Source: Opitutaceae bacterium (GTDB lineage Bacteria; Verrucomicrobiota; Verrucomicrobiia; Opitutales; Opitutaceae). Taken from it: 64,000 bases of DNA. The stretch covers positions 310,001 to 374,000 of the forward strand of contig JAIXWF010000015.1 of assembly GCA_027482185.1 (NCBI GenBank), given 5' to 3'. A model generated the notes under the pieces. The model saw only the letters and a list, made by a program, of their open reading frames with translations. It searched no databases and was not told the DNA's origin. The position numbers were made by a program, and so were the translations under genes. Shown here one piece after another: positions 1-64,000 of this stretch. Position 1 is the first letter of the stretch. Every line of letters starts with the position of its first letter.

Positions 1-2015
1 ATCTGCTCGGCGAGCAGGCGGCGGACGGCGTGGGCCTCCGCCTCGACGGCGGCGCGGCGCGGGCCGTAGAGATGATCGCGGTGGAAACGCGCGAGGCGCG
101 CCTTTTCCTCCTCGTTCTGCTGCGTGGGCGAAAGGCCGATGAGGTACTTGATGTCGTGGCGCAGCGGCACGCCCTCGACGAAGCGCGCGTTGGCGCGGAG
201 GGAACTGGCCCAGGCCGAAGCCGACAGCAGCGGATCGTCGCTGGCGCTCGGGCTCTTGATCACGGCGCCGGCGCGGTCCCACCACGCGGAGCCGTCGCTC
301 TGCGCGATCTTCAGGCCGGTGTAGGATTTGCCTTCGCGCACGCCGGATTCGCAGGCGGTGAGTTCGAGGCGCGTGAACTGGCCGGCGGCCGGGAGCGGGC
401 CGGCGTGCAACGCCTTGGCCGCGACCTCGGGCCCGAAGGCCTGCGGATCGCCCCAGACCATGCGGACGGTCTTTTCCTCGCTTTCGAATTCGAGGCTGAC
501 GGCGCGGGGCGGATTCGCGGGGTCGGGTTGGAAATGGACGAAGGCGGTGACTTCGTTGCGGACGACGAGCGTGATGTCGCCCGTGGAAAACGTGAACGGG
601 CGTTCGGCCTTGCCCGCGACCTGCAGCGCGCGTTGGCCGCCGGCAACCGGGACGCCGGCGCCGGAACGCCACACGCCGGCAGGAGCGGGTTTGCCGAAGT
701 CCCGCGCCCGGGCCTGGTCGGAATCCTCGGCCCAGATCACTTCGTAGGTGATGGGCGTCTTGGTGTATTTCTTTTCCGGCTTCGCTTTGACGAGTTCGTC
801 GACGCGGGCGCGGAGGGCGGCTTCGAACGGGACGACCGCGGCGTTGATCTCGTCGATCCGGGATTGGGTTTTCGCATCCGGGGCGATGACGGCGATGGGG
901 CCGGGCAGGCGGACATTGCCGTCCCACACGCGGTCGGCGAGGCCCTTGAAGATGGCGCCGAGGGAATAGTATTCGCGCTGCGAGATCGGGTCGAACTTGT
1001 GGTCGTGGCAGGAGGCGCAGTTGGCGGTGAGCCCCATGAAGACGGCGGCGGTGGTATCGACGCGGTCGGCGGTGTTGCGCATCTCGGCTTCGGCCTCGAT
1101 GGCGCCGCCCTCGGAGGTGGTGAGGTGGTTGCGGTTGTAGCCGGAGGCGACGAGCTGGTCGATGCGCGGATTCGGCAATTGGTCGCCGGCGAGCTGCTCG
1201 ATCGTGAATTGGTCGAACGGCAAATTCCGGTTGAAGGCCGAGACGACCCAGTCGCGGTACGGCCAGATCATGCGGACGTTGTCGAGATGCAGGCCGTGGG
1301 TGTCGGCGTAGCGGACGGCGTCGAGCCACGGGCGGGCGAAGTTCTCGCCGTAGCGCGGGGAAGCGAGCAGGCGGTCGACGAGCCGGTCGTAGGCATCGGG
1401 CCGCCGATCCTGGACGAAGGCGTCGACTTCCTCGGGCGTGGGCGGGAGGCCGGTGAGATCGAGGTGGAGCCGGCGGACGAGGATTTCGCGCGGGGCTTCG
1501 GGGGCGAGGGCGAGCTTCCGCGGGGCCAATCTGGCGGCGACGAAGCGATCGATCGGATGATCGCTGCCGGCGGCGGCTTTCTTCACGGCGGCCGCGGCGG
1601 GCACGGCGATGCGGGCAACGGGTTCGAAGGCCCAGTGTTTCTGGTAGGGCGCGCCCTCGAGGATCCAGCGGCGGAGAATCTCGCGTTGCTCGGGCTTGAG
1701 CGGCGGCTTGTGGGATTCCGGCGGCGGCATGACCTCGTCGTCATGCGGGCTGATGATGCGCTGCCAGAGTTCCGATTTCTCGATGTTGCCCGGGACGATG
1801 GCGCGGATGTCGTTGCGTTCGGCGTAGGCGCCCTCGGGGGTGTCGAGGCGGAGCTTGCCCTTGCGGTGGGCGGCGTCGACGCCGTGGCAGGCGAAACAAT
1901 TGTCGGCCAAAATCGGCCGCACGTGGGTGTTGAACGTCAGCGGTTCGGCGGCTGCGGCGAAGACCGGCAGCACCGTGAAGGCAAGAGCGAGCGCGGACGC
2001 GGAACGAAGGGACAT
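1..2015 (-). CDS. PSCyt1/DUF1549(/DUF1553) secreted cytochrome protein, 3' end outside window
   Basis: Starts at ATG 2015-2013 and stays open through base 1, so about 671 residues are visible and the C-terminus, where DUF1553 is expected, is missing. A signal peptide (residues 1-22) precedes a PSCyt1 haem-type motif C40-F-A-C-H44. A DUF1549 region follows with the family landmarks DLTGLPPTPEEVDAF and a second CxxCH in CASCHDHKFDPISQ. The family is typical of Planctomycetota and Verrucomicrobiota and travels with sulfatases; an extracytoplasmic redox role in polysaccharide breakdown is usually supposed but unproven. It is the last visible gene of a minus-strand series with the FAD oxidoreductase (2224-4503) and the duplicated-module protein (4578-7007). 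A full-length paralogue lies at 36113-39331. Family assignment is firm; function is inference. Confidence 0.9.
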   Translation of the reverse strand, partial: MSLRSASALALAFTVLPVFAAAAEPLTFNTHVRPILADNCFACHGVDAAHRKGKLRLDTPEGAYAERNDIRAIVPGNIEKSELWQRIISPHDDEVMPPPESHKPPLKPEQREILRRWILEGAPYQKHWAFEPVARIAVPAAAAVKKAAAGSDHPIDRFVAARLAPRKLALAPEAPREILVRRLHLDLTGLPPTPEEVDAFVQDRRPDAYDRLVDRLLASPRYGENFARPWLDAVRYADTHGLHLDNVRMIWPYRDWVVSAFNRNLPFDQFTIEQLAGDQLPNPRIDQLVASGYNRNHLTTSEGGAIEAEAEMRNTADRVDTTAAVFMGLTANCASCHDHKFDPISQREYYSLGAIFKGLADRVWDGNVRLPGPIAVIAPDAKTQSRIDEINAAVVPFEAALRARVDELVKAKPEKKYTKTPITYEVIWAEDSDQARARDFGKPAPAGVWRSGAGVPVAGGQRALQVAGKAERPFTFSTGDITLVVRNEVTAFVHFQPDPANPPRAVSLEFESEEKTVRMVWGDPQAFGPEVAAKALHAGPLPAAGQFTRLELTACESGVREGKSYTGLKIAQSDGSAWWDRAGAVIKSPSASDDPLLSASAWASSLRANARFVEGVPLRHDIKYLIGLSPTQQNEEEKARLARFHRDHLYGPRRAAVEAEAHAVRRLLAEQ

Positions 2016-2098
2016 GGGCGGACGGCGCCGCCGGGCGGTACGGCCGGGCAAGCGCGGTGGGGAGGGAACGAAGCGGTGGCCCGGACCCTCACCCGGGC

Positions 2099-2217
2099 AG
2101 CTGAAAGTTGAAAGGGGAAAGTTGGAGCTGACGGCGGTCAGCTCCAAGCTCTCAGCGGTCAGCTTTCAGCGGTCAGCCGCACACCGATTGCCGAGAGCTG
2201 ATCGCTGACCGCTCCGA
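2099..2217. repeat. Heptad repeat array, GCTGARR variant, with 11-bp hairpin
   Basis: Fills the gap after the stop codon of the FAD oxidoreductase gene (stop 2226-2224). Read on the minus strand it is a degenerate 7-bp array (GCTGACC, GCTGAAA, GCTGACC, GCTGAGA, GCTTGGA). It ends in a perfect 11-bp inverted repeat, TTGGAGCTGAC at 2122-2132 and GTCAGCTCCAA at 2137-2147, with a 4-nt loop. The heptad differs from the GTTGARR arrays elsewhere mainly at its second base. Bases 2016-2098 show nothing recognisable. Confidence 0.75.
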
Positions 2218-2223
2218 TCCTCC

Positions 2224-4503
2224 TCACGGCACCGGCAGCAATTGCACGGCGTCGATGTGGGCGTTGCCGTCGGCTTTGGCGGCGTCGATCACGACGGCGC
2301 CGGGTTGGCCGGCGACGAAACGGAAGGTGCCGAGGGAGACCCAGCGGTTGTCGATGGGGCCGGGGACCTTCTGGTTGATCGTGCCGCTCTTTTCGCCGTC
2401 GGCGTGGCGGACGGTGTAGGCGGTGTTGCTCGCGCGGTTCTCGTGGGCGGCCGTCGCGAAACGCACCTCGTAGCGGCCGGTGGCGGGCGCGTTGAGGGCG
2501 AAGGTGGCGGTGTTGCCGGGGCCGCGGGCATAGACGTAGTCGGAGCCGATGTGGTCGAGGTTCTCGCCGCCGGTCCACTTGCCGGTGAGCTTGGCGGCGG
2601 TGTTGTCGACCACGGTGCCCTTGAACGAAGCGGGGGCGGCGCCCTTGCCGGTGCCCTCGGCGAGCGGCGCCGGCGCGGGACCGGAGAGGTCGAAGGTGTT
2701 GTCCGGCATACGGCGGGCGCGGCCGGGGAGCTTCAGGAGCGCGTCGAGTTCGTTCCAGTAGAGCGTGTAGACGTCGCGCGGGGTGACGTTGTGTTTGACG
2801 GCGATCGAGGCGGCCTTGCCGACGACCTCGCCCATCATGCCGATCGTCTTCATGACGCGGACGGTGCCGAGGGCGTGGTCGGTGACGCTGATGTTGCGGC
2901 CGGCCATGAACATATTGGAAATGTTCACCGAGTAGAGGGTGCGGTACGGGATCGGGTAGCCGAAGTTGCGGTCGACGCGGCGGTCGTGCTCGGCGATCGA
3001 GATGAAGGGATTGTCGGGGAACTTCGCGGCGAATTCCTTCTTGGGGAAATGGAGGTCGATGCTCCAGGTGCTGGGGACGACGCCGTCGGGAAATTCGCGT
3101 TTCGTGATGATGTCCTCGTGCGTGAGCATGACATCGCCGACGATGCGGCGGGATTCGCGGGTGCCGCCGACGTAGGCGACCCAGTCGAGCTTGGCGTTGG
3201 GGTGGTCCTTGGCGCCGTCGCGGTTCTTCATCGCGTTGAAGGCGCCGAAGACGGCGCGGAAGTTCCAGTCGCGGATGAGTTCGAGATCGTTGATCGGGTG
3301 CTTGTTGAAGCCGCTTTCCCAGAACCACTCGCCCTTGCCTTTGTCGACCATGTCGGCGCGGCCCATCTTGGGATACGGGAAGTCGTTCATCGTGAGATCG
3401 AGGGCCCAGGGCGTCTCGGGGAATTTCTGCGGGGCGGACGCGTTGCTCCAGACCCACATGTTGGACATGCCGAGCAGGTCCTTCATCTCGATCTCGTACT
3501 TGGCGCCGGCGAGGTGCGCGAGGGAACCGTGGCCGGTGCAGTCGACGAAGAACTTGCCGCGGTACTTCTGCTCGCGGCTGGTCGAGGTGTTGAGGGAGGT
3601 GACGGAGACGATGCGGCCGTCCTTGGTCTCGGCGGCGTAGACGTGCTCGTTGAGGTAGAGGGTGATGTTCTTGTCGGCGCGGACGAGGGCTTCCTTCTGG
3701 GCGTCGCCGAATTCTTCATACGTGCCGGGGGAGTTCTTGGCCTTGTCGGCGAACTCCTCGACGATTTCGCCGATGTGCGGGTACTTGCCGCGGCGGATGA
3801 GGCCCTGGGCCCAGACGCGGATTTCGGAGCTGCCGTTGCCGCCGAGGACGGGTCGGTTCTGGATCAGCGCGACCTTGAGGCCCATGCGGGCGGCGGAGAG
3901 AGCGCTGCCCATGCCGCCGTAGCCGCCGCCGACGACGACCAGATCGAACTGGCCCTGGTCGACGGGCGCGGCGGGCAGGCCGAGCAGCTGTTTGCGCCAG
4001 GCGGGGAGCGGCGCAGCGTCGTTCGGGGGCGTTTCCTGGGCGTCGGAGGTGAAGTAGATCGCGTCGCAGCGGCCGGCGAAGCCGGTGAGATCGCGGAGGG
4101 CGACGGCGGCGGTCTTGCCGGCGATGTCGACGGTGCCGCCGTCATGCCAGAACCACGCGGCGCCCTTGGTGCCGAAGGTTTCGGCGAGGGGCTGGCCGTT
4201 GATCAAGACCTGGAACTTGCCGGGGGCGCCGGGCGCGCCCCAGTGGGCGACCCAGTCCTTGGTGCGCACCCAGACGCGGTACTTGCCGGGCGCGGGAAAC
4301 GTCACAGTGGTCGTGGCGTCCTTCACCGGCTGGCCCAGGCCGTGGGCGAGCAGGTAGGGCGAACCCATGAGGTCGATGAACTGGGTGTCGAGGGACCAGC
4401 CGCCGGGGGACTGGAAGCTCTCGGCTTCGACGAGCACGCGGTCGGCCGCGAAGACGGGCGCCGCGGCGAGCAGGGCGAGGGGGAGGAGGGAACGGAGTTT
4501 CAT
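2224..4503 (-). CDS. Exported FAD-dependent oxidoreductase with flanking sugar-binding-like domains
   Basis: 759 residues from ATG 4503. A signal peptide ends near A19-A20. An N-terminal beta-rich module (about 22-165) resembles carbohydrate-binding or golvesin/xanthan-lyase-type domains. The FAD_oxidored (PF12831-type) core follows, with dinucleotide-binding motif VVVGGGYGGMGSALSAARMG and the family landmarks RPVLGGNGSSEIR, GGTRESRRIVGD and MFMAGRNISVTDHALGTVRV. The last 130 residues form a second golvesin-like beta module (GKWTGGENLDHIG to the end). The family is implicated in oxidising sugar or lipid substrates, but the substrate is unknown. A cytosolic relative without the flanking modules is at 24135-26417. 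It follows the gene ending at 4578 after a 74-bp repeat-filled gap, probably in one transcript. Family confident, substrate unknown. Confidence 0.9.
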   Translation of the reverse strand: MKLRSLLPLALLAAAPVFAADRVLVEAESFQSPGGWSLDTQFIDLMGSPYLLAHGLGQPVKDATTTVTFPAPGKYRVWVRTKDWVAHWGAPGAPGKFQVLINGQPLAETFGTKGAAWFWHDGGTVDIAGKTAAVALRDLTGFAGRCDAIYFTSDAQETPPNDAAPLPAWRKQLLGLPAAPVDQGQFDLVVVGGGYGGMGSALSAARMGLKVALIQNRPVLGGNGSSEIRVWAQGLIRRGKYPHIGEIVEEFADKAKNSPGTYEEFGDAQKEALVRADKNITLYLNEHVYAAETKDGRIVSVTSLNTSTSREQKYRGKFFVDCTGHGSLAHLAGAKYEIEMKDLLGMSNMWVWSNASAPQKFPETPWALDLTMNDFPYPKMGRADMVDKGKGEWFWESGFNKHPINDLELIRDWNFRAVFGAFNAMKNRDGAKDHPNAKLDWVAYVGGTRESRRIVGDVMLTHEDIITKREFPDGVVPSTWSIDLHFPKKEFAAKFPDNPFISIAEHDRRVDRNFGYPIPYRTLYSVNISNMFMAGRNISVTDHALGTVRVMKTIGMMGEVVGKAASIAVKHNVTPRDVYTLYWNELDALLKLPGRARRMPDNTFDLSGPAPAPLAEGTGKGAAPASFKGTVVDNTAAKLTGKWTGGENLDHIGSDYVYARGPGNTATFALNAPATGRYEVRFATAAHENRASNTAYTVRHADGEKSGTINQKVPGPIDNRWVSLGTFRFVAGQPGAVVIDAAKADGNAHIDAVQLLPVP

Positions 4504-4577
4504 GAAAATTGGGAAATGGGGAAATTGGAAAATCGGGAAACGGCGGAGGGCCAGAAATCGGAATTGGGAAATCGGGA
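4504..4577. repeat. Degenerate 7-bp repeat array (pyrimidine-rich on the minus strand)
   Basis: The whole gap between the TAA stop at 4580-4578 and the next ATG at 4503 is low-complexity sequence with a 7-bp rhythm. On the plus strand it is variations of GGGAAAT/TGGGAAA (for example GAAATGGGGAAATTGGAAAA). It begins immediately at the stop codon, like the other arrays in this window, but has a different unit. Confidence 0.65.
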
Positions 4578-7007
4578 TTACTCGTAGGTGAACCAGGCGG
4601 TGGCGGTGGTGGCGGCGGAGCTGACGGTGCGGACCCAGTAGGCCTGGAAGCCGGCCGGGAAACGGTGCGTGACGGTCCGGCCCGCCGGCACCTCGAGCGC
4701 GGCGTACTCGACCCAGCGGCCGGTGCCGGTGAGGTCGACCTCGAGGCGGACGTTGACGGCCTGGGCGGCGGTGTGGCTGACGGCGACGGACTTGGTGTCG
4801 TAACCGGTCATCAGATACGGATCGGAAGGCACGCCGGCGGCGACGGCGGAATCTTTCCACGGTCCGCCCTCCCCGACCGGCTTGCCGAGACTCCAAAGGT
4901 CGTCGACGCCGCCGGCCCAAAGCGCGGCCTGGCCGTCTTCGGAACGGACAAGGTGCGGGTTGGTCTTCGGCGCATCGGCGGCGATGCCGGACATGAGCAG
5001 CAGCCCGCGCCACGTCGCGAAATCGTGCACGCGGCGGGCGTGGGTCGCGACGGGGCGGAGCTTGGCGATGCCGCCGGCGTTTTCCGCGGGCAATTCGTAG
5101 AAGGTGCCGGCGCAGTTGAGCAGATCGCGCTCGGTGCAAACTTCGCGGGCGGTGCGCTCGGCGCCGAAAGGACCGGCGGCGGCGTAGTCCTTCGTGGCCT
5201 TGGGCAGGCGGAAACGTTTCCCGGCTTCGTCGGTATAAATCACGGAGGCGGCATCGAGGGCGACGGCGTCGCGCGGGATCGAGACCTTTTCCTGCATCCA
5301 GGCGTGGGCGCCGGGTTCGTCGGTGCGGCGCAATTTCATGTCGGGGCCCATCTCGTAGAACGCGTCTTTGCCGGCGGCGGCGAAGGCGAGCGTGCGCTTG
5401 TTTTGGCCGCGGGCGTGGAGCAGACCGCCGCTCGCGGGCTGCGCGGGATCGGCGGCGAGGCCGGCGAAGCGCGCATCGGCGGCGCGGTTGCGGCGGTCGG
5501 CGTTGCGGTAGGAGAAGATCGCGGAGGCCTGGGCGAGGTCGCGGTCGGCGCGGACCCGGATCCACGCGCCGGTTTCGCCGGCGGCGAAGAGCGTCCAGGC
5601 GTAGCCGGCGGCGGGCACGACGACGTCGCGGAGCCGGGTCCAGCGGCCGTCGCCGGCGCGGTCGACCTCGAGCGTGAACGTGACCGCCGCGCCGGCGCCG
5701 TGCACGAGGTGCAGAATGCGCTGGTCGTAGCCGGAAAACAGATACGCATCGGAGGGCGCGTCCTTTTTCACCGGCTCGTCGGTCCAGACGGCGCCGCGGC
5801 CGATGGCCGGGCCGAAACGGTCGAGCTCGGCCGGGTCGATGAACCAGAGATTGGACTGGGACTGGCCGGGGCCGGCGAGGTTGCCCTTGGCTTTGCGCTT
5901 GTTGAGGAACTCGCTCTGCGCGGTGTCGTCGCAGCCGAGCACGAGCCGGTCGCCCCAGCGCGCGAAGTCGCCGACGACCTTGAGGTAGTTCGAACGCGGG
6001 GCGATGCCGGCGGATTGGCGCGGGGAAAACGTGCGCGGGAAACGCCAGAACGTGCCGTGCATCGTCATGAGCAGGTCCTTCTCGCCGATGTCGCGGATGC
6101 GCGGCCACTCGGTGTTCCAGCCGTGGGCGCCGTCGTAGGAATGGCTGCCCTTGGGCAGGCGGTAGGCGTGCCATTTCCCGCCGTCGAGCACCTGCAAGAT
6201 CAGGGAGCGGTGGTCCCAGCCGATCGACCAGACGGGATCCGTCGCGGGGTTGTCGTTGCCGTAAAGACCGCCGGGACCGGTGACCTCGGTGAATTGGTTC
6301 CGGCGCACGTGGGTCCATTTGTCGGAGACGCCGTCCCATTCCGCGAGCACGCCGCTGGGGATGTCGGGTTTCGTGCGGGCGAGCGTGCCGTGTTCGCCGT
6401 TGTTGGCGTAGATGAGGCGGCCCTGGCCGGAGTACAGGCCCTTGCCGTGATAGCCGGGGAGGTCGGCGCGGCGGAACGGTTCCTTCACCTGCTCGTCGCG
6501 GAAGAGTTCGGTCACGGCGAGCGTGCGCACGTCGACCTCGTAGAACCCTTCCTCCATCGAGGCGTAGTAGATCTTGTTGGCGGGATCGGTGAGGTGGCGG
6601 GCGTTGCCGGTGGGCCGGCCGTACATCTGCGCGAACGGGATCGCGCGGACCTTGCCCTGGGCGTCGACGGCGTAGGGCCCGATGAAGAGCTGCTGCGATT
6701 CGCGGTGGATGAAACGGTTGGCCGGCGTGCCGCCGATGCTCTCGGGGTGGATCGTCAGGCGCAGCGAGGTGTCGATGGAGTAAAGTTTGTCGTCGGAGCC
6801 CTTCGGCATGTGCGGCGAATAGGTGACGACCCAGAGGCGGTCGGCCCACGGCACGACGGCGCCGGTGCCGCATTCGCCCTGCGAATTGAAGAACGCGAGG
6901 TGCGGGTAAATGCCGGAGAAAACAGGCAGCGCGGGATCGGGCGCGGCGGCGCGGGCGGCGGCGATGCAGCAAGCGGCGGTCAACCAAGCCGGAAGACGGA
7001 AATTCAT
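4578..7007 (-). CDS. Secreted protein of unknown function with a large internal duplication
   Basis: 809 residues from ATG 7007, chosen because it starts a clean signal peptide (MNFRLPAWLTAACCIAAARA); an upstream in-frame start would add 22 basic residues. No named domain was recognised. The N-terminal 340 residues are rich in short beta-type repeats with W, D and G, suggesting a propeller. Residues about 341-502 and 650-809 are internal repeats: both contain a PSDxYLxxGYD segment, then an LEVDxxGxGRW segment and a C-terminal beta sandwich-like stretch. It is first in a minus-strand unit with the FAD oxidoreductase and cytochrome protein, with a LacI-type operator 108 bp upstream (7115-7130). 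A periplasmic or surface role in glycan handling is inferred from context only. Confidence 0.85.
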   Translation of the reverse strand: MNFRLPAWLTAACCIAAARAAAPDPALPVFSGIYPHLAFFNSQGECGTGAVVPWADRLWVVTYSPHMPKGSDDKLYSIDTSLRLTIHPESIGGTPANRFIHRESQQLFIGPYAVDAQGKVRAIPFAQMYGRPTGNARHLTDPANKIYYASMEEGFYEVDVRTLAVTELFRDEQVKEPFRRADLPGYHGKGLYSGQGRLIYANNGEHGTLARTKPDIPSGVLAEWDGVSDKWTHVRRNQFTEVTGPGGLYGNDNPATDPVWSIGWDHRSLILQVLDGGKWHAYRLPKGSHSYDGAHGWNTEWPRIRDIGEKDLLMTMHGTFWRFPRTFSPRQSAGIAPRSNYLKVVGDFARWGDRLVLGCDDTAQSEFLNKRKAKGNLAGPGQSQSNLWFIDPAELDRFGPAIGRGAVWTDEPVKKDAPSDAYLFSGYDQRILHLVHGAGAAVTFTLEVDRAGDGRWTRLRDVVVPAAGYAWTLFAAGETGAWIRVRADRDLAQASAIFSYRNADRRNRAADARFAGLAADPAQPASGGLLHARGQNKRTLAFAAAGKDAFYEMGPDMKLRRTDEPGAHAWMQEKVSIPRDAVALDAASVIYTDEAGKRFRLPKATKDYAAAGPFGAERTAREVCTERDLLNCAGTFYELPAENAGGIAKLRPVATHARRVHDFATWRGLLLMSGIAADAPKTNPHLVRSEDGQAALWAGGVDDLWSLGKPVGEGGPWKDSAVAAGVPSDPYLMTGYDTKSVAVSHTAAQAVNVRLEVDLTGTGRWVEYAALEVPAGRTVTHRFPAGFQAYWVRTVSSAATTATAWFTYE

Positions 7008-7089
7008 GGGGAAAACGGGAAACTCAGGAGGGGCAAGGCGGAGGCCGAATCGAGGGTGCCGCCGACGGAACAACAGTGTGGTCTGGCTC

Positions 7090-7115
7090 CCGCGGAAAAA
7101 TCAATCCGCGGAAAA
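7090..7115. repeat. Two direct copies of CCGCGGAAAA upstream of the 4578-7007 gene
   Basis: CCGCGGAAAA occurs at 7090-7099 and 7106-7115, phased by 16 bp and abutting the LacI-type operator. A third copy lies at 23933-23942, upstream of the EF-hand TonB receptor. It could be a second regulator site; significance is uncertain. Confidence 0.4.
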
Positions 7116-7130
7116 TTGAATTCGTTCAAC
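7115..7130. promoter_or_regulatory. LacI-type operator O1 (degenerate)
   Basis: ATTGAATTCGTTCAAC matches the palindrome GGTGAACNCGTTCACC at 12 of 16 positions, with the central CG kept. It lies 108 bp upstream of ATG 7007, about the same distance as O3 and O5 from their TonB-receptor starts. Weakest of the five sites. Confidence 0.6.
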
Positions 7131-7155
7131 GCGGTGGGCCGGGACCGGCCGGAGT

Positions 7156-8307
7156 TCACGTTTTCGGTTCCCGCAACGGGATCGCGACGTTGAAACTGGC
7201 GATGCGGTCGGGCGTGTGCGCGCCGGCGCACAGCAGCACGGCCGGGCGTCCGTCGGGACCGAAAATCAACTGCGGGCGCTCGAGCGCGTCGAGTTTCCGC
7301 CGCTTGCCGTCGGTCCAGACGATCTCGGGCGTCGTGACGAACACGTGCTTCGCCGGCCGCCAATCGAAACCGTCGCGCGACTCCCAATGCGCCAACGAGT
7401 AGCCGCGGCCGGTGAAGATGCCGTTGTTGTCTTTCACGATGCCGCGGTAGCGGTCGCCGTCGTGCCAGATGAACGGATCCTCGGCGGCAAAGTGCTCGCC
7501 GGGGCGCGTGAAGATCGGGGCGAGGCGTTTCGCAAACGGGCCTTCGGGCCGGTCGGCGGTGGCGACAAGGTGCACGACCGGGCCGCCGAAGGGCGGTTTG
7601 CCCTGCGTCGCGACCGCCTTGTAAACCATGAGCACGCCGCCGCCGGGCCGCACGCACACGGCGGGGTTCGAGGTCATCAACGCATCCGGGGCCGCGGCGT
7701 CGGCGCTGATGTCGACCACGGGGCGGTCGAAACGCGTCCACGGTCCGGCCGGGGAATCCGCCGTCGCCACGCCGATGCGCTGGTGGTTGCGGTGCGTCCA
7801 ATTCAGCGGCAGCTGCACGATGCCGTCGCCGTAATTGCCCATGTAATACAGGCAGTACTTTTTCCCGACGCGCAAAATCGTGGGATTGTGGGTGCAGGAA
7901 CCGTCCCAGAAACCGCCGCCGCGGGCCGGCAGGACGACGTCGGCGTGCCGATACGGCCCCTCGGGCCGGTCGGCCACGGCGCGCGCGACTTCGGAATGCG
8001 TGACCCAGGCCTTGTGCCCGAGCCGCCGCGGCCAGCGCGAATAGAAGAGATGGTATTTGCCGTCGTCGCCGCGCACGGCCGAGCCGCACCAGATCGAGAA
8101 TTCCGGATCCTCGAACACGGCGCCGGCCGGCACAGGCTGGAGCCAGCGGCTGAAGTCGACGTCGTCGCCGAGCGCCGAGGTTGGCGCCGTGGGTGCGGTT
8201 GCAGCGACGGACATCGATCGCGTGCCCAGGGCGGCCAGGCCCAAGGCGGACCAACGGAGAAATTCACGGCGGGGCAACGCAGGCAGCGGGGAGTCGGCGG
8301 GAGTCAT
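7156..8307 (-). CDS. Tat-exported five-bladed beta-propeller glycoside hydrolase (GH43/GH117-like)
   Basis: 383 residues from ATG 8307. The N-terminus carries a twin-arginine signal, R-R-E-F-L-R-W followed by SALGLAALG. The body has the propeller-glycosidase pattern: IWCGSAVRGDDGKYHLFYSR, HNPTIL, YYMGNYGDG, HQRIGVATADSPAGPW, TSNPA, AEDPFIWHDGDRYRGIV and ERPQLIFG, which place acidic catalytic candidates in each blade. A paralogue with an ordinary Sec signal is at 13253-14353. Such enzymes act on non-reducing ends of oligosaccharides; the actual bond is not predictable here. It is the last gene of the GH16 / GH9-like / propeller unit, and its stop lies 26 bp from operator O1 of the next unit. 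Confidence 0.82.
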   Translation of the reverse strand: MTPADSPLPALPRREFLRWSALGLAALGTRSMSVAATAPTAPTSALGDDVDFSRWLQPVPAGAVFEDPEFSIWCGSAVRGDDGKYHLFYSRWPRRLGHKAWVTHSEVARAVADRPEGPYRHADVVLPARGGGFWDGSCTHNPTILRVGKKYCLYYMGNYGDGIVQLPLNWTHRNHQRIGVATADSPAGPWTRFDRPVVDISADAAAPDALMTSNPAVCVRPGGGVLMVYKAVATQGKPPFGGPVVHLVATADRPEGPFAKRLAPIFTRPGEHFAAEDPFIWHDGDRYRGIVKDNNGIFTGRGYSLAHWESRDGFDWRPAKHVFVTTPEIVWTDGKRRKLDALERPQLIFGPDGRPAVLLCAGAHTPDRIASFNVAIPLREPKT

Positions 8308-8359
8308 GGGGTTCGGAATTGCGCGGAAGGCAGAGTTCGGCCGCGGCGCAGCGACGGCT

Positions 8360-10639
8360 TCAAGGCGCGAGCCGGGCGCGGCGGGCCAGATAGCCGAAAC
8401 CGTACGCAACCTCGGCGGCAACGCCGCGCGGTGCGCGCATCCGGCCCGTGAGCGTCGCGGCCGCGGGCGCGGATTCGACGACCACAAGCGAGATTGCCGG
8501 CGCGGAACCGAGGGTGACGGCGACTTCGGCGGTTTCGATTTTCGCGGGATCGAGATTCACGGGGGCGGTCAGCTCGACGACGAGATCGTCGCCTTCGCGG
8601 CGGAGGACGAGCTTGGTTTCCGCGTGCGCGAGGTAGGCGAGCGAGGCGTTGAACGCGGTGTTGAAAGTCACCCACCCTTCGGTCCAGCCGATGTCGCCGA
8701 CCTCGGGCCGATACGGGTAGTGCTGCTGTTTGGGCGCGCCATCGAGGACGAAGCGGGCGCCCTCGAGCTGGCCGATGCCGCCCTTGTGGAAACTGTACCA
8801 GCCGTGCTCGACGCCCTCGATCTCGCGCGGTGCATCGAAGGAGAAATGGCGGCCGGTCGGATTGCGCCCGAAGCAATTGTCGAAATGCGACCAGACCAAT
8901 TCGCGCAGCCGCGCGCCGAGCGCGGGATCGCGCACGAAGGGCCGGGCGGCGAGCAACGCGGCGGGCAGACCGACGACGTTGCCCGGTTCGTTCCACATCG
9001 TGCGCTGCGGGCCGGTCGGGGCCCAGCGGTCGGCGTCGTCGAGTTTGCGGAAATCCCAAAGATTGGCGGCGCGGCGCGCGGCGACCGCGGCCCAGGCTTC
9101 GAGCTTCGCGGCGATGCCGGGCGGGGCGCGGTCGGGAAATTCGCGGAGAAAATGCGCAAGGCCGGTGACGGTGAGCCATTCGCTCATGCGCTGGCCCTTC
9201 GTCGTCTGCGGGTCCTCCCAATCGAGATTCCGCACGAGCCATTCGGCCTGGCGGTGCGCGGCGGCGAAGTAATCGGCGGCATCGGCGCGGCCCTCGCGTT
9301 GCGCGACTTGCCAGAGCAGCAAATTCGGTTCGACGGAAAAGCCGGGCGGGAGCGAGCCCTTGGTCGTGCCGAGCTTGGTCTTGAGGGCGAGCAAGTCGTG
9401 TTCGGGACTCTCGTCGTACGGGTAGACGCGGTCGCACTTCGGTTCGCGCCACACCGCGAAAGCGAAGTCGCGCACCGCGGCGTAGTTCTGCGCGGGCAAA
9501 TAGCGCTCAAGCCACGGCCACGCGTAGAGGAAGTACGCGAGTTGGGCCTTGAGGTGCTCGTGCGTGAGGCGCTGCGTCACGATCACGTCGGCGCCCCAAT
9601 GGATGAGTTTCACGAGGTCCGGCGCGTCGTCGCGGTACGGCGCGAGCGCGCCCCAGCGTTTCGTTTCGCCGGGCGCCTCGTAGCGGATCTGCCGCGGCAG
9701 CGCCGCGTAGGCGGAGGGATTGGAGAGCCACTGCGCGACCAACGAATGCAGCTCCCAGCCGAAGTGATGGTCGTCGCGCCAGCCGAAGGAACCGCGGCAT
9801 TCGGCGCGCCAATTGCCCACGTAGTGGCGGCTATCGACCATGAAGTTGACGGCGTTGGCGTAGCTCACGCGTTCGAGCCACCAGCGGCCGATGCGGAACG
9901 GCACCGAGGTGTGCGGCCCGGCCACGACAACGAACTCGCGATTGTCGGCCGCCGGTTCGAACGCGGTGAAGTCGCCGATGTGGCCGGCGAGTTTGCCTTC
10001 GAACAAAGCCGGCCCGCCGGCGGCGGCGCGCACCGCGAACGCCGTGCCGTCGGGCAGCGTCGGCGCGGTGAACCGTTTCGGCTGCCCGAGATTGAAGCCG
10101 CTTTGGTTGAGATAAATCCGCGGGATCGCGGCGTCCGGCGCGGCCGCGGCCACGAGCGGCGGCACGCCGGCCGGCGTCGCCGGCCAGACGAGGATCTCCT
10201 TGATGACGGCGGGACCGCCGTTGGTCGCGGCGACGCGGAGCCGCAGGCGCGTCGTGCGGACCACGACGGTGTCGTCGAACGCGAGCCGCAGCGACGTCGC
10301 GCGGTTGCCGGCGACATTGGCCGAGGGGATGTCCTGCCACGCGCCGTCGCGCCAGAACTGGACGCTGACGTCGCGGATCGAGGTGGCGGCGTCGAAGCCG
10401 TGGAACAGATGCAGCCCGGCCACCGTGGCCTCGGCACCGAGTTCGAGCTCGAAGTCGGCGGGGCCCGCGGCCGCGGCGCTCCAGCGCGATTCCTCGGTGA
10501 CGACGCCGTCGATCGCCCGGCCCGCCGCAAACGGCTCGAGCGTCGACGAGGCGCGCGCGGCCACAATGCGAAGCGGCGCCGGTTCGGCGGCGCGAAGCAC
10601 GGCGGCGGACAAGACGGCGAGCAGCAAAAACGTTTTCAT
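8360..10639 (-). CDS. Discoidin-like domain plus GH9-like (alpha/alpha)6 glycoside hydrolase
   Basis: 759 residues from ATG 10639 with a signal peptide (1-17). Residues about 20-150 look like an F5/8 type C (discoidin) sugar-binding module. An Ig-like segment of the CelD_N type follows (IPRIYLNQSGFNLGQPKRF). The remaining ~500 residues are helical and contain FDNCFGRNPTGRHFSFD, which resembles the GH9 signature around its catalytic His (LGRNP-x-G), plus an acidic C-terminal stretch (EGWVTFN). The fit to GH9 is partial, so a related (alpha/alpha)6 family is possible. It is transcribed with the GH16 gene (17-bp gap) and the Tat propeller gene (52-bp gap), downstream of operator O2. Confidence 0.75.
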   Translation of the reverse strand: MKTFLLLAVLSAAVLRAAEPAPLRIVAARASSTLEPFAAGRAIDGVVTEESRWSAAAAGPADFELELGAEATVAGLHLFHGFDAATSIRDVSVQFWRDGAWQDIPSANVAGNRATSLRLAFDDTVVVRTTRLRLRVAATNGGPAVIKEILVWPATPAGVPPLVAAAAPDAAIPRIYLNQSGFNLGQPKRFTAPTLPDGTAFAVRAAAGGPALFEGKLAGHIGDFTAFEPAADNREFVVVAGPHTSVPFRIGRWWLERVSYANAVNFMVDSRHYVGNWRAECRGSFGWRDDHHFGWELHSLVAQWLSNPSAYAALPRQIRYEAPGETKRWGALAPYRDDAPDLVKLIHWGADVIVTQRLTHEHLKAQLAYFLYAWPWLERYLPAQNYAAVRDFAFAVWREPKCDRVYPYDESPEHDLLALKTKLGTTKGSLPPGFSVEPNLLLWQVAQREGRADAADYFAAAHRQAEWLVRNLDWEDPQTTKGQRMSEWLTVTGLAHFLREFPDRAPPGIAAKLEAWAAVAARRAANLWDFRKLDDADRWAPTGPQRTMWNEPGNVVGLPAALLAARPFVRDPALGARLRELVWSHFDNCFGRNPTGRHFSFDAPREIEGVEHGWYSFHKGGIGQLEGARFVLDGAPKQQHYPYRPEVGDIGWTEGWVTFNTAFNASLAYLAHAETKLVLRREGDDLVVELTAPVNLDPAKIETAEVAVTLGSAPAISLVVVESAPAAATLTGRMRAPRGVAAEVAYGFGYLARRARLAP

Positions 10640-10656
10640 TGGGTCTGAGCTTGGGG

Positions 10657-12498
10657 TTAGGGCGGACCGAGGCGGGCGACGTCCTCGGCCGCGAGGGCGC
10701 GATTGTAGATGCGCACTTGGCCGAGTTCGCCGGCGAAATTGCCGTAGCGCTGCACGTGGGCGGCGGGGCCGGTGGCGAGGGTGACATCGCCGACGGCCTC
10801 GTAGCGGCCGCTGTTGGCGCCGAGCCGGCCGGCCGTCGCGGCATCGGTCGGCGCCGGCCCCGCGTTGTCCGCCGTTTTCTTGCGGATCCCGTCGGCATAC
10901 AGCGAAACGGTGCCGCGGTCGTAAACGCAGGTGACGCGCACGGGCACGCCGGCGCGCAGGACGGCCGGCGCGGCGACGTCGACAGGCCGCGCGTGGTGGC
11001 CGAGGCGCAGGAACACGGTGCCCGCGGACGTGAGGCCGACGGCCCAGCCGGCGCCCTCGGTCTTCGGCAGCCGCGCGAGCGGGAAGCAGTCGGAGAGTTT
11101 TTCCGGGCGCACGACGAACGAGACGGTGATCGCGTCGCCGCGGCCGACGTTGCGGCCGAAGAAGTAGAATTTTTCGTCGCCGGAGAACGCGATCGGGGCG
11201 CGCGGCGCGAGTTCCCAGATCGGATCGCCGGCCTTGAAGGCGAAGGAACGCGACGGCCGCACGGCCTGGCCGGGCAGCGGCGGCTTGAGGAACATCACTT
11301 CGTCGGCCTCGAGCCAATCGCCGGAGCCGCCGGCGGACTCGAGGGCGATGGTCACGCGTTTTTCGGCGACGGCGATGCCCTCGAGGCGGACGTCGGTCCA
11401 CGTTTCCCCGGCGGGCAGATCGAGCACGCGGTCGGCGCCGCCGAAGCCGGAGACGCGCAGGCGGGCTGTCCGCAGATTGCCCCCGCGGCGGACGCGGGCG
11501 CGGACCTCGTAGTCGCCGTTGCGGATGAAGGCGAGGGACTGGACCGTCTGGACCGCGAAGGGCCGGTCGGCGGCGTGGCGAAGTTTGAAGTCGCCGTGGG
11601 CGGCGCCGCCGCGCACGACGGCCGCGGCGGCCACATCGCCGGATTCGCGCCAAGCAATTGGCCGCTGCAGGTCGACCTTGTTCTGGTTGTATTCGAAGCC
11701 GCCGTTGGGGAGCAGATTGGCGCCGGGGAAATCGCGGGCGTAGAAACGGAAGTAGTCGAAACGCGTTTCGCCCGGGAGTTTGTCGACATCGACGCGGCCG
11801 ACGCCGTTCAACGCCGTGAGCCAGACATTCTGCGCGGCGACGAGATCGGGGAAATCGGCCCGCGCGACGACGCGGCCCTGGTCGTAGAAGACGACGCCGT
11901 CCGGAGTGTATTCGTAGGCGTCGATCCACCAGCCGTCGGGCCCGAGCTTGAACGGCACCTGCCCGCGGTGCGGCCACGCCTGCTCGAGGTAACCGGCGTC
12001 CGAGACATCGACATAGAGGTTGTTGCAGGCGATGGCCTGCATGGAATCGATCTCGTGGGAATCGATCTCGAAGATCGAATTGTTCTCCGGGCCGCCCATC
12101 CCGCGCTGCCAGAAGGCGGTGTGCACGCCGCGGCCGCGCATGAACGGCTGCGACCGCACCTCGTAGTAGCCGTAGCCGAAGCGGTGCGTGCTGATCAGGC
12201 CGCCGCCGGTGTGGGCGGGCTTGCCGTCCACGGTCTCGTGCTTCGCCTCGATGACGAGATGGCCGTCGGCGATCCGGACATTGCGCGCGAGATTGAGCCC
12301 GTCGATCCCGGTACCGGTGCGCGGCCCGGTGCGGAAATTCCAATCGGCCGCCGCGACGCCGGGACCGTCGAATTCCTCGGCGAAAAGCAATTCGTAGTCC
12401 GGCGACGGCGGGGCGGCGACGGCCGTGGCGGCAGCCCAGGCCGCGGCGCAGCCGAGCAGGCGCAATCCGGACGTGCGGACAGGAACACGGGGACACAT
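10657..12498 (-). CDS. Secreted GH16 endo-glycanase with C-terminal LamG-like module
   Basis: 613 residues from ATG 12498 with a signal peptide to about A29. The GH16 catalytic signature is E144-I-D146-S-H-E149: nucleophile, helper Asp and acid/base in the six-residue beta-bulge arrangement seen in agarase, porphyranase and carrageenase-type members and in many laminarinases. Residues about 275-400 look like a carbohydrate-binding jelly roll (GGFEYNQNK onward). Residues 415-613 look like a LamG/concanavalin-A-like domain (FGRNVGRGDAITVSF to RIYNRALAAEDVARLG). It is first in a three-gene unit with operator O2 61 bp upstream, and is probably the main depolymerase of the locus. Galactan against beta-glucan cannot be settled from sequence alone. 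Confidence 0.9.
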   Translation of the reverse strand: MCPRVPVRTSGLRLLGCAAAWAAATAVAAPPSPDYELLFAEEFDGPGVAAADWNFRTGPRTGTGIDGLNLARNVRIADGHLVIEAKHETVDGKPAHTGGGLISTHRFGYGYYEVRSQPFMRGRGVHTAFWQRGMGGPENNSIFEIDSHEIDSMQAIACNNLYVDVSDAGYLEQAWPHRGQVPFKLGPDGWWIDAYEYTPDGVVFYDQGRVVARADFPDLVAAQNVWLTALNGVGRVDVDKLPGETRFDYFRFYARDFPGANLLPNGGFEYNQNKVDLQRPIAWRESGDVAAAAVVRGGAAHGDFKLRHAADRPFAVQTVQSLAFIRNGDYEVRARVRRGGNLRTARLRVSGFGGADRVLDLPAGETWTDVRLEGIAVAEKRVTIALESAGGSGDWLEADEVMFLKPPLPGQAVRPSRSFAFKAGDPIWELAPRAPIAFSGDEKFYFFGRNVGRGDAITVSFVVRPEKLSDCFPLARLPKTEGAGWAVGLTSAGTVFLRLGHHARPVDVAAPAVLRAGVPVRVTCVYDRGTVSLYADGIRKKTADNAGPAPTDAATAGRLGANSGRYEAVGDVTLATGPAAHVQRYGNFAGELGQVRIYNRALAAEDVARLGPP

Positions 12499-12558
12499 CG
12501 GGGCGAAGGGGTTCCCGGCCAGTCAGGCCGGGAGCGCCGGCAGCGCAAAGCCGAAGCT

Positions 12559-12574
12559 GGTGAACCCGTTCACC
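12559..12574. promoter_or_regulatory. LacI-type operator O2
   Basis: GGTGAACCCGTTCACC, palindromic except at the variable central base pair, overlaps the stop codon of the SGNH gene (12570-12572) and lies 61 bp upstream of the GH16 ATG. It implies an internal promoter that lets the GH16/GH9-like/propeller genes be controlled separately from the upstream receptor unit. Confidence 0.8.
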
Positions 12575-13253
12575 GCACCGGCGGGCCGGGCGGCGGGAGC
12601 ACGGCCTGCAGGGCCTCGAACCAGCGGGCGGCCATCTTGGCGGCGCCGGCGGCGTTGGGGTGCACGCGGTCGGCGATCGTGTCCGTTTCCCAGACGAAGC
12701 CGGCGGCATGGTCGACGAGCCGGACCGGCTGCGCGGGCGTGTGCAGGCGGGCGGCGAGGGCCGCGAGGCCGGCGTTGAAGTCCGGCAAGTACGAGTACTT
12801 CGGCAGTTTGCCGGAGGGAATCACCTGCCCGAGCAGAATGACGACGCGGGGATTGAGGGCGCGCAGGGCCGCGATCAATTCCTCGGTTGCGGCGAGCATG
12901 CCTGGGACGGGACGCTCGGTGTCGAAGTGATTGTGGCCGGCGTGGAGGAGGACGATGTCGGCCGGGGTGCGCGCGAAGTTGGCCGGGACGGTGCGGGCGA
13001 CGAACTCGATGTTCTTGCCGCCGTAGCCCTCGTGGCGCTCCCCTGCCCCGCCCTGCGAGCCGACGAATTCGACCGCGTAACCGGCGGCGCGCAGACGCTC
13101 CGCCAAGATCGGCCGATAGACGGAAAACGTCGTGCCTCCGGCGGTGATCGAATCGCCCACAGCCATGATGCGCACGGGAGCCGCGGCGGACCGCGCCGCC
13201 GTACCGGCGAGCAGAACCGCGGCCAACGCCAACAGGGTCCGGAGGCGAAACAT
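12570..13253 (-). CDS. Secreted SGNH/GDSL hydrolase (carbohydrate esterase-like)
   Basis: 227 residues from ATG 13253, which shares one base with the TGA of the upstream propeller gene (TGATG), so translation is probably coupled. A signal peptide runs to about A24. The GDS block is G33-D34-S35 (nucleophile S35), block III is GHNHFD, and the catalytic pair is D195-x-x-H198. SGNH enzymes in such loci usually remove acetyl or other acyl groups from glycans, which would help the neighbouring glycosidases. A second, distant SGNH protein is at 43480-44205. Fold assignment is strong, substrate unknown. Confidence 0.88.
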   Translation of the reverse strand: MFRLRTLLALAAVLLAGTAARSAAAPVRIMAVGDSITAGGTTFSVYRPILAERLRAAGYAVEFVGSQGGAGERHEGYGGKNIEFVARTVPANFARTPADIVLLHAGHNHFDTERPVPGMLAATEELIAALRALNPRVVILLGQVIPSGKLPKYSYLPDFNAGLAALAARLHTPAQPVRLVDHAAGFVWETDTIADRVHPNAAGAAKMAARWFEALQAVLPPPGPPVR

Positions 13254-14353
13254 CACGGCGTTGCTTCCGCCTTCAGCGGCAGGTGCACGTTGAAAGACGT
13301 GCCGCCGTCCTTGCGGTAGCCGTCCGCCGCACCGAAGAGCGCGATGGGCACGCCGCCCTCGAAGAGCAGCGCCGGGCGTTCGAGCTGGGTCGCACTGAGG
13401 GTGCCGTCGGCCCAAGGGAAACGGGAGGCGATGACCTTGGGCTGCGGGGCGGCGGTCCAGCGGAGGCCGTCGTCGGATTGGAACAAAGCAATTCCGCCCT
13501 TCGCGCCGGTGAACTGGCCGACGACATCGCGGGCCACGGCGTAGTAACGCCGGCCGTGGGCGGCGTCGAACCAGACGAAGGGATCTTCCGCGAGCATCCA
13601 GTGTTGCTGCGCCGCGGGGCCGTCGGCTTCGAAGATGCGGCCCGGGGTCTTGACGTAGGGGCCTTCCGGATGCGTCGCGAGCGCGGCGCCGTAGCGCACG
13701 TTGCCGCCCATCGGTTTGCCGGCGAGGATCTGGACGGCCTTGTAGATGAGCAAAATGCCGCCGTCGGGCCGCACGGCTGCGGCGGGATTGGTGACGCAGA
13801 GCGAATCGAAGGCGGCGGGATCGGCGCTGACGTCGACGATGGGGCGATCGAAACGGCGCCACGGTCCGTCCGGCGAATCGGCCACGGCCACGCCGACACG
13901 CTGGTGGTTGCGGTGCAGCGGGTAGTCTTTCCCGTCGCCGTGGTTGCCCATGTAGAAGAGGTAGAATTTCCCGTTCGGGTGGCGGAGGACGTTGGGATTG
14001 TGGGTGACGTCGCCGTCCCAGAACTTTTTCCCGGTGACCGGATTCACGCCGCGGGCGGGCAAGGCGACGTTGACGAATTTGTAGGGCCCGAGCGGCCGGT
14101 CGGCGACGGCGTAGGCGATTTCCGAACGCAACGCCCAACCCGGGGCGAAACCGGCGGCGACGGGCCAGCGCGAGTACAGCAGATGGTATTTGCCGTCGTC
14201 GCCCTTGATCGGCGCGCCGCACCAGATGTGCCAGGCGGGATCGGAAAAACGCGCGTCGCGGGGGGCGGGCTGCACGCGGGCGCCGAGGTCGAGTTCGGCC
14301 GCGGGCAAGGAAGCAAAACCGGCGAGCAGCAGGGCGGCGAAGATTCGGAGCAT
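13253..14353 (-). CDS. Secreted five-bladed beta-propeller glycoside hydrolase (GH43/GH117-like)
   Basis: 366 residues from ATG 14353 with a Sec signal peptide (1-18). It is a paralogue of the Tat-exported protein at 7156-8307, sharing IWCGAPIKGDDGKYHLLYSR, HNPNVL, FYMGNHGDG, HQRVGVAVADSPDGPW, TNPAAAVRPDGG, AEDPFVWFD and LERPALLF. Two paralogues with different export routes in one locus suggest action on different linkages or in different states of folding. It lies 32 bp downstream of the TonB receptor gene and overlaps the SGNH gene by one base. An exo-acting glycosidase in the periplasm is the likeliest role. Confidence 0.82.
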   Translation of the reverse strand: MLRIFAALLLAGFASLPAAELDLGARVQPAPRDARFSDPAWHIWCGAPIKGDDGKYHLLYSRWPVAAGFAPGWALRSEIAYAVADRPLGPYKFVNVALPARGVNPVTGKKFWDGDVTHNPNVLRHPNGKFYLFYMGNHGDGKDYPLHRNHQRVGVAVADSPDGPWRRFDRPIVDVSADPAAFDSLCVTNPAAAVRPDGGILLIYKAVQILAGKPMGGNVRYGAALATHPEGPYVKTPGRIFEADGPAAQQHWMLAEDPFVWFDAAHGRRYYAVARDVVGQFTGAKGGIALFQSDDGLRWTAAPQPKVIASRFPWADGTLSATQLERPALLFEGGVPIALFGAADGYRKDGGTSFNVHLPLKAEATP

Positions 14354-14385
14354 GACCGGAGAGCGGATGATTTTCCCGGCCGCGT

Positions 14386-17343
14386 TCAGAACATCGCGTT
14401 GAGCGAGACCGAGGTCTTGCGCGGCGTGTATTGCTCGCGGAAGTACCGGACGACGCCGTTGGTGCCGCGGGGCAGCGCGATGAGGACCTGTTTGTCGAGG
14501 AGGTTGTCGATGTTGACCTGGAGCGAGAGGCGCGACTTGGCGAAGCCCTTGAAGCTGTAGACCCCGAAGAAATTGTGCTGCACGCGGTCAGGATAATAGA
14601 ACGTTTTGCGCGCGTTGGCGGCGGCGGCATCGGTGTAGCGGTAGGCGCGGAATTTCTGCTGGTAGACGGTGGACACGCCGAGCACGAGGCCGCGGAGACG
14701 GCCGCTGCCGACCTGATAGCGGTTGATCATGCTCCAGGCGTTTTCGGCGTAGCCCGTGGTCGGCTCGCCGGCCCGGCGCACGATGATGTCGGCGACGGGC
14801 GGCACGAAGCCGAGCTGGTGTTCGCCGATCGGGAGCCCGGTGGCGCCGGTGCCGATGCCGGCGGCGCGCAGCCCGAGGAATTGCGAATTGAGAATCTGGC
14901 CGGAGTCGGGATCGAGGTTGGCGAAATAGGGACTCGTGGGATCCTTCAGCATGGCGAGCGAGAGCGGGACCTGCGGGGACGTCGCATCGGTGGGATCGCT
15001 GGGGACGAGCAGCGGGGAGAGCGTGGTGCCGCTGCGGGAAGCGACGACGGTCTGGCCGCCGACGGTCGTGGTGTTGAATTGGTCGTTGTAGAAAATCGGC
15101 AGGGTGACGTCGCTGCGTTCGGAGCCGTTGGCCTGGGTGAAACTGAGGGTGATCTGCCACGACTTGAGCGGGCGCGCGGACAACGCGACGCTCAGGCCGT
15201 CGGAGGCGCGGCTGAAGACGTAGCCCTGGCCGCCGTTGCGGCCGTTGATGCCGTCGGGGTCGACGTCGTTGCGGAAGCCGCCGAGGCCGGCGGTGTTGTT
15301 CAACTGCTCCGTCTTGTAGTACGTGATGCTGCCGGAGAGGCGGTGGTCCCACATCGCGAGTTTGAGGCCGGCGTCGAAGCTGCGGCCGGAGCCGATGGGG
15401 AGGATGACGTTGTAGATGTCGCGGTCGGTGGCGAAGTTGATCTTGGAATTCCGGGAACGGTTGGCGTAGGCACGGAGGCCCTTGACCGGGGTGTCGACGA
15501 CGATGCCGTAGGCGAGACTGTCGTAGGTGATCGGGCCCTTGAGTTCGTTGGTCGTGAGGCGTTCCTGCTCGGCCGTTTCGCGGCGGTAGCTGGTGAGCAC
15601 GTCGATGCGGTTTTTCCAGAACTTGCTCGCGAGGCTCGAGCCCCAGCCGGATTCGCGGGTCTCGTCGATCTGGTAGCTCGATTGGTTGGGGCGGCCGTCG
15701 GCGGTGAGCGGGCCGGAGACGCCGTAGGGATTGTTGGCGGTGCGGGCGACGGCGCCGGGATAGGCGGCGGTGCCGAACCGGTAGCGTTTGCCGTTGGGGT
15801 GGTTGATGTACTCCACCGGCCAATCGCGCAGGCCGTAGGGCAGGCTGCCCGAGAAGATGGGGCGCCACTCGGCGGGCATCTGGACGCGGCCGGAGTCGGC
15901 GTTGGCGATCTGCGCGGGGTTGGTCACCCAGTTGCCGTCGGCATCGATCTCGTAGAAACGCGCGAAGCGGATCGTGGTCCAGTTGCGCTGGTTGGAGTAG
16001 AAGCCGCTGACGCGGTGGTTGCCGAGCCACTTGCCGAAATCGAGGCTGGCGACGCCGGTGACGCGCAGGCCCTGGGCGCCGGTGATGTAGGGGAAACTTT
16101 GGATACCGGCATTGGTCGCCCACTCGGCGATGCGGTTGCCGGCGGCGTCGCGGTAGTTGTTGGACGGATGGTCGGGGCTGAAGAACGTGGTGCTCGTCGG
16201 CTGGATGGTGGCGTTGACGCGGGTGTCGCGGCCGTAGCGGGCCTGGAAGGCGACGCGCTTCCAGCGCACGAGATCGACGGTGACGCTGTTGGATTTGTTG
16301 ACCCAGTGCTGGCGGTTCATCGCGCCCATGAGCGAGTCGGCGTTGGTCACCGTGACGAGGTTGTTGAGGAGCGCGGGACCGCCGAGGCCGATGAGGTAAT
16401 TGGTGGATTGGTTGTCGAGGTTGACGCCGTTGCTCAGGAGGAGGCCGGCGGCAACCGGCACGCGGAGGGTGGCGCCGCTCGAGGTGGCGGCCCCGCGCGT
16501 GTAGTGGCGGAAGTCGGCGAACACGCTGACCCACGGCACGGGCCGGAAGGTGCCCGAAACCTGGAGCCCCTCCTGGTCGAGGCCGAGGAGCGGGCGGTAG
16601 TAGCGGTCCGCGGACTTCATCAGGTTGACGCGGACGCCGAAGCGCTTGGCACCGTAGTTGGCGTCGACGGTGTAGAGCGAGGAACCCTCGGAATCGAACT
16701 TCGTGCCGAGGGTGGCGCTGCGGCGGTTGAGGGCGGCGCGCTTCGAGTTGACGACGACCACGCCGGAAGCGTCGCCGGAGCCGTAGAGCAGGTTGTTGGA
16801 GCCGTTGATGACGTCGGCGCTTTCGACGTCGAAGCTGTTCATCATCGACGTGGCGGAGCGGAGAAAGCCGTCGCGGCGGGGCGTGCCGATGGCGAAACCA
16901 CGGCCGGTCATGCCTTCGGGCTGGACGCCGTCGCCTTCCTGCATGCCGCGCTGGTCCTCGTTGCCGCCGCCGAAGAGCGTGGCGCCGAGGCCGCCGAAGT
17001 CGCCGAGCAGTTTGAAGATGTCGCCGCCGCCGAGCTCGGAGATCATCTGCTTCGTCATGATGCGGGCGTCGACCGGGGTCTCCTGCAGGGAGGCGTTGGT
17101 GCCCGTGAGCGAATTGGTGTTGGTGGCGTCGTAGCCGTCGTTGGCGTCGCTCACGACCTCGAAGGGCGAGAGGATAACGGCGTCGGCGGCCTTGGCGGCC
17201 GCGGCGGTCGCGGCGGACGGCGGCGGCGCGACGGGCGCGGGCGCGACGGCCTGCGCGCGGAGCGAAGCGGCCGCAAGCAACACGCAGGCGAAAGCCAAAG
17301 CCGGCGAGCAGCGGGCGAGCGGAAAGCGGGAGGTCGGGATCAT
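14386..17343 (-). CDS. TonB-dependent receptor (Opitutaceae type)
   Basis: 985 residues from ATG 17343 (MIPTSRFPL) with a signal peptide to about A32. A plug domain follows (DAVILSPFEVVSDANDGYDA, then MTGRGFAIGTPRRDGFLR and ADVINGSNNLLYGSGDASG), and the barrel runs to the C-terminal aromatic residue (SLNAMF). The second half closely matches the receptor at 20824-23904, for example SERSDV, FYNDQFNTTTVGGQTVV and TGYAE, so the two are paralogues. No SusD-like lipoprotein accompanies it. It would import oligosaccharides released by the enzymes downstream. The gap to the preceding receptor is 29 bp, so the two are co-transcribed. Confidence 0.93.
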   Translation of the reverse strand: MIPTSRFPLARCSPALAFACVLLAAASLRAQAVAPAPVAPPPSAATAAAAKAADAVILSPFEVVSDANDGYDATNTNSLTGTNASLQETPVDARIMTKQMISELGGGDIFKLLGDFGGLGATLFGGGNEDQRGMQEGDGVQPEGMTGRGFAIGTPRRDGFLRSATSMMNSFDVESADVINGSNNLLYGSGDASGVVVVNSKRAALNRRSATLGTKFDSEGSSLYTVDANYGAKRFGVRVNLMKSADRYYRPLLGLDQEGLQVSGTFRPVPWVSVFADFRHYTRGAATSSGATLRVPVAAGLLLSNGVNLDNQSTNYLIGLGGPALLNNLVTVTNADSLMGAMNRQHWVNKSNSVTVDLVRWKRVAFQARYGRDTRVNATIQPTSTTFFSPDHPSNNYRDAAGNRIAEWATNAGIQSFPYITGAQGLRVTGVASLDFGKWLGNHRVSGFYSNQRNWTTIRFARFYEIDADGNWVTNPAQIANADSGRVQMPAEWRPIFSGSLPYGLRDWPVEYINHPNGKRYRFGTAAYPGAVARTANNPYGVSGPLTADGRPNQSSYQIDETRESGWGSSLASKFWKNRIDVLTSYRRETAEQERLTTNELKGPITYDSLAYGIVVDTPVKGLRAYANRSRNSKINFATDRDIYNVILPIGSGRSFDAGLKLAMWDHRLSGSITYYKTEQLNNTAGLGGFRNDVDPDGINGRNGGQGYVFSRASDGLSVALSARPLKSWQITLSFTQANGSERSDVTLPIFYNDQFNTTTVGGQTVVASRSGTTLSPLLVPSDPTDATSPQVPLSLAMLKDPTSPYFANLDPDSGQILNSQFLGLRAAGIGTGATGLPIGEHQLGFVPPVADIIVRRAGEPTTGYAENAWSMINRYQVGSGRLRGLVLGVSTVYQQKFRAYRYTDAAAANARKTFYYPDRVQHNFFGVYSFKGFAKSRLSLQVNIDNLLDKQVLIALPRGTNGVVRYFREQYTPRKTSVSLNAMF

Positions 17344-17372
17344 CGTCGGACGGGTTGGCGGACGGGGCGGGA

Positions 17373-19580
17373 TCAGAAACGGAATTCGGCCGAAAGGCGG
17401 TAGGACGTGGGGTCGCCGAGCGAAATGGAGCTCGGGTAGTACTTTTCGTTGAAGAGATTCGAGACCGTGAGGTTGTAGCTCACGGGCTTGCCGAAGACCT
17501 TGGTCGCGTAGCCGGCGCGGGCGTTCACGACGACGCGGGGATCGAGCAAGTACGGGTACGGATCGTTGGTCTCGAAGGCCTTCGCCTGGCCGCGGTAGGC
17601 GATGTTGGCGCCGGCGGAGGCGCCCTTGAGCCAGCCGGAGGCGAACCGGTACGAAGTCGTCACCGTCCACGCATGCGTGGGCGAGCGGATCTGCGCGCGG
17701 CCGACGATGGCGGGGTTGGCGGGATTCTTGGAAACGAACGAGTGCGTCTGCGTGTAGCCGCCGACGACCTGGAAATCCTTGGTGACATTGGCGGCGAGGC
17801 GAAGCTCGAAGCCCTTGGCCTGGTTTTCGCCGACCTGCGTCTCGTAGGTGTAGGCGCCGATGGCGTCGACGGCGTTGAAGGACTGGCGGCCGTTGATGTT
17901 GACGGTGCGGAAGACGGTACCCTGGCCGCTGTAGCGGCCGTCGCCGAAGTCGAATTTGAAACCGTAGTCGTAGCCCTTGGCGATGAGCGGGTCGAAGGGC
18001 GTCTGCGAGCGGTCGGCGTTGGTGCGGAGCGAGGTGATCTGGCGGAACGACTCGGAGTAGTTGGCGTAGAGGCCGAGCGCCTTGGTGGCGCGGAGGACGG
18101 CGCCGGCCTGGGGCGTGGTGCGGTCGCGCTCGATGCGCAGGCGGGTGTTGGCGACGTAGTTGAGCGTGAGGCTTTGGATTTTCGAATAGTTGAGGCCGCC
18201 GAGGAACATCAGGCGCTCGTCGAAGAGCGCGAGGGCGTCGACGAGGTAGAACTTGTCGTCCCAGAAACGCGCGCCGCTCACGCCCGAGACGCGGAGCGCG
18301 GCGAGCGGGGGCACGGTGCGGTCCCAGGTCGCGGGGTTGGCGAGGTCCCAGTTGGGCGGCGTGGGAACGCCGAGGCCGCCGGCGACACCGGAGACGCGGC
18401 TTTCGCTGTAGCTGCGGGCGGAGACGTATTCCCAGCCGGCGACGAGCCGCGTGTAGTGGCGCTTGGAGAAATCGAAACGCGCCGCGACGTTGAACGTGTT
18501 GGCGAAGGTCTGGCCGTTGCCGTAGCTGCCGCTGAGGCTGCGCGAATACGGCAATTGGCCGGCGGGTGTGGCGGCGGTGAGGGCGATCGAGGTGGCGGAG
18601 GCCTCGTAGGCGTTGCGGCGGAAACTGGTCACGCCGGCGACATTGCGCACGACGATGCGGTCGGTGAACGCATGCTCGAGGGTGGCGGAGTAGATGCGGT
18701 TGCCGGTGTGCGTGCCGAGGCCGGGGCCTTGGCCGTTCCACGTGCGCGGGATCATGTCGGCGAACTTCACGACGAAGGGCGCGACGACGCGGTTGTTGTA
18801 ACGGGGCCAGTTGGCGACGCCCGTGAGGTCCATATCGGCGGACTCGAGATCGAGCGTGAGCGAGGTCCCTTTGCGCGGCGCCCAGCGGATGACGGGGGCG
18901 ATGAACCGCTTCTTCATCTCGTCGTAATCGCGGTAGCCGTCGCGGTCGGTCCAGGAGCCGTCGACGCGGTAGGTGAGCGTGCCGGACTTGTTCAGGGCGC
19001 CGGTGGTGCCGAGTTCGGCGCGGTAGTAGGCCCAGGAGCCGACCTCGAGGCGGAGGCTGGAGGCGCGGCGGGCGGAGGGCTGCTTGGTGACGGTGTTGGC
19101 GACGCCGCCCGGATCGAGCTGGCCGTAGAGGACGGAAGCGGGTCCGTTGACGACCTCGACGCGGGCGACGTTGGCGGAGTCGTAGCTGCGGAGGTTGGTG
19201 TTGCCGTTGCGCGCGCTGAAGAACGTCGTGAAGCCGCGGATGGTGTAGCTCTCGAGGTTGCCGGTGGCGGCGCGCTGCGAGCTCTGCACGCCGGAGGACA
19301 GGCCGACGATGTCGAAGACCTCGGTGAGACCGTAGTCCTTGAAGAGTTGCTCCGTGATGATGTCGATCGAGACGGGCATTTTCTTCAGCTCGGTGGCCAC
19401 GCGCGTGGCGCTGATCGAGTTGGTGGCGGCGTAGCCCGACTCGGACTCCGACTGGATCGTGAACGCGGGCAGGAGGACGGTCTCGTCCGCGGCGGGTTTG
19501 GCGGGCACGGCGGCCTGGGCGAACAGCGCGGCGGGGGCGGCCAGGGAAGCGGCCAGGCAGCGGCGGAACGGAGTGGACAT
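17373..19580 (-). CDS. TonB-dependent receptor (siderophore-receptor-like)
   Basis: 735 residues from ATG 19580, the size of a classical TonB receptor and smaller than its neighbours. A signal peptide runs to about A21. The plug has KKMPVSIDIITEQLFKDYGL, YTIRGFTTFFSARNG and VNGPASVLYGQLDPGGVAN, all close to ferrichrome/FhuE-type receptors. The barrel ends in SYRLSAEFRF with the terminal Phe needed by the assembly machinery. Being inside a LacI-controlled glycan locus, it may carry an oligosaccharide or a cofactor rather than iron; sequence alone does not decide. It heads the minus-strand unit, with operator O3 97 bp upstream. Confidence 0.92.
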   Translation of the reverse strand: MSTPFRRCLAASLAAPAALFAQAAVPAKPAADETVLLPAFTIQSESESGYAATNSISATRVATELKKMPVSIDIITEQLFKDYGLTEVFDIVGLSSGVQSSQRAATGNLESYTIRGFTTFFSARNGNTNLRSYDSANVARVEVVNGPASVLYGQLDPGGVANTVTKQPSARRASSLRLEVGSWAYYRAELGTTGALNKSGTLTYRVDGSWTDRDGYRDYDEMKKRFIAPVIRWAPRKGTSLTLDLESADMDLTGVANWPRYNNRVVAPFVVKFADMIPRTWNGQGPGLGTHTGNRIYSATLEHAFTDRIVVRNVAGVTSFRRNAYEASATSIALTAATPAGQLPYSRSLSGSYGNGQTFANTFNVAARFDFSKRHYTRLVAGWEYVSARSYSESRVSGVAGGLGVPTPPNWDLANPATWDRTVPPLAALRVSGVSGARFWDDKFYLVDALALFDERLMFLGGLNYSKIQSLTLNYVANTRLRIERDRTTPQAGAVLRATKALGLYANYSESFRQITSLRTNADRSQTPFDPLIAKGYDYGFKFDFGDGRYSGQGTVFRTVNINGRQSFNAVDAIGAYTYETQVGENQAKGFELRLAANVTKDFQVVGGYTQTHSFVSKNPANPAIVGRAQIRSPTHAWTVTTSYRFASGWLKGASAGANIAYRGQAKAFETNDPYPYLLDPRVVVNARAGYATKVFGKPVSYNLTVSNLFNEKYYPSSISLGDPTSYRLSAEFRF

Positions 19581-19676
19581 GGGAAGGCGGCAGGGAAGCG
19601 GGGACGGGGCGGGGCGGACGGAACCGGGGGTGCCAAGGGGAAACGCCGCCGCCGCGGGATTCGCAAACGCGGCGCC

Positions 19677-19692
19677 GGTGAAATCGTTCACC
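19677..19692. promoter_or_regulatory. LacI-type operator O3
   Basis: GGTGAAATCGTTCACC lies 97 bp upstream of the TonB receptor ATG (19580) on the minus strand and 53 bp from O4. O3 and O4 together occupy the divergent region between the receptor and the lacI-type gene, a layout that would allow looping or joint repression. Confidence 0.8.
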
Positions 19693-19744
19693 CAGCCGCG
19701 CCCGAGACCGGCGCGATTTGCGGCTGGCCTCGGGCGGGGCGCCG

Positions 19745-19760
19745 GGTGAACTCGTTCACC
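19745..19760. promoter_or_regulatory. LacI-type operator O4, touching the regulator's start codon
   Basis: GGTGAACTCGTTCACC ends one base before ATG 19761 of the LacI-family gene. A repressor bound here would block transcription of its own gene, indicating autoregulation. Confidence 0.82.
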
Positions 19761-20846
19761 ATGGCGGCCGTTTCCCCGCGGGTGGTAACCCTCAAGATGC
19801 TGGCGGAACACACCGGGCTTTCGCTCGCGACGGTGTCGTACGCCCTGCGGCAGCACCCCAAGATCCCGGCGGACACGCGGGAAAAAGTCGCGGCGGCCGC
19901 GGCGGCGCTCGGGTACCGGCCGAATCCGCGGGTCGCGAGCCTGATGGCGCATATCCGCGGGGCGCAGGCGCGGAACCACCCCGAGCGGCTGGCGTTCGTG
20001 TGGGTGCACACGGACCGGGCCGAGGCGCGGCGGAATCCCTTCCTGCGGAACGTGCTGGCCGGGGCGCGCGAACGCGCGGCGCAGACCGGGTTCACACTCG
20101 ACGAATTCTGGACCGAGGACCCCGGCATGACGGACCGCCGGCTGCAGGAGATCATCCGGGCGCGCGGCATCGTCGGCGTGGTGCTTTCGCCGGTGACGAC
20201 GGCGGAGGCGGCGGTGACGCTGGACTGGGAGTGGCGGCACTTCGCCGCGGCGGTGATCGGCAACGTGACCTGGGAGCCGGAGCTCCACCACGCCGGCCAC
20301 CACCACTACCTCGGGATGCGGACGGCGCTGCGCGAACTGGCGGCGCTGGGTTGCGCGCGGCCCGCGGCGCTGATCGAGGCGGCGAGCAACGAACGGGGCA
20401 AGAACGCCTGGGTCGGCGCGTTTCTCACCCACCATCCGGCGGCGCGGGCGGCGCGCCGCCTGATCCGCGTGGTGCCGGCGGACACGGCGGAGAACCTCGG
20501 CGCCTGGCTGCGCGCGGCGCGGCCGGACGCCCTCGTGGTCAGCGAATGCGGTTTGCTCGACCAACGCGGCGTGCGCGCCGCGGCCCGCGGCCTGCCGGTC
20601 GCGACGCTCTACTGGAGCGACGCGGCGCCGGCCGGCGTGGGCGGGATCGACCAGTGCTACGACCGCGCCGCGGGGCACGCGGTCGATCTCGTGGTGGCGC
20701 AGCTCAACGCCAACGAGACCGGCGTGCCCGACCTGCCGCGCATGATGCTGTTTCCCGGCCGCTGGGTGGCGCCGGCGGGCCCGAAGCCGACGGCGGCCCG
20801 GGCCCGGCGCCGACCGGCGCCGCTCAGTACGAGAGGCGCGTCGTGA
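19761..20846 (+). CDS. LacI-family transcriptional regulator of the glycan locus
   Basis: 361 residues. ATG 19761 puts the helix-turn-helix in the usual place: VTLKMLAEHTGLSLATVSYA at residues 9-28, followed by the hinge-helix region (LGYRPNPRVASLMAHI). The rest is a periplasmic-binding-protein-like effector domain (AVIGNVTWEPELHHAG, AALIEAASNERGKNAWVGAF, DALVVSECGLLDQRGV). The last 25 residues are basic and unconserved in appearance, and the gene's 3' end overlaps the convergent TonB receptor by 23 bp (20824-20846), so the tail may be a read-through extension. Five matching palindromes in this window are its likely operators. The effector is presumably a breakdown product of the target glycan. 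Confidence 0.92.
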   Translation: MAAVSPRVVTLKMLAEHTGLSLATVSYALRQHPKIPADTREKVAAAAAALGYRPNPRVASLMAHIRGAQARNHPERLAFVWVHTDRAEARRNPFLRNVLAGARERAAQTGFTLDEFWTEDPGMTDRRLQEIIRARGIVGVVLSPVTTAEAAVTLDWEWRHFAAAVIGNVTWEPELHHAGHHHYLGMRTALRELAALGCARPAALIEAASNERGKNAWVGAFLTHHPAARAARRLIRVVPADTAENLGAWLRAARPDALVVSECGLLDQRGVRAAARGLPVATLYWSDAAPAGVGGIDQCYDRAAGHAVDLVVAQLNANETGVPDLPRMMLFPGRWVAPAGPKPTAARARRRPAPLSTRGAS

Positions 20847-23800
20847 TCGCGAGGCGGCGCGGGGTGTTGAACCAGCCGGCGTAGCGGAACGTGCCGTTGG
20901 CGCTGCTGATCTGGTAAAGGACTTCCTGGGCGTCGAAGAGGTTCGACACGTTGACCTGCACGGAGGCGCGGACGAAACGGTTCACGCGGAAGCTGTAGGA
21001 GGCGAAGAAGTCGTTCAGGAAACGGTTCGGGTAGTAGTACATTTTCCGGGCCCCGCCGGCGGCCGCGTCCGTGTACATGTAGGCGCGGTGGTTCTGCTGG
21101 AAGCTGGAGGTGAGGCCGAGGCGCAGCCCGCGGAGGCGGCCCTCGGAGAACGCGTAGGAGTTGACCCAGCTGTAGGCGCGCTCGGCGTAGCCGGTGGTCT
21201 TTTCGCCGGCGCGGCGGACGATCCAGGTGCCGCCGGAAGGCGAGACGAAGCCGAGCTGGTGGTCGGTGATCGGGAGGCCCGCGACGCCGGTGCCGACGCC
21301 CGGGGTATCGAGGCCGAGCTGCTGGGCGTTGGTGATCTGGCCGCCTTCGCGGTCGACGACGGCGTAGTACGGGCTGTTCGGATCGCGCATCATCGCGAGC
21401 GAAAGCGGCACCTGGGGCGAGGTCGGGTCGAGCGGATCCGAGGATACCAGGAAAGGCGTGATCGCGGCCGTCGGGCTGGTCCGGATACCCACGACGGTCT
21501 GGCCGCCGACGGTGGTGGTGTTGAACTGGTCGTTGTAGAACTGGGGCAGCTCGACGTTGCTGCGTTCGGAGCCGTTGGCGGTGGCGAAATTGATGCGGGT
21601 TTCCCAGCCGCGGAGCGGGCGGGCGCTGAGCGTCACATTGAAGCCGTCGGACGTCTTGCTGTAGGTGTACGCGTTGCCGCCGAAACGGCCGTTGATGCCG
21701 TTGGGGTCGATGTCGTCGCGGTTGCCGAAGGTCGCGGTGAAGTTCTGCGCCTCGGACTGGTAGTAGTTGACGTTGCCGGAGAGGCGGCGGTCGAAGAGGT
21801 CGAGCTTGAAGCCGATGTCCTTGCTGACGCCTTTGCCCGGGGGCAGCGGGTTGTTGAAGAGGTCGCGGGTGGTATCGAAGTTGATCTTGCCGTTCGACGC
21901 GTAGTTGAGGGACAGGCGGAGATTCTTGATCGGGGTGTCGACGACGCCGCCGAGGTTCAGGCTGTCGTAGGAAATGGGACCGCGCTTGATGCCGAGGGCC
22001 TTGCGGAGACCCGTGGCCTCCTCGCTGCGGAGGCCGGCCATGGTGTCGATGCGGCCGCCCCACCATTCGGAGAAGAGGCTGGCGCCCCAGCTCTTTTCGT
22101 CGGTGTCGTCCATGATGTAGGACCCGTTGGACGGGTTGCCGGTGGTGGCATTGGTGCCGCCGGACATGCCCATGGGATTTGCGGCGGTGGGCGGGACGGC
22201 GCCGGCGTAGACCTGCGGCGCCTGCCGGTAGGTGCGGCCGTTGGGATGCTTGACCACGGTCACGGGCCAATCCTGGCCGCCGATGATGGTCTCCGGGGAC
22301 ATGGGGACCCAGACGGCGGGCATCACGTTGCGGCCGGACTCGGCGTTGTTGATGTTGGCGAGATTCTGGATGATGGCGCCGCTGGAGTCGGTTTCGTAGA
22401 AGCGGATCGTGTACTGGTTGGACCAGCTTTCCATGACTTGGCGGAAAACGTTGGCCTGGTGGCGGCCGAACCACTTGCCGAGGTCCTTCTGGTAGGCGAT
22501 GGCGCCGCGGTAGCCGCGGGCGCCGGTGAAGAACGGCGTGCCCACCAGGGAGGTGTTGAACGCCCACTTCTGCCCGATCTGGCCCGTGACGGGATCGACG
22601 TAGTTGTTGCCGGTGGCCCCGGGCGCGAAGACCGTCGTGCTGGACGCGCGGGGCGCCTCGTTGACGCGGGCGTCATGGCCGTAGCGAAGCTGGACCGCGA
22701 GGCCTTCGGCGAGCGTGGCCTCCGCGACGACGGACTTGATGCGGTTGATGTAGTAGTCGCGGTGATACGGGCCGACAGCGGAGTCGACCTTGTCGAGGTC
22801 GATGGCACCTCCGGTCAACGCGACGAACTCGGGGAACGCGACGAGGTAGCGGGCGCTCTTGTTGTCGACGTTGGTGGCCGTGGTGTTGCCGGGCACGTTG
22901 ACAATGGGCGCGCCGAGCGGATCGCGCGCCGGCAATTGCCAGGACAGCGGGGCGCGGACCGTCGCGGCCTGGGCGAAGATCGTATCGCGGGTGTAGTAGC
23001 GGTACTCGCCGCGGAACTGGAGGCGCTTCCACGGCTGGATCGTGGCGGTGACATGGTAGCCTTCCGCGGTGCGGCCGAGGCCGGGGCGGGAGTACTTGGT
23101 GTCGTCCTTCACGCCGTTGAAGCGGACGCCGAAGTACTTTTCGCCGACGCTGGCGTCGACGGTGTAGCGGCGGGAGCCCTCGGAGTCGCCGGTGGCGCTG
23201 AGGATCATCGACGGCCGCCGGTTCAGGTAGGCGCGCTTGGAAGCGCTGGTGATGACGCCGCCGGCGTCGCCGGAGCCAAAGAGCAGGGAATTGGAACCGC
23301 CGATGGCCTCGACGCGCTCGATGTCGAAGGTATCGAGCAGGGTCGTGTCGGAACGCAGGAAACCGTCGCGGCGCGGATTGTTGATCTGGAGTCCGCGCAT
23401 CGTCATCGACTTCGGGTCCTGGCGGTCGCCGTCGACCATGCCGCGCACGTCCTCGCCGCCGTTGATCACGGCGGCGCCGAGGCCGCCGATTTTCCAGAGC
23501 ATGTCCGTCATGTCGACGGTGCCCATGTCGTCGAGCATCTGGCGGTTGAAGATCTTGGCGTCGAGGGGCGTCTTGTTGAGGGAGAGATTCGTGCCCGTGA
23601 CGGAATTGGTGTTGGTGGCGTCGTAGGTGTCGGACTCGTCGGCCTTCACTTCGAACACATTGAGGAGGACGGCGTCCTCGCGGGCCGGGACGGCCTTGCC
23701 CTCGTCGGCGCGGAGCGCGGCGAGTTCGGCGGCGTCGAGTTTGCCGTCCTTGTTCTTGTCGTACTTGGCCACCTGGGCGGGCGTGGGCACGGCGGAGGCG

Positions 23801-23904
23801 GCCGGGGCGGTCTGGGCCGCGGCGCGGCCGGCGAAGATCGAAGCCAGCAGCGCGAGAGGGAGCGCCCGGCGGACAACGGCAGACGGAAGCAGGGTGTAGG
23901 ACAT
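20824..23904 (-). CDS. TonB-dependent receptor with an N-terminal EF-hand
   Basis: 1026 residues from ATG 23904. After a signal peptide (1-30) there is a perfect 12-residue EF-hand loop, D49-K-N51-K-D53-G-K55-L-D57-A-A-E60, before the plug domain (LLNVFEVKADESDTYDATN). The plug has MTMRGLQINNPRRDGFLR and EAIGGSNSLLFGSGDAGG; the barrel ends in RRLAITTRLSY. It is a paralogue of the receptor at 14386-17343, which lacks the EF-hand. The EF-hand would face the periplasm and may bind calcium, a common partner of anionic algal glycans; that is inference. Operator O5 lies 103 bp upstream, and the stop codon lies inside the convergent LacI gene. Confidence 0.93.
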   Translation of the reverse strand: MSYTLLPSAVVRRALPLALLASIFAGRAAAQTAPAASAVPTPAQVAKYDKNKDGKLDAAELAALRADEGKAVPAREDAVLLNVFEVKADESDTYDATNTNSVTGTNLSLNKTPLDAKIFNRQMLDDMGTVDMTDMLWKIGGLGAAVINGGEDVRGMVDGDRQDPKSMTMRGLQINNPRRDGFLRSDTTLLDTFDIERVEAIGGSNSLLFGSGDAGGVITSASKRAYLNRRPSMILSATGDSEGSRRYTVDASVGEKYFGVRFNGVKDDTKYSRPGLGRTAEGYHVTATIQPWKRLQFRGEYRYYTRDTIFAQAATVRAPLSWQLPARDPLGAPIVNVPGNTTATNVDNKSARYLVAFPEFVALTGGAIDLDKVDSAVGPYHRDYYINRIKSVVAEATLAEGLAVQLRYGHDARVNEAPRASSTTVFAPGATGNNYVDPVTGQIGQKWAFNTSLVGTPFFTGARGYRGAIAYQKDLGKWFGRHQANVFRQVMESWSNQYTIRFYETDSSGAIIQNLANINNAESGRNVMPAVWVPMSPETIIGGQDWPVTVVKHPNGRTYRQAPQVYAGAVPPTAANPMGMSGGTNATTGNPSNGSYIMDDTDEKSWGASLFSEWWGGRIDTMAGLRSEEATGLRKALGIKRGPISYDSLNLGGVVDTPIKNLRLSLNYASNGKINFDTTRDLFNNPLPPGKGVSKDIGFKLDLFDRRLSGNVNYYQSEAQNFTATFGNRDDIDPNGINGRFGGNAYTYSKTSDGFNVTLSARPLRGWETRINFATANGSERSNVELPQFYNDQFNTTTVGGQTVVGIRTSPTAAITPFLVSSDPLDPTSPQVPLSLAMMRDPNSPYYAVVDREGGQITNAQQLGLDTPGVGTGVAGLPITDHQLGFVSPSGGTWIVRRAGEKTTGYAERAYSWVNSYAFSEGRLRGLRLGLTSSFQQNHRAYMYTDAAAGGARKMYYYPNRFLNDFFASYSFRVNRFVRASVQVNVSNLFDAQEVLYQISSANGTFRYAGWFNTPRRLAITTRLSY

Positions 23905-23932
23905 GGGGGTGACGGACAAGAGGCAGGGAGAT

Positions 23933-23942
23933 CCGCGGAAAA
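23933..23942. repeat. Third copy of CCGCGGAAAA
   Basis: Same decamer as the pair at 7090-7115, here 29 bp upstream of the EF-hand receptor's ATG, between it and operator O5. Confidence 0.35.
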
Positions 23943-24006
23943 ACTGCGGACGGCGGGGAAGGACCGAAGCTCGCGAAGAGACCGGGCCGGATGCAAGGAC
24001 CGAATC

Positions 24007-24022
24007 GGTGAACGCGTTCACC
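24007..24022. promoter_or_regulatory. LacI-type operator O5, perfect palindrome in a divergent promoter region
   Basis: GGTGAACGCGTTCACC is a perfect 16-bp palindrome and the best representative of the set. It lies 103 bp upstream of the minus-strand receptor (ATG 23904) and 113 bp upstream of the plus-strand FAD oxidoreductase (ATG 24135), so one site could control both directions. Confidence 0.85.
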
Positions 24023-24134
24023 AAAAGCGGGATTGCGGCGCCGGCCCGGGGCGGATTCACCCTTCGCCTCTGCGCCGCGTCCCGTGGCGTCACGCCACCC
24101 CGCCCCGCCCTTCCTCCGGGCTTTTGCTACCGCC

Positions 24135-26417
24135 ATGTTGTCCGCTCCCGCCGCGGCCCGCCGCGACCTCCACCAGCGCACGCTGACCGCCGACCTCGTC
24201 GTCGTCGGCGGCGGCCTCTCGGGCACCTGTGCCGCCATCACTGCGGCACGCGCCGGCAGCAAAGTGATTCTGGTGCAGGACCGTCCCGTCCTCGGCGGCA
24301 ACGCGTCGAGCGAGGTGCGACTCTGGATCCTCGGGGCAACCTCACACATGGGGAACAACAACCGCTGGGCCCGCGAGGGCGGCCTGGTGGACGAGCTGCT
24401 CGTCGAAAACACCTTCCGCAACCCCGAGGGCAACCCGTGGTTCGTCGACACCCTGCTGCTCGAAAAGGCCGTGGCCGAGCCCAACCTCACGCTGCTGCTG
24501 AACACCGCGGTCCACGAAGTCGAGAAGGGCCCGGACGACCGCATCGCCGCCGTCCGCGGCTTCTGCGCGCAGAATTCCACCGCGTACGAATTGCGCGCGC
24601 CGCTGTTCTGCGACGCCTCGGGCGACGGCATCGTCGGCTTCCTCGCCGGGGCCGCGTTCCGCATGGGCGCGGAGAGCCGCGCCGAGTTCGGCGAGAAGTT
24701 CGCGCCGTCCAAGGACTACGGCGAGCTGCTCGGGCATTCGCTGTATTTCTATTCCAAGGACACGGGCCGGCCCGTGCGCTTCGTGCCGCCCGCGTACGCG
24801 CTGCGCGACATCACGAAGATCCCGCGCTACCGCAGCTTCTCCACGCGCAACTACGGCTGCCGGCTCTGGTGGCTCGAGTACGGCGGCCGGCTCGACACCG
24901 TGCACGATACCGAGACGATCAAGTGGGAGCTCTGGAAGGTCGTGTACGGCGTCTGGGACTACATCAAGAACTCGGGCCGGTTCCCCGAGGCCGCCAACCT
25001 CACCCTCGAATGGGTCGGCTCCATCCCCGGCAAACGCGAGAGCCGGCGCTTCGAGGGCGACACCTGGCTGATCCAGCAGGACATCGTCGAGCAGCGCGCG
25101 CACGCCGACGCCGTCGCCTTCGGCGGCTGGTCGATCGACCTGCACCCGGCGGACGGCGTCTTCAGCGAGAAGCCCGGCTGCAACCAATGGCACGCGAAGG
25201 GCGTTTACCAGATTCCGTACCGCTGCCTCTACAGCCGCAACATCCCCAACCTCTTCCTCGCCGGCCGGATCATCAGCGCGTCGCACGTCGCCTTCGGCTC
25301 CAGCCGCGTCATGGGCACCTGCGCCACCGTCGGCGAAGCCGTGGGCCAGGCCGCCGACTATTGCCGCCGCCACGGGCTCCTGCCCCGCGCCGCCGGTGCG
25401 CCGGAACGCATCGCGGCACTGCAGACGGAGTTGCTGCGGATCGGCCACCACCTTCCCGGGTTCGCGTTGCGCGACCCGGACGACCTCGCGGCCCGGGCGG
25501 AACTCGCCGCCTCGAGCGAGCTCGCCCTGGCCGCGCTCGCGCCGGACGGCCCAGTGGTCCCGCTCGGCGCGCGCCGCGCGCTCATGCTGCCCGTCGCGGC
25601 CGGCGACCGGCTCGATCTCACCGTATTCACGCACTCCGCCGCCGCGGGCGAGCTGCGCGCCGAGCTCCGCCAGAGCAGCCGCGCCGACAACCACACGCCG
25701 GACGTCACCCTCGAAACGCTCACCGTGCGCGTCGAGACCGGCGCCGACCTGCCGTGCCGGCTGGCATTCAAACACACGTTCGCCGACGCGCGCTACGCGT
25801 TCGTCTGCTTCTTCGGCGACGCGACGATCGGCCTGCGGGGCTCGGAGCAGCGGCTCACCGGCGTGCTCGCGCTCTGCCATGAGGCCAACCACGCGGTCGC
25901 CGAATCCGCGGTGCAGACCCCGCCGGCCGACATCGGCGTGGACAAGTTCGAATTCTGGACGCCGCAGCGCCGCCCCGGCGGGCACAACCTCGCCTTCCGC
26001 CTCGCGCAACCGTTGACCGCGTTCCGCGCCGGCAACGTCGTCAACGGCATCGCTCGCCCCACCTCTCAGCCCAACGCCTGGGTCGCCGACTTCGCGGACC
26101 CGGCGCCAGCCCTCACCTTGCGTTGGGCGGAGCCGCAGACGATCGGCCGCATCGAGCTCGGGTTCGACACCGACTTCGACCACCCGATGGAATCCGTGCT
26201 TTGGGGCCACCCGGAACGGGAAATGCCGTTCTGCGTGCGGCGCTTCCGCGTGCGCGATGCCGCCGGCAACCTGCTCGCCGAGGTCATGGACAATCATCGC
26301 ACGCGGCAGACAATCGTGTTGCCCACGTCGGTGGTCACGACGGCGCTCCGGCTCGAACTCGAGGCGCCGGCCGCGCACGTGCCCGCGGCGCTGTTCGAGA
26401 TCCGGTGTTACCGCTGA
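24135..26417 (+). CDS. FAD-dependent oxidoreductase (FAD_oxidored family), cytosolic
   Basis: 760 residues from ATG 24135; no signal peptide, unlike the relative at 2224-4503. The dinucleotide-binding motif is VVVGGGLSGTCAAITAARAG, followed by RPVLGGNASSEVR and, later, GKRESRRFEGD, GGWSIDLHPADG, IPYRCLYSRNIPN and FLAGRIISASHVAFGSSRV. These landmarks are shared with the exported paralogue. The C-terminal third (about 480-760) is beta-rich and resembles discoidin-like modules (NVVNGIARP, GRIELGFDTDFDHP). It is followed after 12 bp by the sulfatase gene, then the MFS gene, forming a three-gene unit under O5. A role in oxidising an imported or desulfated sugar is inferred. Confidence 0.9.
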   Translation: MLSAPAAARRDLHQRTLTADLVVVGGGLSGTCAAITAARAGSKVILVQDRPVLGGNASSEVRLWILGATSHMGNNNRWAREGGLVDELLVENTFRNPEGNPWFVDTLLLEKAVAEPNLTLLLNTAVHEVEKGPDDRIAAVRGFCAQNSTAYELRAPLFCDASGDGIVGFLAGAAFRMGAESRAEFGEKFAPSKDYGELLGHSLYFYSKDTGRPVRFVPPAYALRDITKIPRYRSFSTRNYGCRLWWLEYGGRLDTVHDTETIKWELWKVVYGVWDYIKNSGRFPEAANLTLEWVGSIPGKRESRRFEGDTWLIQQDIVEQRAHADAVAFGGWSIDLHPADGVFSEKPGCNQWHAKGVYQIPYRCLYSRNIPNLFLAGRIISASHVAFGSSRVMGTCATVGEAVGQAADYCRRHGLLPRAAGAPERIAALQTELLRIGHHLPGFALRDPDDLAARAELAASSELALAALAPDGPVVPLGARRALMLPVAAGDRLDLTVFTHSAAAGELRAELRQSSRADNHTPDVTLETLTVRVETGADLPCRLAFKHTFADARYAFVCFFGDATIGLRGSEQRLTGVLALCHEANHAVAESAVQTPPADIGVDKFEFWTPQRRPGGHNLAFRLAQPLTAFRAGNVVNGIARPTSQPNAWVADFADPAPALTLRWAEPQTIGRIELGFDTDFDHPMESVLWGHPEREMPFCVRRFRVRDAAGNLLAEVMDNHRTRQTIVLPTSVVTTALRLELEAPAAHVPAALFEIRCYR

Positions 26418-26429
26418 GGCGGATCAGCG

Positions 26430-27854
26430 ATGTTGCCGCGCTTCCTGCTTCTCCTCGCGTTGCTGGCCTCCGCGGTCCGGGCTGCGCCCGACGCGCGGCC
26501 AAACATCCTCTGGATCTTGGCCGACGACCTCGGCCCCGAACTCGGCTGCTACGGCTATCCGTTGGTCAAGACGCCGCACCTCGACCGCTTCGCCGCCGAG
26601 GGCGTGCGGTACACGCACGCGTTCACCACCGCGCCCGTCTGCTCGTCGAGCCGGTCCGCACTCTTCACCGGCCGCTACCAAACGGCGATCGGCGCGCACC
26701 ATCACCGCACGGCCGACCCGCAACCGCTGCCACCCGGCGTGCGCACGGTGACGGATCACCTTCGCGCCGCCGGTTACTTCACGGTGAACGTGACGCCGTC
26801 CGCCGAAGTCCGCCGCGCCGGCGGCCGCGGGCCCGACGGCGCCACCGGCACCGGCAAGACGGACTTCAACTTCAAGGTGGAGAAACCCTTCGACGGCACC
26901 GATTGGCGCCAGCGCGCGCCCGGGCAGCCGTTTTTCGCTCAGCTTTCGTTGGCCGCGCCGCACCGCGGGCCGGCCTGGCAGGAAGCGAAGCGCCGCGCAG
27001 GCCGCATCGATCCCGCGGCCGTGCCCCTGCCCCGTTTCACGCCGGACCATCCGGTCGCCCGGCAGGACCTCGCGGACTACCTCGAGGCCGTGCAGCTGGC
27101 GGACAGCGATTTCGGCGACGTGCTGGCGCGCCTCGCCCGCGAGGGGCTGGCCGAGAACACCGTCGTTATCTTCACCTCCGACAACGGCCAGTGCCTCTTC
27201 CGCAGCAAACAGTTCCTCTACGACGGCGGGCTGCGCGTGCCGTTGCTGGTCCGCTGGCCCGACCGGCGGCGCGCGGGGACCGTCGACGACCGGCTCGTGT
27301 CCGGCATCGACCTGACGGCGGCGGTGCTCGGCCTCGCGGGCGCGCCGCCCGATCCGGGGATGCACGGAATCGACTTCCTGAACCCCGGCGCGACGGCGCG
27401 CGACCACGTGATCGCCGCCCGCGACCGCATGGGCCTCGCGAGCGACCGGCAACGCGCGGTCCGCACCCACCGCTACAAATACATCCGGAACTACTTTCCC
27501 GCGATCCCGTACCTGCAGCCCAACCTGTACAAGGAACGCGAATACCCGACGTGGAACCTGTTCAAAGAGTTGGCGGCCGCCGGCCGGCTGACGCCCGAAC
27601 AGCGGCCCTTCGCGGCGGCGGTGAAGCCGGCCGAGGAACTCTACGACGTGCTCGCGGACCCCGACGAGGTGAGGAACCTCGCCGCCGATCCGGTCCACGC
27701 CGCGGCCCTCGCCGACCTGCGGGCCAAGCTCGACGCCTGGCTCGCGGCCTATCCCGACGGCGGCCGCCTCGGCGAGGAGCCGCTCGACATCCTCCGCGTC
27801 AACCGCGCCTATATGGAAAGTACCCGCGCCCCCCGCCCCGCCGCCCGCCCATGA
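26430..27854 (+). CDS. Secreted type I sulfatase with CSSSR active-site motif
   Basis: 474 residues from ATG 26430 with a signal peptide (1-18). The alkaline-phosphatase-like fold is shown by metal ligands D32-D33 (ILADDLG) and D251-N252 (FTSDNGQ). The formylglycine site is C71-S-S-S-R75 in TAPVCSSSRSALFTGR; position +2 is Ser instead of the usual Pro or Ala, a variant that some sulfatases carry. C-terminal sulfatase landmarks are present (RTHRYKYIRNY, EELYDVLADPDEVRNL). It overlaps the MFS gene by ATGA (27851-27854). It probably desulfates the target glycan in the periplasm; conversion of C71 requires a maturase encoded elsewhere. Confidence 0.92.
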   Translation: MLPRFLLLLALLASAVRAAPDARPNILWILADDLGPELGCYGYPLVKTPHLDRFAAEGVRYTHAFTTAPVCSSSRSALFTGRYQTAIGAHHHRTADPQPLPPGVRTVTDHLRAAGYFTVNVTPSAEVRRAGGRGPDGATGTGKTDFNFKVEKPFDGTDWRQRAPGQPFFAQLSLAAPHRGPAWQEAKRRAGRIDPAAVPLPRFTPDHPVARQDLADYLEAVQLADSDFGDVLARLAREGLAENTVVIFTSDNGQCLFRSKQFLYDGGLRVPLLVRWPDRRRAGTVDDRLVSGIDLTAAVLGLAGAPPDPGMHGIDFLNPGATARDHVIAARDRMGLASDRQRAVRTHRYKYIRNYFPAIPYLQPNLYKEREYPTWNLFKELAAAGRLTPEQRPFAAAVKPAEELYDVLADPDEVRNLAADPVHAAALADLRAKLDAWLAAYPDGGRLGEEPLDILRVNRAYMESTRAPRPAARP

Positions 27855-29095
27855 AACCGATTCCGAAACTGCGCTGGTCGATCGCGGCGATGCTCTTCTT
27901 CGCCTCGATCCTCAACTACATCGACCGACAGACGCTCTCGATCCTCGCCCCGACGATCCAGTCGGAGCTGAAGCTGACGAACGAGGACTACGCCGTCGTC
28001 GTGAACCTGTTCCTCGGCGCCTACCTCGTCGCGACGCTGCTCTCGGGCCGGATCGTCGACCGGCTCGGGGTGCGGCTCTCGCTCGCGCTCTTTGTCGGCT
28101 GGTGGTCGGTGGCGAATATCCTCACCGGCTTCGCCCGCTCGTTCGGTTCGCTCGGCGCCTGCCGTTTTTTGCTCGGCCTGGGCGAGGCCGGCAACTGGAC
28201 CGCAGCGCCGAAGGCGGTTTCGGAGTGGTTTCCCGCCCGTGAGCGCGGCATCGCCATCGGACTCTACACGCTCGGCGCCACGCTTGGCGCCACGATCGCG
28301 CCGCTGCTGATCGTCGGCATCGCCTCGCGCTTCGGCTGGCAGATGGCCTTCGTCATCACCGGCGTGGCGGGCCTGGTCTGGCTGATACCTTGGCTCTGGC
28401 TCTATCGTCGGCCCGCGGAGCATCCGCGGCTGGCTCCGGAAGAACTCGCGCTGATCCGCAGCGGCGCGGCGGCCGTGGCCGATCCCGGCCCGCCCGAACC
28501 GTGGCGCGCGGTGCTCGGCCGGCGGGAAGTCTGGCTGCTGATGTTCACGCGCCTGCTCACCGATCCCGTCTGGTACTTCTACCAATTCTGGTTCGCGAAG
28601 TACCTCCACGACGAACGCGGGGTCAGCCAGCTCGGCCTGTCCGTGACCTTCGTGATTTTCCTGGCCGCGGATTTCGGCGCGCTCGGCGGCGGCTGGTTTT
28701 CGGGCCAATTGATCAAGGCGAAGCTGCCGGCCCCGGCGGCGCGGATCCGGATCATGATGGCCGCGGCCTGCCTGATGCCGTTCTCCGCGCTGATTCCGCA
28801 GATGGGCGGGGTCAACGCCGTGCTCGCGCTCGGCATGATCGTCGCCTTCGCCCACATGACGTGGCTCATCAACCTGAGTTCGCTTGTCGTGGACCTCGTG
28901 CCGGCGCGCTCGCTCGCGACGTGTTTCGGCGTGATCGCCGCCGGCTCTTCGCTCGGCGGCATGGCGATGAACTGGGCCGTCGGCAAACTGGTCACGCACG
29001 CCTCGTACGGCCCGGCGTTCTGGATCATGGCCGGCGTGCACCCGCTCGCGATCTTGCTGATCTGGCGCCTGCGCAAAGCCGGAGCCGCCGGCTGA
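27851..29095 (+). CDS. MFS transporter, ACS/hexuronate-like family
   Basis: 414 residues; ATG 27851 overlaps the sulfatase stop by four bases. About 12 hydrophobic segments. The start AAMLFFASILNYIDRQTLS and the motifs GRIVDRLGVRLSLALF and LGLGEAGNWTAAPKAVSEWF are typical of the anion:cation symporter family that includes ExuT hexuronate permeases. It would carry the final mono- or disaccharide acid across the inner membrane, completing the path from receptor to enzymes to cytoplasm. Confidence 0.88.
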   Translation: MKPIPKLRWSIAAMLFFASILNYIDRQTLSILAPTIQSELKLTNEDYAVVVNLFLGAYLVATLLSGRIVDRLGVRLSLALFVGWWSVANILTGFARSFGSLGACRFLLGLGEAGNWTAAPKAVSEWFPARERGIAIGLYTLGATLGATIAPLLIVGIASRFGWQMAFVITGVAGLVWLIPWLWLYRRPAEHPRLAPEELALIRSGAAAVADPGPPEPWRAVLGRREVWLLMFTRLLTDPVWYFYQFWFAKYLHDERGVSQLGLSVTFVIFLAADFGALGGGWFSGQLIKAKLPAPAARIRIMMAAACLMPFSALIPQMGGVNAVLALGMIVAFAHMTWLINLSSLVVDLVPARSLATCFGVIAAGSSLGGMAMNWAVGKLVTHASYGPAFWIMAGVHPLAILLIWRLRKAGAAG

Positions 29096-29357
29096 GCGCC
29101 GGTTGGATCGCCGCGCGTCAGCACCCCCGGACAAGGGCCTTGGGTTGAGCGTACGAATCCGACCGTTCGATCTCTCAACCCCCACCCCGCCGCCCTCAAC
29201 GGCCACCCACCTCAGCCGAACTCATGCAGTTGAGAGGGCTTGGTTGAGCGTTGAGCGCGGAACCGTTCGGTACCCCGGGTTGCGAGCTGCGGCTACGGCG
29301 CCCGTGACGCGACGGATCGATCTCTCAACCCTCAACTCTCAACTGCATGATCCCGCC
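29096..29357. repeat. Stop-anchored heptad element, long inverted-repeat copy
   Basis: Lies between convergent genes. A perfect 15-bp inverted repeat (29222-29236 and 29336-29350, arm TCATGCAGTTGAGAG) encloses 99 bp. Its inner sequence (heptads, then AACCGTTCGGT, a variable stretch, and CGGATCGATCT) aligns with the copy at 47147-47280. The minus-strand gene's TGA (29360-29358) is followed at once by GGCGGGATCATGCA and GTTGARR heptads. A weaker second copy is at 29141-29182. Confidence 0.8.
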
Positions 29358-29966
29358 TCAGGGCGCGGTCTGGATCTTCAGATCGGTCACCGGTTTGCCC
29401 GCGGCATCGGTGAAACGGAGACTGCCCTGCCAGTTGTTTTCCTCGTTCACGATCTTCAGGACGACGACGTTGACACCTTTCTTCAGCGTCACGCCGGGCG
29501 CGGCGTCTTCGGCGTTTTTCTCGAGCGTGCGCGTGTCGGTGAACTTCACGATTTCGGCGCCGTTGAGGTAGGCCTTGCCTTGGTCGTTGCTGTTCATCTT
29601 CAGCACGAGGCCTTTCTTTTCCTCGGCCGCGACAACGTAGGCGACGGCCCAGGCGGCGACCTGCTCGCTGCGCGACGGGTGCAGCTCCTTGAAGTCGACG
29701 TAAAAATCGGCGGCGGTGACCTTCTTCCACGTCAGTTCGAGGCCGGCGATGGATTGCTTCGCGCCTTCCTTGGCCGCGGGTTGGGCCTCGGTCGCAAATT
29801 GCTTCTGGTCGATCGCCTCGGCGCCGGAGCTGCCGCCGATACCGTAGGGCGCCAGGACGAGCCAATCGCGGATGTAGCCTTCGGCATCGGGTTTGCCGTT
29901 TTGGGCGGCCAGCGGAGCCGCGGCGGATACGAGCAGAACAAGACAAGGGAACAGGGGATTTTTCAT
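29358..29966 (-). CDS. Small secreted protein of unknown function
   Basis: 202 residues from ATG 29966 with a Sec signal peptide (MKNPLFPCLVLLVSAAAPLA). The C-terminal half (KAYLNGAEIVKFTDTRTL, then GVTLKKGVNVVVLKIVNEEN and WQGSLRFTDAAGKPV) matches a beta-sandwich module seen in secreted Verrucomicrobia and Planctomycetes proteins, often attached to hydrolases. Here it stands alone with an N-terminal RDWLVLAPYGIGG segment that normally accompanies such domains. No catalytic residues recognised. It is a single-gene unit divergent from the HDOD gene. Confidence 0.75.
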   Translation of the reverse strand: MKNPLFPCLVLLVSAAAPLAAQNGKPDAEGYIRDWLVLAPYGIGGSSGAEAIDQKQFATEAQPAAKEGAKQSIAGLELTWKKVTAADFYVDFKELHPSRSEQVAAWAVAYVVAAEEKKGLVLKMNSNDQGKAYLNGAEIVKFTDTRTLEKNAEDAAPGVTLKKGVNVVVLKIVNEENNWQGSLRFTDAAGKPVTDLKIQTAP

Positions 29967-30184
29967 GGGGAAAGGGAACGGGCGGCCGAGTGCAGCGCCC
30001 AAGGGGCAACAGGTTTGTTCCAGTCGGCGGCCGCGGCGGCAAGCCGGAGCGCAGGCCCACGCCGGATGCTTGTTCCCGCCGCCAACCGGCAACCCGGCGG
30101 ACTTTCCGCGGCCAATTTGCAAAATTAACCGCCGGGACCTCAAGGCCCGGGGCCCGGCGCCGATGTACCGGGTAACATCCGACC

Positions 30185-31318
30185 ATGAGCGTCCTCCTTC
30201 TGCATTGGCGCAGCTGGTGGGCCCGCTTGCTTGGCTTCACCGGACCGGCCGCGCCCGCGCGCCCGGAACGGCCGGAGCCGCAACCCGCGCCCGCTCCGAT
30301 GGCGACGGCGGCGGAACCCGCCGCCCCGCCGGCCGCGGCGCGTCGTCCGGCCGACGCCGTCCCGGATGTCACTCCGCTGCTGGAAATCGTGCAACGGAGC
30401 AGCCTCGCGCCCGACGCCGCCGCCCCGGCGCGACCCGGCATTGCCCGGGAAGATATGTTGGCCCGACTTTACGATCTGAAACAGATCCCGGCGCTGCAGT
30501 CCCTCATGCAGGGCATTCTGCGCACCATGAGCCGGAACGATGTCGCGGTGGACGACGTGCTCGAGGCGATCGGCCGCGACGCCGCGCTCTGCGTGCGGGT
30601 CCTCCGGATGGCCAACTCGGTGACCGTCGCCTCGGAACAGCGCGTCGAGGAATTGCCGACCGCGGTCCAGTTGCTCGGCGTGGTCACCGTGCGGAAAGCG
30701 GCCCAGGCGCTCTTTACGCTGCGCGACGCCAACCGCACGGCGGAAGGTTTCGACTGGCGCCACCTCTGGGTGCACGCGCTCGCCACCGCGTCGATCGCCG
30801 AGGAACTGGAGCGCCGGCTGCGGCCCGCGGCCGATTCCCAGATCCACCTCGCGGCGCTGCTCCACGACGTCGGCAAAATCGTCCTTTCGACCCTCGAACC
30901 CGAAGTGTACCGCGCCGTGCTCATGCTGGCATGGGAAGACGGCGGCCGGCTCGAGACGCTCGAACGCGCCCGGCTCGGCGTCGATCACCGCGAGGCCGGC
31001 GTGGTCTTTGCCCGGGAAAACGAGCTGCCCGAACTCGTGCTCCAGGCAATCGCCCACCACGACAATCCCGCGGCCGCGGAATCGCACACCGCGGAAGTCG
31101 CGCTCATCGCCCTCGCCAACCATCTCAGCAAAGCGCACGGCCTCGGCTTCAGCGGCGCGCGCCTCACGGCCGCGGACGGCGAATGGGCCGAGTCGCCGGT
31201 GTGGGCGGTGCTGCAGGCCGAATGCGGCCCGATCGACACCGTCCATCTGGAATACGAACTGCGGACCTTTCTCGCGGACCTGCGGAGCGAACTGCGCGAG
31301 CTGCGCGAAAGCGTCTGA
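30185..31318 (+). CDS. HDOD-domain signalling protein
   Basis: 377 residues from ATG 30185. After a proline/alanine-rich N-terminal ~85 residues comes an HDOD domain (about 95-300): IPALQSLMQGILRTM at the start, then LRMANSVTVASEQRVEELPT and VQLLGVVTVRKAAQALF, and an intact H227-D228 in LAALLHDVGKIVL. The family is regulatory and related to HD-GYP c-di-GMP phosphodiesterases but lacks the GYP motif, so catalysis is doubtful. No output domain is fused. It has no obvious functional link to its neighbours and appears monocistronic. Confidence 0.88.
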   Translation: MSVLLLHWRSWWARLLGFTGPAAPARPERPEPQPAPAPMATAAEPAAPPAAARRPADAVPDVTPLLEIVQRSSLAPDAAAPARPGIAREDMLARLYDLKQIPALQSLMQGILRTMSRNDVAVDDVLEAIGRDAALCVRVLRMANSVTVASEQRVEELPTAVQLLGVVTVRKAAQALFTLRDANRTAEGFDWRHLWVHALATASIAEELERRLRPAADSQIHLAALLHDVGKIVLSTLEPEVYRAVLMLAWEDGGRLETLERARLGVDHREAGVVFARENELPELVLQAIAHHDNPAAAESHTAEVALIALANHLSKAHGLGFSGARLTAADGEWAESPVWAVLQAECGPIDTVHLEYELRTFLADLRSELRELRESV

Positions 31319-31376
31319 GCGGGTTCGTGCCGTTGAGAGCCGAGGGTCGAGCGAGCGATCCGCCGACGGCCTTCCG
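31319..31376. repeat. Degenerate stop-anchored heptad element
   Basis: Follows the HDOD gene's TGA directly: GCGGGTTCGTGCC, then GTTGAGA-GCCGAGG-GTCGAGC heptads and GAGCGATCCGCCG, in the same order and sense as the copies after 29358, 47281 and 63773. It ends in a short stem (GACGG 31365-31369, CCGTC 31374-31378) at the stop of the convergent esterase gene. Confidence 0.6.
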
Positions 31377-32279
31377 TCAGGGCCGCGGCCGGAGCCAGCC
31401 GCCGCGCTCGAGCCATTCCGCGGCGCGCTGCGGCCATGAGGTCACCGGCAAGCCGGCCACCGGCCGCAGGCCGTAGCCGTGGCCGCCGGTGTCGTAGACA
31501 TGCACCTCGGCGGAACCGCCGGCGCGTTTCAGTTCGGCCGCGAGCAGGAGGGAATTCTGGACCGGGACCCCGTCGTCGAACGCGTGGACAAAAAACACCG
31601 GCGGAACCGCTTTCGTCACGGCAAAGCCCTCCGGAATCCGCAACGCCGTCTGCCCCCGCTCCACAAAGTAGGCGGGGTAGATGAGCAGCGCGAAATCCGG
31701 CCGGAACGGGACGGCGTCGGCCGCATCGGATTCCGGATACACGCGGCGGTCGCCGGCGAGCGCGGTCAACCCGGCGGCGGCACCGCCGGCGCTGAAGCCG
31801 AGGATACCGATGCGCCGCGGATCGAGGCCCCACTCCGCCGCGCGGCTGCGGACCAGGCTCAGCGCGCGCTGCGCATCCTGGACCGCCGCGGACCAGCGTT
31901 GGGCCGGGTCGCGTGCCGGCACGCGGTACTTCAACACGATGCCGGTGACGCCGAGGGAATTCAGCCAGGCCGCCACTTCCGTGCCTTCGAGATCGTAGGC
32001 GAGAATGTTGAAACCGCCGCCGGGACAGATGACGACGGCGGCGCCGGTGTCCTTGTCCTTGGATGGCCGATACACGGCGAGTTGCGGGACGGAGACGTTG
32101 CCCAGCTTGATGATGCGGCGACCGCCGATGAGCTTGTCGGAATCCTTCGTCTCGTCCGCCTCGGGCGGCAGCGTCTTCGTCTCGCCGGGCGGCGGGCCGG
32201 GCCAGACATTCAGGACGAGCGGTTCGGCGGCGGCGGCGGCCACGGGCGCAAGCAACAGACCAAGCAGGCGAAGGATCAT
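31377..32279 (-). CDS. Secreted alpha/beta hydrolase, acetyl esterase / BD-FAE-like
   Basis: 300 residues from ATG 32279, which starts the signal peptide MILRLLGLLLAPVAAAAAEP. The oxyanion segment is VVICPGGGFNILAYD, the nucleophile elbow G161-F-S163-A-G, an acidic residue lies in HAFDDGVP and the catalytic His is H267 in GGHGYG. The segment AVQDAQRALSLVRSRAAEWG is typical of the xylan/glycan acetylesterase-like group annotated alpha/beta hydrolase_3 or BD-FAE. It would deacetylate plant or algal glycans outside the cytoplasm. Monocistronic. Confidence 0.88.
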   Translation of the reverse strand: MILRLLGLLLAPVAAAAAEPLVLNVWPGPPPGETKTLPPEADETKDSDKLIGGRRIIKLGNVSVPQLAVYRPSKDKDTGAAVVICPGGGFNILAYDLEGTEVAAWLNSLGVTGIVLKYRVPARDPAQRWSAAVQDAQRALSLVRSRAAEWGLDPRRIGILGFSAGGAAAGLTALAGDRRVYPESDAADAVPFRPDFALLIYPAYFVERGQTALRIPEGFAVTKAVPPVFFVHAFDDGVPVQNSLLLAAELKRAGGSAEVHVYDTGGHGYGLRPVAGLPVTSWPQRAAEWLERGGWLRPRP

Positions 32280-32552
32280 GGGGAACGAACTCGGGGTGAA
32301 ACGGAGCAAATCGGGCCGGCAGGGCACCGAACGCGGACCGTGTTGCCGGAAGTTCACCGGGACGGCGAGCCCCGGTTCACGGTGCGGCCCGGTGCCGGGA
32401 ATCTTTACACTTCGCGGGCCCGGCCCGGCGTGGCGCGCCCGGCAAAGCGGAATAGTATGCTCGCTACCTCCTCCGCTCCCGTATTTTGCGAAACCACGGT
32501 GCAGGCTCCACCATGAATGGCACCCGCGCCGCTATCGACGGCGCACCTACCC

Positions 32553-33137
32553 ATGCCGTTGCTCTCCCTCTCCTCTTCCCTTCGCGCCGCCCTGCTTGCC
32601 GTGGTTTGCAGCGGCCTCTCCGTCCACGCCGCCACGATCACGAGTCTCGTCGGCGACAAGGACCAGAATCCGCCGCCGCATCCGGACGGTGTCGGCATCG
32701 TGCATGAGGCGGAGGATCTGCCGGGCTTCGACCAGCGTTTGGTCGGCGGCAACTACAGCTGGACGCACACGTTCTCGCCTTCGGCCGGTGCCAGCGCCAC
32801 GGCGGCCGTCCTCGATATTGCGGTCGTCGGCTTCATCGACGGCAACTACGGCGGCATCAACAACCGGCTCTATCTCAACGGCGTCGAGGTTGCGGGCGCC
32901 TTCGACAATTCTTTGGACGGCTGGAGACTCTACACGTTCTACGTCCCGCTCGCCTTCGTCAGCAGCGGCACGCTGCTGGTCAACGTCGACGTCAGCAGCC
33001 TCGAGGGCTGGGGCGGCGTCGATTTCTCCGAACTGCGGCTGACGGTGCCGGGCGGCAATTCCGTCCCGGATGCCGCGGCCACGGGTCTGCTCACCGCTCT
33101 CGCGTTGGCCGGTCTCGCCCTCGCCCGCCGCCGCTGA
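32553..33137 (+). CDS. VPDxx-CTERM surface protein, probable exosortase substrate
   Basis: 194 residues from ATG 32553 (MPLLSLSSSLRAALLAVV); an in-frame ATG at 32517 would add 12 residues ahead of the signal peptide. After the signal peptide the mature part is a short beta-rich domain (NYSWTHTFSP, NNRLYLNGVEVAGAFDNS, WGGVDFSELRLTV). The C-terminus is VPDAAATGLLTALALAGLAL followed by ARRR, which matches the tripartite sorting signal (motif, hydrophobic helix, basic tail) of the VPDSG-CTERM group, with VPDAA in place of VPDSG. Such proteins are processed by an exosortase, not found in this window. Function of the mature domain unknown. Confidence 0.82.
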   Translation: MPLLSLSSSLRAALLAVVCSGLSVHAATITSLVGDKDQNPPPHPDGVGIVHEAEDLPGFDQRLVGGNYSWTHTFSPSAGASATAAVLDIAVVGFIDGNYGGINNRLYLNGVEVAGAFDNSLDGWRLYTFYVPLAFVSSGTLLVNVDVSSLEGWGGVDFSELRLTVPGGNSVPDAAATGLLTALALAGLALARRR

Positions 33138-33144
33138 ATCGCAT

Positions 33145-33172
33145 CGCCGGCCGGAGTAAATTCCGGCCGGCG
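33145..33172. terminator. Hairpin between convergent genes, likely bidirectional terminator
   Basis: A perfect 11-bp inverted repeat, CGCCGGCCGGA (33145-33155) and TCCGGCCGGCG (33162-33172), with a 6-nt loop, fills the 43-bp gap between the VPDAA-CTERM gene and the FG-GAP gene. The flanking T-tracts are short, so it is a weak intrinsic terminator or a transcript-end stabiliser. Confidence 0.65.
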
Positions 33173-33180
33173 GATTTCCG

Positions 33181-34371
33181 TCACGGCGCCTTCTGCCGGA
33201 AAACGAAGACGCCTTTCTTGTTCGTGATCGCGAGGTCGGGACGGCCGTCGCCGTCCAAGTCGCCGATCGGGAATTGGCAACCGACGCCGGAGTCGTCGTC
33301 GACCAGGTGCGGCGTCCACGTCACGCCGCCCGGCCAGCGCGCGAGTTTGAAAACGTAGAGGACCGCCGGGGCGTTGGGCTCGGGGTCGCCCTTGTCGCCG
33401 TGCGCCCAGTGGCGTTTGCCGGTGACGATGTCCTTGAGACCGTCGCCGTCGATGTCGTGCAACATCATCGCGTGCGGCTGCGAGAACTGCACGCCGCCGA
33501 CCCTCTCCCCGGCGGTGCGGCTCGTGATGACGTGCTCCTTCCAGGTGCGGGCGCCGGCGGCATCGGTCTGTTGCTCGAACCAGCTGATGCCGTAGCCGTG
33601 GGCGGCGATGCTCGTGATCACGTCGGCTTTGCCGTCGGCGTTCACATCGTAGGCATACATCTGCGCGCCGCCGGGGCCGAAGGCGACGGGATGGAATTTC
33701 CACACCGGGTCGCCGACGAGCGAAGCGGGCTGTTCCCACCAGCCGTTGGCTTCGAGCAGATCGGGGCGGTTGTCGCCGTTGACGTCGCCGAGGCCGATGC
33801 CGTGGGTGTAACGCTGCCATTTGCCGGGCGGCGTCACGGGATGGAAGGTCCACGACGCAAGCGGGTCCTTGGCGTTGCGCGTCATGTAGCCGAGGCGGCC
33901 GCCGCTGCCGGCGACGAGATCGGCTTTGCCGTCGCCGTCGACGTCCGCGTACCCGGGCGACTCGGTATCCACATTGAAATACAGCAGGTGCTGTTTCCAG
34001 TCGCCGGGTTTGCCGGCGCCGGGGTTCTCGAACCAGAAGGCCTCCTTGCCGGGCCAGCCGATCACGATGACATCGGAGCGGCCGTCGGCGTTGAGATCCT
34101 CGGCGAACGTGAGGAAATTGTTCGAGTAGCTGAGGCGGTCGAAGGCGTGGGGCGAACGGTAGACGAGGCTCTTCTTGAAATCGGGGCCGAGGAAGACGCG
34201 CGGGCCGGCGGCGAGGTCGGCTTTGCCGTCGCCGTTGAAGTCGGCGATCGCGGCGCCTTCGGCGTAGAAGAACGGATCGACGGCCTGCTTGGCGAAGGCG
34301 GGCGCGGCGGAAGCGGCGGCGGGCGCGACGGTGCCGAGGGCGGCGAGGAAAAGGGCGAGGTTGGGATTCAT
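33181..34371 (-). CDS. Secreted seven-bladed FG-GAP/VCBS beta-propeller protein
   Basis: 396 residues from ATG 34371 with a signal peptide (1-22). Seven FG-GAP calcium-binding loops are visible: DFNGDGKADL, DLNADGRSDV, DVDGDGKADL, DVNGDNRPDL, DVNADGKADV, DIDGDGLKDI and DLDGDGRPDL, the right number for a closed seven-bladed integrin-like propeller. No other domain. The family binds glycans or proteins, or acts in adhesion. It is the last gene of the minus-strand sulfatase / PSCyt1 / DUF1501 unit, after a 91-bp gap, so it probably serves that system at the cell surface or in the periplasm. Confidence 0.88.
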   Translation of the reverse strand: MNPNLALFLAALGTVAPAAASAAPAFAKQAVDPFFYAEGAAIADFNGDGKADLAAGPRVFLGPDFKKSLVYRSPHAFDRLSYSNNFLTFAEDLNADGRSDVIVIGWPGKEAFWFENPGAGKPGDWKQHLLYFNVDTESPGYADVDGDGKADLVAGSGGRLGYMTRNAKDPLASWTFHPVTPPGKWQRYTHGIGLGDVNGDNRPDLLEANGWWEQPASLVGDPVWKFHPVAFGPGGAQMYAYDVNADGKADVITSIAAHGYGISWFEQQTDAAGARTWKEHVITSRTAGERVGGVQFSQPHAMMLHDIDGDGLKDIVTGKRHWAHGDKGDPEPNAPAVLYVFKLARWPGGVTWTPHLVDDDSGVGCQFPIGDLDGDGRPDLAITNKKGVFVFRQKAP

Positions 34372-34462
34372 GGGGCGGGAAGAGGGGAAACGGAAAGGAA
34401 CCACTGATGAACGCTGATGGGCACTGATGAAGACGGAGGAAACCGGGAAGGGAAACCTTCGG
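34372..34462. repeat. Decamer repeat in a stop-to-start gap
   Basis: Between the DUF1501 stop (34465-34463) and the FG-GAP ATG. It contains three 10-bp units, CACTGATGAA, CGCTGATGGG and CACTGATGAA (34403-34432, plus strand), flanked by purine-rich 7-bp-like sequence. The unit length sets it apart from the heptad arrays. Confidence 0.6.
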
Positions 34463-35935
34463 TCAGGCGAGGATGGCTTTGACGACGTGGGCTTCCTCGA
34501 CGCCGGTGAGGCGCACGTTGAGGCCGCGGAACTTGTGGCTGAAACGCGCGTGGTCGATGCCGAGGCAGTGCAGAATCGTCGCGTGCAGGTCGCGCAGGTG
34601 CACGGGATTTTCCGTGATGTTGTAGCAGAAATCGTCGGTGGCGCCGTACTCGAGGCCGCCCTTGATGCCGCCGCCGGCGAGCCAAACGGTGAAGGCGCGG
34701 CCGTGGTGATCGCGGCCCATGCCGGGGTCGCCGAGTTTGCCCTGGCTGAAGACGGTGCGGCCGAACTCGGTGGCGAAAACGACGAGCGTGTCCTCGAGCA
34801 GGCCGCGCTGCTTCAGGTCCTTCACCAGCGCGGCCGTCGGCTGGTCGATGTCGCGGCATTGGTTGGGCAGCTGGCGCGAGATCGCGATGTGCTGGTCCCA
34901 GCCGCGGTGGAAGAGCTGCACGAAACGGACGTTCCTTTCGAGCAGGCGGCGGGCGAGCAGGCAATTGGCCGCATAGGAGCCGGGCCGGCGCACCTCGGGA
35001 CCGTACGCCGCGAGGGTGGCGGCCGATTCGCCGGAGATATCGGTGAGCTCGGGCACGGAGGTCTGCATGCGGAAGGCCATCTCGTAGGCGTCGATGCGCG
35101 CGACGGTTTCCGGATCGCCGAGTTCGGCGGCGCGGCGGTGGTTGAGCGCGGCAAGATCGTCGAGCAGGGCGCGGCGCTGGTCGCGGGCGGTGCCGGGCGG
35201 ATTGTCGAGGTAGAGAACGGGGTTGGCCCCGGGCCGCAGCCCGACGCCCTGGTGCGACGCGGGCAAGAAGCCGCTGCCCCAGAGGCGGGAAAAGATCGGC
35301 TGGCCGGGATTCTTGCCCGTGCCCTGCGAGACCATGGCGATGAAGGCGGGGAGATTCTCGTTCTCGGTGCCGAGGCCGTAGCTCGCCCACGCACCCATGC
35401 TGGCGTATCCGGGCTGCTGATTCCCGGTGTTCATGTAGGTGATCGCCGGGTCGTGGTTGATGGCCTCCGTGTGCAGGCTCTTGATCAGGCAGATGTCGTC
35501 GGCGAGCGTCTGGATGTGCGGGAGGAGATTGCTGATCCAGGTGCCGTGGCGGCCGCAGCGTTTCCCCGGTTCCAGCGGCGGCACGACCGGATAGGCGCTC
35601 TGGCCGCTCGTCATGCCGGTGAGGCGCTGGTTGCCCTTGATCGAGGCGGGAATCTCAAGACCGGCGTGCTTGTGCAGCATCGGCTTGTCGTCGAACAGAT
35701 CGACGTGCGAGAGACCGCCGCTTTGGAAGAGGCAGAGCACACGCTTCGCTTTCGGTTTGAAATGCGGCAAACCGGGCTGCCCCTTGGCTTTTCCGGAACC
35801 GCCCGCCGCCGTTACCGCCGCCTGCAGGCTCGAGGAGAGCAGCGAACCCAGGGCAATGCCGCCGATGCCGCGCGCAGCGGAGCCGAGGAAGGTCCGGCGC
35901 GTGAGGTGGCGGAGATAATCATGGGCGGGTTGCAT
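34463..35935 (-). CDS. DUF1501 family protein with Tat signal
   Basis: 490 residues from ATG 35935. The N-terminus carries a twin-arginine signal, T-R-R-T-F-L-G followed by GIGGIALGSLLSSSL. The DUF1501 body (sulfatase/alkaline-phosphatase-like superfamily) shows CLFQSGGLSHVDLFDDKP, INHDPAITYMNTG, FATEFGRTVFSQG and GRDHHGRAFTVWLAGGG. In Planctomycetota and Verrucomicrobiota this family is nearly always encoded next to PSCyt1/DUF1549/DUF1553 genes, as here. The reaction is unknown; a periplasmic hydrolase partner of the cytochrome protein is plausible. The upstream gap to the DUF1553 gene is a 177-bp heptad array. Confidence 0.92.
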   Translation of the reverse strand: MQPAHDYLRHLTRRTFLGSAARGIGGIALGSLLSSSLQAAVTAAGGSGKAKGQPGLPHFKPKAKRVLCLFQSGGLSHVDLFDDKPMLHKHAGLEIPASIKGNQRLTGMTSGQSAYPVVPPLEPGKRCGRHGTWISNLLPHIQTLADDICLIKSLHTEAINHDPAITYMNTGNQQPGYASMGAWASYGLGTENENLPAFIAMVSQGTGKNPGQPIFSRLWGSGFLPASHQGVGLRPGANPVLYLDNPPGTARDQRRALLDDLAALNHRRAAELGDPETVARIDAYEMAFRMQTSVPELTDISGESAATLAAYGPEVRRPGSYAANCLLARRLLERNVRFVQLFHRGWDQHIAISRQLPNQCRDIDQPTAALVKDLKQRGLLEDTLVVFATEFGRTVFSQGKLGDPGMGRDHHGRAFTVWLAGGGIKGGLEYGATDDFCYNITENPVHLRDLHATILHCLGIDHARFSHKFRGLNVRLTGVEEAHVVKAILA

Positions 35936-36112
35936 CTATATATAGGAAGTTCGGAGTTGGGGGGTTCGGGGTGCGGGGTTGGGATATCGGGTCTGGGGTC
36001 TGGGGCTTCTGGTTTTGAGTTTTGGGTTCTGGGTTCTGGGTTCTGGGTTCTGGGTTTTCCGCTTTCTTAATTTCTCGCTCTTCCGATTTTCCGATTTCCC
36101 GTTTTTCCAACG
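35936..36112. repeat. Long heptanucleotide repeat array (about 20 units)
   Basis: Fills the whole gap between the PSCyt1/DUF1553 stop (36115-36113) and the DUF1501 start. On the plus strand it has GGGTTCT in four to five near-perfect copies (about 36023-36057), grading into GGGGTCT and GGGTTGG units on one side and TTCCGAT and TTTCCGA units on the other; the 7-bp period holds throughout. The rarer AT-rich tract TATATATAGG sits next to the DUF1501 ATG. Confidence 0.85.
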
Positions 36113-39100
36113 TCAGTTGCGCGTGAGGGTTTCGCTGAGGTTGAGGAGGAGGCTGGCGATCTGGGTCCAGGCGGCGTGCTCGGCCGGGGGCAGCGCGGGA
36201 TCGCGCGCGGATTCGCCGACGGCGAGCAGCGCGGTGGCCGCGGCGGCGTCCTTGGCGTAACGGGATCGCTCGCGGGCGAGCGCTTTCCCGAGCACGGCGA
36301 GTTCGGCAGGTTCGGGCGGACGCGACGTGCAGGCGGCGAAGGCGCGGCGCAGGCGCGCGGTGTCGTCGCCGGACGCGCGCAGCGTGCGTTCGGCCAAGGC
36401 CCGCGCCGCTTCGACGAACTGCGGGTCGTTGAGGGTCACGAGGGCCTGCAGCGGCGTGACGGTGTTGCCGCGGGCGACGGTGCAGACCTCGCGGTTGGGC
36501 GCATCGAACGCGACCATGTTGGGCGGCGGCGCGGTGCGTTTCCAATAGGTGTAGAGGGAACGCCGGTACAGCTTCTCGCCGCGGTCCTGGACAAAGGTCT
36601 GCGCGGTGGCGGGCGAGCTGCCATAGTGGCTGACCTCGCGCCAGAGGTCGCCGGGCGTGTACGGGTTGACGCTCGGGCCGCCGAGGCGCGGGACCAGCAG
36701 GCCGCTCACCGCGAGGGCCTGGTCGCGGACCAATTCGGCCGGGAGGCGGAAACGCGGGCCGCGGGCGAGCAGGCGGTTGTCGGGGTCGCGTTCGAGCGCG
36801 GCGGGCGTGGCCGCGGAACTCTGCGCGTAGGTCGCGCTCGTCACGATCAGGCGCACGAGGTGTTTCACATCCCAGCCGCTGCGCACGAATTCCACCGCGA
36901 GCCAGTCGAGCAATTCGGGATGGCTCGGCCATTCGCCCTGCGCGCCGAAGTCGGCCGGCGTGGCGACGAGACCGGTGCCGAAAAACAGTTTCCAGAAACG
37001 GTTCACGGCGACCCGGGCCGTGAGCGGGTTCTCCGGCATCGTCACCCACTGCGCGAGGCCGAGCCGGTTTTCCGGCGCGCCGGACGGGAGCGGCGGGAGC
37101 GCCGCGGGCGTGCCGACGCCGACCTTTTCCCCGGGCTGCGCGTAGTCGCCGCGGTTGAGGATGAAGGTGTCCCGCGGTTTGTCCGCGATCGCCATGACCA
37201 TGGTCGAAAACGGCTCGGTCAGCACGGCGACGCGTTCGCGCAGATTCGCGAGCGCGATGCGGTCGCGCTCGAGTTCGGGCGCCGTGGCCGCGCATTCGCG
37301 CCAGAGCCGCGCAGTGTGCTCCGGGGTGCGTTGGGCCGGCGGCAACGCCAGGGCGGCGACGACGTCGGCCGGCAGCGCGGTGCCGTCGTCGGTGCCGGTG
37401 ATGACGGCAACTTCGATCAGGCCGGCGATCTGGCCCTTGCCGGCGCCGAAGTTGAGCTGCGTGTTCAGGAACGGCCGGGCGCGCGCGTCGAGGGGCCGGG
37501 CCAGCGTGGCGGTGAGGTGCACGGGGCCCTCGGTGGCGAGGTCGGGCGCCCAACCGTCGTCGTTGCGCGGATCGAGGACGCCGGCGGCCGGATTGGCCGG
37601 TTCCCACGAGCTCGCGGTGACGCCGGCGAAACGCTCGAGGCGGTGCAGGTTGACCTGGTCGCCGGGCACGGCCTCCGCCGAAGCGGCGATCGCGGTGAGC
37701 TTGAACGTGCCTTTGAACGGCGGCGGCGGCGCGGGCGCGGGTTCAGCGGCCGATTTCGCCTTCTTGGCCGCCTTGGGCGCGGCTTTCGGCGCGGGCCGCG
37801 TCGGGCCGGGACCCCAACTGCCGAGCGGCAGATCGGGCACCGGGTGCATGGTGATGCGCAGGCCGGTCACGGGCGCGGCGAGCGGCGGCAGTTCGGCCAA
37901 GATATCGAAGGCCCCGAGATCGCCGCCTTGGCGGATGCGCACGCGGTGCGCGCCCTCGACTTCGAAACCGGAACCGCGATTGGGCGTGGAGATCTTCAGC
38001 ACCTTGACGGGGTGCACCTGCAGGTCGCGGCCGCGCGCGGCGAGCCGGGCCTGTTCGCGTTTTTCCCAGGCAGCGAGGAGAGCGTCGTCGCGCCGTGCGA
38101 GCTTCGCCTCGAGCGCGGCGATCTCCGTGCGCAGCCCGGGCAATTCGTCGGTCTGCAGGACGGTCTTCGCCATGATGCTCGGGCCGGCATTGATGCCGGC
38201 GTTGCCGTCGAGGCCCTTGTCGCCGAGCGAATTGAAGTAGGCGAAGAGGCGGAAATAATCCTTCTGCGAAATCGGGTCGAACTTGTGGTCGTGGCATTGG
38301 GCGCACGCGAGCGTCAGACCAAGCACGGCCTCGCCGAGCGTCTTGACGCGGTCGGCGTTGTAGTTGGTCAGGTTCTCCTCGGGGATGGTGCCGCCTTCGT
38401 GCGTGACCATGTTGTTCCGTTGGAAACCGGAGGCGATGAGGGCGGCTTCGCGCGCGGGGTCCGGGGTTGGAGATTTCGATTCCGGGTAAAGCAGGTCGCC
38501 GGCGAGCTGCTCGATGAGGAAGCGGTCGTAGGGCTTGTTGGCGTTGAAGGCCTGGATCACCCAGTCGCGCCAAAGCCAAAGGTGGCGGCCGCCGTCGATC
38601 GAGAAACCGTTGGTGTCCGCGTAGCGCGCGGCGTCGAGCCAATCGAGGGCGAAGCGTTCGCCGAAGTGCGGACTGGCAAGCAGGCGGTCGGCGTAATTGC
38701 GCAGCGCGGATTGCGGATCGCGAATTGACGCGGCGGCGAAAGCTTCGACGTCGGCGGGGGACGGCGGGAGGCCGGTGAGATCGAGCGCGAGACGGCGGGC
38801 AAGCGTGCGCGGATCGGCGGCGGGCGCGGGGGCGAGTTTTTCGGCGGCGAGGCGGGCGCGGACGAAGGCGTCGATCGGATTTGCGATTTCGGATTTGCGA
38901 TTTTCGAACGTCGGCAGCGGTGCGGCGCGCGGCGGCACGAAGGACCAGTGCTGCGAATACGGCGCGCCCTGCGCGATCCACGTTTTAAGCAGTTCCTTTT
39001 GCGCGGCGGTGAGCGTGAGATGCGCCTCGGGCGGCGGCATCACTTCGTCGGCGTGCGGGCTCACGATGCGTTGCCACGCGTCGCTGTCCTCGGGCCGGCC

Positions 39101-39331
39101 GGGCACGATGGCGGCGAGGCCCGCGCGTTCGGCATAGGCGGACTCGGGCAGATCGAGACGGCGTTTGCCCTTGCGGCCCTTTTCGTCGGGCCCGTGGCAG
39201 GAGAAACAGTTTTCCGAAAGGATGGGCCGGATGTCGCGGTTGAAGTCGACGGCCGGGGCGGCCGCGAGCGGCGCCGCGAGCACGGCGAGCCACGGGGCGA
39301 CGGAGCGGAGGGATCGCGGCAACGGCGTCAT
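36113..39331 (-). CDS. PSCyt1-DUF1549-DUF1553 secreted cytochrome protein
   Basis: 1072 residues from ATG 39331 with a signal peptide (1-25). PSCyt1 has C42-F-S-C45-H46. DUF1549 has LDLTGLPPSPADVEAF and a second CxxCH at C343-A-Q-C346-H347 (CHDHKFDPISQ). A Lys/Ala/Pro-rich linker and a LamG-like middle region follow, then DUF1553 (VNRFWKLFFGTGLVATPADF, PSHPELLDWLAVEF, WKRTAPPPNMVAFDAPNR). The start overlaps the sulfatase stop by four bases, so the two are coupled. Three in-frame segments (residues 142-152, 202-212, 281-293) are encoded by 7-bp repeat DNA and look like insertions relative to the paralogue at 1-2015. Redox function is inferred from CxxCH motifs. Confidence 0.93.
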   Translation of the reverse strand: MTPLPRSLRSVAPWLAVLAAPLAAAPAVDFNRDIRPILSENCFSCHGPDEKGRKGKRRLDLPESAYAERAGLAAIVPGRPEDSDAWQRIVSPHADEVMPPPEAHLTLTAAQKELLKTWIAQGAPYSQHWSFVPPRAAPLPTFENRKSEIANPIDAFVRARLAAEKLAPAPAADPRTLARRLALDLTGLPPSPADVEAFAAASIRDPQSALRNYADRLLASPHFGERFALDWLDAARYADTNGFSIDGGRHLWLWRDWVIQAFNANKPYDRFLIEQLAGDLLYPESKSPTPDPAREAALIASGFQRNNMVTHEGGTIPEENLTNYNADRVKTLGEAVLGLTLACAQCHDHKFDPISQKDYFRLFAYFNSLGDKGLDGNAGINAGPSIMAKTVLQTDELPGLRTEIAALEAKLARRDDALLAAWEKREQARLAARGRDLQVHPVKVLKISTPNRGSGFEVEGAHRVRIRQGGDLGAFDILAELPPLAAPVTGLRITMHPVPDLPLGSWGPGPTRPAPKAAPKAAKKAKSAAEPAPAPPPPFKGTFKLTAIAASAEAVPGDQVNLHRLERFAGVTASSWEPANPAAGVLDPRNDDGWAPDLATEGPVHLTATLARPLDARARPFLNTQLNFGAGKGQIAGLIEVAVITGTDDGTALPADVVAALALPPAQRTPEHTARLWRECAATAPELERDRIALANLRERVAVLTEPFSTMVMAIADKPRDTFILNRGDYAQPGEKVGVGTPAALPPLPSGAPENRLGLAQWVTMPENPLTARVAVNRFWKLFFGTGLVATPADFGAQGEWPSHPELLDWLAVEFVRSGWDVKHLVRLIVTSATYAQSSAATPAALERDPDNRLLARGPRFRLPAELVRDQALAVSGLLVPRLGGPSVNPYTPGDLWREVSHYGSSPATAQTFVQDRGEKLYRRSLYTYWKRTAPPPNMVAFDAPNREVCTVARGNTVTPLQALVTLNDPQFVEAARALAERTLRASGDDTARLRRAFAACTSRPPEPAELAVLGKALARERSRYAKDAAAATALLAVGESARDPALPPAEHAAWTQIASLLLNLSETLTRN
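38453..38908. repeat. Three in-frame heptad-repeat segments inside the cytochrome gene
   Basis: At 38876-38908, 38696-38728 and 38453-38491 the coding sequence turns into degenerate 7-bp arrays, for example GATTTGC-GATTTCG and GCGGATT-GCGGATC-GCGAATT on the plus strand. They encode residues 142-152, 202-212 and 281-293. The paralogue at 1-2015 has different or shorter sequence at the matching places. Confidence 0.7.
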
Positions 39332-40968
39332 TTTGCGTCGGCCTTCGCCTTAGCCTTGCCCTTGCCCTGCTTGGCCGGGACCGCGGGCGCGGGATCGGTG
39401 AGCGCGAGGACCTTGGTGGCCTCGAGGTGGCGTTCCCATTGCGCGGCCAGCGCCTTGACGCGCTCCGGTTGGGCGCCGGCGAGGTTGCGGGATTCGCCGC
39501 GATCCGAGCCGAGGTCGTAGAGCTCCCAGTCGCCCTTCGCGAGGGCGACGAGTTTCCAGTCGCCGGCGCGGAGGGCGCGGTTGCCCTCGTGTTCCCACCA
39601 CAGGTAGTCGCGGGCGATCGCGCCGGAGCGGGCGAAGGCGGGGACGAGGCTGCGGCCCGGTGCGGGCGGGACGGCGTGGCCGCGGACGGACGCGGGCTTT
39701 TGCCCGGGGACCAATTCGAGGACCGTCGGCACCAGATCGATCAGGTGCACGGGATCGTGGCGGAGCTCGCCGCGCGCCTTGATGCCGGCGGGCCAATGCA
39801 CGATGAACGGCGTGGCGATGCCGCCTTCGTGGACCCAGGTCTTGTGGCGGCGGAACGGCGTGTTGGCCGCGGTGGACCAGCCGGGCCCGAGGCAGAGAAA
39901 TGTCTTCGCGGAACCGGGCGGGGCCGAGAGATCGTGGCCGTCGCCGCGGACCATCATCTCGGCGCTGGCGCCGTTGTCGGAGGCGAAAACGATGAGCGTG
40001 TTTTCGTAGGCGCCCATGGCTTTGAGCTGCGCGATCACGCGGCCGAGCTCGCGGTCCATGCGGTCGACCATCGCGGCATGGATCGCCATCTTGGTCGCCT
40101 GGAATTTCCGCTGCGCCGGCGTCAATTCGCGCCAAGGCACCGGGCGGTTGACCTCGTCGGGCCCGAGCTTCGCGAGGTCATCGGGAAACGCATACGGCGG
40201 CCCGACGTCGCGCTCGGGCGACGGGCGCGGGTGATTGACGATGCCGAGTTTGGTCAGGCGCGCGTGCCGCGCGGCGGCGATCTCGTCCCAGCCGGCGTCG
40301 TAGGCTTTTTCGTATTTCGCGATATCCTCGGCCGGCGCGTGCAGCGGGAAATGCGGCGCGGTGAAACAGAGGAATTGGAAAAACGGCGACGTCGCGTGCT
40401 CCGCGGCGTGCTGGCGCAGGTGCTCGACGGCGCGGTCGGCGGTGGCGACGGTGACATAGTAGTCGGGCGTCTGCACATCGGGGACGCCGTCGACGGAGTT
40501 GCCCGGGGCCTTGAAGAAATTGTTCTGGCCGGTGCCGATTTCGAAAGTGCGATCGAAGCCGGCCGCGAGCGGTTTGCCGTCGATGTGCCACTTGCCGGAA
40601 TGGTAATTGCGGTAACCGAGAGGGCGGAGGAGTTCCGAGAGCAACGGGGCCCACGCGGGGCGGACGCCGCGGTTGCCGCCGCCGCTCGGGATGCCGGGGA
40701 CGACATCGCGGCGCACCTGCTGCGCGTAGTAGCCGGTCATCGCGGCCGCGCGCGACGGCCAGCAGCGGGCGGTGTTGTAGGCCTGCGTGAAACGCAAGCC
40801 CCCGGCCGCGAGAGCGTCGAGGTTCGGCGTGGCGATCTCACCGCCGTAGCAACCGAGGTCGGAGAAACCGAGGTCGTCGGCGAGGATGACGAGGACGTTG
40901 GGTTTGCCGGTACCGGCGAAGACGGAACCGGCGCAGGCCAGGGCCAAAAGCAGAAGACGGGGCAACAT
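39328..40968 (-). CDS. Secreted type I sulfatase (arylsulfatase family)
   Basis: 546 residues from ATG 40968 with a signal peptide (1-18). Metal ligands D31-D32 (ILADDLGFSDLGCYGG), a canonical formylglycine site C69-W-P71-S-R73 in ARCWPSRAAAMTG, active-site HSGKWHIDG, and FASDNGAS. C-terminal landmarks EGGIATPFIVHWPAGI and RALRAGDWKLVALAKGDWELYDL match the large arylsulfatase-A-like subfamily common in PVC bacteria. The tail is Lys/Ala-rich (KGKAKAKADAK). It heads a minus-strand unit and overlaps the PSCyt1/DUF1553 gene by ATGA. It removes sulfate from a glycan or aryl substrate that cannot be named from sequence. Confidence 0.94.
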   Translation of the reverse strand: MLPRLLLLALACAGSVFAGTGKPNVLVILADDLGFSDLGCYGGEIATPNLDALAAGGLRFTQAYNTARCWPSRAAAMTGYYAQQVRRDVVPGIPSGGGNRGVRPAWAPLLSELLRPLGYRNYHSGKWHIDGKPLAAGFDRTFEIGTGQNNFFKAPGNSVDGVPDVQTPDYYVTVATADRAVEHLRQHAAEHATSPFFQFLCFTAPHFPLHAPAEDIAKYEKAYDAGWDEIAAARHARLTKLGIVNHPRPSPERDVGPPYAFPDDLAKLGPDEVNRPVPWRELTPAQRKFQATKMAIHAAMVDRMDRELGRVIAQLKAMGAYENTLIVFASDNGASAEMMVRGDGHDLSAPPGSAKTFLCLGPGWSTAANTPFRRHKTWVHEGGIATPFIVHWPAGIKARGELRHDPVHLIDLVPTVLELVPGQKPASVRGHAVPPAPGRSLVPAFARSGAIARDYLWWEHEGNRALRAGDWKLVALAKGDWELYDLGSDRGESRNLAGAQPERVKALAAQWERHLEATKVLALTDPAPAVPAKQGKGKAKAKADAK

Positions 40969-41039
40969 GAAGCGGGAACGCGGACGGAAGGGGACGAGGG
41001 CGAAAGCGCGATCAGCGTGGCACGCCGCGGCGCGGAGGG

Positions 41040-41144
41040 AAACCGAAAGTCGGAAAAACGCGGGCGGGACGGACGGAGGTTTTTCCGGAACGGAGGACAG
41101 GAGGGACGGGAAGGGCAGACGGCGGATGGGCAGGACGGCGATGC
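41040..41144. repeat. Purine-rich low-complexity array with approximate 7-bp period
   Basis: Follows the TAA (41147-41145) of the alpha/beta hydrolase gene and extends toward the sulfatase start. On the plus strand it is variations of GGACGGA/GGGACGG (for example GGACAGGAGGGACGGGAAGG). The period is less regular than in the other arrays. Confidence 0.45.
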
Positions 41145-41978
41145 TTATCGCGAGGCGGCGGGGCGCGCGTGGGCGAGGAGGAAGGCGGCGAGTTCCTCGT
41201 TTTCAAAGAAGCCGGGCCACATCGAGTGGCCTTGGTTCGGCGGAATCACCAGCGTCATCGTGCCGCCGAGCACGGTGTAATTGCCGCGGAGCAACGCGGA
41301 GTTGGCCTCGAGCGGAACGAGTTTGTCGCTGTCGCCGTGGATCGCGAAGAGCGGCACGCGCGCGCGGGCGAGGTCGGCGAGGCGGTCGACGGGATTGTGG
41401 CGGGGGAGATCGGCGGCGAGCGATTCGGCGGTGAGACCGTAGGCCGGGGCGGCCTTCGCGAGACCCGGATAGCTGGCGAGATTGGCGACGGGATAAATGC
41501 CGGCCCAGGCGGCGACGCGGGTCGGATTCGCCGCGGCCCACGCGAGCGTCATGAGCCCGCCGCGACTGCGTCCGAGCAAGACCGGCCGCGGGGAAAAACC
41601 GCGGCGCGAGACCATCTCGGCATAGAACGCATCGTACAAAGCGACGCCGGCCGGACTGCCGTAGGATTCACCGACGTCGATGCCGGCGATCGCGATGCCG
41701 GCGGCCTGGAGTTTTTGGAAGAGCCACACTTCGGCCGCGCTGGGCAAGTTCGGCAGCGTGGGCGCATACCAGAGCCAAGGTTTCAGGCCGCGGGCGGTGG
41801 GCGCACCTTCGCCGGCCGGAATCACGAAGGCCGGTCGGTTTTCCAGCACCAGGACTTCGCCGGGCAAGGGCAGGGTCTTTACGGGCGACTGCGCCGCGGC
41901 CGAACCGGCGGCGAACAGCAGGAGCGAGGGCAGGAGCAACCGTGCGAGACGGAATCGGCGGGGCAAACGGCGCGACAC
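41145..41978 (-). CDS. Secreted alpha/beta hydrolase, probable GTG start
   Basis: 277 residues if GTG 41978 is used. No ATG precedes the conserved region; GTG 41978 gives a good signal peptide ([20 protein letters not shown]), while TTG 42014 would add 12 residues. The hydrolase fold shows [21 protein letters not shown], the nucleophile elbow G-R-S138-[20 protein letters not shown] and a late His in [12 protein letters not shown]. An esterase or acyl hydrolase acting outside the cytoplasm is likely; substrate unknown. It is divergent from the acyltransferase gene, with an 11-bp inverted repeat between them. Confidence 0.78.
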
Positions 41979-42072
41979 GTCGAGAAAGCGAACGTCCCGG
42001 TGGCGCGCAGGCAAGCCCGGGGGCGGCGCACGTTTGGGCTCGGCGCAGCGGCAATCCCGCGTTTGCTGGATC

Positions 42073-42105
42073 CGGCGGGTCCGTCACCCCTTTCCGGACC
42101 CGCCG
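42073..42105. promoter_or_regulatory. Perfect 11-bp inverted repeat just upstream of the acyltransferase start
   Basis: CGGCGGGTCCG (42073-42083) and CGGACCCGCCG (42095-42105) with an 11-nt loop end nine bases before ATG 42115. As RNA it would be a very stable hairpin next to the start codon and could limit translation; as DNA it could be a dimer binding site. No T-tract follows. Confidence 0.5.
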
Positions 42106-42114
42106 CCCCACCCC

Positions 42115-43332
<1,218 letters not shown>

Positions 43333-43479
43333 AGCGGCGGAGCGCCGCAGTTGAGAGTTGAGGGTTGAAAGTTGAGAGCCGGAAAAGTCGCCAATTCGGC
43401 AGCGCCGCTACGATCGCGACGGTCCAAGCGGATCAATCTCTCAACGCTCAACTGCAGCGCGGGCAGCGCCCGCGCTGCG
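43333..43479. repeat. Two facing stop-anchored heptad elements with hairpins, between convergent genes
   Basis: From the plus-strand TGA (43330-43332): hairpin GCGGCG/CGCCGC (43334-43348), then GCA and GTTGAGA-GTTGAGG-GTTGAAA-GTTGAGA. From the minus-strand TGA (43482-43480): 10-bp hairpin GCAGCGCGGG (43454-43463) / CCCGCGCTGC (43469-43478), then GTTGAGC-GTTGAGA and GATTGATCCGC. Each half reads in the sense of its own gene, so the pair forms a large inverted repeat. The hairpins could end transcription in both directions. Confidence 0.78.
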
Positions 43480-44205
43480 TCAGCGGGCGTTGGCTTCGCG
43501 CCACACGCGTTCGAGCAACGGCTTCAAGGCGGCGGCGAAGAGGTCGTAGGCGGGCGGGTGGAAGTGGAGCTTGTCGTCCTTGTAGAGTTCGAGGCGCGGC
43601 CGGCCCTCGGCGTCGACGAGCTGCGGATTGAGATCGATGAAAAAACGGTGCGGCGTGGCCGCGCAGTAGGCGCGGGCAAGGGCGTTGTAGTGGTCGACCT
43701 GTTCCCAGCGGTTCACGCGGTCGGGCGAGCGCGTCGCGGAGGCAAAGATCAACCGCGTCTCCGGATTCAAAGCGCGCACGCGTTCCGAAAACTCGCGGAA
43801 CCGCGCGAAAATCGCCGCCGGATCCTCGGGCTGGGCGCCGGCCTTGAGGTCGTTGCTGCCGCAGTAATACACGATGACCTTCGGGGCGTAGGGCGGGACA
43901 ACTTGGGCAAAGCGCGCGAGCTGGTCGCCGGTGCGGGAGCCGCCGAAGGCGCGGTTGAGCACGGGCAGCGGCGCCATCTGCTCGGCGACATTCGTCCATT
44001 GCCGGAAGATGCTGCTGCCGACGAAGAGAATGCCGCCGGGTTGCGGCGGCGACTTGGCGTCGGCCTCGGCGAAGGCTTTGAACGACGGTTCGTATTGCGC
44101 CCAGCGTTTGGCGGCCTCGTCGGCCGGGGCGGCAGCGAACGCCGGCACGGCCAGCATCAGGAGTACGGCGGCGCGCAACGCGCGGCAGGCGGGAAGGGAT
44201 TTCAT
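43480..44205 (-). CDS. Secreted SGNH/GDSL hydrolase
   Basis: 241 residues from ATG 44205, overlapping the permease stop by ATGA. Signal peptide to about A26. The nucleophile block is ILFVGSSIFRQW (G63-S64-S65 in place of GDS), with GGSRTGDQL, block III YYCGSNDLKAG and the catalytic D211-x-x-H214 in DKLHFHPP. It belongs to the GDSL-like lipase/acylhydrolase group, distant from the SGNH protein at 12570-13253. Its coupling to the malonate ligase and permease genes suggests that it might release the acid they use, for example from malonylated compounds; this is speculative. Confidence 0.87.
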   Translation of the reverse strand: MKSLPACRALRAAVLLMLAVPAFAAAPADEAAKRWAQYEPSFKAFAEADAKSPPQPGGILFVGSSIFRQWTNVAEQMAPLPVLNRAFGGSRTGDQLARFAQVVPPYAPKVIVYYCGSNDLKAGAQPEDPAAIFARFREFSERVRALNPETRLIFASATRSPDRVNRWEQVDHYNALARAYCAATPHRFFIDLNPQLVDAEGRPRLELYKDDKLHFHPPAYDLFAAALKPLLERVWREANAR

Positions 44206-45452
44206 GGGACGAAGAAGCGGATGCAGAGCTGGCAGAAGAGCGCGCCGACCACAATCATCGCGAGCCCCCATAGCAGCATCTGGCGGAAAAGTTTCTTGCC
44301 GTCGCCGCCGGCGGGCAGCCCGGCGATGCAGAGGGCGCCGATCGTGGACAGCGGGGACACATCGACGATCGCGGCGCCGACGTTGATGCTCAGGGCGATC
44401 TCGAGCGGGTTGCCGCCGCCGAGCTTGGCCACGAGGCCCGGCACCATCGGCAGGAAGGCCGGATACACGACGCCCGAGGTCGAGCTGTAGGTGGAGATCA
44501 GCCCCGTCACGAATGCCATCGCCCCGTTCGCCGTCCCCGGCGTCGCGATCCGCGCCAGCAGCGAGGAAAACAATTCCATCCCGCCGGTTTTCTCCAGGAC
44601 TCCGACCAGCACGCTCACTCCGGAAACCATCAGCAGCACCGACCACGGCACGGCGGACACCGCGACGTGATCGTCGATGGTCCGACCGAGAATGAGCAGC
44701 GCCGCGCCGGCGAAAGCGGAAAGACCGGGATTCACCTTGAACACGGTCACGCCAACGATCCAGGCGGCCAGCACTGCCAGCGTGAACCATTGCCGTCCCG
44801 TCAACGGGGCCTCCGCCGGCCCGGCGGCGAGCGCGACCTTGGGCGCCCGCAGCAAGGCGAGACCGCCGAAGAGCCCGTACGCGGCCGCGGCGACGAAGGC
44901 GTGCGCGGCGAAATTGGCCCCGAAGACGCTCCAGTCCTGGTGCGGCAGGCCGGCCTTGTGCATCTGCGTCTGGACAATCACGCCCACGGCGCTGAACGGC
45001 GACAGGTTGCCGGCGTTGGCGCCGTTGGCGACCATCAGCGCCATCAGGAACGGCGAAATCCCCGCCGTCGCGCCGGCCGCCATGGCCAGCGGCGCGACCA
45101 GGGCGGAGGCCGCGATCGCCCCGGGGCCGATCGACGCCAGGCCGCAGGCCAACGTGAAGAACAGCGGCGGCAGCAGCGCCGGCGTGCCGCCGCAGGCGCG
45201 GACCCCGCGTCGCGCAAGGGCGCCGAGCGTGCCGTTTTCCTGCGCGATGCCGAACAGCAACGTCACGCCCGCCAGCGTCACGAACAACGCCGACGGGAAC
45301 AGACCGAGGACGGCGTCGGGCTTCCACCCGGCCGCATAAATCCCGACGGGAAACGCCAGCGCGACGGCCAAGATGCCGACGTTGATCCGCGAGGTCAGGC
45401 TCAGCAGAATGACGGCGAGCAGCGCCAGCAGCGAGAGCGTCGCGGGATTCAT
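44202..45452 (-). CDS. matC: Dicarboxylate (malonate-type) permease, MatC-like / SLC13 family
   Basis: 416 residues from ATG 45452, overlapping the ligase stop by ATGA. About 12 hydrophobic segments. The N-terminal part (LTSRINVGILAVALAFPVGI, FVTLAGVTLLFGIAQENGTL) matches the MatC_N dicarboxylate carrier family and the core matches SLC13-like permeases (GATAGISPFLMALMVANGAN, NLSPFSAVGVIVQ, STIGALCIAG). Placement directly after a MatB-like ligase reproduces the matB-matC order of malonate-using bacteria, so import of malonate or a related dicarboxylate is likely. Other dicarboxylates are possible. Confidence 0.83.
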   Translation of the reverse strand: MNPATLSLLALLAVILLSLTSRINVGILAVALAFPVGIYAAGWKPDAVLGLFPSALFVTLAGVTLLFGIAQENGTLGALARRGVRACGGTPALLPPLFFTLACGLASIGPGAIAASALVAPLAMAAGATAGISPFLMALMVANGANAGNLSPFSAVGVIVQTQMHKAGLPHQDWSVFGANFAAHAFVAAAAYGLFGGLALLRAPKVALAAGPAEAPLTGRQWFTLAVLAAWIVGVTVFKVNPGLSAFAGAALLILGRTIDDHVAVSAVPWSVLLMVSGVSVLVGVLEKTGGMELFSSLLARIATPGTANGAMAFVTGLISTYSSTSGVVYPAFLPMVPGLVAKLGGGNPLEIALSINVGAAIVDVSPLSTIGALCIAGLPAGGDGKKLFRQMLLWGLAMIVVGALFCQLCIRFFVP

Positions 45453-46945
45453 GCGCCGGCGGCGGGAGCGGAGGCGGGCCGGGGTAGAAGGTGTTTCTGG
45501 ACCTTGCCGAGCGCGGTGCGCGGAATCGCGGCCACGCGGACAAAGGCGCGCGGCTGTTTGAACGACGCCAGCTGCGTGCGCAGCCGTTGCCCGAGCGCTG
45601 TTTCGTCGAAGGCCGCGGGATCGACGACGAGGTAGGCGACGGGCACCTCGCCGCGCACCGGATCGGGGGCGCCGACCACCGTCGCCTCGCGCACGCCGGG
45701 CTGTTCGAGCAGGACCTCCTCGATCTCGCGCGGGTAAATGTTGAAGCCGCCGGAAATGATCAGGTCGCTGCGCCGCCCCTGCAGCGTGATGTAGCCGTCG
45801 GGCGCCCGGACGCCGATGTCGCCGGTGCGGAACCAACCGTCGACCCAGGCCGCGGCCGTGGCCTCGGGCCGGCGCCAGTAACCGGCGCACACGTTCGGAC
45901 CTTTCACCCACAGTTCGCCGGTCGTGCCGTCGGCCACGGGGGCGCCGGCTTCGTCGCAGATCTTCACCGCCACGTGGGCGAGCGGGAATCCGACCGTGCC
46001 CGGCCGGCGCTCGCCGGCGTACGGGTTGCCCACGTTCATCAGCGTTTCGGTCATGCCGTAGCGCTCGAGAATCACCGAACCGTACAGTTGCCGGAAACGT
46101 TCGTGGACCTCGGCGGGCAAGGGCGCGGAGCCCGACACCGCCAGCCGCAGCCGCGACCCGATCGAGCGGGCCACCTCGGGCGGCAATTCCAGCAGCCGCA
46201 CGTACATGGCGGGGACGCCGAAGAACAGCGTGGGCCGGTATTCCTCGAACCACACCGGCGCCTTGAGATGTTCGAACCGCTCCAGCAGCCGCATGTGGCA
46301 GCCGCTGAAAAGCCAGATGTGCAGCCCGTTCGCCAGGCCGTGAACATGGAAGAGCGGCAGCGTCGCCAGATAGCGGTCGGCGGCCGTGACGTCCCACGCC
46401 GTGACCAAGGTCAGGGCATTGGTCGCGAAATTTCCCTGAGTGAGGACCGCGCCTTTGGCGGCGCCGGTGGTGCCCGAGGTGTAGATGAGCGCCATCGGCG
46501 TGTCCGCGTCCGCGGGCACGGCCACGCGTTCGTCGGGCGCGCCCGACGCTTCGGCGGCCAAGGCATCGACCTCCCAAATCGGAACCTCGCCGGAGACAAA
46601 GCCGGCCAGTTCCCGCGACGTCACCACGGCCGTGGGCGCCGCGTCGCGCAGGATATGGGTGAGTTCGCGCTCCCGGTAGAGCACGTTGATCGGCACGACG
46701 ATCAGGCCGAGCTTCACGCCGGCGAGCCACAGATCGATCACCTCGACCCGATTCTGCAGGAAGAAGGCCAGCCGGTCCCCGCGCTGCAATCCGCGCGCAC
46801 GCAGCAGGTGCGCGAGCCGGTTGCTGCGGATCTCGAGGTCCCCGAACGTATAGGCGGCGCGGCGGCCGTCGGCGCTTTCGCATTCGAGGGCGGGCCGCGC
46901 CGCGCGGGCGCGCAGCGACAGATCGAAGAGGGGCAGGAGCGACAT
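45449..46945 (-). CDS. matB: Malonyl-CoA synthetase-like acyl-CoA ligase (MatB-like)
   Basis: 498 residues from ATG 46945. ANL-superfamily motifs: A3 LIYTSGTTGAAKGAVLTQGN, LPLFHVHGLANGLHIWLFSG, A5 ERYGMTETLMNVGNPYAGER, A7 GWFRTGDIGVRAPDGYI, and the C-terminal catalytic Lys in RTALGKVQKHLL. The stretch MTETLMNVGNPYAGERRPGT closely matches malonyl-CoA synthetases, in which an Arg in this region binds the second carboxylate. The reaction would be malonate + CoA + ATP to malonyl-CoA + AMP + PPi in the cytosol. It is first in an operon with the MatC-like permease and an SGNH hydrolase. A methylmalonate preference is possible. Confidence 0.85.
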   Translation of the reverse strand: MSLLPLFDLSLRARAARPALECESADGRRAAYTFGDLEIRSNRLAHLLRARGLQRGDRLAFFLQNRVEVIDLWLAGVKLGLIVVPINVLYRERELTHILRDAAPTAVVTSRELAGFVSGEVPIWEVDALAAEASGAPDERVAVPADADTPMALIYTSGTTGAAKGAVLTQGNFATNALTLVTAWDVTAADRYLATLPLFHVHGLANGLHIWLFSGCHMRLLERFEHLKAPVWFEEYRPTLFFGVPAMYVRLLELPPEVARSIGSRLRLAVSGSAPLPAEVHERFRQLYGSVILERYGMTETLMNVGNPYAGERRPGTVGFPLAHVAVKICDEAGAPVADGTTGELWVKGPNVCAGYWRRPEATAAAWVDGWFRTGDIGVRAPDGYITLQGRRSDLIISGGFNIYPREIEEVLLEQPGVREATVVGAPDPVRGEVPVAYLVVDPAAFDETALGQRLRTQLASFKQPRAFVRVAAIPRTALGKVQKHLLPRPASAPAAGA

Positions 46946-47146
46946 GGCGGGGTGAAAGCGAGGGGCGGCCGGCGGCGTTTACGCCGGCCGAGAGGGCTGA
47001 CGAAGGGGCGGAAGGAATCGGGTCGCGTGGGAACTCCGTTGCGGCGCCGACGCGTCCCGGGCACCGGGGCAGTGCCACGGCGGCGACGTTGACGCCCGAA
47101 CGAGTCGCGTCAACTCACCGGCAGTCGCAGTCGAAGATCAGGGAGT
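46946..47146. promoter_or_regulatory. Upstream region of the malonate operon with a 9-bp hairpin
   Basis: A perfect 9-bp inverted repeat, CGGCCGGCG (46966-46974) and CGCCGGCCG (46982-46990) with a 7-nt loop, lies 20 bp upstream of the matB-like ATG. No MatR-like site was recognised. The rest of this stretch shows nothing clear; the repeat element at 47147-47280 completes the 335-bp gap. Confidence 0.5.
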
Positions 47147-47280
47147 GGAGAACGCTTGGCCGAGAGTTGAGCGCCAAACCGTTCGGTTCGTCAGGTTGCC
47201 GGCGGCGGCGGCGCTTTCCGGGGCTCGGCGGATCGATCTCCCAACCCTCAACTTTCAACTCTCAACTGCATGATTCCGGC
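47147..47280. repeat. Stop-anchored heptad element, about 130 bp
   Basis: Follows the aldo/keto reductase TGA (47283-47281) directly. Minus-strand order: GCCGGAATCATGCA, then GTTGAGA-GTTGAAA-GTTGAGG-GTTGGGA, GATCGATCCGCCGAG, a GC-rich stretch, the core ACCGAACGGTTT, and a GCTCAACTCTCGG arm. It aligns end to end with the copy at 29222-29357. Confidence 0.8.
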
Positions 47281-48282
47281 TCAGTCGAAGATCGGGTAGA
47301 ACGTGTTGAACGCGACCTCGCCGAAGTGGCCGGGATCGTTGAAACGGCGGCGGCGGTCGAGGGCGTCGATCGCGGCCATTTCCTCGCCGCTCAGGGCAAA
47401 GTCGAAGAGCGCGAGGTTTTCCGCGAGCCGGGCGGGCGACCGCGTCTTCGGGATCACCGCGCAGCCGCGCTGCACGCCCCAGCGCAGGACAGTCTGCGCG
47501 GCGGTGCGGCCATGGCGCGCGGCGATGGCGGCGACGACCGGATCCGCGAGCACGTTTTCCTCGGGCTTCGCCATGCCGAGCGGGACGTAAGACGGCGCGC
47601 CGAGCGGGGAAAACGCGGTGACGGCAATGCCTTCCTGCGCGCAGAACCGCAGCTGCCGCGGCTGCGCGAGGTACGGGTGCAGCTCGATCTGGTGGACGGC
47701 GGGTCGGATGGAGCAATAGCTGAGGACGTCGCGCAGGGCGGAGATGTTGAGATTGCAGACGCCGATGCGCTTCACGAGGCCGGCGCGCTGCAGTTCTTCC
47801 ATCGCGCCCCAGGTGTCGGCGTACGGCACCTTGATCGGCCGCATCGCGGGCTGCGCCGCCTTCGGGTCGTGGAACCACTCCGGCGGGTACCGCACGTCGA
47901 AGGGCACGAAGGCCAGCGCGATCGGGAAATGGACGAGGTAGAGATCGAGGTAGTCGAGCCCGAGGTCGCGCAGCGAACGCTCGCAGGCGGCGCGCACGTG
48001 CTTGGGTTCATGATACGTGTTCCAGAGTTTCGACGTGACCCACAGGTCCTCGCGGCGGGCGAGGCCGGCGCGCAGGGCGGCGGCGAGACCGGCGCCGACT
48101 TCGGGCTCGTTGCCGTAGTCGCAGGCGCAGTCGAAGTGCCGGTAGCCAAGGCGCACGGCCTCCTGCACGACGGCCGGGGCTTCGGGTTTCGGAAGTTTCC
48201 AGGCGCCGAGACCGACGGCCGGGAAACGCCCGCCGTCGGGCAAGGTCAGCGCGGTGGGGAGGGCAGCGGGAGACGAAGACAT
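47281..48282 (-). CDS. Aldo/keto reductase (xylose-reductase-like)
   Basis: 333 residues from ATG 48282. The catalytic tetrad is complete: D51 and Y56 (RHFDCACDYGNE), K85 (WVTSKLWN) and H118 (YLVHFP). The NADPH-binding C-terminal landmark IPKTRSPARLAENLALFDF is present. The 333-residue length and insert VRYPPEWFHDPKAAQPAMRP match the AKR2-type aldose/xylose reductases. It would reduce aldoses or other carbonyls in the cytosol. It is monocistronic, between a heptad element at its 3' end and another upstream. Confidence 0.9.
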   Translation of the reverse strand: MSSSPAALPTALTLPDGGRFPAVGLGAWKLPKPEAPAVVQEAVRLGYRHFDCACDYGNEPEVGAGLAAALRAGLARREDLWVTSKLWNTYHEPKHVRAACERSLRDLGLDYLDLYLVHFPIALAFVPFDVRYPPEWFHDPKAAQPAMRPIKVPYADTWGAMEELQRAGLVKRIGVCNLNISALRDVLSYCSIRPAVHQIELHPYLAQPRQLRFCAQEGIAVTAFSPLGAPSYVPLGMAKPEENVLADPVVAAIAARHGRTAAQTVLRWGVQRGCAVIPKTRSPARLAENLALFDFALSGEEMAAIDALDRRRRFNDPGHFGEVAFNTFYPIFD

Positions 48283-48354
48283 CCCGCGAGCGAAACGCAG
48301 GAAGCGGACGGCGTCACGGGCAAACCCCGGCAGCCCGCGGCCGCGGGCTGCCGG

Positions 48355-48481
48355 TTCAAAGCTGAAGGTTGAAAGGTGAAAGACCGGACGGTCGGCGCCG
48401 CGGTCGCGAACCCGCGCGGCGCGGAGCCGTTCGGTTCGGCCCTCAACTCTCAACCCGTCGCTCTCAGCTCCATGAATCTGC
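48355..48481. repeat. Stop-anchored heptad element
   Basis: Follows the STN-TonB receptor TGA (48484-48482). Minus-strand order: GCAGATTCATGGA, GCTGAGA, GACGG, GTTGAGA-GTTGAGG, then the core CCGAACCGAACGGC (also in the 29258 and 47189 copies), a GC-rich middle, and TTTCACC-TTTCAAC-CTTCAGC at the far end. Confidence 0.75.
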
Positions 48482-51400
48482 TCAGAAGTTGCCCCGCAGG
48501 CCGAAGACCCACGACGCGCCGTAGTCCTGGCGTTGGCGGAAGCGCGCTTCGACGGGCGTGTTGGGGCCGAAGACCTTGAAGTCTTCGGTGGCGTTGCCGA
48601 GGTTGCGGATACTGCCGAAGGCGGTGATCCGGCGGTGCAGCCGGTACTCGCCGGTGAGGTCGATGTAGAGCCGCTTGGAGCCCCAGTTGAACGTGGAGGC
48701 GTCGATGCCGCGGCCGGTGACGAGACCGCGACGCTGGCGGCCACGGTAGTTCCAGTTGAGCTTCAGGTTGTATTTGTCGCGGCCGAGGCTGAGGCCCCAG
48801 TTGTACGTGCGCGGGATGTAGCCGCTGAAGTTGTCGGCCGCCTGCCCGGTGGCGCGTTGGGCGCTGGCGTTGGCGAAGACCTGCACGCCGCGGGCCCACG
48901 GGGGCAAAAACGTGAGCGCCTGCTTGTAGTCGAACTCGAGGCCTTCCATCCGCACGGTGCTCGCGATGTTGAACTGCGTCGACACGTCGTAGCGGCCGTA
49001 GACATCCGGATCGAGATCGTAGAGGGCGAGGAACTCCGGCGTCGGCGTGAAGACGGTGCTGCCGAAGAAATTCTCGAAGTCGCGGCGGAACGCGCCGACG
49101 GAGACCTGGCCGATGCGCTCGAAGTAATACTCGAGGCGGACCTTGGCGGAACGCGCGCTCCAGGCCTTGATGCCGGCGTTGTTGACCGTGATCCGGTTGC
49201 CGGGGCTGGGCAGCGCCTCCGTATCCGGCAACGTGATGCCGCCGGCATACTGGTTGAAATCGGGGCGGCCGACGGAGGTGTAGACGGACCCGCGGACGAC
49301 GAGGTTGTCGCGCAGGTTGAAGCTCGCGTTGAGATTCGGGAAGAGCCGGAGGTACTCCTTCCGGGCCGTGAGGCCGCGATCGATGTACGTGAGCCGCGAG
49401 GTGCCGAGGGCGTCGGTCGCGATCGGGAGCGGGCGGCCGTTGGCGCCGAGGACGGGGCGGCCGGCGGAGTCGCGCTGGAAGTTGCGCGTCGGGTCGTTCA
49501 GCGGTCCCTCGGCGGTGATGTTGGTCTGCTCGGCGCGCACGCCGCCGACGAGCTTCAGCCGGCGGTCGAACAGCGCGAGGTCGCCGCGCACGTACGCGGA
49601 AGAAATCACCTCGGCCGCGCGCTTCGACAACCCAATCGCGGAACGGTAGGCGCCGTTCTGGTCGAGGGTGAAGTACGACGGGTTGCGCTGGTAGAGCTGC
49701 CACAGTTTCTCGCCGCTCACCCACTCGATCCGGCCGAAGCCGAACGGCGCGTTGCGCTGCGAGAAACTCTCGTCGAAGGCCACGCCGGCGCCGTCGTCGC
49801 TGCCGTTGCCGGGCGTGGTGGTGCCGCGGCCGTCGGCGCCGACGAAGTTCCACGTCGGCGAGCTGCCGCGGATGTCGCGGACCGCCTCGCGCACGTCGAG
49901 GCCGGCCTTGACCGAGAGAGGCAGGTCGCGCACGTAGAGGTCGCGGCGGAGGTTGGCGAACGCGCTGCGCTTCCGGTCGGAGGATTCGCGCGGGTTGGCG
50001 CTCGCGTTGAGGATGACGTAGTTGTCGATGTCGTACGGATCGACGGGCGCGCCGGTGGTGCCGTCGGTCACGATGATCCGGCCCGGGCGCAGGTAGAAGA
50101 TGTCCTCGTACGAAATCGTGACGCCCGCGCGCCGGCCCTGCGAATTGGCGAAGTAGCCGTGGTCGATGTCGCGGTAGTGGTTGCTCGCGCGGGAGAGCCC
50201 AAGGCCGGCTTCGCCGCGCCAGACGGGACCGTCGTGGCGGAACGAAAGCGTCGGCATGTAGGTCGTGCCGGACTTGCGGCGCATGCCGTTGTTGTCGAGA
50301 CGCAGGACGCCGCGGCCGGCTTCGCCGCGGGTGAACGAGGTCGAGAAATCGCCCGGGGCGATGCGGTTCACGAAGAACGTGAGCATGCGGTTGCTCAGCT
50401 CGGCGTCGAAGTAGGCGTATTGAAACGAGAAGGACAGCCGGCCGTGCTCCGTCAGCCGGTAGTCGACGGTGGCCCCGAGCGAGGAGCGTTTGCTGAACTT
50501 CGCGGAATCCTGGATCAGAAAATCCGTGAGGTAGGGCCGGTCGGGCGTCGTGTCGGGGTACTGGTTGTTGTTGGTCGTCGCGGTGAGGCCGGTGGTGGCG
50601 CCGCTGGTGCCGCGCCACGTGCTCTGGGTGAAGTCTTCGCTGGTGTACTGGTTGCTGGAGCCGCCGGAGAGCGTGAAGCCGAAGCGGCGGTTGACCGGCA
50701 CGATGAAGGTGAAGTCGAAGCCGGGCTTGATCTTCCGCGTCGGCACGGTGCGCGGGCCCGGCGTTTTCCCGAAGTCCTTGGCGTTGTCCTTCATCATCAG
50801 GAAAACGGACGCCGTGTACGAAGGCTTGGAGCGTTCGAACGCGCTGCGCGGAACCATGTTCACCGAACCGGCGAGGGCGGAACCCGGGGATTCCGGCGTC
50901 GGCGAATGGATCACCTCGACGCGCGCGAGGTTGTTGATCGAGACCTGCTCGAGCTCGACCGTGCGGGACGTGCCCGACGAGGCGGCGCTGGCGAGATCGA
51001 AGCCGCCGATCGTGACGGGGACGTTGTTGGACGGCACACCGCTGAGCGAAATGGTGCGCGCGTCGCCGCCGCCGTAGTCGATGGTGACGCCGGGCAGGAA
51101 CTTCAGGAAATCGCCGACGTTGCCCTCGGCCACGAAGCCGAATTCGTCGGCCGAGACGACGTTGACGATGTTGGGGGCGAAGCGCTGCTCGTTGATCGCG
51201 ATCGCGGCGCCGTCCATCTGCTTCGTCGTGGTGACGACCATCTGCTCGAGCTGGACGACTTTGTCGCCCGGCGCGGCGCGGCCGCTGCCGAGCTCGATAT
51301 CGTGCCGCACGGTGCGGCCGGCGGCGACGGTGACGGTGTCGGTGCGCGTCGGCAGTCCGGTGAAGAACGTCCGCACCCGCGCCGCGCCCGCGGGCACGGC

Positions 51401-52033
51401 GGGAAAGCGGTAGTGTCCGTCCGGCCGGGAAAAGGTCTCGAGCGAAGTGCCCTCGATGGTGAGGCGCGCGTTCTCGAGGTACTCGCCGTTGCCGACGTTG
51501 AGAACGCGGCCCTCGATGGTGCCGGCGGTTTCGGCCGCGGCGGCGGGCCCGGGGGCGACCGCGAGGCCGAGCCATGCGGCGAGCACCGCCATCGGCCCCG
51601 CGCGGCGCTGGGAGCGCGGCGCGGGTTCGGCGCGCGCCGGCGCATCCGGGTTGGGGCGCGGCGCGGCGGCCGCCGGCGGCGGGGCGTCGCGGTTGACAAG
51701 CAAGGCGCCGGTCTCGCGGTCCTCGACGACCACGAGGCCGGTGTTGGCGAGCATGCGCTGCAGCACCTCGCGGGCGGCGAACTCGCCCTTCACGGCGTGG
51801 GTCCGCACGCCGCGCACCTTCGGCACGACATAGATGACCTGCTCGCCGGATTGCTCGGCGAATTGGCGCAGCGTCGCGGCGGCATCGCCGGCCGCGACCT
51901 CGTAGTTGCGTTTGGCCGCCGCGGCCCGGGCCCCGGGCACGAGCGCGGTGAGGACGAGAAACAGCAGGAGCCGGCGCAGGGTATCCACGGAACGGTAGAC
52001 GCGCAGGACGTAGGGGGCGAGGGTTTGGGTCAT
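48482..52033 (-). CDS. TonB-dependent transducer with STN domain (FecA-like architecture)
   Basis: 1183 residues from ATG 52033. Order: signal peptide (about 20-37), STN secretin/TonB short domain (43-115), a second hydrophobic signal-like segment (147-167, GPMAVLAAWLGLAVAPGPAA), a carboxypeptidase-regulatory-like domain (GTIEGRVLNVGNGEYLENAR onward), plug (SADEFGFVAEGNVGDFLKFL, ARVEVIHSPTPESPGSALAG) and barrel ending WVFGLRGNF. With the adjacent FecR and ECF sigma genes it forms a cell-surface signalling system: ligand binding outside, STN contact with FecR, release of sigma. The inner signal-like segment suggests an ordinary receptor gained an STN module at its front. Ligand unknown. Confidence 0.93.
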   Translation of the reverse strand: MTQTLAPYVLRVYRSVDTLRRLLLFLVLTALVPGARAAAAKRNYEVAAGDAAATLRQFAEQSGEQVIYVVPKVRGVRTHAVKGEFAAREVLQRMLANTGLVVVEDRETGALLVNRDAPPPAAAAPRPNPDAPARAEPAPRSQRRAGPMAVLAAWLGLAVAPGPAAAAETAGTIEGRVLNVGNGEYLENARLTIEGTSLETFSRPDGHYRFPAVPAGAARVRTFFTGLPTRTDTVTVAAGRTVRHDIELGSGRAAPGDKVVQLEQMVVTTTKQMDGAAIAINEQRFAPNIVNVVSADEFGFVAEGNVGDFLKFLPGVTIDYGGGDARTISLSGVPSNNVPVTIGGFDLASAASSGTSRTVELEQVSINNLARVEVIHSPTPESPGSALAGSVNMVPRSAFERSKPSYTASVFLMMKDNAKDFGKTPGPRTVPTRKIKPGFDFTFIVPVNRRFGFTLSGGSSNQYTSEDFTQSTWRGTSGATTGLTATTNNNQYPDTTPDRPYLTDFLIQDSAKFSKRSSLGATVDYRLTEHGRLSFSFQYAYFDAELSNRMLTFFVNRIAPGDFSTSFTRGEAGRGVLRLDNNGMRRKSGTTYMPTLSFRHDGPVWRGEAGLGLSRASNHYRDIDHGYFANSQGRRAGVTISYEDIFYLRPGRIIVTDGTTGAPVDPYDIDNYVILNASANPRESSDRKRSAFANLRRDLYVRDLPLSVKAGLDVREAVRDIRGSSPTWNFVGADGRGTTTPGNGSDDGAGVAFDESFSQRNAPFGFGRIEWVSGEKLWQLYQRNPSYFTLDQNGAYRSAIGLSKRAAEVISSAYVRGDLALFDRRLKLVGGVRAEQTNITAEGPLNDPTRNFQRDSAGRPVLGANGRPLPIATDALGTSRLTYIDRGLTARKEYLRLFPNLNASFNLRDNLVVRGSVYTSVGRPDFNQYAGGITLPDTEALPSPGNRITVNNAGIKAWSARSAKVRLEYYFERIGQVSVGAFRRDFENFFGSTVFTPTPEFLALYDLDPDVYGRYDVSTQFNIASTVRMEGLEFDYKQALTFLPPWARGVQVFANASAQRATGQAADNFSGYIPRTYNWGLSLGRDKYNLKLNWNYRGRQRRGLVTGRGIDASTFNWGSKRLYIDLTGEYRLHRRITAFGSIRNLGNATEDFKVFGPNTPVEARFRQRQDYGASWVFGLRGNF

Positions 52034-52131
52034 GTCCGACCGGGCGGCGGCGACGGATCGCGCGCAGGTCCGGTCAGAGGTTCAGACGAAGCAACGGTCG
52101 AAACGGGCTATGGCAAAGTCGCGCATGGCGC

Positions 52132-53211
52132 TCATGGCGCGGCCGCGGCCGGGACGCGACGGCGGAGCACGACCCGGTCCGGCGCCGGGCGCTCGACCGC
52201 GATCTCGCCGCCGCTCTCGAGCAGGCGCAGGAACGCGTCGGCGTGCTCCGCGCGGAAACTGCCGCCGATCGGCAGCGCGCCCAGATCCGGGTCGGCGAGC
52301 TCGATCCGGACCGCGTTGTGCCGGTTGAACTGCGCGGCCGCCTCCGCCAGCGGCGTATCCGCGAATACCAGACGCGGCCCCTGCCAGGCCAGCGCATCGC
52401 GGATCCTGCCGGGCGCGACCCGTTCGACCGGCGCCGCCGCGGGCGTCGGCGCGCCGGCGGTCGCGATCACCGTGCGTTCGTTGGCCCCCAGTTGCAGCGG
52501 GGCGGCGGAGTCCGCCGCGGCCCCGGCAACGGGGGCGACGGCCACGCGGCCCTCCGTGACCAGCACCTCGACCTCGCGGACGCCGCAGCGCACGTTGAAT
52601 GCCGTGCCGAGCGCGCGGACGGACACGCCGCCGGCCTCGACCGAAAACGGCCGGTTCGCATCCTTCGCCACCGTGAAATGCGCCTCGCCGCGGCGCAGGC
52701 GCACGCGGCGGCCGGGACCGGAAAGATCGACCTCCACCTCGGTGCCGCCGTTCAGTTCGAGAACCGAACCGTCGGCGAGGGGCACGCGCTCGTAGCCCTC
52801 GGCCGCCGTGGCAAACACCTGGACGCCCGGCGCGGCGGTTCCGGGCCGGCTCCACCAGACGAGTCCCGCAACGAGAAACGCGGCGGCGGCCGCCCAGACG
52901 GGCCACAGCCGCACCGGCCGCACCCGTGCCCGACCGCGCAACAGATCGCGGTCCGGGTGCCGGACCGCGGCGGGCCGGAAGTCGCGCAATTGCTGCAGCG
53001 CCGACCAAGTCCGTTCGAGCCGCTGCACCGCCGCCTCGTGTCGGGGATCGGCGGCACGCCAGGCCGCGAAGTCGCGCGCGGCCGCCGGATCAAGTTCGTC
53101 GTCGCGCTGCGCCAGCCACGCCGCGGCCGTGGCCGCGATGGCCTCGTCGTCCGACGGCCGGACCTTGGGGCGCCCGGCGCCGGATTCGGGAGGAAAACGG
53201 GAATCGCTCAT
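52132..53211 (-). CDS. FecR-family anti-sigma factor
   Basis: 359 residues from ATG 53211. Cytosolic N-terminal DUF4880-like region (about 22-70: EAIAATAAAWLAQRDDELDP, FAAWRAADPRHEAAVQRLER), one membrane segment (104-120, VWAAAAAFLVAGLVWW), a periplasmic FecR domain (130-230: VPLADGSVLELNGGTEVEVD, GEAHFTVAKDANRPFSVEAG, VRALGTAFNVR) and a C-terminal DUF4974/STN-like region (LVFADTPLAEAAAQFNRHNA). It would hold the neighbouring ECF sigma factor until the STN receptor signals. It lies 10 bp after the sigma gene and 98 bp before the receptor gene. Confidence 0.93.
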   Translation of the reverse strand: MSDSRFPPESGAGRPKVRPSDDEAIAATAAAWLAQRDDELDPAAARDFAAWRAADPRHEAAVQRLERTWSALQQLRDFRPAAVRHPDRDLLRGRARVRPVRLWPVWAAAAAFLVAGLVWWSRPGTAAPGVQVFATAAEGYERVPLADGSVLELNGGTEVEVDLSGPGRRVRLRRGEAHFTVAKDANRPFSVEAGGVSVRALGTAFNVRCGVREVEVLVTEGRVAVAPVAGAAADSAAPLQLGANERTVIATAGAPTPAAAPVERVAPGRIRDALAWQGPRLVFADTPLAEAAAQFNRHNAVRIELADPDLGALPIGGSFRAEHADAFLRLLESGGEIAVERPAPDRVVLRRRVPAAAAP

Positions 53212-53221
53212 GGGTCCGGGT

Positions 53222-53836
53222 TCAGGGCAGACCGCGTTCGGCGAAGTAATCGGCGCAGCGCCGCATGCCCTTGGCCAACTGCGCTTTCACCGTGTGTTCG
53301 GAGATGCGGAGCTCCGCCGCGATTTCCTTGTGCGCCATGCCGTAGAGCAGACGCAGCGTGAGCACCTGCCGGCAGCGCTCGGGCAGGTCCCGGACCGCCT
53401 CGGCCAGCAAGGCGAGTTCTTCCTGTTTGTTGACGGCCTCGCCCGTGTCGGGCCGGTCCTCCGCGACGGACAACTCGCGCAGATTGGCGACGCCGTCGAT
53501 CCGCACGACTTGGCGCCGGCGGAAGAAATCGAGGGCGGCGTTGCGCGCCGTCGCGAAGAGAAACGCCTTCGCATATGTCACGCGACCCGCCTCCCGGGCG
53601 CGGATCAGGCGCGCATACGATTCCTGGACGAGGTCGTCGATGTCCGGCAACGCGGGAAACACGTTGCGGAGGTAGGAACGCAGCGACGATTCGTGCGGCT
53701 GCACTTCTTCGGCGAACCAACGGGCTTGTTCGGTGGGCGGCGGACTCACGGCGGGGTAACCGGAGCCCAGCACGCGCCGCGGGCCGGCGGAGTCGAGACC
53801 GAATCCCGTGGGTCGAAGATTTTCCGGGCCGGGCAT
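53222..53836 (-). CDS. ECF RNA polymerase sigma factor, FecI-like
   Basis: 204 residues from ATG 53836; a later in-frame start is possible because residues 1-40 look unstructured. Region 2 is at about 48-112 (RSYLRNVFPALPDIDDLVQE, LFATARNAALDFFRRRQV). Region 4 is at about 145-195 (DLPERCRQVLTLRLLYGMAH, then KEIAAELRISEHTVKAQL), which contains the -35-binding helix-turn-helix. First gene of the sigma / FecR / STN-receptor cassette, so probably directing transcription of the receptor or of targets outside the window. Confidence 0.92.
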   Translation of the reverse strand: MPGPENLRPTGFGLDSAGPRRVLGSGYPAVSPPPTEQARWFAEEVQPHESSLRSYLRNVFPALPDIDDLVQESYARLIRAREAGRVTYAKAFLFATARNAALDFFRRRQVVRIDGVANLRELSVAEDRPDTGEAVNKQEELALLAEAVRDLPERCRQVLTLRLLYGMAHKEIAAELRISEHTVKAQLAKGMRRCADYFAERGLP

Positions 53837-53887
53837 AGCCGGTTCGTCCGCCTCATCCGTCTTAACGCCGGCGGCGCGTCGGCCAAG

Positions 53888-55036
53888 TCAGCGCGCGACG
53901 AGGCGCAGCGTCAGTTTTTCGTAGCCGGAGATCCGCGCGTACGACACCTCGCGCTCGACCTTTTCCTCCGCCGCCAGCACTTCGATGGCGGCCAGCCGCT
54001 CGGCGCAACGGCCGAGCAAGGTGCGCAGAATCAACCGCGCGTGCGGGGCCCCGAGGCAGAGGTGCGGGCCGAAGCCGAACGAAAGGTGCGGGTTCGGTTT
54101 GCGGTCGAGTTTCACGGTGTCGGGTTCCGGAAAGACCGTTGCGTCGCGGTTCGCCGAGGCCCAGCCGAGCGAGACGCGGCCGCCGGCCGGCACGACGGCG
54201 TCGCCGACCGGCGTTTCCACCGGACACACGCGACCGATGTGGGTGAGCGGCATGAAGACGCGGAAGAACTCCTCGCCCGCGTGGACGATGCGGGCCGGAT
54301 CCTCGCGCAACCACGCCAGCGCCTCGGGCCGGCGGCCGAGGTAGGCCAAGGCCGAGACGATCGTCTGGATCACGGTGTCGCGGCCGCCCGCGAACGCGAG
54401 GTTCGCAAACCCGATCTTTTCCTCCTGCGTCAGCGGCCGCCCGCGGAACGTCGCCCGGTTCAGCACGCTGAAAAAATCGTCCCCCGGCGCCGCCGCCGCA
54501 CGCTCGAAACACCGGTGCAGGTAGCGCTCGAGGTCCGCGCCCTTCTTCTCGCCCGCAGGTCCGTCGCGGAAGACGTGCGTGCCCCAGCCGATCCAGATTT
54601 CGGCCTCGGACTCGGGCACGTTGAGCAGATGGGCAAGGGCGCGGGACTGCAGCGGCAGCGCGAATTCGCGCACGGCGTCGAAGGACCCGCGGGCCAAGGC
54701 GGCGCCGAGTTCCCGATCGACGAGCGCCGCGATGGCGGCGGCCACGGCCGGATCCTTGGGCCGGTCGAAAATCGGCGCGACCAGGGCACGGTAGTCGGTG
54801 TGCTCCGGCGGATCGGTCTCGATCGGCAACTGCCGCACGGAGCGCATGTATTCCTCGGAAGGAATCGGCACGCGGTACGGCGCATCGGAACTGAAGGTGC
54901 CCCAATCCTTGGCCGCGCGGCGCACGTCCGCATGCCGCAGCAACATCGGCAAGGTCTCGCCCTGGAACTCGGCCCGCAAAACACCGTCGGTTTCGCGCGC
55001 ACGGCGAAAAGGATCGCGGGAAGGTTCCGGCTCCAT
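53888..55036 (-). CDS. Cytochrome P450
   Basis: 382 residues from ATG 55036. The haem ligand is C327 in FGFGPHLCLGAPHARL, the I-helix oxygen-activation motif is A216-G-G-R-D-T221, and the K-helix ExxR is E256-F-F-R259. The segment ETDPPEHTDYRALVAPIF is the usual N-terminal bacterial P450 signature. It is a short soluble class I-type enzyme that would need a ferredoxin and reductase, and neither is nearby. A substrate cannot be assigned. It stands alone between the sigma factor gene and the PII-like gene. Confidence 0.94.
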   Translation of the reverse strand: MEPEPSRDPFRRARETDGVLRAEFQGETLPMLLRHADVRRAAKDWGTFSSDAPYRVPIPSEEYMRSVRQLPIETDPPEHTDYRALVAPIFDRPKDPAVAAAIAALVDRELGAALARGSFDAVREFALPLQSRALAHLLNVPESEAEIWIGWGTHVFRDGPAGEKKGADLERYLHRCFERAAAAPGDDFFSVLNRATFRGRPLTQEEKIGFANLAFAGGRDTVIQTIVSALAYLGRRPEALAWLREDPARIVHAGEEFFRVFMPLTHIGRVCPVETPVGDAVVPAGGRVSLGWASANRDATVFPEPDTVKLDRKPNPHLSFGFGPHLCLGAPHARLILRTLLGRCAERLAAIEVLAAEEKVEREVSYARISGYEKLTLRLVAR

Positions 55037-55094
55037 GGGGTGGCCGGAAAACAAAGCGCGGCGGCGGCCGCGCGCAAGACCGGCGGCGCGCCGC

Positions 55095-55397
55095 CTAGAA
55101 TTTCTCGCGACGGATGACGCGGATTTCGCTCTCGTACGCGATCATCGCATAGCGCTTGAAGAATTCCTTCTCGAGCCGCGCGAGGAGCGTGCCGGCGACG
55201 GCGGGCGGCACGATGACCTCGACGCGGATGTTGGTGAACTCGGGGATGTCGCCGCTGCGCACGCCCTGCGCGCCGGAGCCCTCGACTTCCCAGAGGGTCC
55301 AACCGTGGGCGCCGACGTCGCGGAGGAGTCGGGTCACGGCCTCGCGGGCGAGCTTTTCGCAGACGATCGTGACCAGGGTCATGGGGTGGGAATTCAT
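55095..55397 (-). CDS. sbtB: PII-like regulator of the bicarbonate transporter (SbtB-like)
   Basis: 100 residues from ATG 55397; ATG 55382 (MTLVTIVCEK) is an equally good start. The pattern is a ferredoxin-like PII fold: LVTIVCEKLAREAVTRLLRD, then GAHGWTLWEVEGSGAQGVRSG, then IRVEVIVPPAVAGTLLARLE. It lies 10 bp downstream of an SbtA gene, as in cyanobacteria where SbtB binds SbtA and adenine nucleotides to gate bicarbonate uptake. It ends at RVIRREKF and lacks the Cys-containing C-terminal extension of some cyanobacterial SbtB. Identification rests on fold pattern plus context. Confidence 0.82.
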   Translation of the reverse strand: MNSHPMTLVTIVCEKLAREAVTRLLRDVGAHGWTLWEVEGSGAQGVRSGDIPEFTNIRVEVIVPPAVAGTLLARLEKEFFKRYAMIAYESEIRVIRREKF

Positions 55398-55407
55398 GGC
55401 CGGGAAA

Positions 55408-56397
55408 TCAGGCGGCCCACTGCGCGACCGCAAGGTACAGCGGCAGGCCGAAGGTGATGTTGAAGGGGAAGGTGATGCCGAGGGCGGCGGTAAGGTAGTA
55501 GGTCGGGTTGGCTTCCGGCAGGGCGAGGCGCATCGCGGCCGGCGCCGCGATGTAGGACGCGGAGGCGGCCAGCGTGCCGAAGAGCATCGCGCCGCCCGGG
55601 CTGAGGCCGACAGCGTCGCCGAGAAGGACGCCGCCGACGCCGTTGATCACGGGCGCCACGATACCGAAGACGACGAGGAAGGCCCCGACCTTCTTCAGGT
55701 CGGCGAAACGCCGCGCCGCCACCATGCCCATCTCGAGCAAGAACAGCGCGAGCACGCCCTGGAACGGCGTGACAAAGAAACCGGCCGTCGCCTCGAGGCC
55801 GCGTTTGCCGGCGAGCACGCCGATGATGAGCGCACCCACGAGCAGCACCACGCTGCGGCCGAACACCGCCTCGTGCAGGGCCGACCGGATCACGCCGCCG
55901 AGCGGGGCCGCATCGCCGGATTGGCGCAGGGCGAATTTGCCCAGCAGCACACCGACGACGATGGCCGGCGATTCCATGACGGCGAGAAACGCCGTCGCGT
56001 AGTCCTCGAACGGCTGGCCGATTTGCCGGAGGAAATTGGTCGCGGCGATGAACGTCACCGCGCTCACGGAACCGTAGTGCGCGCAGATCGCCGCGGCATC
56101 CACCGCCGGCAGCCGGCCCACGTAACGCAGGGCCGCGTAGGTCCAGAGCGGAATGACGATCCCGAGGCCGATGCCGGCGAGCGTCGGCAGCCAGACCCGC
56201 GCGAATCCCGCATCCGCCAGCGCCGCGCCGCCCTTGAGGCCGATCGCGGTCAGCAGGTAGATCGTCAGCGTGATATAGAGCGGCTCGGGAAACTTCAGGT
56301 CGCTGCGCGCCAACGTCGCGACGATGCCGAGCACGAAAAACAGCAGGGCCGGCGACAGCAGGTTCGCCTGGAGAGCCTGGAGCAGGTCCGCGTTCAT
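55408..56397 (-). CDS. sbtA: SbtA-family sodium-dependent bicarbonate transporter
   Basis: 329 residues from ATG 56397 with about 10 membrane segments in two inverted halves. Family landmarks: FPEPLYITLTIYLLTAIGLKGG, ICAHYGSVSAVTFIAATNFL (the bicarbonate and Na+ site region), MESPAIVVGVLLGKFAL, LFLLEMGMVAARRFADLKKVG, LFGTLAASASYIAAPAAMRLAL and ITFPFNITFGLPLY. SbtA imports bicarbonate with sodium in cyanobacteria; homologues occur in many heterotrophs, where it may feed carboxylases. The gene directly precedes the PII-like gene, forming the usual pair. Confidence 0.92.
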   Translation of the reverse strand: MNADLLQALQANLLSPALLFFVLGIVATLARSDLKFPEPLYITLTIYLLTAIGLKGGAALADAGFARVWLPTLAGIGLGIVIPLWTYAALRYVGRLPAVDAAAICAHYGSVSAVTFIAATNFLRQIGQPFEDYATAFLAVMESPAIVVGVLLGKFALRQSGDAAPLGGVIRSALHEAVFGRSVVLLVGALIIGVLAGKRGLEATAGFFVTPFQGVLALFLLEMGMVAARRFADLKKVGAFLVVFGIVAPVINGVGGVLLGDAVGLSPGGAMLFGTLAASASYIAAPAAMRLALPEANPTYYLTAALGITFPFNITFGLPLYLAVAQWAA

Positions 56398-56465
56398 CGG
56401 CGCGGGAGCCTGCGCGGGCGCGGAGGCGGATCAAGCCCCGCCTGCGCGCCGGGAAACGACGCCGT

Positions 56466-57815
56466 TTATTCCTCGGGCAGCGGCTTGTCCTTCGTCTCGG
56501 GGAGGAAGGGCAGCACGAGCAGGCCGAGCAGCATCACGAGGCTCATCACGGTGCCCGCGGTGCGGAAACCCTCGAGATTGCCGCTGAGGGATTTGGTGAT
56601 TTGGCCGACGGTGAAGGGCGCGGTGGCGGCGACGACGCGGCCGAAGTTGTAGCAGAAGCTCGTGCCCGTGGCGCGGAGGCTGGTCGGGAAGAGTTCCGGC
56701 AGGTAGATCGCATAGATGGCGAAGGCACCGAGTTGGCCGAAGCCCATCAGCGGGATCATCCAGAAGATGTCGCTGAACTGGCGCATGCCCTGGAACACGA
56801 GGACCGTCGTGCCGAACGAGAGGATCATCGACAAAGCGAAGGCGAACTTGCGGCCCTTGACCTGGGCCACCCAGGCCATCGTCGTCATGCCGGCGAAGGC
56901 GCCGATGTTCTGCAGCAGCAGGCCCATCGAGCTCCAGAAGGCCTTCTCGCTGGCCATCTTTTCCGCGGAGATGCCCGTGGACTTGAGATGCTCGCCGACG
57001 ATGGAGCCCACGATCGTGGGATGGAAATTGCCGATGCCCCAGAGCCCGATGATGCCGACGCTGCACATGGCGAGACCGGCCCACGCGTTTTTCTTCCACT
57101 TCGGATTGGTGAGCAGGGCGCCGTAGGAACCGAACTTGATGCCGCTCAACTTGCCCGCGGCGCGGGCATCGACCCAACGCTGCGGTTCCTTGAGTTTCGC
57201 GAGAATGAAGACGCAGAGGAAGGCCGGCGCGCCGCCGACGATGAACATTGCCTGCCAAGTCTTCAGGCCCATCGGCAGGAGTTCGCGGGCGGCCAACATG
57301 CCGATGCCCATGCCGATCAGGCCGGCGGAGATGTTGCCGATGGAGGAGAGCGACTGCAGGAGGCCGAGGGCCGGGGCGCGGGCCTTATCCGGCACGGTGT
57401 CGGCGACCAGCGCGACCGCGAGACCGAAGACGCCGCCGACGCCGACGCCGGTGAGGAAACGGTAGGCGCAGAAATCCCAGAAACCGGTCGAAAGCGCACT
57501 GAGGCCGGTGAAAATCGAATAGAGCAGCACCGAGACGGTGAGCATCCGGGCGCGGCCGTATTGGTCGCCGAGCGAACCGAGCGTCAGGCCGCCGACCGCC
57601 CAGCCGATGAGGAACACGGACGTCGTGTACGAGCCGTATTCGAGCGCCTTGGACTTGTCGGGCAGCAGCTGGTCCATCGCGGCCGCGCGGCCGAGATTGA
57701 AGAACTGCTGGTCCATGCAGTCGAACAGCCACGCCAACGAGGCGATGGTGAACACGAACCAATGCTCGCGCGTCAGCAGCGAGCGCCAGGAGGGAGCGGA
57801 GGAGGCGGTTGACAT
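56466..57815 (-). CDS. MFS transporter (sugar/acid symporter type)
   Basis: 449 residues from ATG 57815, about 12 membrane segments. Motifs: FDCMDQQFFNLGRAAAMDQL, GGLTLGSLGDQYGRARMLTV (the loop 2-3 MFS signature), YRFLTGVGVGGVFGLAVALV and YLPELFPTSLRATGTSFCYN (the sugar-porter/AAHS-type signature after TM10). It is the third gene after the isomerase-like protein and the Gfo/Idh/MocA dehydrogenase on the same strand, so the three probably handle one sugar or cyclitol. Substrate unknown. Confidence 0.87.
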   Translation of the reverse strand: MSTASSAPSWRSLLTREHWFVFTIASLAWLFDCMDQQFFNLGRAAAMDQLLPDKSKALEYGSYTTSVFLIGWAVGGLTLGSLGDQYGRARMLTVSVLLYSIFTGLSALSTGFWDFCAYRFLTGVGVGGVFGLAVALVADTVPDKARAPALGLLQSLSSIGNISAGLIGMGIGMLAARELLPMGLKTWQAMFIVGGAPAFLCVFILAKLKEPQRWVDARAAGKLSGIKFGSYGALLTNPKWKKNAWAGLAMCSVGIIGLWGIGNFHPTIVGSIVGEHLKSTGISAEKMASEKAFWSSMGLLLQNIGAFAGMTTMAWVAQVKGRKFAFALSMILSFGTTVLVFQGMRQFSDIFWMIPLMGFGQLGAFAIYAIYLPELFPTSLRATGTSFCYNFGRVVAATAPFTVGQITKSLSGNLEGFRTAGTVMSLVMLLGLLVLPFLPETKDKPLPEE

Positions 57816-57899
57816 GGGTAAAATGACAGGCGGGGCGGCCGCGGAAAGCGGGCGGAGCGTCTACGAAAAGCGAGAAGCCGCAGGAGAACGAGGCCTATT

Positions 57900-58961
57900 T
57901 CACAGTTTCACCGGCCCGCCGCCCGCCGCCGACGCATAGAGCGCGCGGATCAACGCCACCGCTTTGCGCGCCTCGTGGCCGTCGATGCCCGGCGAACGGC
58001 CCGCGCGCAGGGCATCGATCAGATCCTGGATCTGCCGCAGATGGCCGTGGTGCGTGATCGCGTTGGCCGCGCCGGCGCCGCCGCCGATGCCCGACTTGGA
58101 TTGCGCCCCGCGGATCGCGTCGTCGCCCGGCTGCGGCGTGCGGAATTCCCACTGGTCGATGCGGTCGTCCTCCAGCCGCGCCGAGCCGAGCTCGCCCACA
58201 ATTTCGATGCGGCGGCCCCAGCCGGGCCAACCCGCCGTCGTCACCTCGATCGAGCCCAGTGCGCCCGAGGGAAACTTCAGCGCCGCGCTCGCCGTGTCCT
58301 CGGCCTCGATGTGGCCGTACACCCGGCGCGTCGTGCGGCAAAACACTTCCTCCGGCAGGCCCGCGAACCACTGCAGCAGGTCGATCGCGTGGATCGCCTG
58401 GTTGATCAGCGCGCCGCCGCCGTCGAGCGCGAGCGTGCCCTTCCAGCCCGTGTAGTACTCGCGGCTGCGGTGCCATTTCACGTACGCGCTCGCGAGCACG
58501 AGCCGCCCGAAACGCCCGGCCTCGAGCGCGGCCTTCAGCGTGCGCGCCCCGTCGCCGAACCGGGCCTGGAAAATCGGCGCGATCTTCACGCCCGCGGCGT
58601 CGGCCGCGCGCAGCATCGCGTCGGCCCGCTCCGTCGTGATCTCGATCGGTTTCTCGACCACGAGGTGCCGGCCCGCCGCGATCGCCGCCAGCGCCGGCTC
58701 GAGGTGGGCGCCGCTCGGCGTCGTGATGCACACGACGTGGACGTCCGGGTGCGCGACCAACTCCTCGACCCGCGTCGTTGCGAGGGCGGCGCCGTGCTTC
58801 GCGGCGAAGGTGCGCGCGTTGTCGGCGTTGCGGGTGGCGACGCCGACCAGCCGGCCGCCCGTCGAGGCGGCGATGGCCTGGGCGTGGAAGTCGGCGATCA
58901 TGCCGACGCCGACGATGCCGAAACCGAGCGGAGCGGAGGCGGGAGGAAGGGGGACAGGCAT
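57900..58961 (-). CDS. Gfo/Idh/MocA family oxidoreductase
   Basis: 353 residues from ATG 58961, chosen because it places the NAD(P)-binding motif G18-V-G20-M-I-A23 near the N-terminus; an upstream in-frame start would translate 29 codons of repeat DNA. The substrate/cofactor motif E103-K104-P105 (VVEKPIEIT) is intact, and the C-terminal domain has GGGALINQAIHAIDLLQWFA, with the conserved HxxD (H-A-I-D) of the active site. The family oxidises or reduces sugars and inositols with NAD(P). It is 84 bp from the MFS gene downstream and follows the isomerase-like gene after a repeat. Confidence 0.92.
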   Translation of the reverse strand: MPVPLPPASAPLGFGIVGVGMIADFHAQAIAASTGGRLVGVATRNADNARTFAAKHGAALATTRVEELVAHPDVHVVCITTPSGAHLEPALAAIAAGRHLVVEKPIEITTERADAMLRAADAAGVKIAPIFQARFGDGARTLKAALEAGRFGRLVLASAYVKWHRSREYYTGWKGTLALDGGGALINQAIHAIDLLQWFAGLPEEVFCRTTRRVYGHIEAEDTASAALKFPSGALGSIEVTTAGWPGWGRRIEIVGELGSARLEDDRIDQWEFRTPQPGDDAIRGAQSKSGIGGGAGAANAITHHGHLRQIQDLIDALRAGRSPGIDGHEARKAVALIRALYASAAGGGPVKL

Positions 58962-59083
58962 GCCGGGAACGAAGCGGTTGAAAATCGGGAATCGGTAAAA
59001 CCGGAATCGGGCGCGGCCCCGTTGTGGGGCCGGGTTCCGTTCCTTCAACCTTCAACTTTCAACCTGCGACTGGCAGCCGCGGC
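58962..59083. repeat. Stop-anchored heptad element plus second 7-bp array
   Basis: Minus-strand order after TGA (59086-59084): GCCGCGGCTGCCAGTCGCA, GTTGAAA-GTTGAAG-GTTGAAG, a 6-bp hairpin (GGCCCC and GGGGCC), then CCGATTC-CGGTTTT-ACCGATT-CCCGATT units up to the dehydrogenase start. Two different heptad units thus sit back to back in one gap. Confidence 0.7.
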
Positions 59084-60001
59084 TCAGGCCGCCAGCGCGC
59101 GCAGCAGGCCGCGCACGTAGCCCATCGATTCGGCCAGGCCGACAACGGGATTGCCCGCGACCTTCTCGTATTCGAAGGAAACGACGCCGTTGTATTTGAT
59201 TTCCAACAGCGCCTTGAGCATGCCGCGGATGTCGAGTTTGCCGGCGCCGACTTCGCAGGGGACGTCGCGCATCGCGCCCGGCACCGCCAGGCTGTCTTTC
59301 ATATGCACGTCGTAAACGCGGGGCGCGTAGGCCTTGATGGCGGCGATGACGTCGTCGCCGAACCGCGCGGTGTGGCCGACGTCGATGCAGAGGCCGATGC
59401 GCGCATCGAGATTCTTGATGTTTTCCCAGATGACCTTCGGCGACGGGTAAACTTTGTCCTCGGGACCGTGGTTGTGGATCGCGAGTTTCTGGTCGAATTC
59501 CTTCACGAGCTTCTCGACGAGCGGAAGCGCGGCGATGTCGGGCTTGCAGACCATCGTGCGCATGCCGGCGGCCTTTACGTTCTCGAAGGCCTTGCGGGTC
59601 TTGGCTTCGTCGACCGTGAGGTTGACGACGCCGGAACCGGTGAGCGTGAGGCCGGCGGCCTTGAGTTTTTCGCCGACCGCACGGCATTCGTCGACCGTGG
59701 CGGCTTCCCAGTTACAATGCAGCCGGAAGAGCGCGATGTTGGACGTGCGCATCGTCTTCACGCCGGCGATGGCTTCGTCGAGGGACAGGTTGCGCAGCGA
59801 ATAGGAAGCGACGCCGAGGCGCAGGCCGTGCTCGCGGCCCTCGGGATCGGCGGGCGCGTAGGGCGTCGGGGCCGGCGCGGCGCCCTTGGCGGACTTCGGC
59901 GCCGGTTCGGCGGCGGCGGCGGCGCGGGCGAGGAGCGGCAAGGCGACCAGGCCGGCGGCGGATTTCAGGGCGGCACGACGGGAGAAGACGGATTCGTTCA
60001 T
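59084..60001 (-). CDS. Exported sugar isomerase/epimerase-like TIM-barrel protein
   Basis: 305 residues from ATG 60001. The N-terminus S-R-R-A-A-L-K-S followed by AAGLVALPLLARA looks like a Tat signal. The remainder is a xylose-isomerase-like (AP endonuclease family 2) barrel: LRLGVASYSLRNLSLDEAI, KLAIHNHGPEDKVYPSP, IGLCIDVGHTARFGDDVI, RVYDVHMKDSL and YNGVVSFEYEK, which supply the His, Asp and Glu metal ligands. The family is usually cytosolic; exported members are common in Verrucomicrobia and Planctomycetes, but their reactions are mostly unknown. It heads the dehydrogenase / MFS unit, suggesting sugar or inositol conversion in the periplasm. Confidence 0.87.
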   Translation of the reverse strand: MNESVFSRRAALKSAAGLVALPLLARAAAAAEPAPKSAKGAAPAPTPYAPADPEGREHGLRLGVASYSLRNLSLDEAIAGVKTMRTSNIALFRLHCNWEAATVDECRAVGEKLKAAGLTLTGSGVVNLTVDEAKTRKAFENVKAAGMRTMVCKPDIAALPLVEKLVKEFDQKLAIHNHGPEDKVYPSPKVIWENIKNLDARIGLCIDVGHTARFGDDVIAAIKAYAPRVYDVHMKDSLAVPGAMRDVPCEVGAGKLDIRGMLKALLEIKYNGVVSFEYEKVAGNPVVGLAESMGYVRGLLRALAA

Positions 60002-60087
60002 GGGGAAAAGCGGGGTGAACAACGCGAAGCGAAGCCGGAGGCTCGCCGCTCCCCCGCCCTGCGGCAAGCCCGGGTTGCGGCGCGCGG

Positions 60088-60924
60088 TCAGCGCTGCGGC
60101 CCGGCGAATTTGCGCAGCAGTTTCAACGCGATCTCGAATTCGTGCGGCAGCGGCGACTTCAGCTCGAAGGGCTCCTTCGTCTCCGGATGCTTCAGCGTCA
60201 ACGCCGACGCATGCAGCGCGAGCCGGCCGATCATCGGCTTCTCCTCCTCGCGGCCCTTGTAGCCGCGTTTGTAGTCGGAAAGTTTCACCGTCAGCTTCGG
60301 ATCGCCGTAGAACGGATCGTGCAAAATCGGCGCGCCCGCCGCGGCCAGATGCACGCGCAGCTGGTGCGTGCGGCCGGTGAGCGGATGGCATTCGACGAAG
60401 GCGAAACCCGCGGCGCCCGGGCCCTCGTCCTTCGCGCGCGGCCGCGTCGAGGCGCGGAACCGTTCGAGGGTGCGGAACTCCGTCACGCAGTCCTTGCCCC
60501 CGCGGCCCTTGAACACGCGCATGCGGCCCGGCTGGCGTTCGTCCTCGCCCAGCGCGACCTCGATCGTGAACGCGTCGGGCAGCGCGCCCTGCGCGTCGCG
60601 CACCGGCGCGATCACCTTCATCGCATGCTCCGGCGCGAGCACGGCGACGACGGCGTGGTACGTCTTCGCGACGGTCTTCGACTGGAATTGGCCGGAAAGG
60701 TAGTCGAGCGCGGGCTTCGTCTTCGCGCACAGCAGCAGGCCGCTCGTGTCGGCGTCGAGCCGGTGGACGTTCGCGACGCCGTGGCCGTAACGCGGATGGT
60801 TGTGCACGAGGCCCATGAGGTTCTCGCGGGTCTTGTCCCAGCGGTCCGGCGCCACGAGCAAGCCGCTCGGTTTGTCGAACGCCACGAGAGTATCGTCTTC
60901 GAAGAGGATCGGCGGCAGCGGCAT
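60088..60924 (-). CDS. RluA-family RNA pseudouridine synthase
   Basis: 278 residues from ATG 60924. The catalytic motif is VHRLDADTSGLLL with nucleophile D57. Other landmarks are LFEDDTLVAFDKPSGLLVAP, AKTYHAVV, ECHPLTGRTHQLRVHLAAAG and PILHDPFYGD. There is no N-terminal S4 domain, as in the RluA/RluC-short or TruC-like groups. It isomerises uridine in rRNA or tRNA; the site is unknown. Divergent from the GH3-family gene across a 145-bp promoter region. Confidence 0.93.
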   Translation of the reverse strand: MPLPPILFEDDTLVAFDKPSGLLVAPDRWDKTRENLMGLVHNHPRYGHGVANVHRLDADTSGLLLCAKTKPALDYLSGQFQSKTVAKTYHAVVAVLAPEHAMKVIAPVRDAQGALPDAFTIEVALGEDERQPGRMRVFKGRGGKDCVTEFRTLERFRASTRPRAKDEGPGAAGFAFVECHPLTGRTHQLRVHLAAAGAPILHDPFYGDPKLTVKLSDYKRGYKGREEEKPMIGRLALHASALTLKHPETKEPFELKSPLPHEFEIALKLLRKFAGPQR

Positions 60925-61069
60925 GGGTCCCGGCCATCTCGGCGGTCCGGCGCGCCGCGCGCAACGAAACAAACCGCGCGGACCGCCCGCTAACCGCGGG
61001 TAATACTCCCGATGGCGGGTAAATTCGCTTGCGGCAGACGGATGCCGGGCGTCGCCTCACGCCGCCTCC

Positions 61070-62659
61070 ATGCCGGTCTGGCCGAAAAGTTTCCACAGCT
61101 TCGCCCTCAGCCTTCGGACCGCCGCCACCGAATGGGCGCTGCGGAAAACGAAGTCCGCCGCGGCGTTGCAGGAGAAGACCCTCGCGGGCCTGACGCCCCG
61201 ACTGGCCGCAACGACGTACTGGAAAGCCGCCGGCATCGAAGCCGGCATGGCCTACGCCGCCTTCCAGAACCGCGTGCCGCTGCACACGGTGGAGCAGCTG
61301 GAACCCGCGATCGCCGACATGCAGCGCGGCGAAAGCGATGTGCTCTGGCCCGGGCGCTGCGCGCTGTTCGCCGCGACCGCCGGTACCACGACCGGCGAGC
61401 CGCGGCTGGTGCCCTGCACCGAGGAACTGATCGGCCAGGTCCAGGACGCCGGGCTCGCGGCCCTCCTCTATTATACCGTGCGCGTGCGCCACGCCGCGGT
61501 TTTCCGCGGCCGCCACCTCATGCTCGGCGGCTCGACCGCCCTCCAGGCCATCGAGGGCGCGGCCCCCGAGACTTACGCCGGCGACCTCAGCGGCATCGCC
61601 GCCCTCTCCCTGCCCGCCTGGGCCGAGCGCCACCTCTACGAACCCGGCGCGCGCCTCGCGCAGATGGCCGCGTGGGACGAGCAGATGGCCGCGATCGCCG
61701 CCCGCACCGTTTCCCTCGACATCTCGCTGCTCGCCGGCCTGCCGGGTTGGACACTGCGGTTTGCCGAAGCCGTGAAACGCCTCTGCGCCACGAGCAACCA
61801 GCCGATCGCCGACCTGCAGGGCCGTTGGCCGAATCTCGAGTGCTACGTGCACACGGGAGCTTCCGTCCTGCCCTATCAGGGCGAGCTGCGCGAATTGCTC
61901 GGCGCCGAGGTCGTGTTCCACGACGTTTACGCCGCCAGCGAGGGCGTGTTCGCCGTGCAGGACGCCGAAGCCGGCGCCGGGCTGCGCGTGCTGGCGGATG
62001 CGGGCATCTTTTTCGAATTCCTGCCCGTCGCCGAACTCGAAGGGAAACGCCTCGACCATCTCGGCCCGCGCGCCGTGCCCCTCGCCGCCGTGAAAACCGG
62101 CGTCGACTACGCCGTCGTGCTCACCACGCCCGCCGGCCTCGCGCGCACGTTGCTGGGCGACATCGTCCGCTTCACCTCGACGGAGCCGCCGCGTTTGATC
62201 CGCATCGGCCGCACCACGCTGCGCCTCGATTACTTCGGGGAGCGTGTCTACGATCGCGAACTCGCCGAGGCCCTCGCCACCGTGTGCGCGCGGCGCGATT
62301 GGAAACCGGTGAACTACCACGTTGCCCCGCTGCCCGGCGCCCCGAGCCTGACCGGCGAGAAACGCGGCCGCCACGAATGGTGGCTCGAGCTCAAGCCCGG
62401 CACCGTGGCCACGCCGACCGGCCCGCAGATTGCCGTGCTGCTCGACGCCGAACTCGTCCGGCTCAACGAATCCTACGCCGCGCGCCGCAAGAGCGGCGTC
62501 ATCGAGGCCCCGTACGTCCGCCTCGTCATGCCCGGCGTGATGGAGCACTGGCAGCGCTACCGCCAACAATGGGGCGGCCAGCACAAGATGCCCGCGTGCC
62601 GCGGCGACCGCGCCATTGCCGACGAACTTGCGCAGATCACGAATTTCGCGCGCGATTGA
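61070..62659 (+). CDS. GH3 auxin-responsive-promoter family (acyl-adenylating) protein
   Basis: 529 residues from ATG 61070. The family shares the ANL adenylation fold: A3-like ATP site FAATAGTTTGEPRLVPCTEE, then RWPNLECYVHTGASVLPYQG, the GH3 landmark YAASEGVFAVQD, and FFEFLPVAELEG. Plant GH3 enzymes link amino acids to jasmonate or auxin; bacterial members are widespread and mostly uncharacterised, some in natural-product or lipid contexts. No partner biosynthetic genes are adjacent. Family assignment firm, reaction unknown. Confidence 0.88.
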   Translation: MPVWPKSFHSFALSLRTAATEWALRKTKSAAALQEKTLAGLTPRLAATTYWKAAGIEAGMAYAAFQNRVPLHTVEQLEPAIADMQRGESDVLWPGRCALFAATAGTTTGEPRLVPCTEELIGQVQDAGLAALLYYTVRVRHAAVFRGRHLMLGGSTALQAIEGAAPETYAGDLSGIAALSLPAWAERHLYEPGARLAQMAAWDEQMAAIAARTVSLDISLLAGLPGWTLRFAEAVKRLCATSNQPIADLQGRWPNLECYVHTGASVLPYQGELRELLGAEVVFHDVYAASEGVFAVQDAEAGAGLRVLADAGIFFEFLPVAELEGKRLDHLGPRAVPLAAVKTGVDYAVVLTTPAGLARTLLGDIVRFTSTEPPRLIRIGRTTLRLDYFGERVYDRELAEALATVCARRDWKPVNYHVAPLPGAPSLTGEKRGRHEWWLELKPGTVATPTGPQIAVLLDAELVRLNESYAARRKSGVIEAPYVRLVMPGVMEHWQRYRQQWGGQHKMPACRGDRAIADELAQITNFARD

Positions 62660-62756
62660 TGCGCTGCGTTCATCGCGCCGCCCACCGGAATGAGCGCGAT
62701 TGGGGTTCGGCCGTTTTTCGGAAAACTTTTCGGTTCCAACGATTTTCCAAACACGG

Positions 62757-62773
62757 CTGGCACGCGTGCTGCT
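62757..62773 (+). promoter_or_regulatory. Sigma-54-type (-24/-12) promoter
   Basis: CTGGCACGCGTGCTGCT matches YTGGCACGRNNNTTGCW except at two positions, with the invariant GG (62759-62760) and GC (62771-62772) exactly 10 bases apart. The predicted start is near 62784. It lies in a gap 98 bp after the GH3-family stop and points at a hairpin-rich stretch, not at a coding gene. Confidence 0.55.
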
Positions 62774-62783
62774 AAAACACATG

Positions 62784-62891
62784 CATCCTGCCCAAGCAGG
62801 GTTTTGGGTAGCGTGAATCCGGCGGCAACGCCGGAAACAGAAAAAACTGGGGCCGGCGTTAAGGGGTTATCGCCGGCCCCTTCTGCTTTTT
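62784..62891 (+). ncRNA. Candidate small RNA with three hairpins, ending at an intrinsic terminator
   Basis: Downstream of the -24/-12 element come CCTGC-CCAA-GCAGG (62787-62800), TCCGGCG-GCAA-CGCCGGA (62818-62835, a 7-bp stem with a GNRA tetraloop) and the terminator hairpin at 62849-62880, then a T-rich tail to about 62891. The spacing and the perfect stems are unlike the rest of the window's gaps. No ORF is present. It does not match an RNA family recognised by eye. Confidence 0.55.
62849..62891. terminator. Rho-independent terminator, probably bidirectional
   Basis: GGGGCCGGCG (62849-62858) and CGCCGGCCCC (62871-62880) form a perfect 10-bp stem with a 12-nt loop, followed on the plus strand by TTCTGCTTTTT and on the minus strand by AGTTTTTTCTG. 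It lies between convergent genes (GH3-family and TlpA-like), so it can stop transcription from both sides. Confidence 0.85.
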
Positions 62892-63036
62892 GGGAATCGG
62901 ACGCCTCGCCGCCGTAGCCCGGCGCTTCAGCCCGGGGCGGCCCGAAAACCAAACCCGCTCCGCGCTCTCGTCGCGGCGGCTGCCCACCAAAGGCCCGCCC
63001 CACGCGCCGCAACTCCGTCTCGCCGCCGCCGCGGCC

Positions 63037-63630
63037 TTACGATTTTTCCGCCAACACCGCCGCGATCTTCGCCTCGTACGTCGCCGTTTCCTCGGCGCCG
63101 ACCTTGCGGTCGCGGATCATGCCGTTGCGGTCGATCAGGAACGTCGTCGGGATCGCCTCGATCCCTCCGAAGGCCGCCACGACCGCTTCGTCGGCCATGA
63201 CGAGCGGATAATTGACGCCGTGCTTCGCCGCGAAGGCCTTCACGACCGCGGGACCGGCTTGGTCGAGCGAGGCCCCGACGATCACGAGGCCGTCGGCGCC
63301 GTACTTTTTCTGCAGCGCGATGTAGCCCGGAATTTCCTCGCGGCAAGGTCCGCACCACGTGGCCCAGAAATCGACGACGACGACCTTGCCCTTGTACTGC
63401 TCGAAACTGACTTCCTTGCCTTCGATGTCCTGAAGTTTCCACGCCGGCGCCTTGCCCACGACCGGCAGCGCCGCCTTCGCGGATTTCGAACCGCCCGCCG
63501 GTTTGTCGCCGGCCGGCTTCTCGCCCGCGGGCGCCGCCGGTTGGGACGTTTCCTTTTTGCCGCAGGCACTCAGCCCGAACAGGACGGCGGCGGACAACAA
63601 CAGCGGCACGATCGCGGAAGAAGTTTTCAT
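63037..63630 (-). CDS. TlpA/ResA-like lipoprotein thioredoxin
   Basis: 197 residues from ATG 63630. The lipobox is L20-S-A-C23, so the mature protein is lipid-anchored. A Pro/Ala/Lys-rich spacer (25-55) leads to a thioredoxin fold with active site W92-C93-G-P-C96, preceded by GKVVVVDFWAT and followed by the cis-Pro segment EAIPTTFLIDRNG. The family reduces disulfides in periplasmic proteins such as apocytochromes c, which fits a genome rich in CxxCH proteins. Electron donor not in the window. Confidence 0.93.
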   Translation of the reverse strand: MKTSSAIVPLLLSAAVLFGLSACGKKETSQPAAPAGEKPAGDKPAGGSKSAKAALPVVGKAPAWKLQDIEGKEVSFEQYKGKVVVVDFWATWCGPCREEIPGYIALQKKYGADGLVIVGASLDQAGPAVVKAFAAKHGVNYPLVMADEAVVAAFGGIEAIPTTFLIDRNGMIRDRKVGAEETATYEAKIAAVLAEKS

Positions 63631-63714
63631 GGCAGGTAGGGGAATCTGGAAGATGGGAGCGCCCACCGCAAATTTTCTTCCCCGAATTCCCGCCGCGCCA
63701 CCGCGCACCCTCCG

Positions 63715-63772
63715 GCAGATCGGTCTCTCAACTCTCAGCTCTCAACGCTCAACTGCGGCTCGCCGCCGCCCC
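63715..63772. repeat. Stop-anchored heptad element
   Basis: Follows the LysR-type gene's TGA (63775-63773). Minus-strand order: GGGGCGGCGGCGAGCCGCA, GTTGAGC-GTTGAGA-GCTGAGA-GTTGAGA, then GACCGATCTGCCGGAG, the same order and sense as the other copies. Confidence 0.78.
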
Positions 63773-64000
63773 TCAGGCATCCCGCATCTCCGGCAGGTCG
63801 AGCCCGAGCGTTTCGATGAACTTCTTCATCGCCGGCGTGAGCACGCGGCCTTTGCGGTGCAGAATCGCCAGCGGCCGCGTGAATTCCTTCCCGGCAAACG
63901 GCAGCACGGCGAGCGTGCCCTGCTTCTGCTCCTGGGCGACCGTCGCCTGCGGCACGATCGCGATGCCGTGGTCGATCTCCACCGCGCGCTTCACCGTCTC
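63773..64000 (-). CDS. LysR-type transcriptional regulator, C-terminal fragment (5' end outside window)
   Basis: The last 75 residues plus stop of a protein entering from the right edge. The visible part begins ETVKRAVEIDHGIAIVPQAT, the hallmark of the LysR substrate-binding domain (second Rossmann-like subdomain: VKxAVExGxGIAIxP). It continues LAVLPFAGKEFTRPLAILHR and LTPAMKKFIETL, the usual end of the family. The DNA-binding domain is outside the window, so targets cannot be inferred. Confidence 0.85.
   Translation of the reverse strand, partial: ETVKRAVEIDHGIAIVPQATVAQEQKQGTLAVLPFAGKEFTRPLAILHRKGRVLTPAMKKFIETLGLDLPEMRDA

Follow-up and report, generated by a model that had tools for sequence, protein, structure and literature searches.

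The window analysed here is a stretch of 64,000 nucleotides from the 6.43-Mb genome of an Opitutaceae bacterium, assembled in 24 contigs. Genes were predicted with our own gene caller, trained on the host, and no annotation was used. Heptads of the GTTGARR type are present downstream of eight stop codons (29358, 31318, 43332, 43480, 47281, 48482, 59084 and 63773), as a sequence-only reading of the window had described, and these stops agree with our gene calls. That reading treated the repeats as a single family; the repeats are real, but two classes, hereafter A and B, had been merged as one. The eight sites are indeed mixed: two carry a full class A copy (29358 and 47281), one a truncated copy (31318), and the others a partial match, a one-arm match or no match. 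The leader and consensus motifs ascribed to the whole family do not hold as worded, since ATCATGCA occurs at just two of the eight sites (29358 and 47281) and exact CGATCCGCCG at just two (31318 and 47281).

The stop at 29358 is bordered by a near full-length class A copy on the minus strand (29217..29355; nhmmer 125.8 bits, hmm 1-146; alignment A1). A perfect 15-bp inverted repeat reported there previously (29222-29236 / 29336-29350) is present and falls in the terminal inverted repeats (TIRs) of this copy. The two copies of the target-site duplication, both read from the sequence, are CTCAG at 29211..29215 (left flank ACCCACCTCAGC) and CTCAG at 29357..29361 (right flank), and the TCA at 29358-29360 within the latter is, on the minus strand, the TGA that ends gene 29358-29966. 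The second full copy (47133..47278, minus strand; nhmmer 117.1 bits; alignment A1) lies at the stop of gene 47281-48282, and its far TIR is unrecognisable. It is flanked, at about 47128-47139 and 47282-47293, by a direct repeat of 12 bp (minus strand GATCTTCGACTG), which exceeds the usual duplication length. A truncated class A left arm follows the stop at 31318 on the plus strand (31321..31366; nhmmer hmm 2-54, E 0.0018).

The remaining sites are less complete. A heptad hairpin, identified by its fold and partly class A-like (43347..43454; nhmmer 44.7 bits), lies between the convergent stops 43332 and 43480, each of which is adjoined by a GC-rich hairpin. Another hairpin follows the stop at 48482 (48354..48478; nhmmer 41.9 bits); its stop-side end appears class A-like and its far arm class B-like in our reading. 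Class B arrays on the minus strand, recognised from their sequence, follow the stop at 59084 (59043..59070; GTTGAAAGTTGAAGGTTGAAG), where the class A profile gave no match at E <=10, and the stop at 63773 (63726..63753), where there is a one-arm class A match of 25.7 bits. At 35945-36108, two minus-strand genes (34463-35935 and 36113-39331) are separated by long arrays of a different 7-nt unit (TTCTGGG type, plus strand).

Beyond the window, GTTGARRGTTGARR has 183 + 183 matches genome-wide; the reversed-pattern control gives 38 + 51 and partly matches the same arrays. Rates were taken from the window plus C3:1-1600000, an unselected sample of 1.66 Mb, other copies coming from targeted stretches. 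A first detector requiring two units of GYTGARN, run over the window plus C3:1-800000, placed 62 of 65 arrays in intergenic DNA, with 33 in convergent gaps, 18 sense and 11 antisense in tandem gaps, and 0 in divergent gaps, yet the latter account for 19.3 of the 77 kb of gap. A looser detector, run over the whole 1.66 Mb, found 168 arrays, of which 37 lie in coding sequence; the gaps hold 66 (convergent), 63 (tandem) and 2 (divergent). Inverted arms of the form (GTTGARR)n ... (YYTCAAC)n are frequent. The distribution of GTTGARR pairs among 150 genomes of the family is patchy: 366 are found here, the next counts are 193, 140 and 99, and 107 of the 150 genomes have <=4.

Class A has the features of a miniature transposable element. 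At about 146 bp it has no room for a transposase gene, its ends are CCGGANTCATGCAGTTGA-like at both sides and form TIRs, and it is flanked by a direct repeat CTNAG in which TNA is usually the stop codon of the neighbouring gene. A profile built from seven copies gave, in an nhmmer search of the own-genome DNA examined, 71 non-overlapping matches (E 1e-10), 57 of them near full length, and the end pattern has 122 matches genome-wide versus 2 in the control. Part of the 57 copies come from regions picked by a CTNAG-containing pattern (<=3 mismatches, middle base free), and unselected class A figures were taken from the window and C3 alone (25 copies). Four of the 57 score below 70 bits and stand outside a list of 53; six of these 53 exceed 147 bp and were omitted from alignment A1, whose 47 copies have both the core and the arms in common, with 81% mean column identity. 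A stop codon lies 0-3 nt from the element edge in 49 of the 57 near-full copies, and within 3 nt of the edge in 21 of the 25 of the unselected 1.66 Mb. The eight copies of the 57 that are not at a called stop count against the model proposed below.

The flanks were compared in several ways. Where both are CTNAG, the middle base agrees in 18/19 own pairs and in 13/17 pairs from relatives. The two TNA trimers of a pair are identical 23 times out of 41 in the host, where shuffling gave a mean of 11.3 and a maximum of 21, and 16 times out of 34 in relatives (shuffled mean 7.4, maximum 14). When trimers are taken at a fixed offset, equality drops to just 27/57 (shuffled mean 13.4, maximum 24), which counts against the model. 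As judged from these flanks, the duplicated unit would be either TNA or the whole 5-mer CTNAG. Empty sites were found at all three orthologous stops recovered, in a comparison between species rather than strains. The orthologues of 29358-29966 (74.6% identity) and of 47281-48282 (83%) in the genome G102 have the same stop and no element, and an orthologue (87%) of the gene before C3:1491473, in the MAG Tous-C1TDCM (L159), ends in the same TGA, also without an element. At this last locus the next gene follows after 91 nt in the MAG and after 224 here (2 + 146 + 76). Sequence comparison thus indicates that the stop predates the element in the three loci comparable.

As to orientation, it had been claimed that every array reads in the sense direction of the gene it follows; in tandem gaps, class A arrays are instead 9 sense and 9 antisense, and class B arrays 30 sense and 15 antisense. 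The end of class A that faces the stop is the right one 27 times and the left one 23 times (one copy being counted at both ends), so that its fixed sense amounts to the symmetry of its ends, and its antisense arrays are the far arms of a two-armed element. The constant position at stops, also part of the earlier description, is real, and in class A it is explained by the DNA, through the CTNAG target and the duplication of that target.

Candidates for a parent element were sought in relatives. End-pattern matches (control in parentheses) are numerous in the genomes G187, at 63 (2), G092, at 45 (3), G144, at 35 (3), and G164, at 34 (4); in several genomes they are close to the control, for example 8 versus 8 in G054, which counts against the model. 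By our count, 43 of the 51 named stretches containing CATGCAGTTGARRGTTGARR belong to two Opitutia MAGs. With stops called by the host-trained gene caller, 12 of 22 end pairs in named relatives are at a stop and 11 have equal trimers, and in other genomes 5 of 9 are at a stop and 6 have equal trimers; with just 12/22 and 5/9 pairs at stops, the association is weaker than in the host. In G187, which belongs to the same genus, a variant MITE has unequal ends of types CCGGACTCGTGCAGTTGA and CCGGAAAAATTCAGTTGA (for example C2:62222-62402).

Two elements have ends that, compared as sequences, match those of class A, and both carry a broken IS1380-type transposase gene, their broken state counting against the model. 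L278, in G174, measures 1493 bp and has a perfect 19-bp TIR (CCGGAACGATGCAGTTGAA); its pieces match NF033539 at 7.4e-23 and 6.5e-7. Its own flanks, CTTTC / CTTGG, form no clean duplication and count against the model. L266, in G102, emerged as an IS1380-type element from a scan for long TIR pairs in the DNA examined; its TIRs are CCGGGATCAGGCAGTTTA / CCGGGATCATGCAATTGA, and its pieces match NF033539 at 3.8e-11 and 2e-10. The pieces of both elements score under the NF033539 cut-off of 180 bits, as expected of fragments, and the Pfam model PF13701 agrees for one piece of each, the L266 piece being under the curated cut-off. IS1380 elements duplicate 4-5 bp of their target. A PF13701 search of 12 genomes gave 0 matches, and hence no autonomous parent, in the host, a point against the model; the mobilising enzyme is therefore missing, lost or unrecognised there. 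Three genomes have open PF13701 frames that pass the cut-off: G013, with ends unrelated to class A, and G164 and G174 (C330), where the frames lie at contig starts that may cut off the left ends and no matching TIR pair was seen. The scan for long TIRs also led to L129:3392-4600 (VHCJ01000040.1), where a class A-like MITE, located at the stop of a gene resembling TonB receptors, turned out to be split by an IS1595-type insertion sequence with an apparent 8-bp duplication (TTCAGCTT).

Class B comprises the other GTTGARR arrays together with 7-nt arrays of other units, and is a layer separate from class A. The class A core is near just 2 of 93 class B GTTGA arrays, so that the class A model does not cover them, and class B as decayed class A is unsupported for the same reason, though class B stops are richer in the CTNAG context (27/73 versus 263/1255, p 0.001). 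Period-7 arrays number 71 in tandem gaps, 47 in convergent gaps (118 together), 3 in divergent gaps and 19 in coding sequence, and their units include GTTGARR, GCTGANN, GTTYGGA, TTYTGGG, ACCGGAN, ATTGCGG and AGCGATC. With class A masked, autocorrelation after stops peaks at lag 7, 14 and 21, indicative of head-to-tail 7-nt units, and at lag 7 it amounts to 0.383 in convergent gaps, 0.333 in tandem gaps and 0.294 before divergent starts. Class B GTTGA arrays are sense only in 25 tandem gaps and antisense only in 8 (p 0.0046), and five more such gaps hold both; 24 of the 25 sense-only arrays are <=33 nt from the stop. Of the 46 class B arrays between convergent genes, 45 lie closer to the stop of their own sense.

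Other properties of class B are less distinctive. Near-stop arrays without GYTGAR display no clear preference for purines (of 28, 15 exceed one half and 12 fall short of it), and the sequence ahead of the first heptad in the 93 arrays has a weak preference and no fixed end. GC hairpins are not clearly enriched after class B stops (21/73; background 45/169 convergent and 79/380 tandem; class A 0/22). A perfect hairpin (arm >=6) starts within 30 nt of the stop in 21 of 73 genes with a class B array and, over the host stops of the window and C3, in 124 of 549 array-free genes with a gap >=60 nt. A 300-kb sample of G054 contained one non-coding 7-nt array, so the array habit is not general in the family.

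The sequence-only reading had favoured a role of the arrays in RNA over slippage, and the two classes answer differently. If selection acted on the transcript and the arrays functioned at its 3' end, as terminators, protein-binding sites or barriers to exonucleases, one could understand the sense excess of class B in tandem gaps, its closeness to stops, the placement of convergent arrays near their own-sense stop, and a 7-nt autocorrelation that is high after stops and not before divergent starts. Yet RNAalifold on the 47 class A copies of A1 gave practically no consensus fold (-1.12 kcal/mol, covariation -0.2), with a double change in just 2 of 9 pairs, and class A sits at stops in either orientation. 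We also compared sense-strand G-T with A-C mismatches in inverted repeats, as selection in the transcript would favour G-T; there is no such excess in class A in tandem gaps (26 versus 38, or 26/64) or in the strong heptad stems of class B between tandem genes (14 versus 18, or 14/32), both being small numbers, and divergent gaps have a G-T excess (158/270, p 0.006). Rfam gave 0 matches at the gathering score within the window, and the near absence of arrays from the G054 sample also speaks against a general RNA function. An RNA element is rejected for class A on orientation, covariation and G-U tests, and we consider selection in the transcript an unlikely explanation of the arrays as a whole. 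For class B an RNA or transcription-linked cause is possible, because its sense bias does not come from symmetry. A more specific proposal, in which class B would be a sense signal of 7-nt period after stops, recognised by a protein in the transcript or working via R-loops at gene ends, and class A ends would be built from this signal or exploit it to reach gene ends, seems to us improbable. We rather read class B as a known kind of heptanucleotide repeat, placed at gene ends by promoter-avoiding selection or by a transcription-linked process. Slippage suits class B better than class A: the many period-7 units besides GTTGARR in the same gaps would fit an origin of all arrays, class A included, as slippage-born heptanucleotide repeats with inverted pairs made by template switching, but slippage yields none of the common core of class A outside the heptads, nor its duplications or empty sites. 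A slippage origin is unlikely for class A, and as an account of everything it is very hard to sustain.

Transposition by another system was also considered. The repeats are palindromic and lie in 3' gaps, with 0 arrays in divergent gaps in the window plus C3:1-800000, and the genome has one PF01797 match, as would suit palindromes of the REP/BIME type mobilised by a RAYT (Y1) transposase. That sole Y1 match is L111 (G000:C20:427781-428107, an open frame of 322 aa), and in the DNA examined, which covers just 1.8 kb to one side of the gene, there is no class A copy in that flank and none for over 7 kb in the other; moreover, class A ends match IS1380-type elements instead and a target duplication is present. 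RAYT mobilisation was rejected, and we give it hardly any credence. A further possibility is active targeting, in which this lineage's IS1380-type transposase would favour stops or gene ends beyond CTNAG and purifying selection. In the 1.66 Mb, CTNAG occurs 263 times at stops, 204 times in the rest of the non-coding DNA, 852 times in coding sequence and 18 times inside class A. If insertions survive at stops and in gaps only, and each intergenic CTNAG is equally tolerated, which is doubtful, 56% (263/467) would be expected at stops, or 61% (263/434) without divergent gaps. The observed 84% (21/25) exceeds this somewhat (p 0.0034 and p 0.011, respectively), as do all copies taken together (49/57, p 1.7e-6). 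Given the doubtful assumption of equal tolerance and the lower proportions at stops in relatives, active targeting appears rather doubtful to us.

Our preferred reading, to which we assign a probability of roughly 0.8, is that class A is a MITE and that an IS1380-type transposase moves it in trans. Such a transposase would act at CTNAG, where the element would enter and the target would be duplicated. When the TNA of the target is a TGA or TAA stop, the gene would retain its stop and be unharmed, so that insertions at stops would survive because the duplication leaves the gene with its stop. Insertions in genes and promoters would be lost and those at stops kept, and a mild targeting preference would perhaps add to survival at stops. 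The sense orientation, in turn, would follow because both class A ends read GTTGA inward. Group II introns found in stop codons likewise use the stop as a safe landing site; they are retrohoming ribozymes, unlike a DNA transposon such as class A.

As far as the published descriptions consulted in part go, class A resembles the Nezha, RUP and Correia MITEs in being short, non-coding and present in many copies, often intergenic, with IS-like TIRs and a target duplication, and differs from them by its IS1380-type ends, a CTNAG/TNA rather than TA target, a composition that is not A+T-rich, a stop codon within the duplicated target, and heptad arms (PMC3049150, PMC2229807). In the portion of the source available, 36 CDSs of Streptococcus pneumoniae are described as ending in a BOX element, which encodes the stop, whereas the stop of class A pre-exists in element-free orthologues at the three loci compared (PMC3049150). 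YPAL/RU-2 of Yersinia is likewise palindromic and not A+T-rich, with target duplications and filled and empty sites; in the parts of its description consulted, its duplications measure 3-26 bp, its targets span or adjoin dyad symmetries, and no stop-codon target is given (PMC2229807). As for class B, the excerpts at hand on the TAACTGA repeats of Beggiatoaceae describe 7-nt direct repeats in intergenic DNA, with a proposed post-transcriptional role, and cite the heptanucleotide class as prevailing among such repeats in most genomes; they consist of one unit mostly just upstream of starts, whereas class B has many units and follows stops (PMC4679880). A literature search found no stop-codon MITE of the class A kind, which is not proof of its absence from print.

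The original observation was thus a good one, partly supported: its mechanism is unsupported in the main family and possible in the remainder. The 7-nt arrays, mostly on the downstream side of genes, are a testable oddity. Class A, for its part, cautions against taking repeats fixed at 3' ends for RNA signals, and suggests that a small transposon can spread in a gene-dense genome with little harm when its target holds the stop codon and the duplication restores it.
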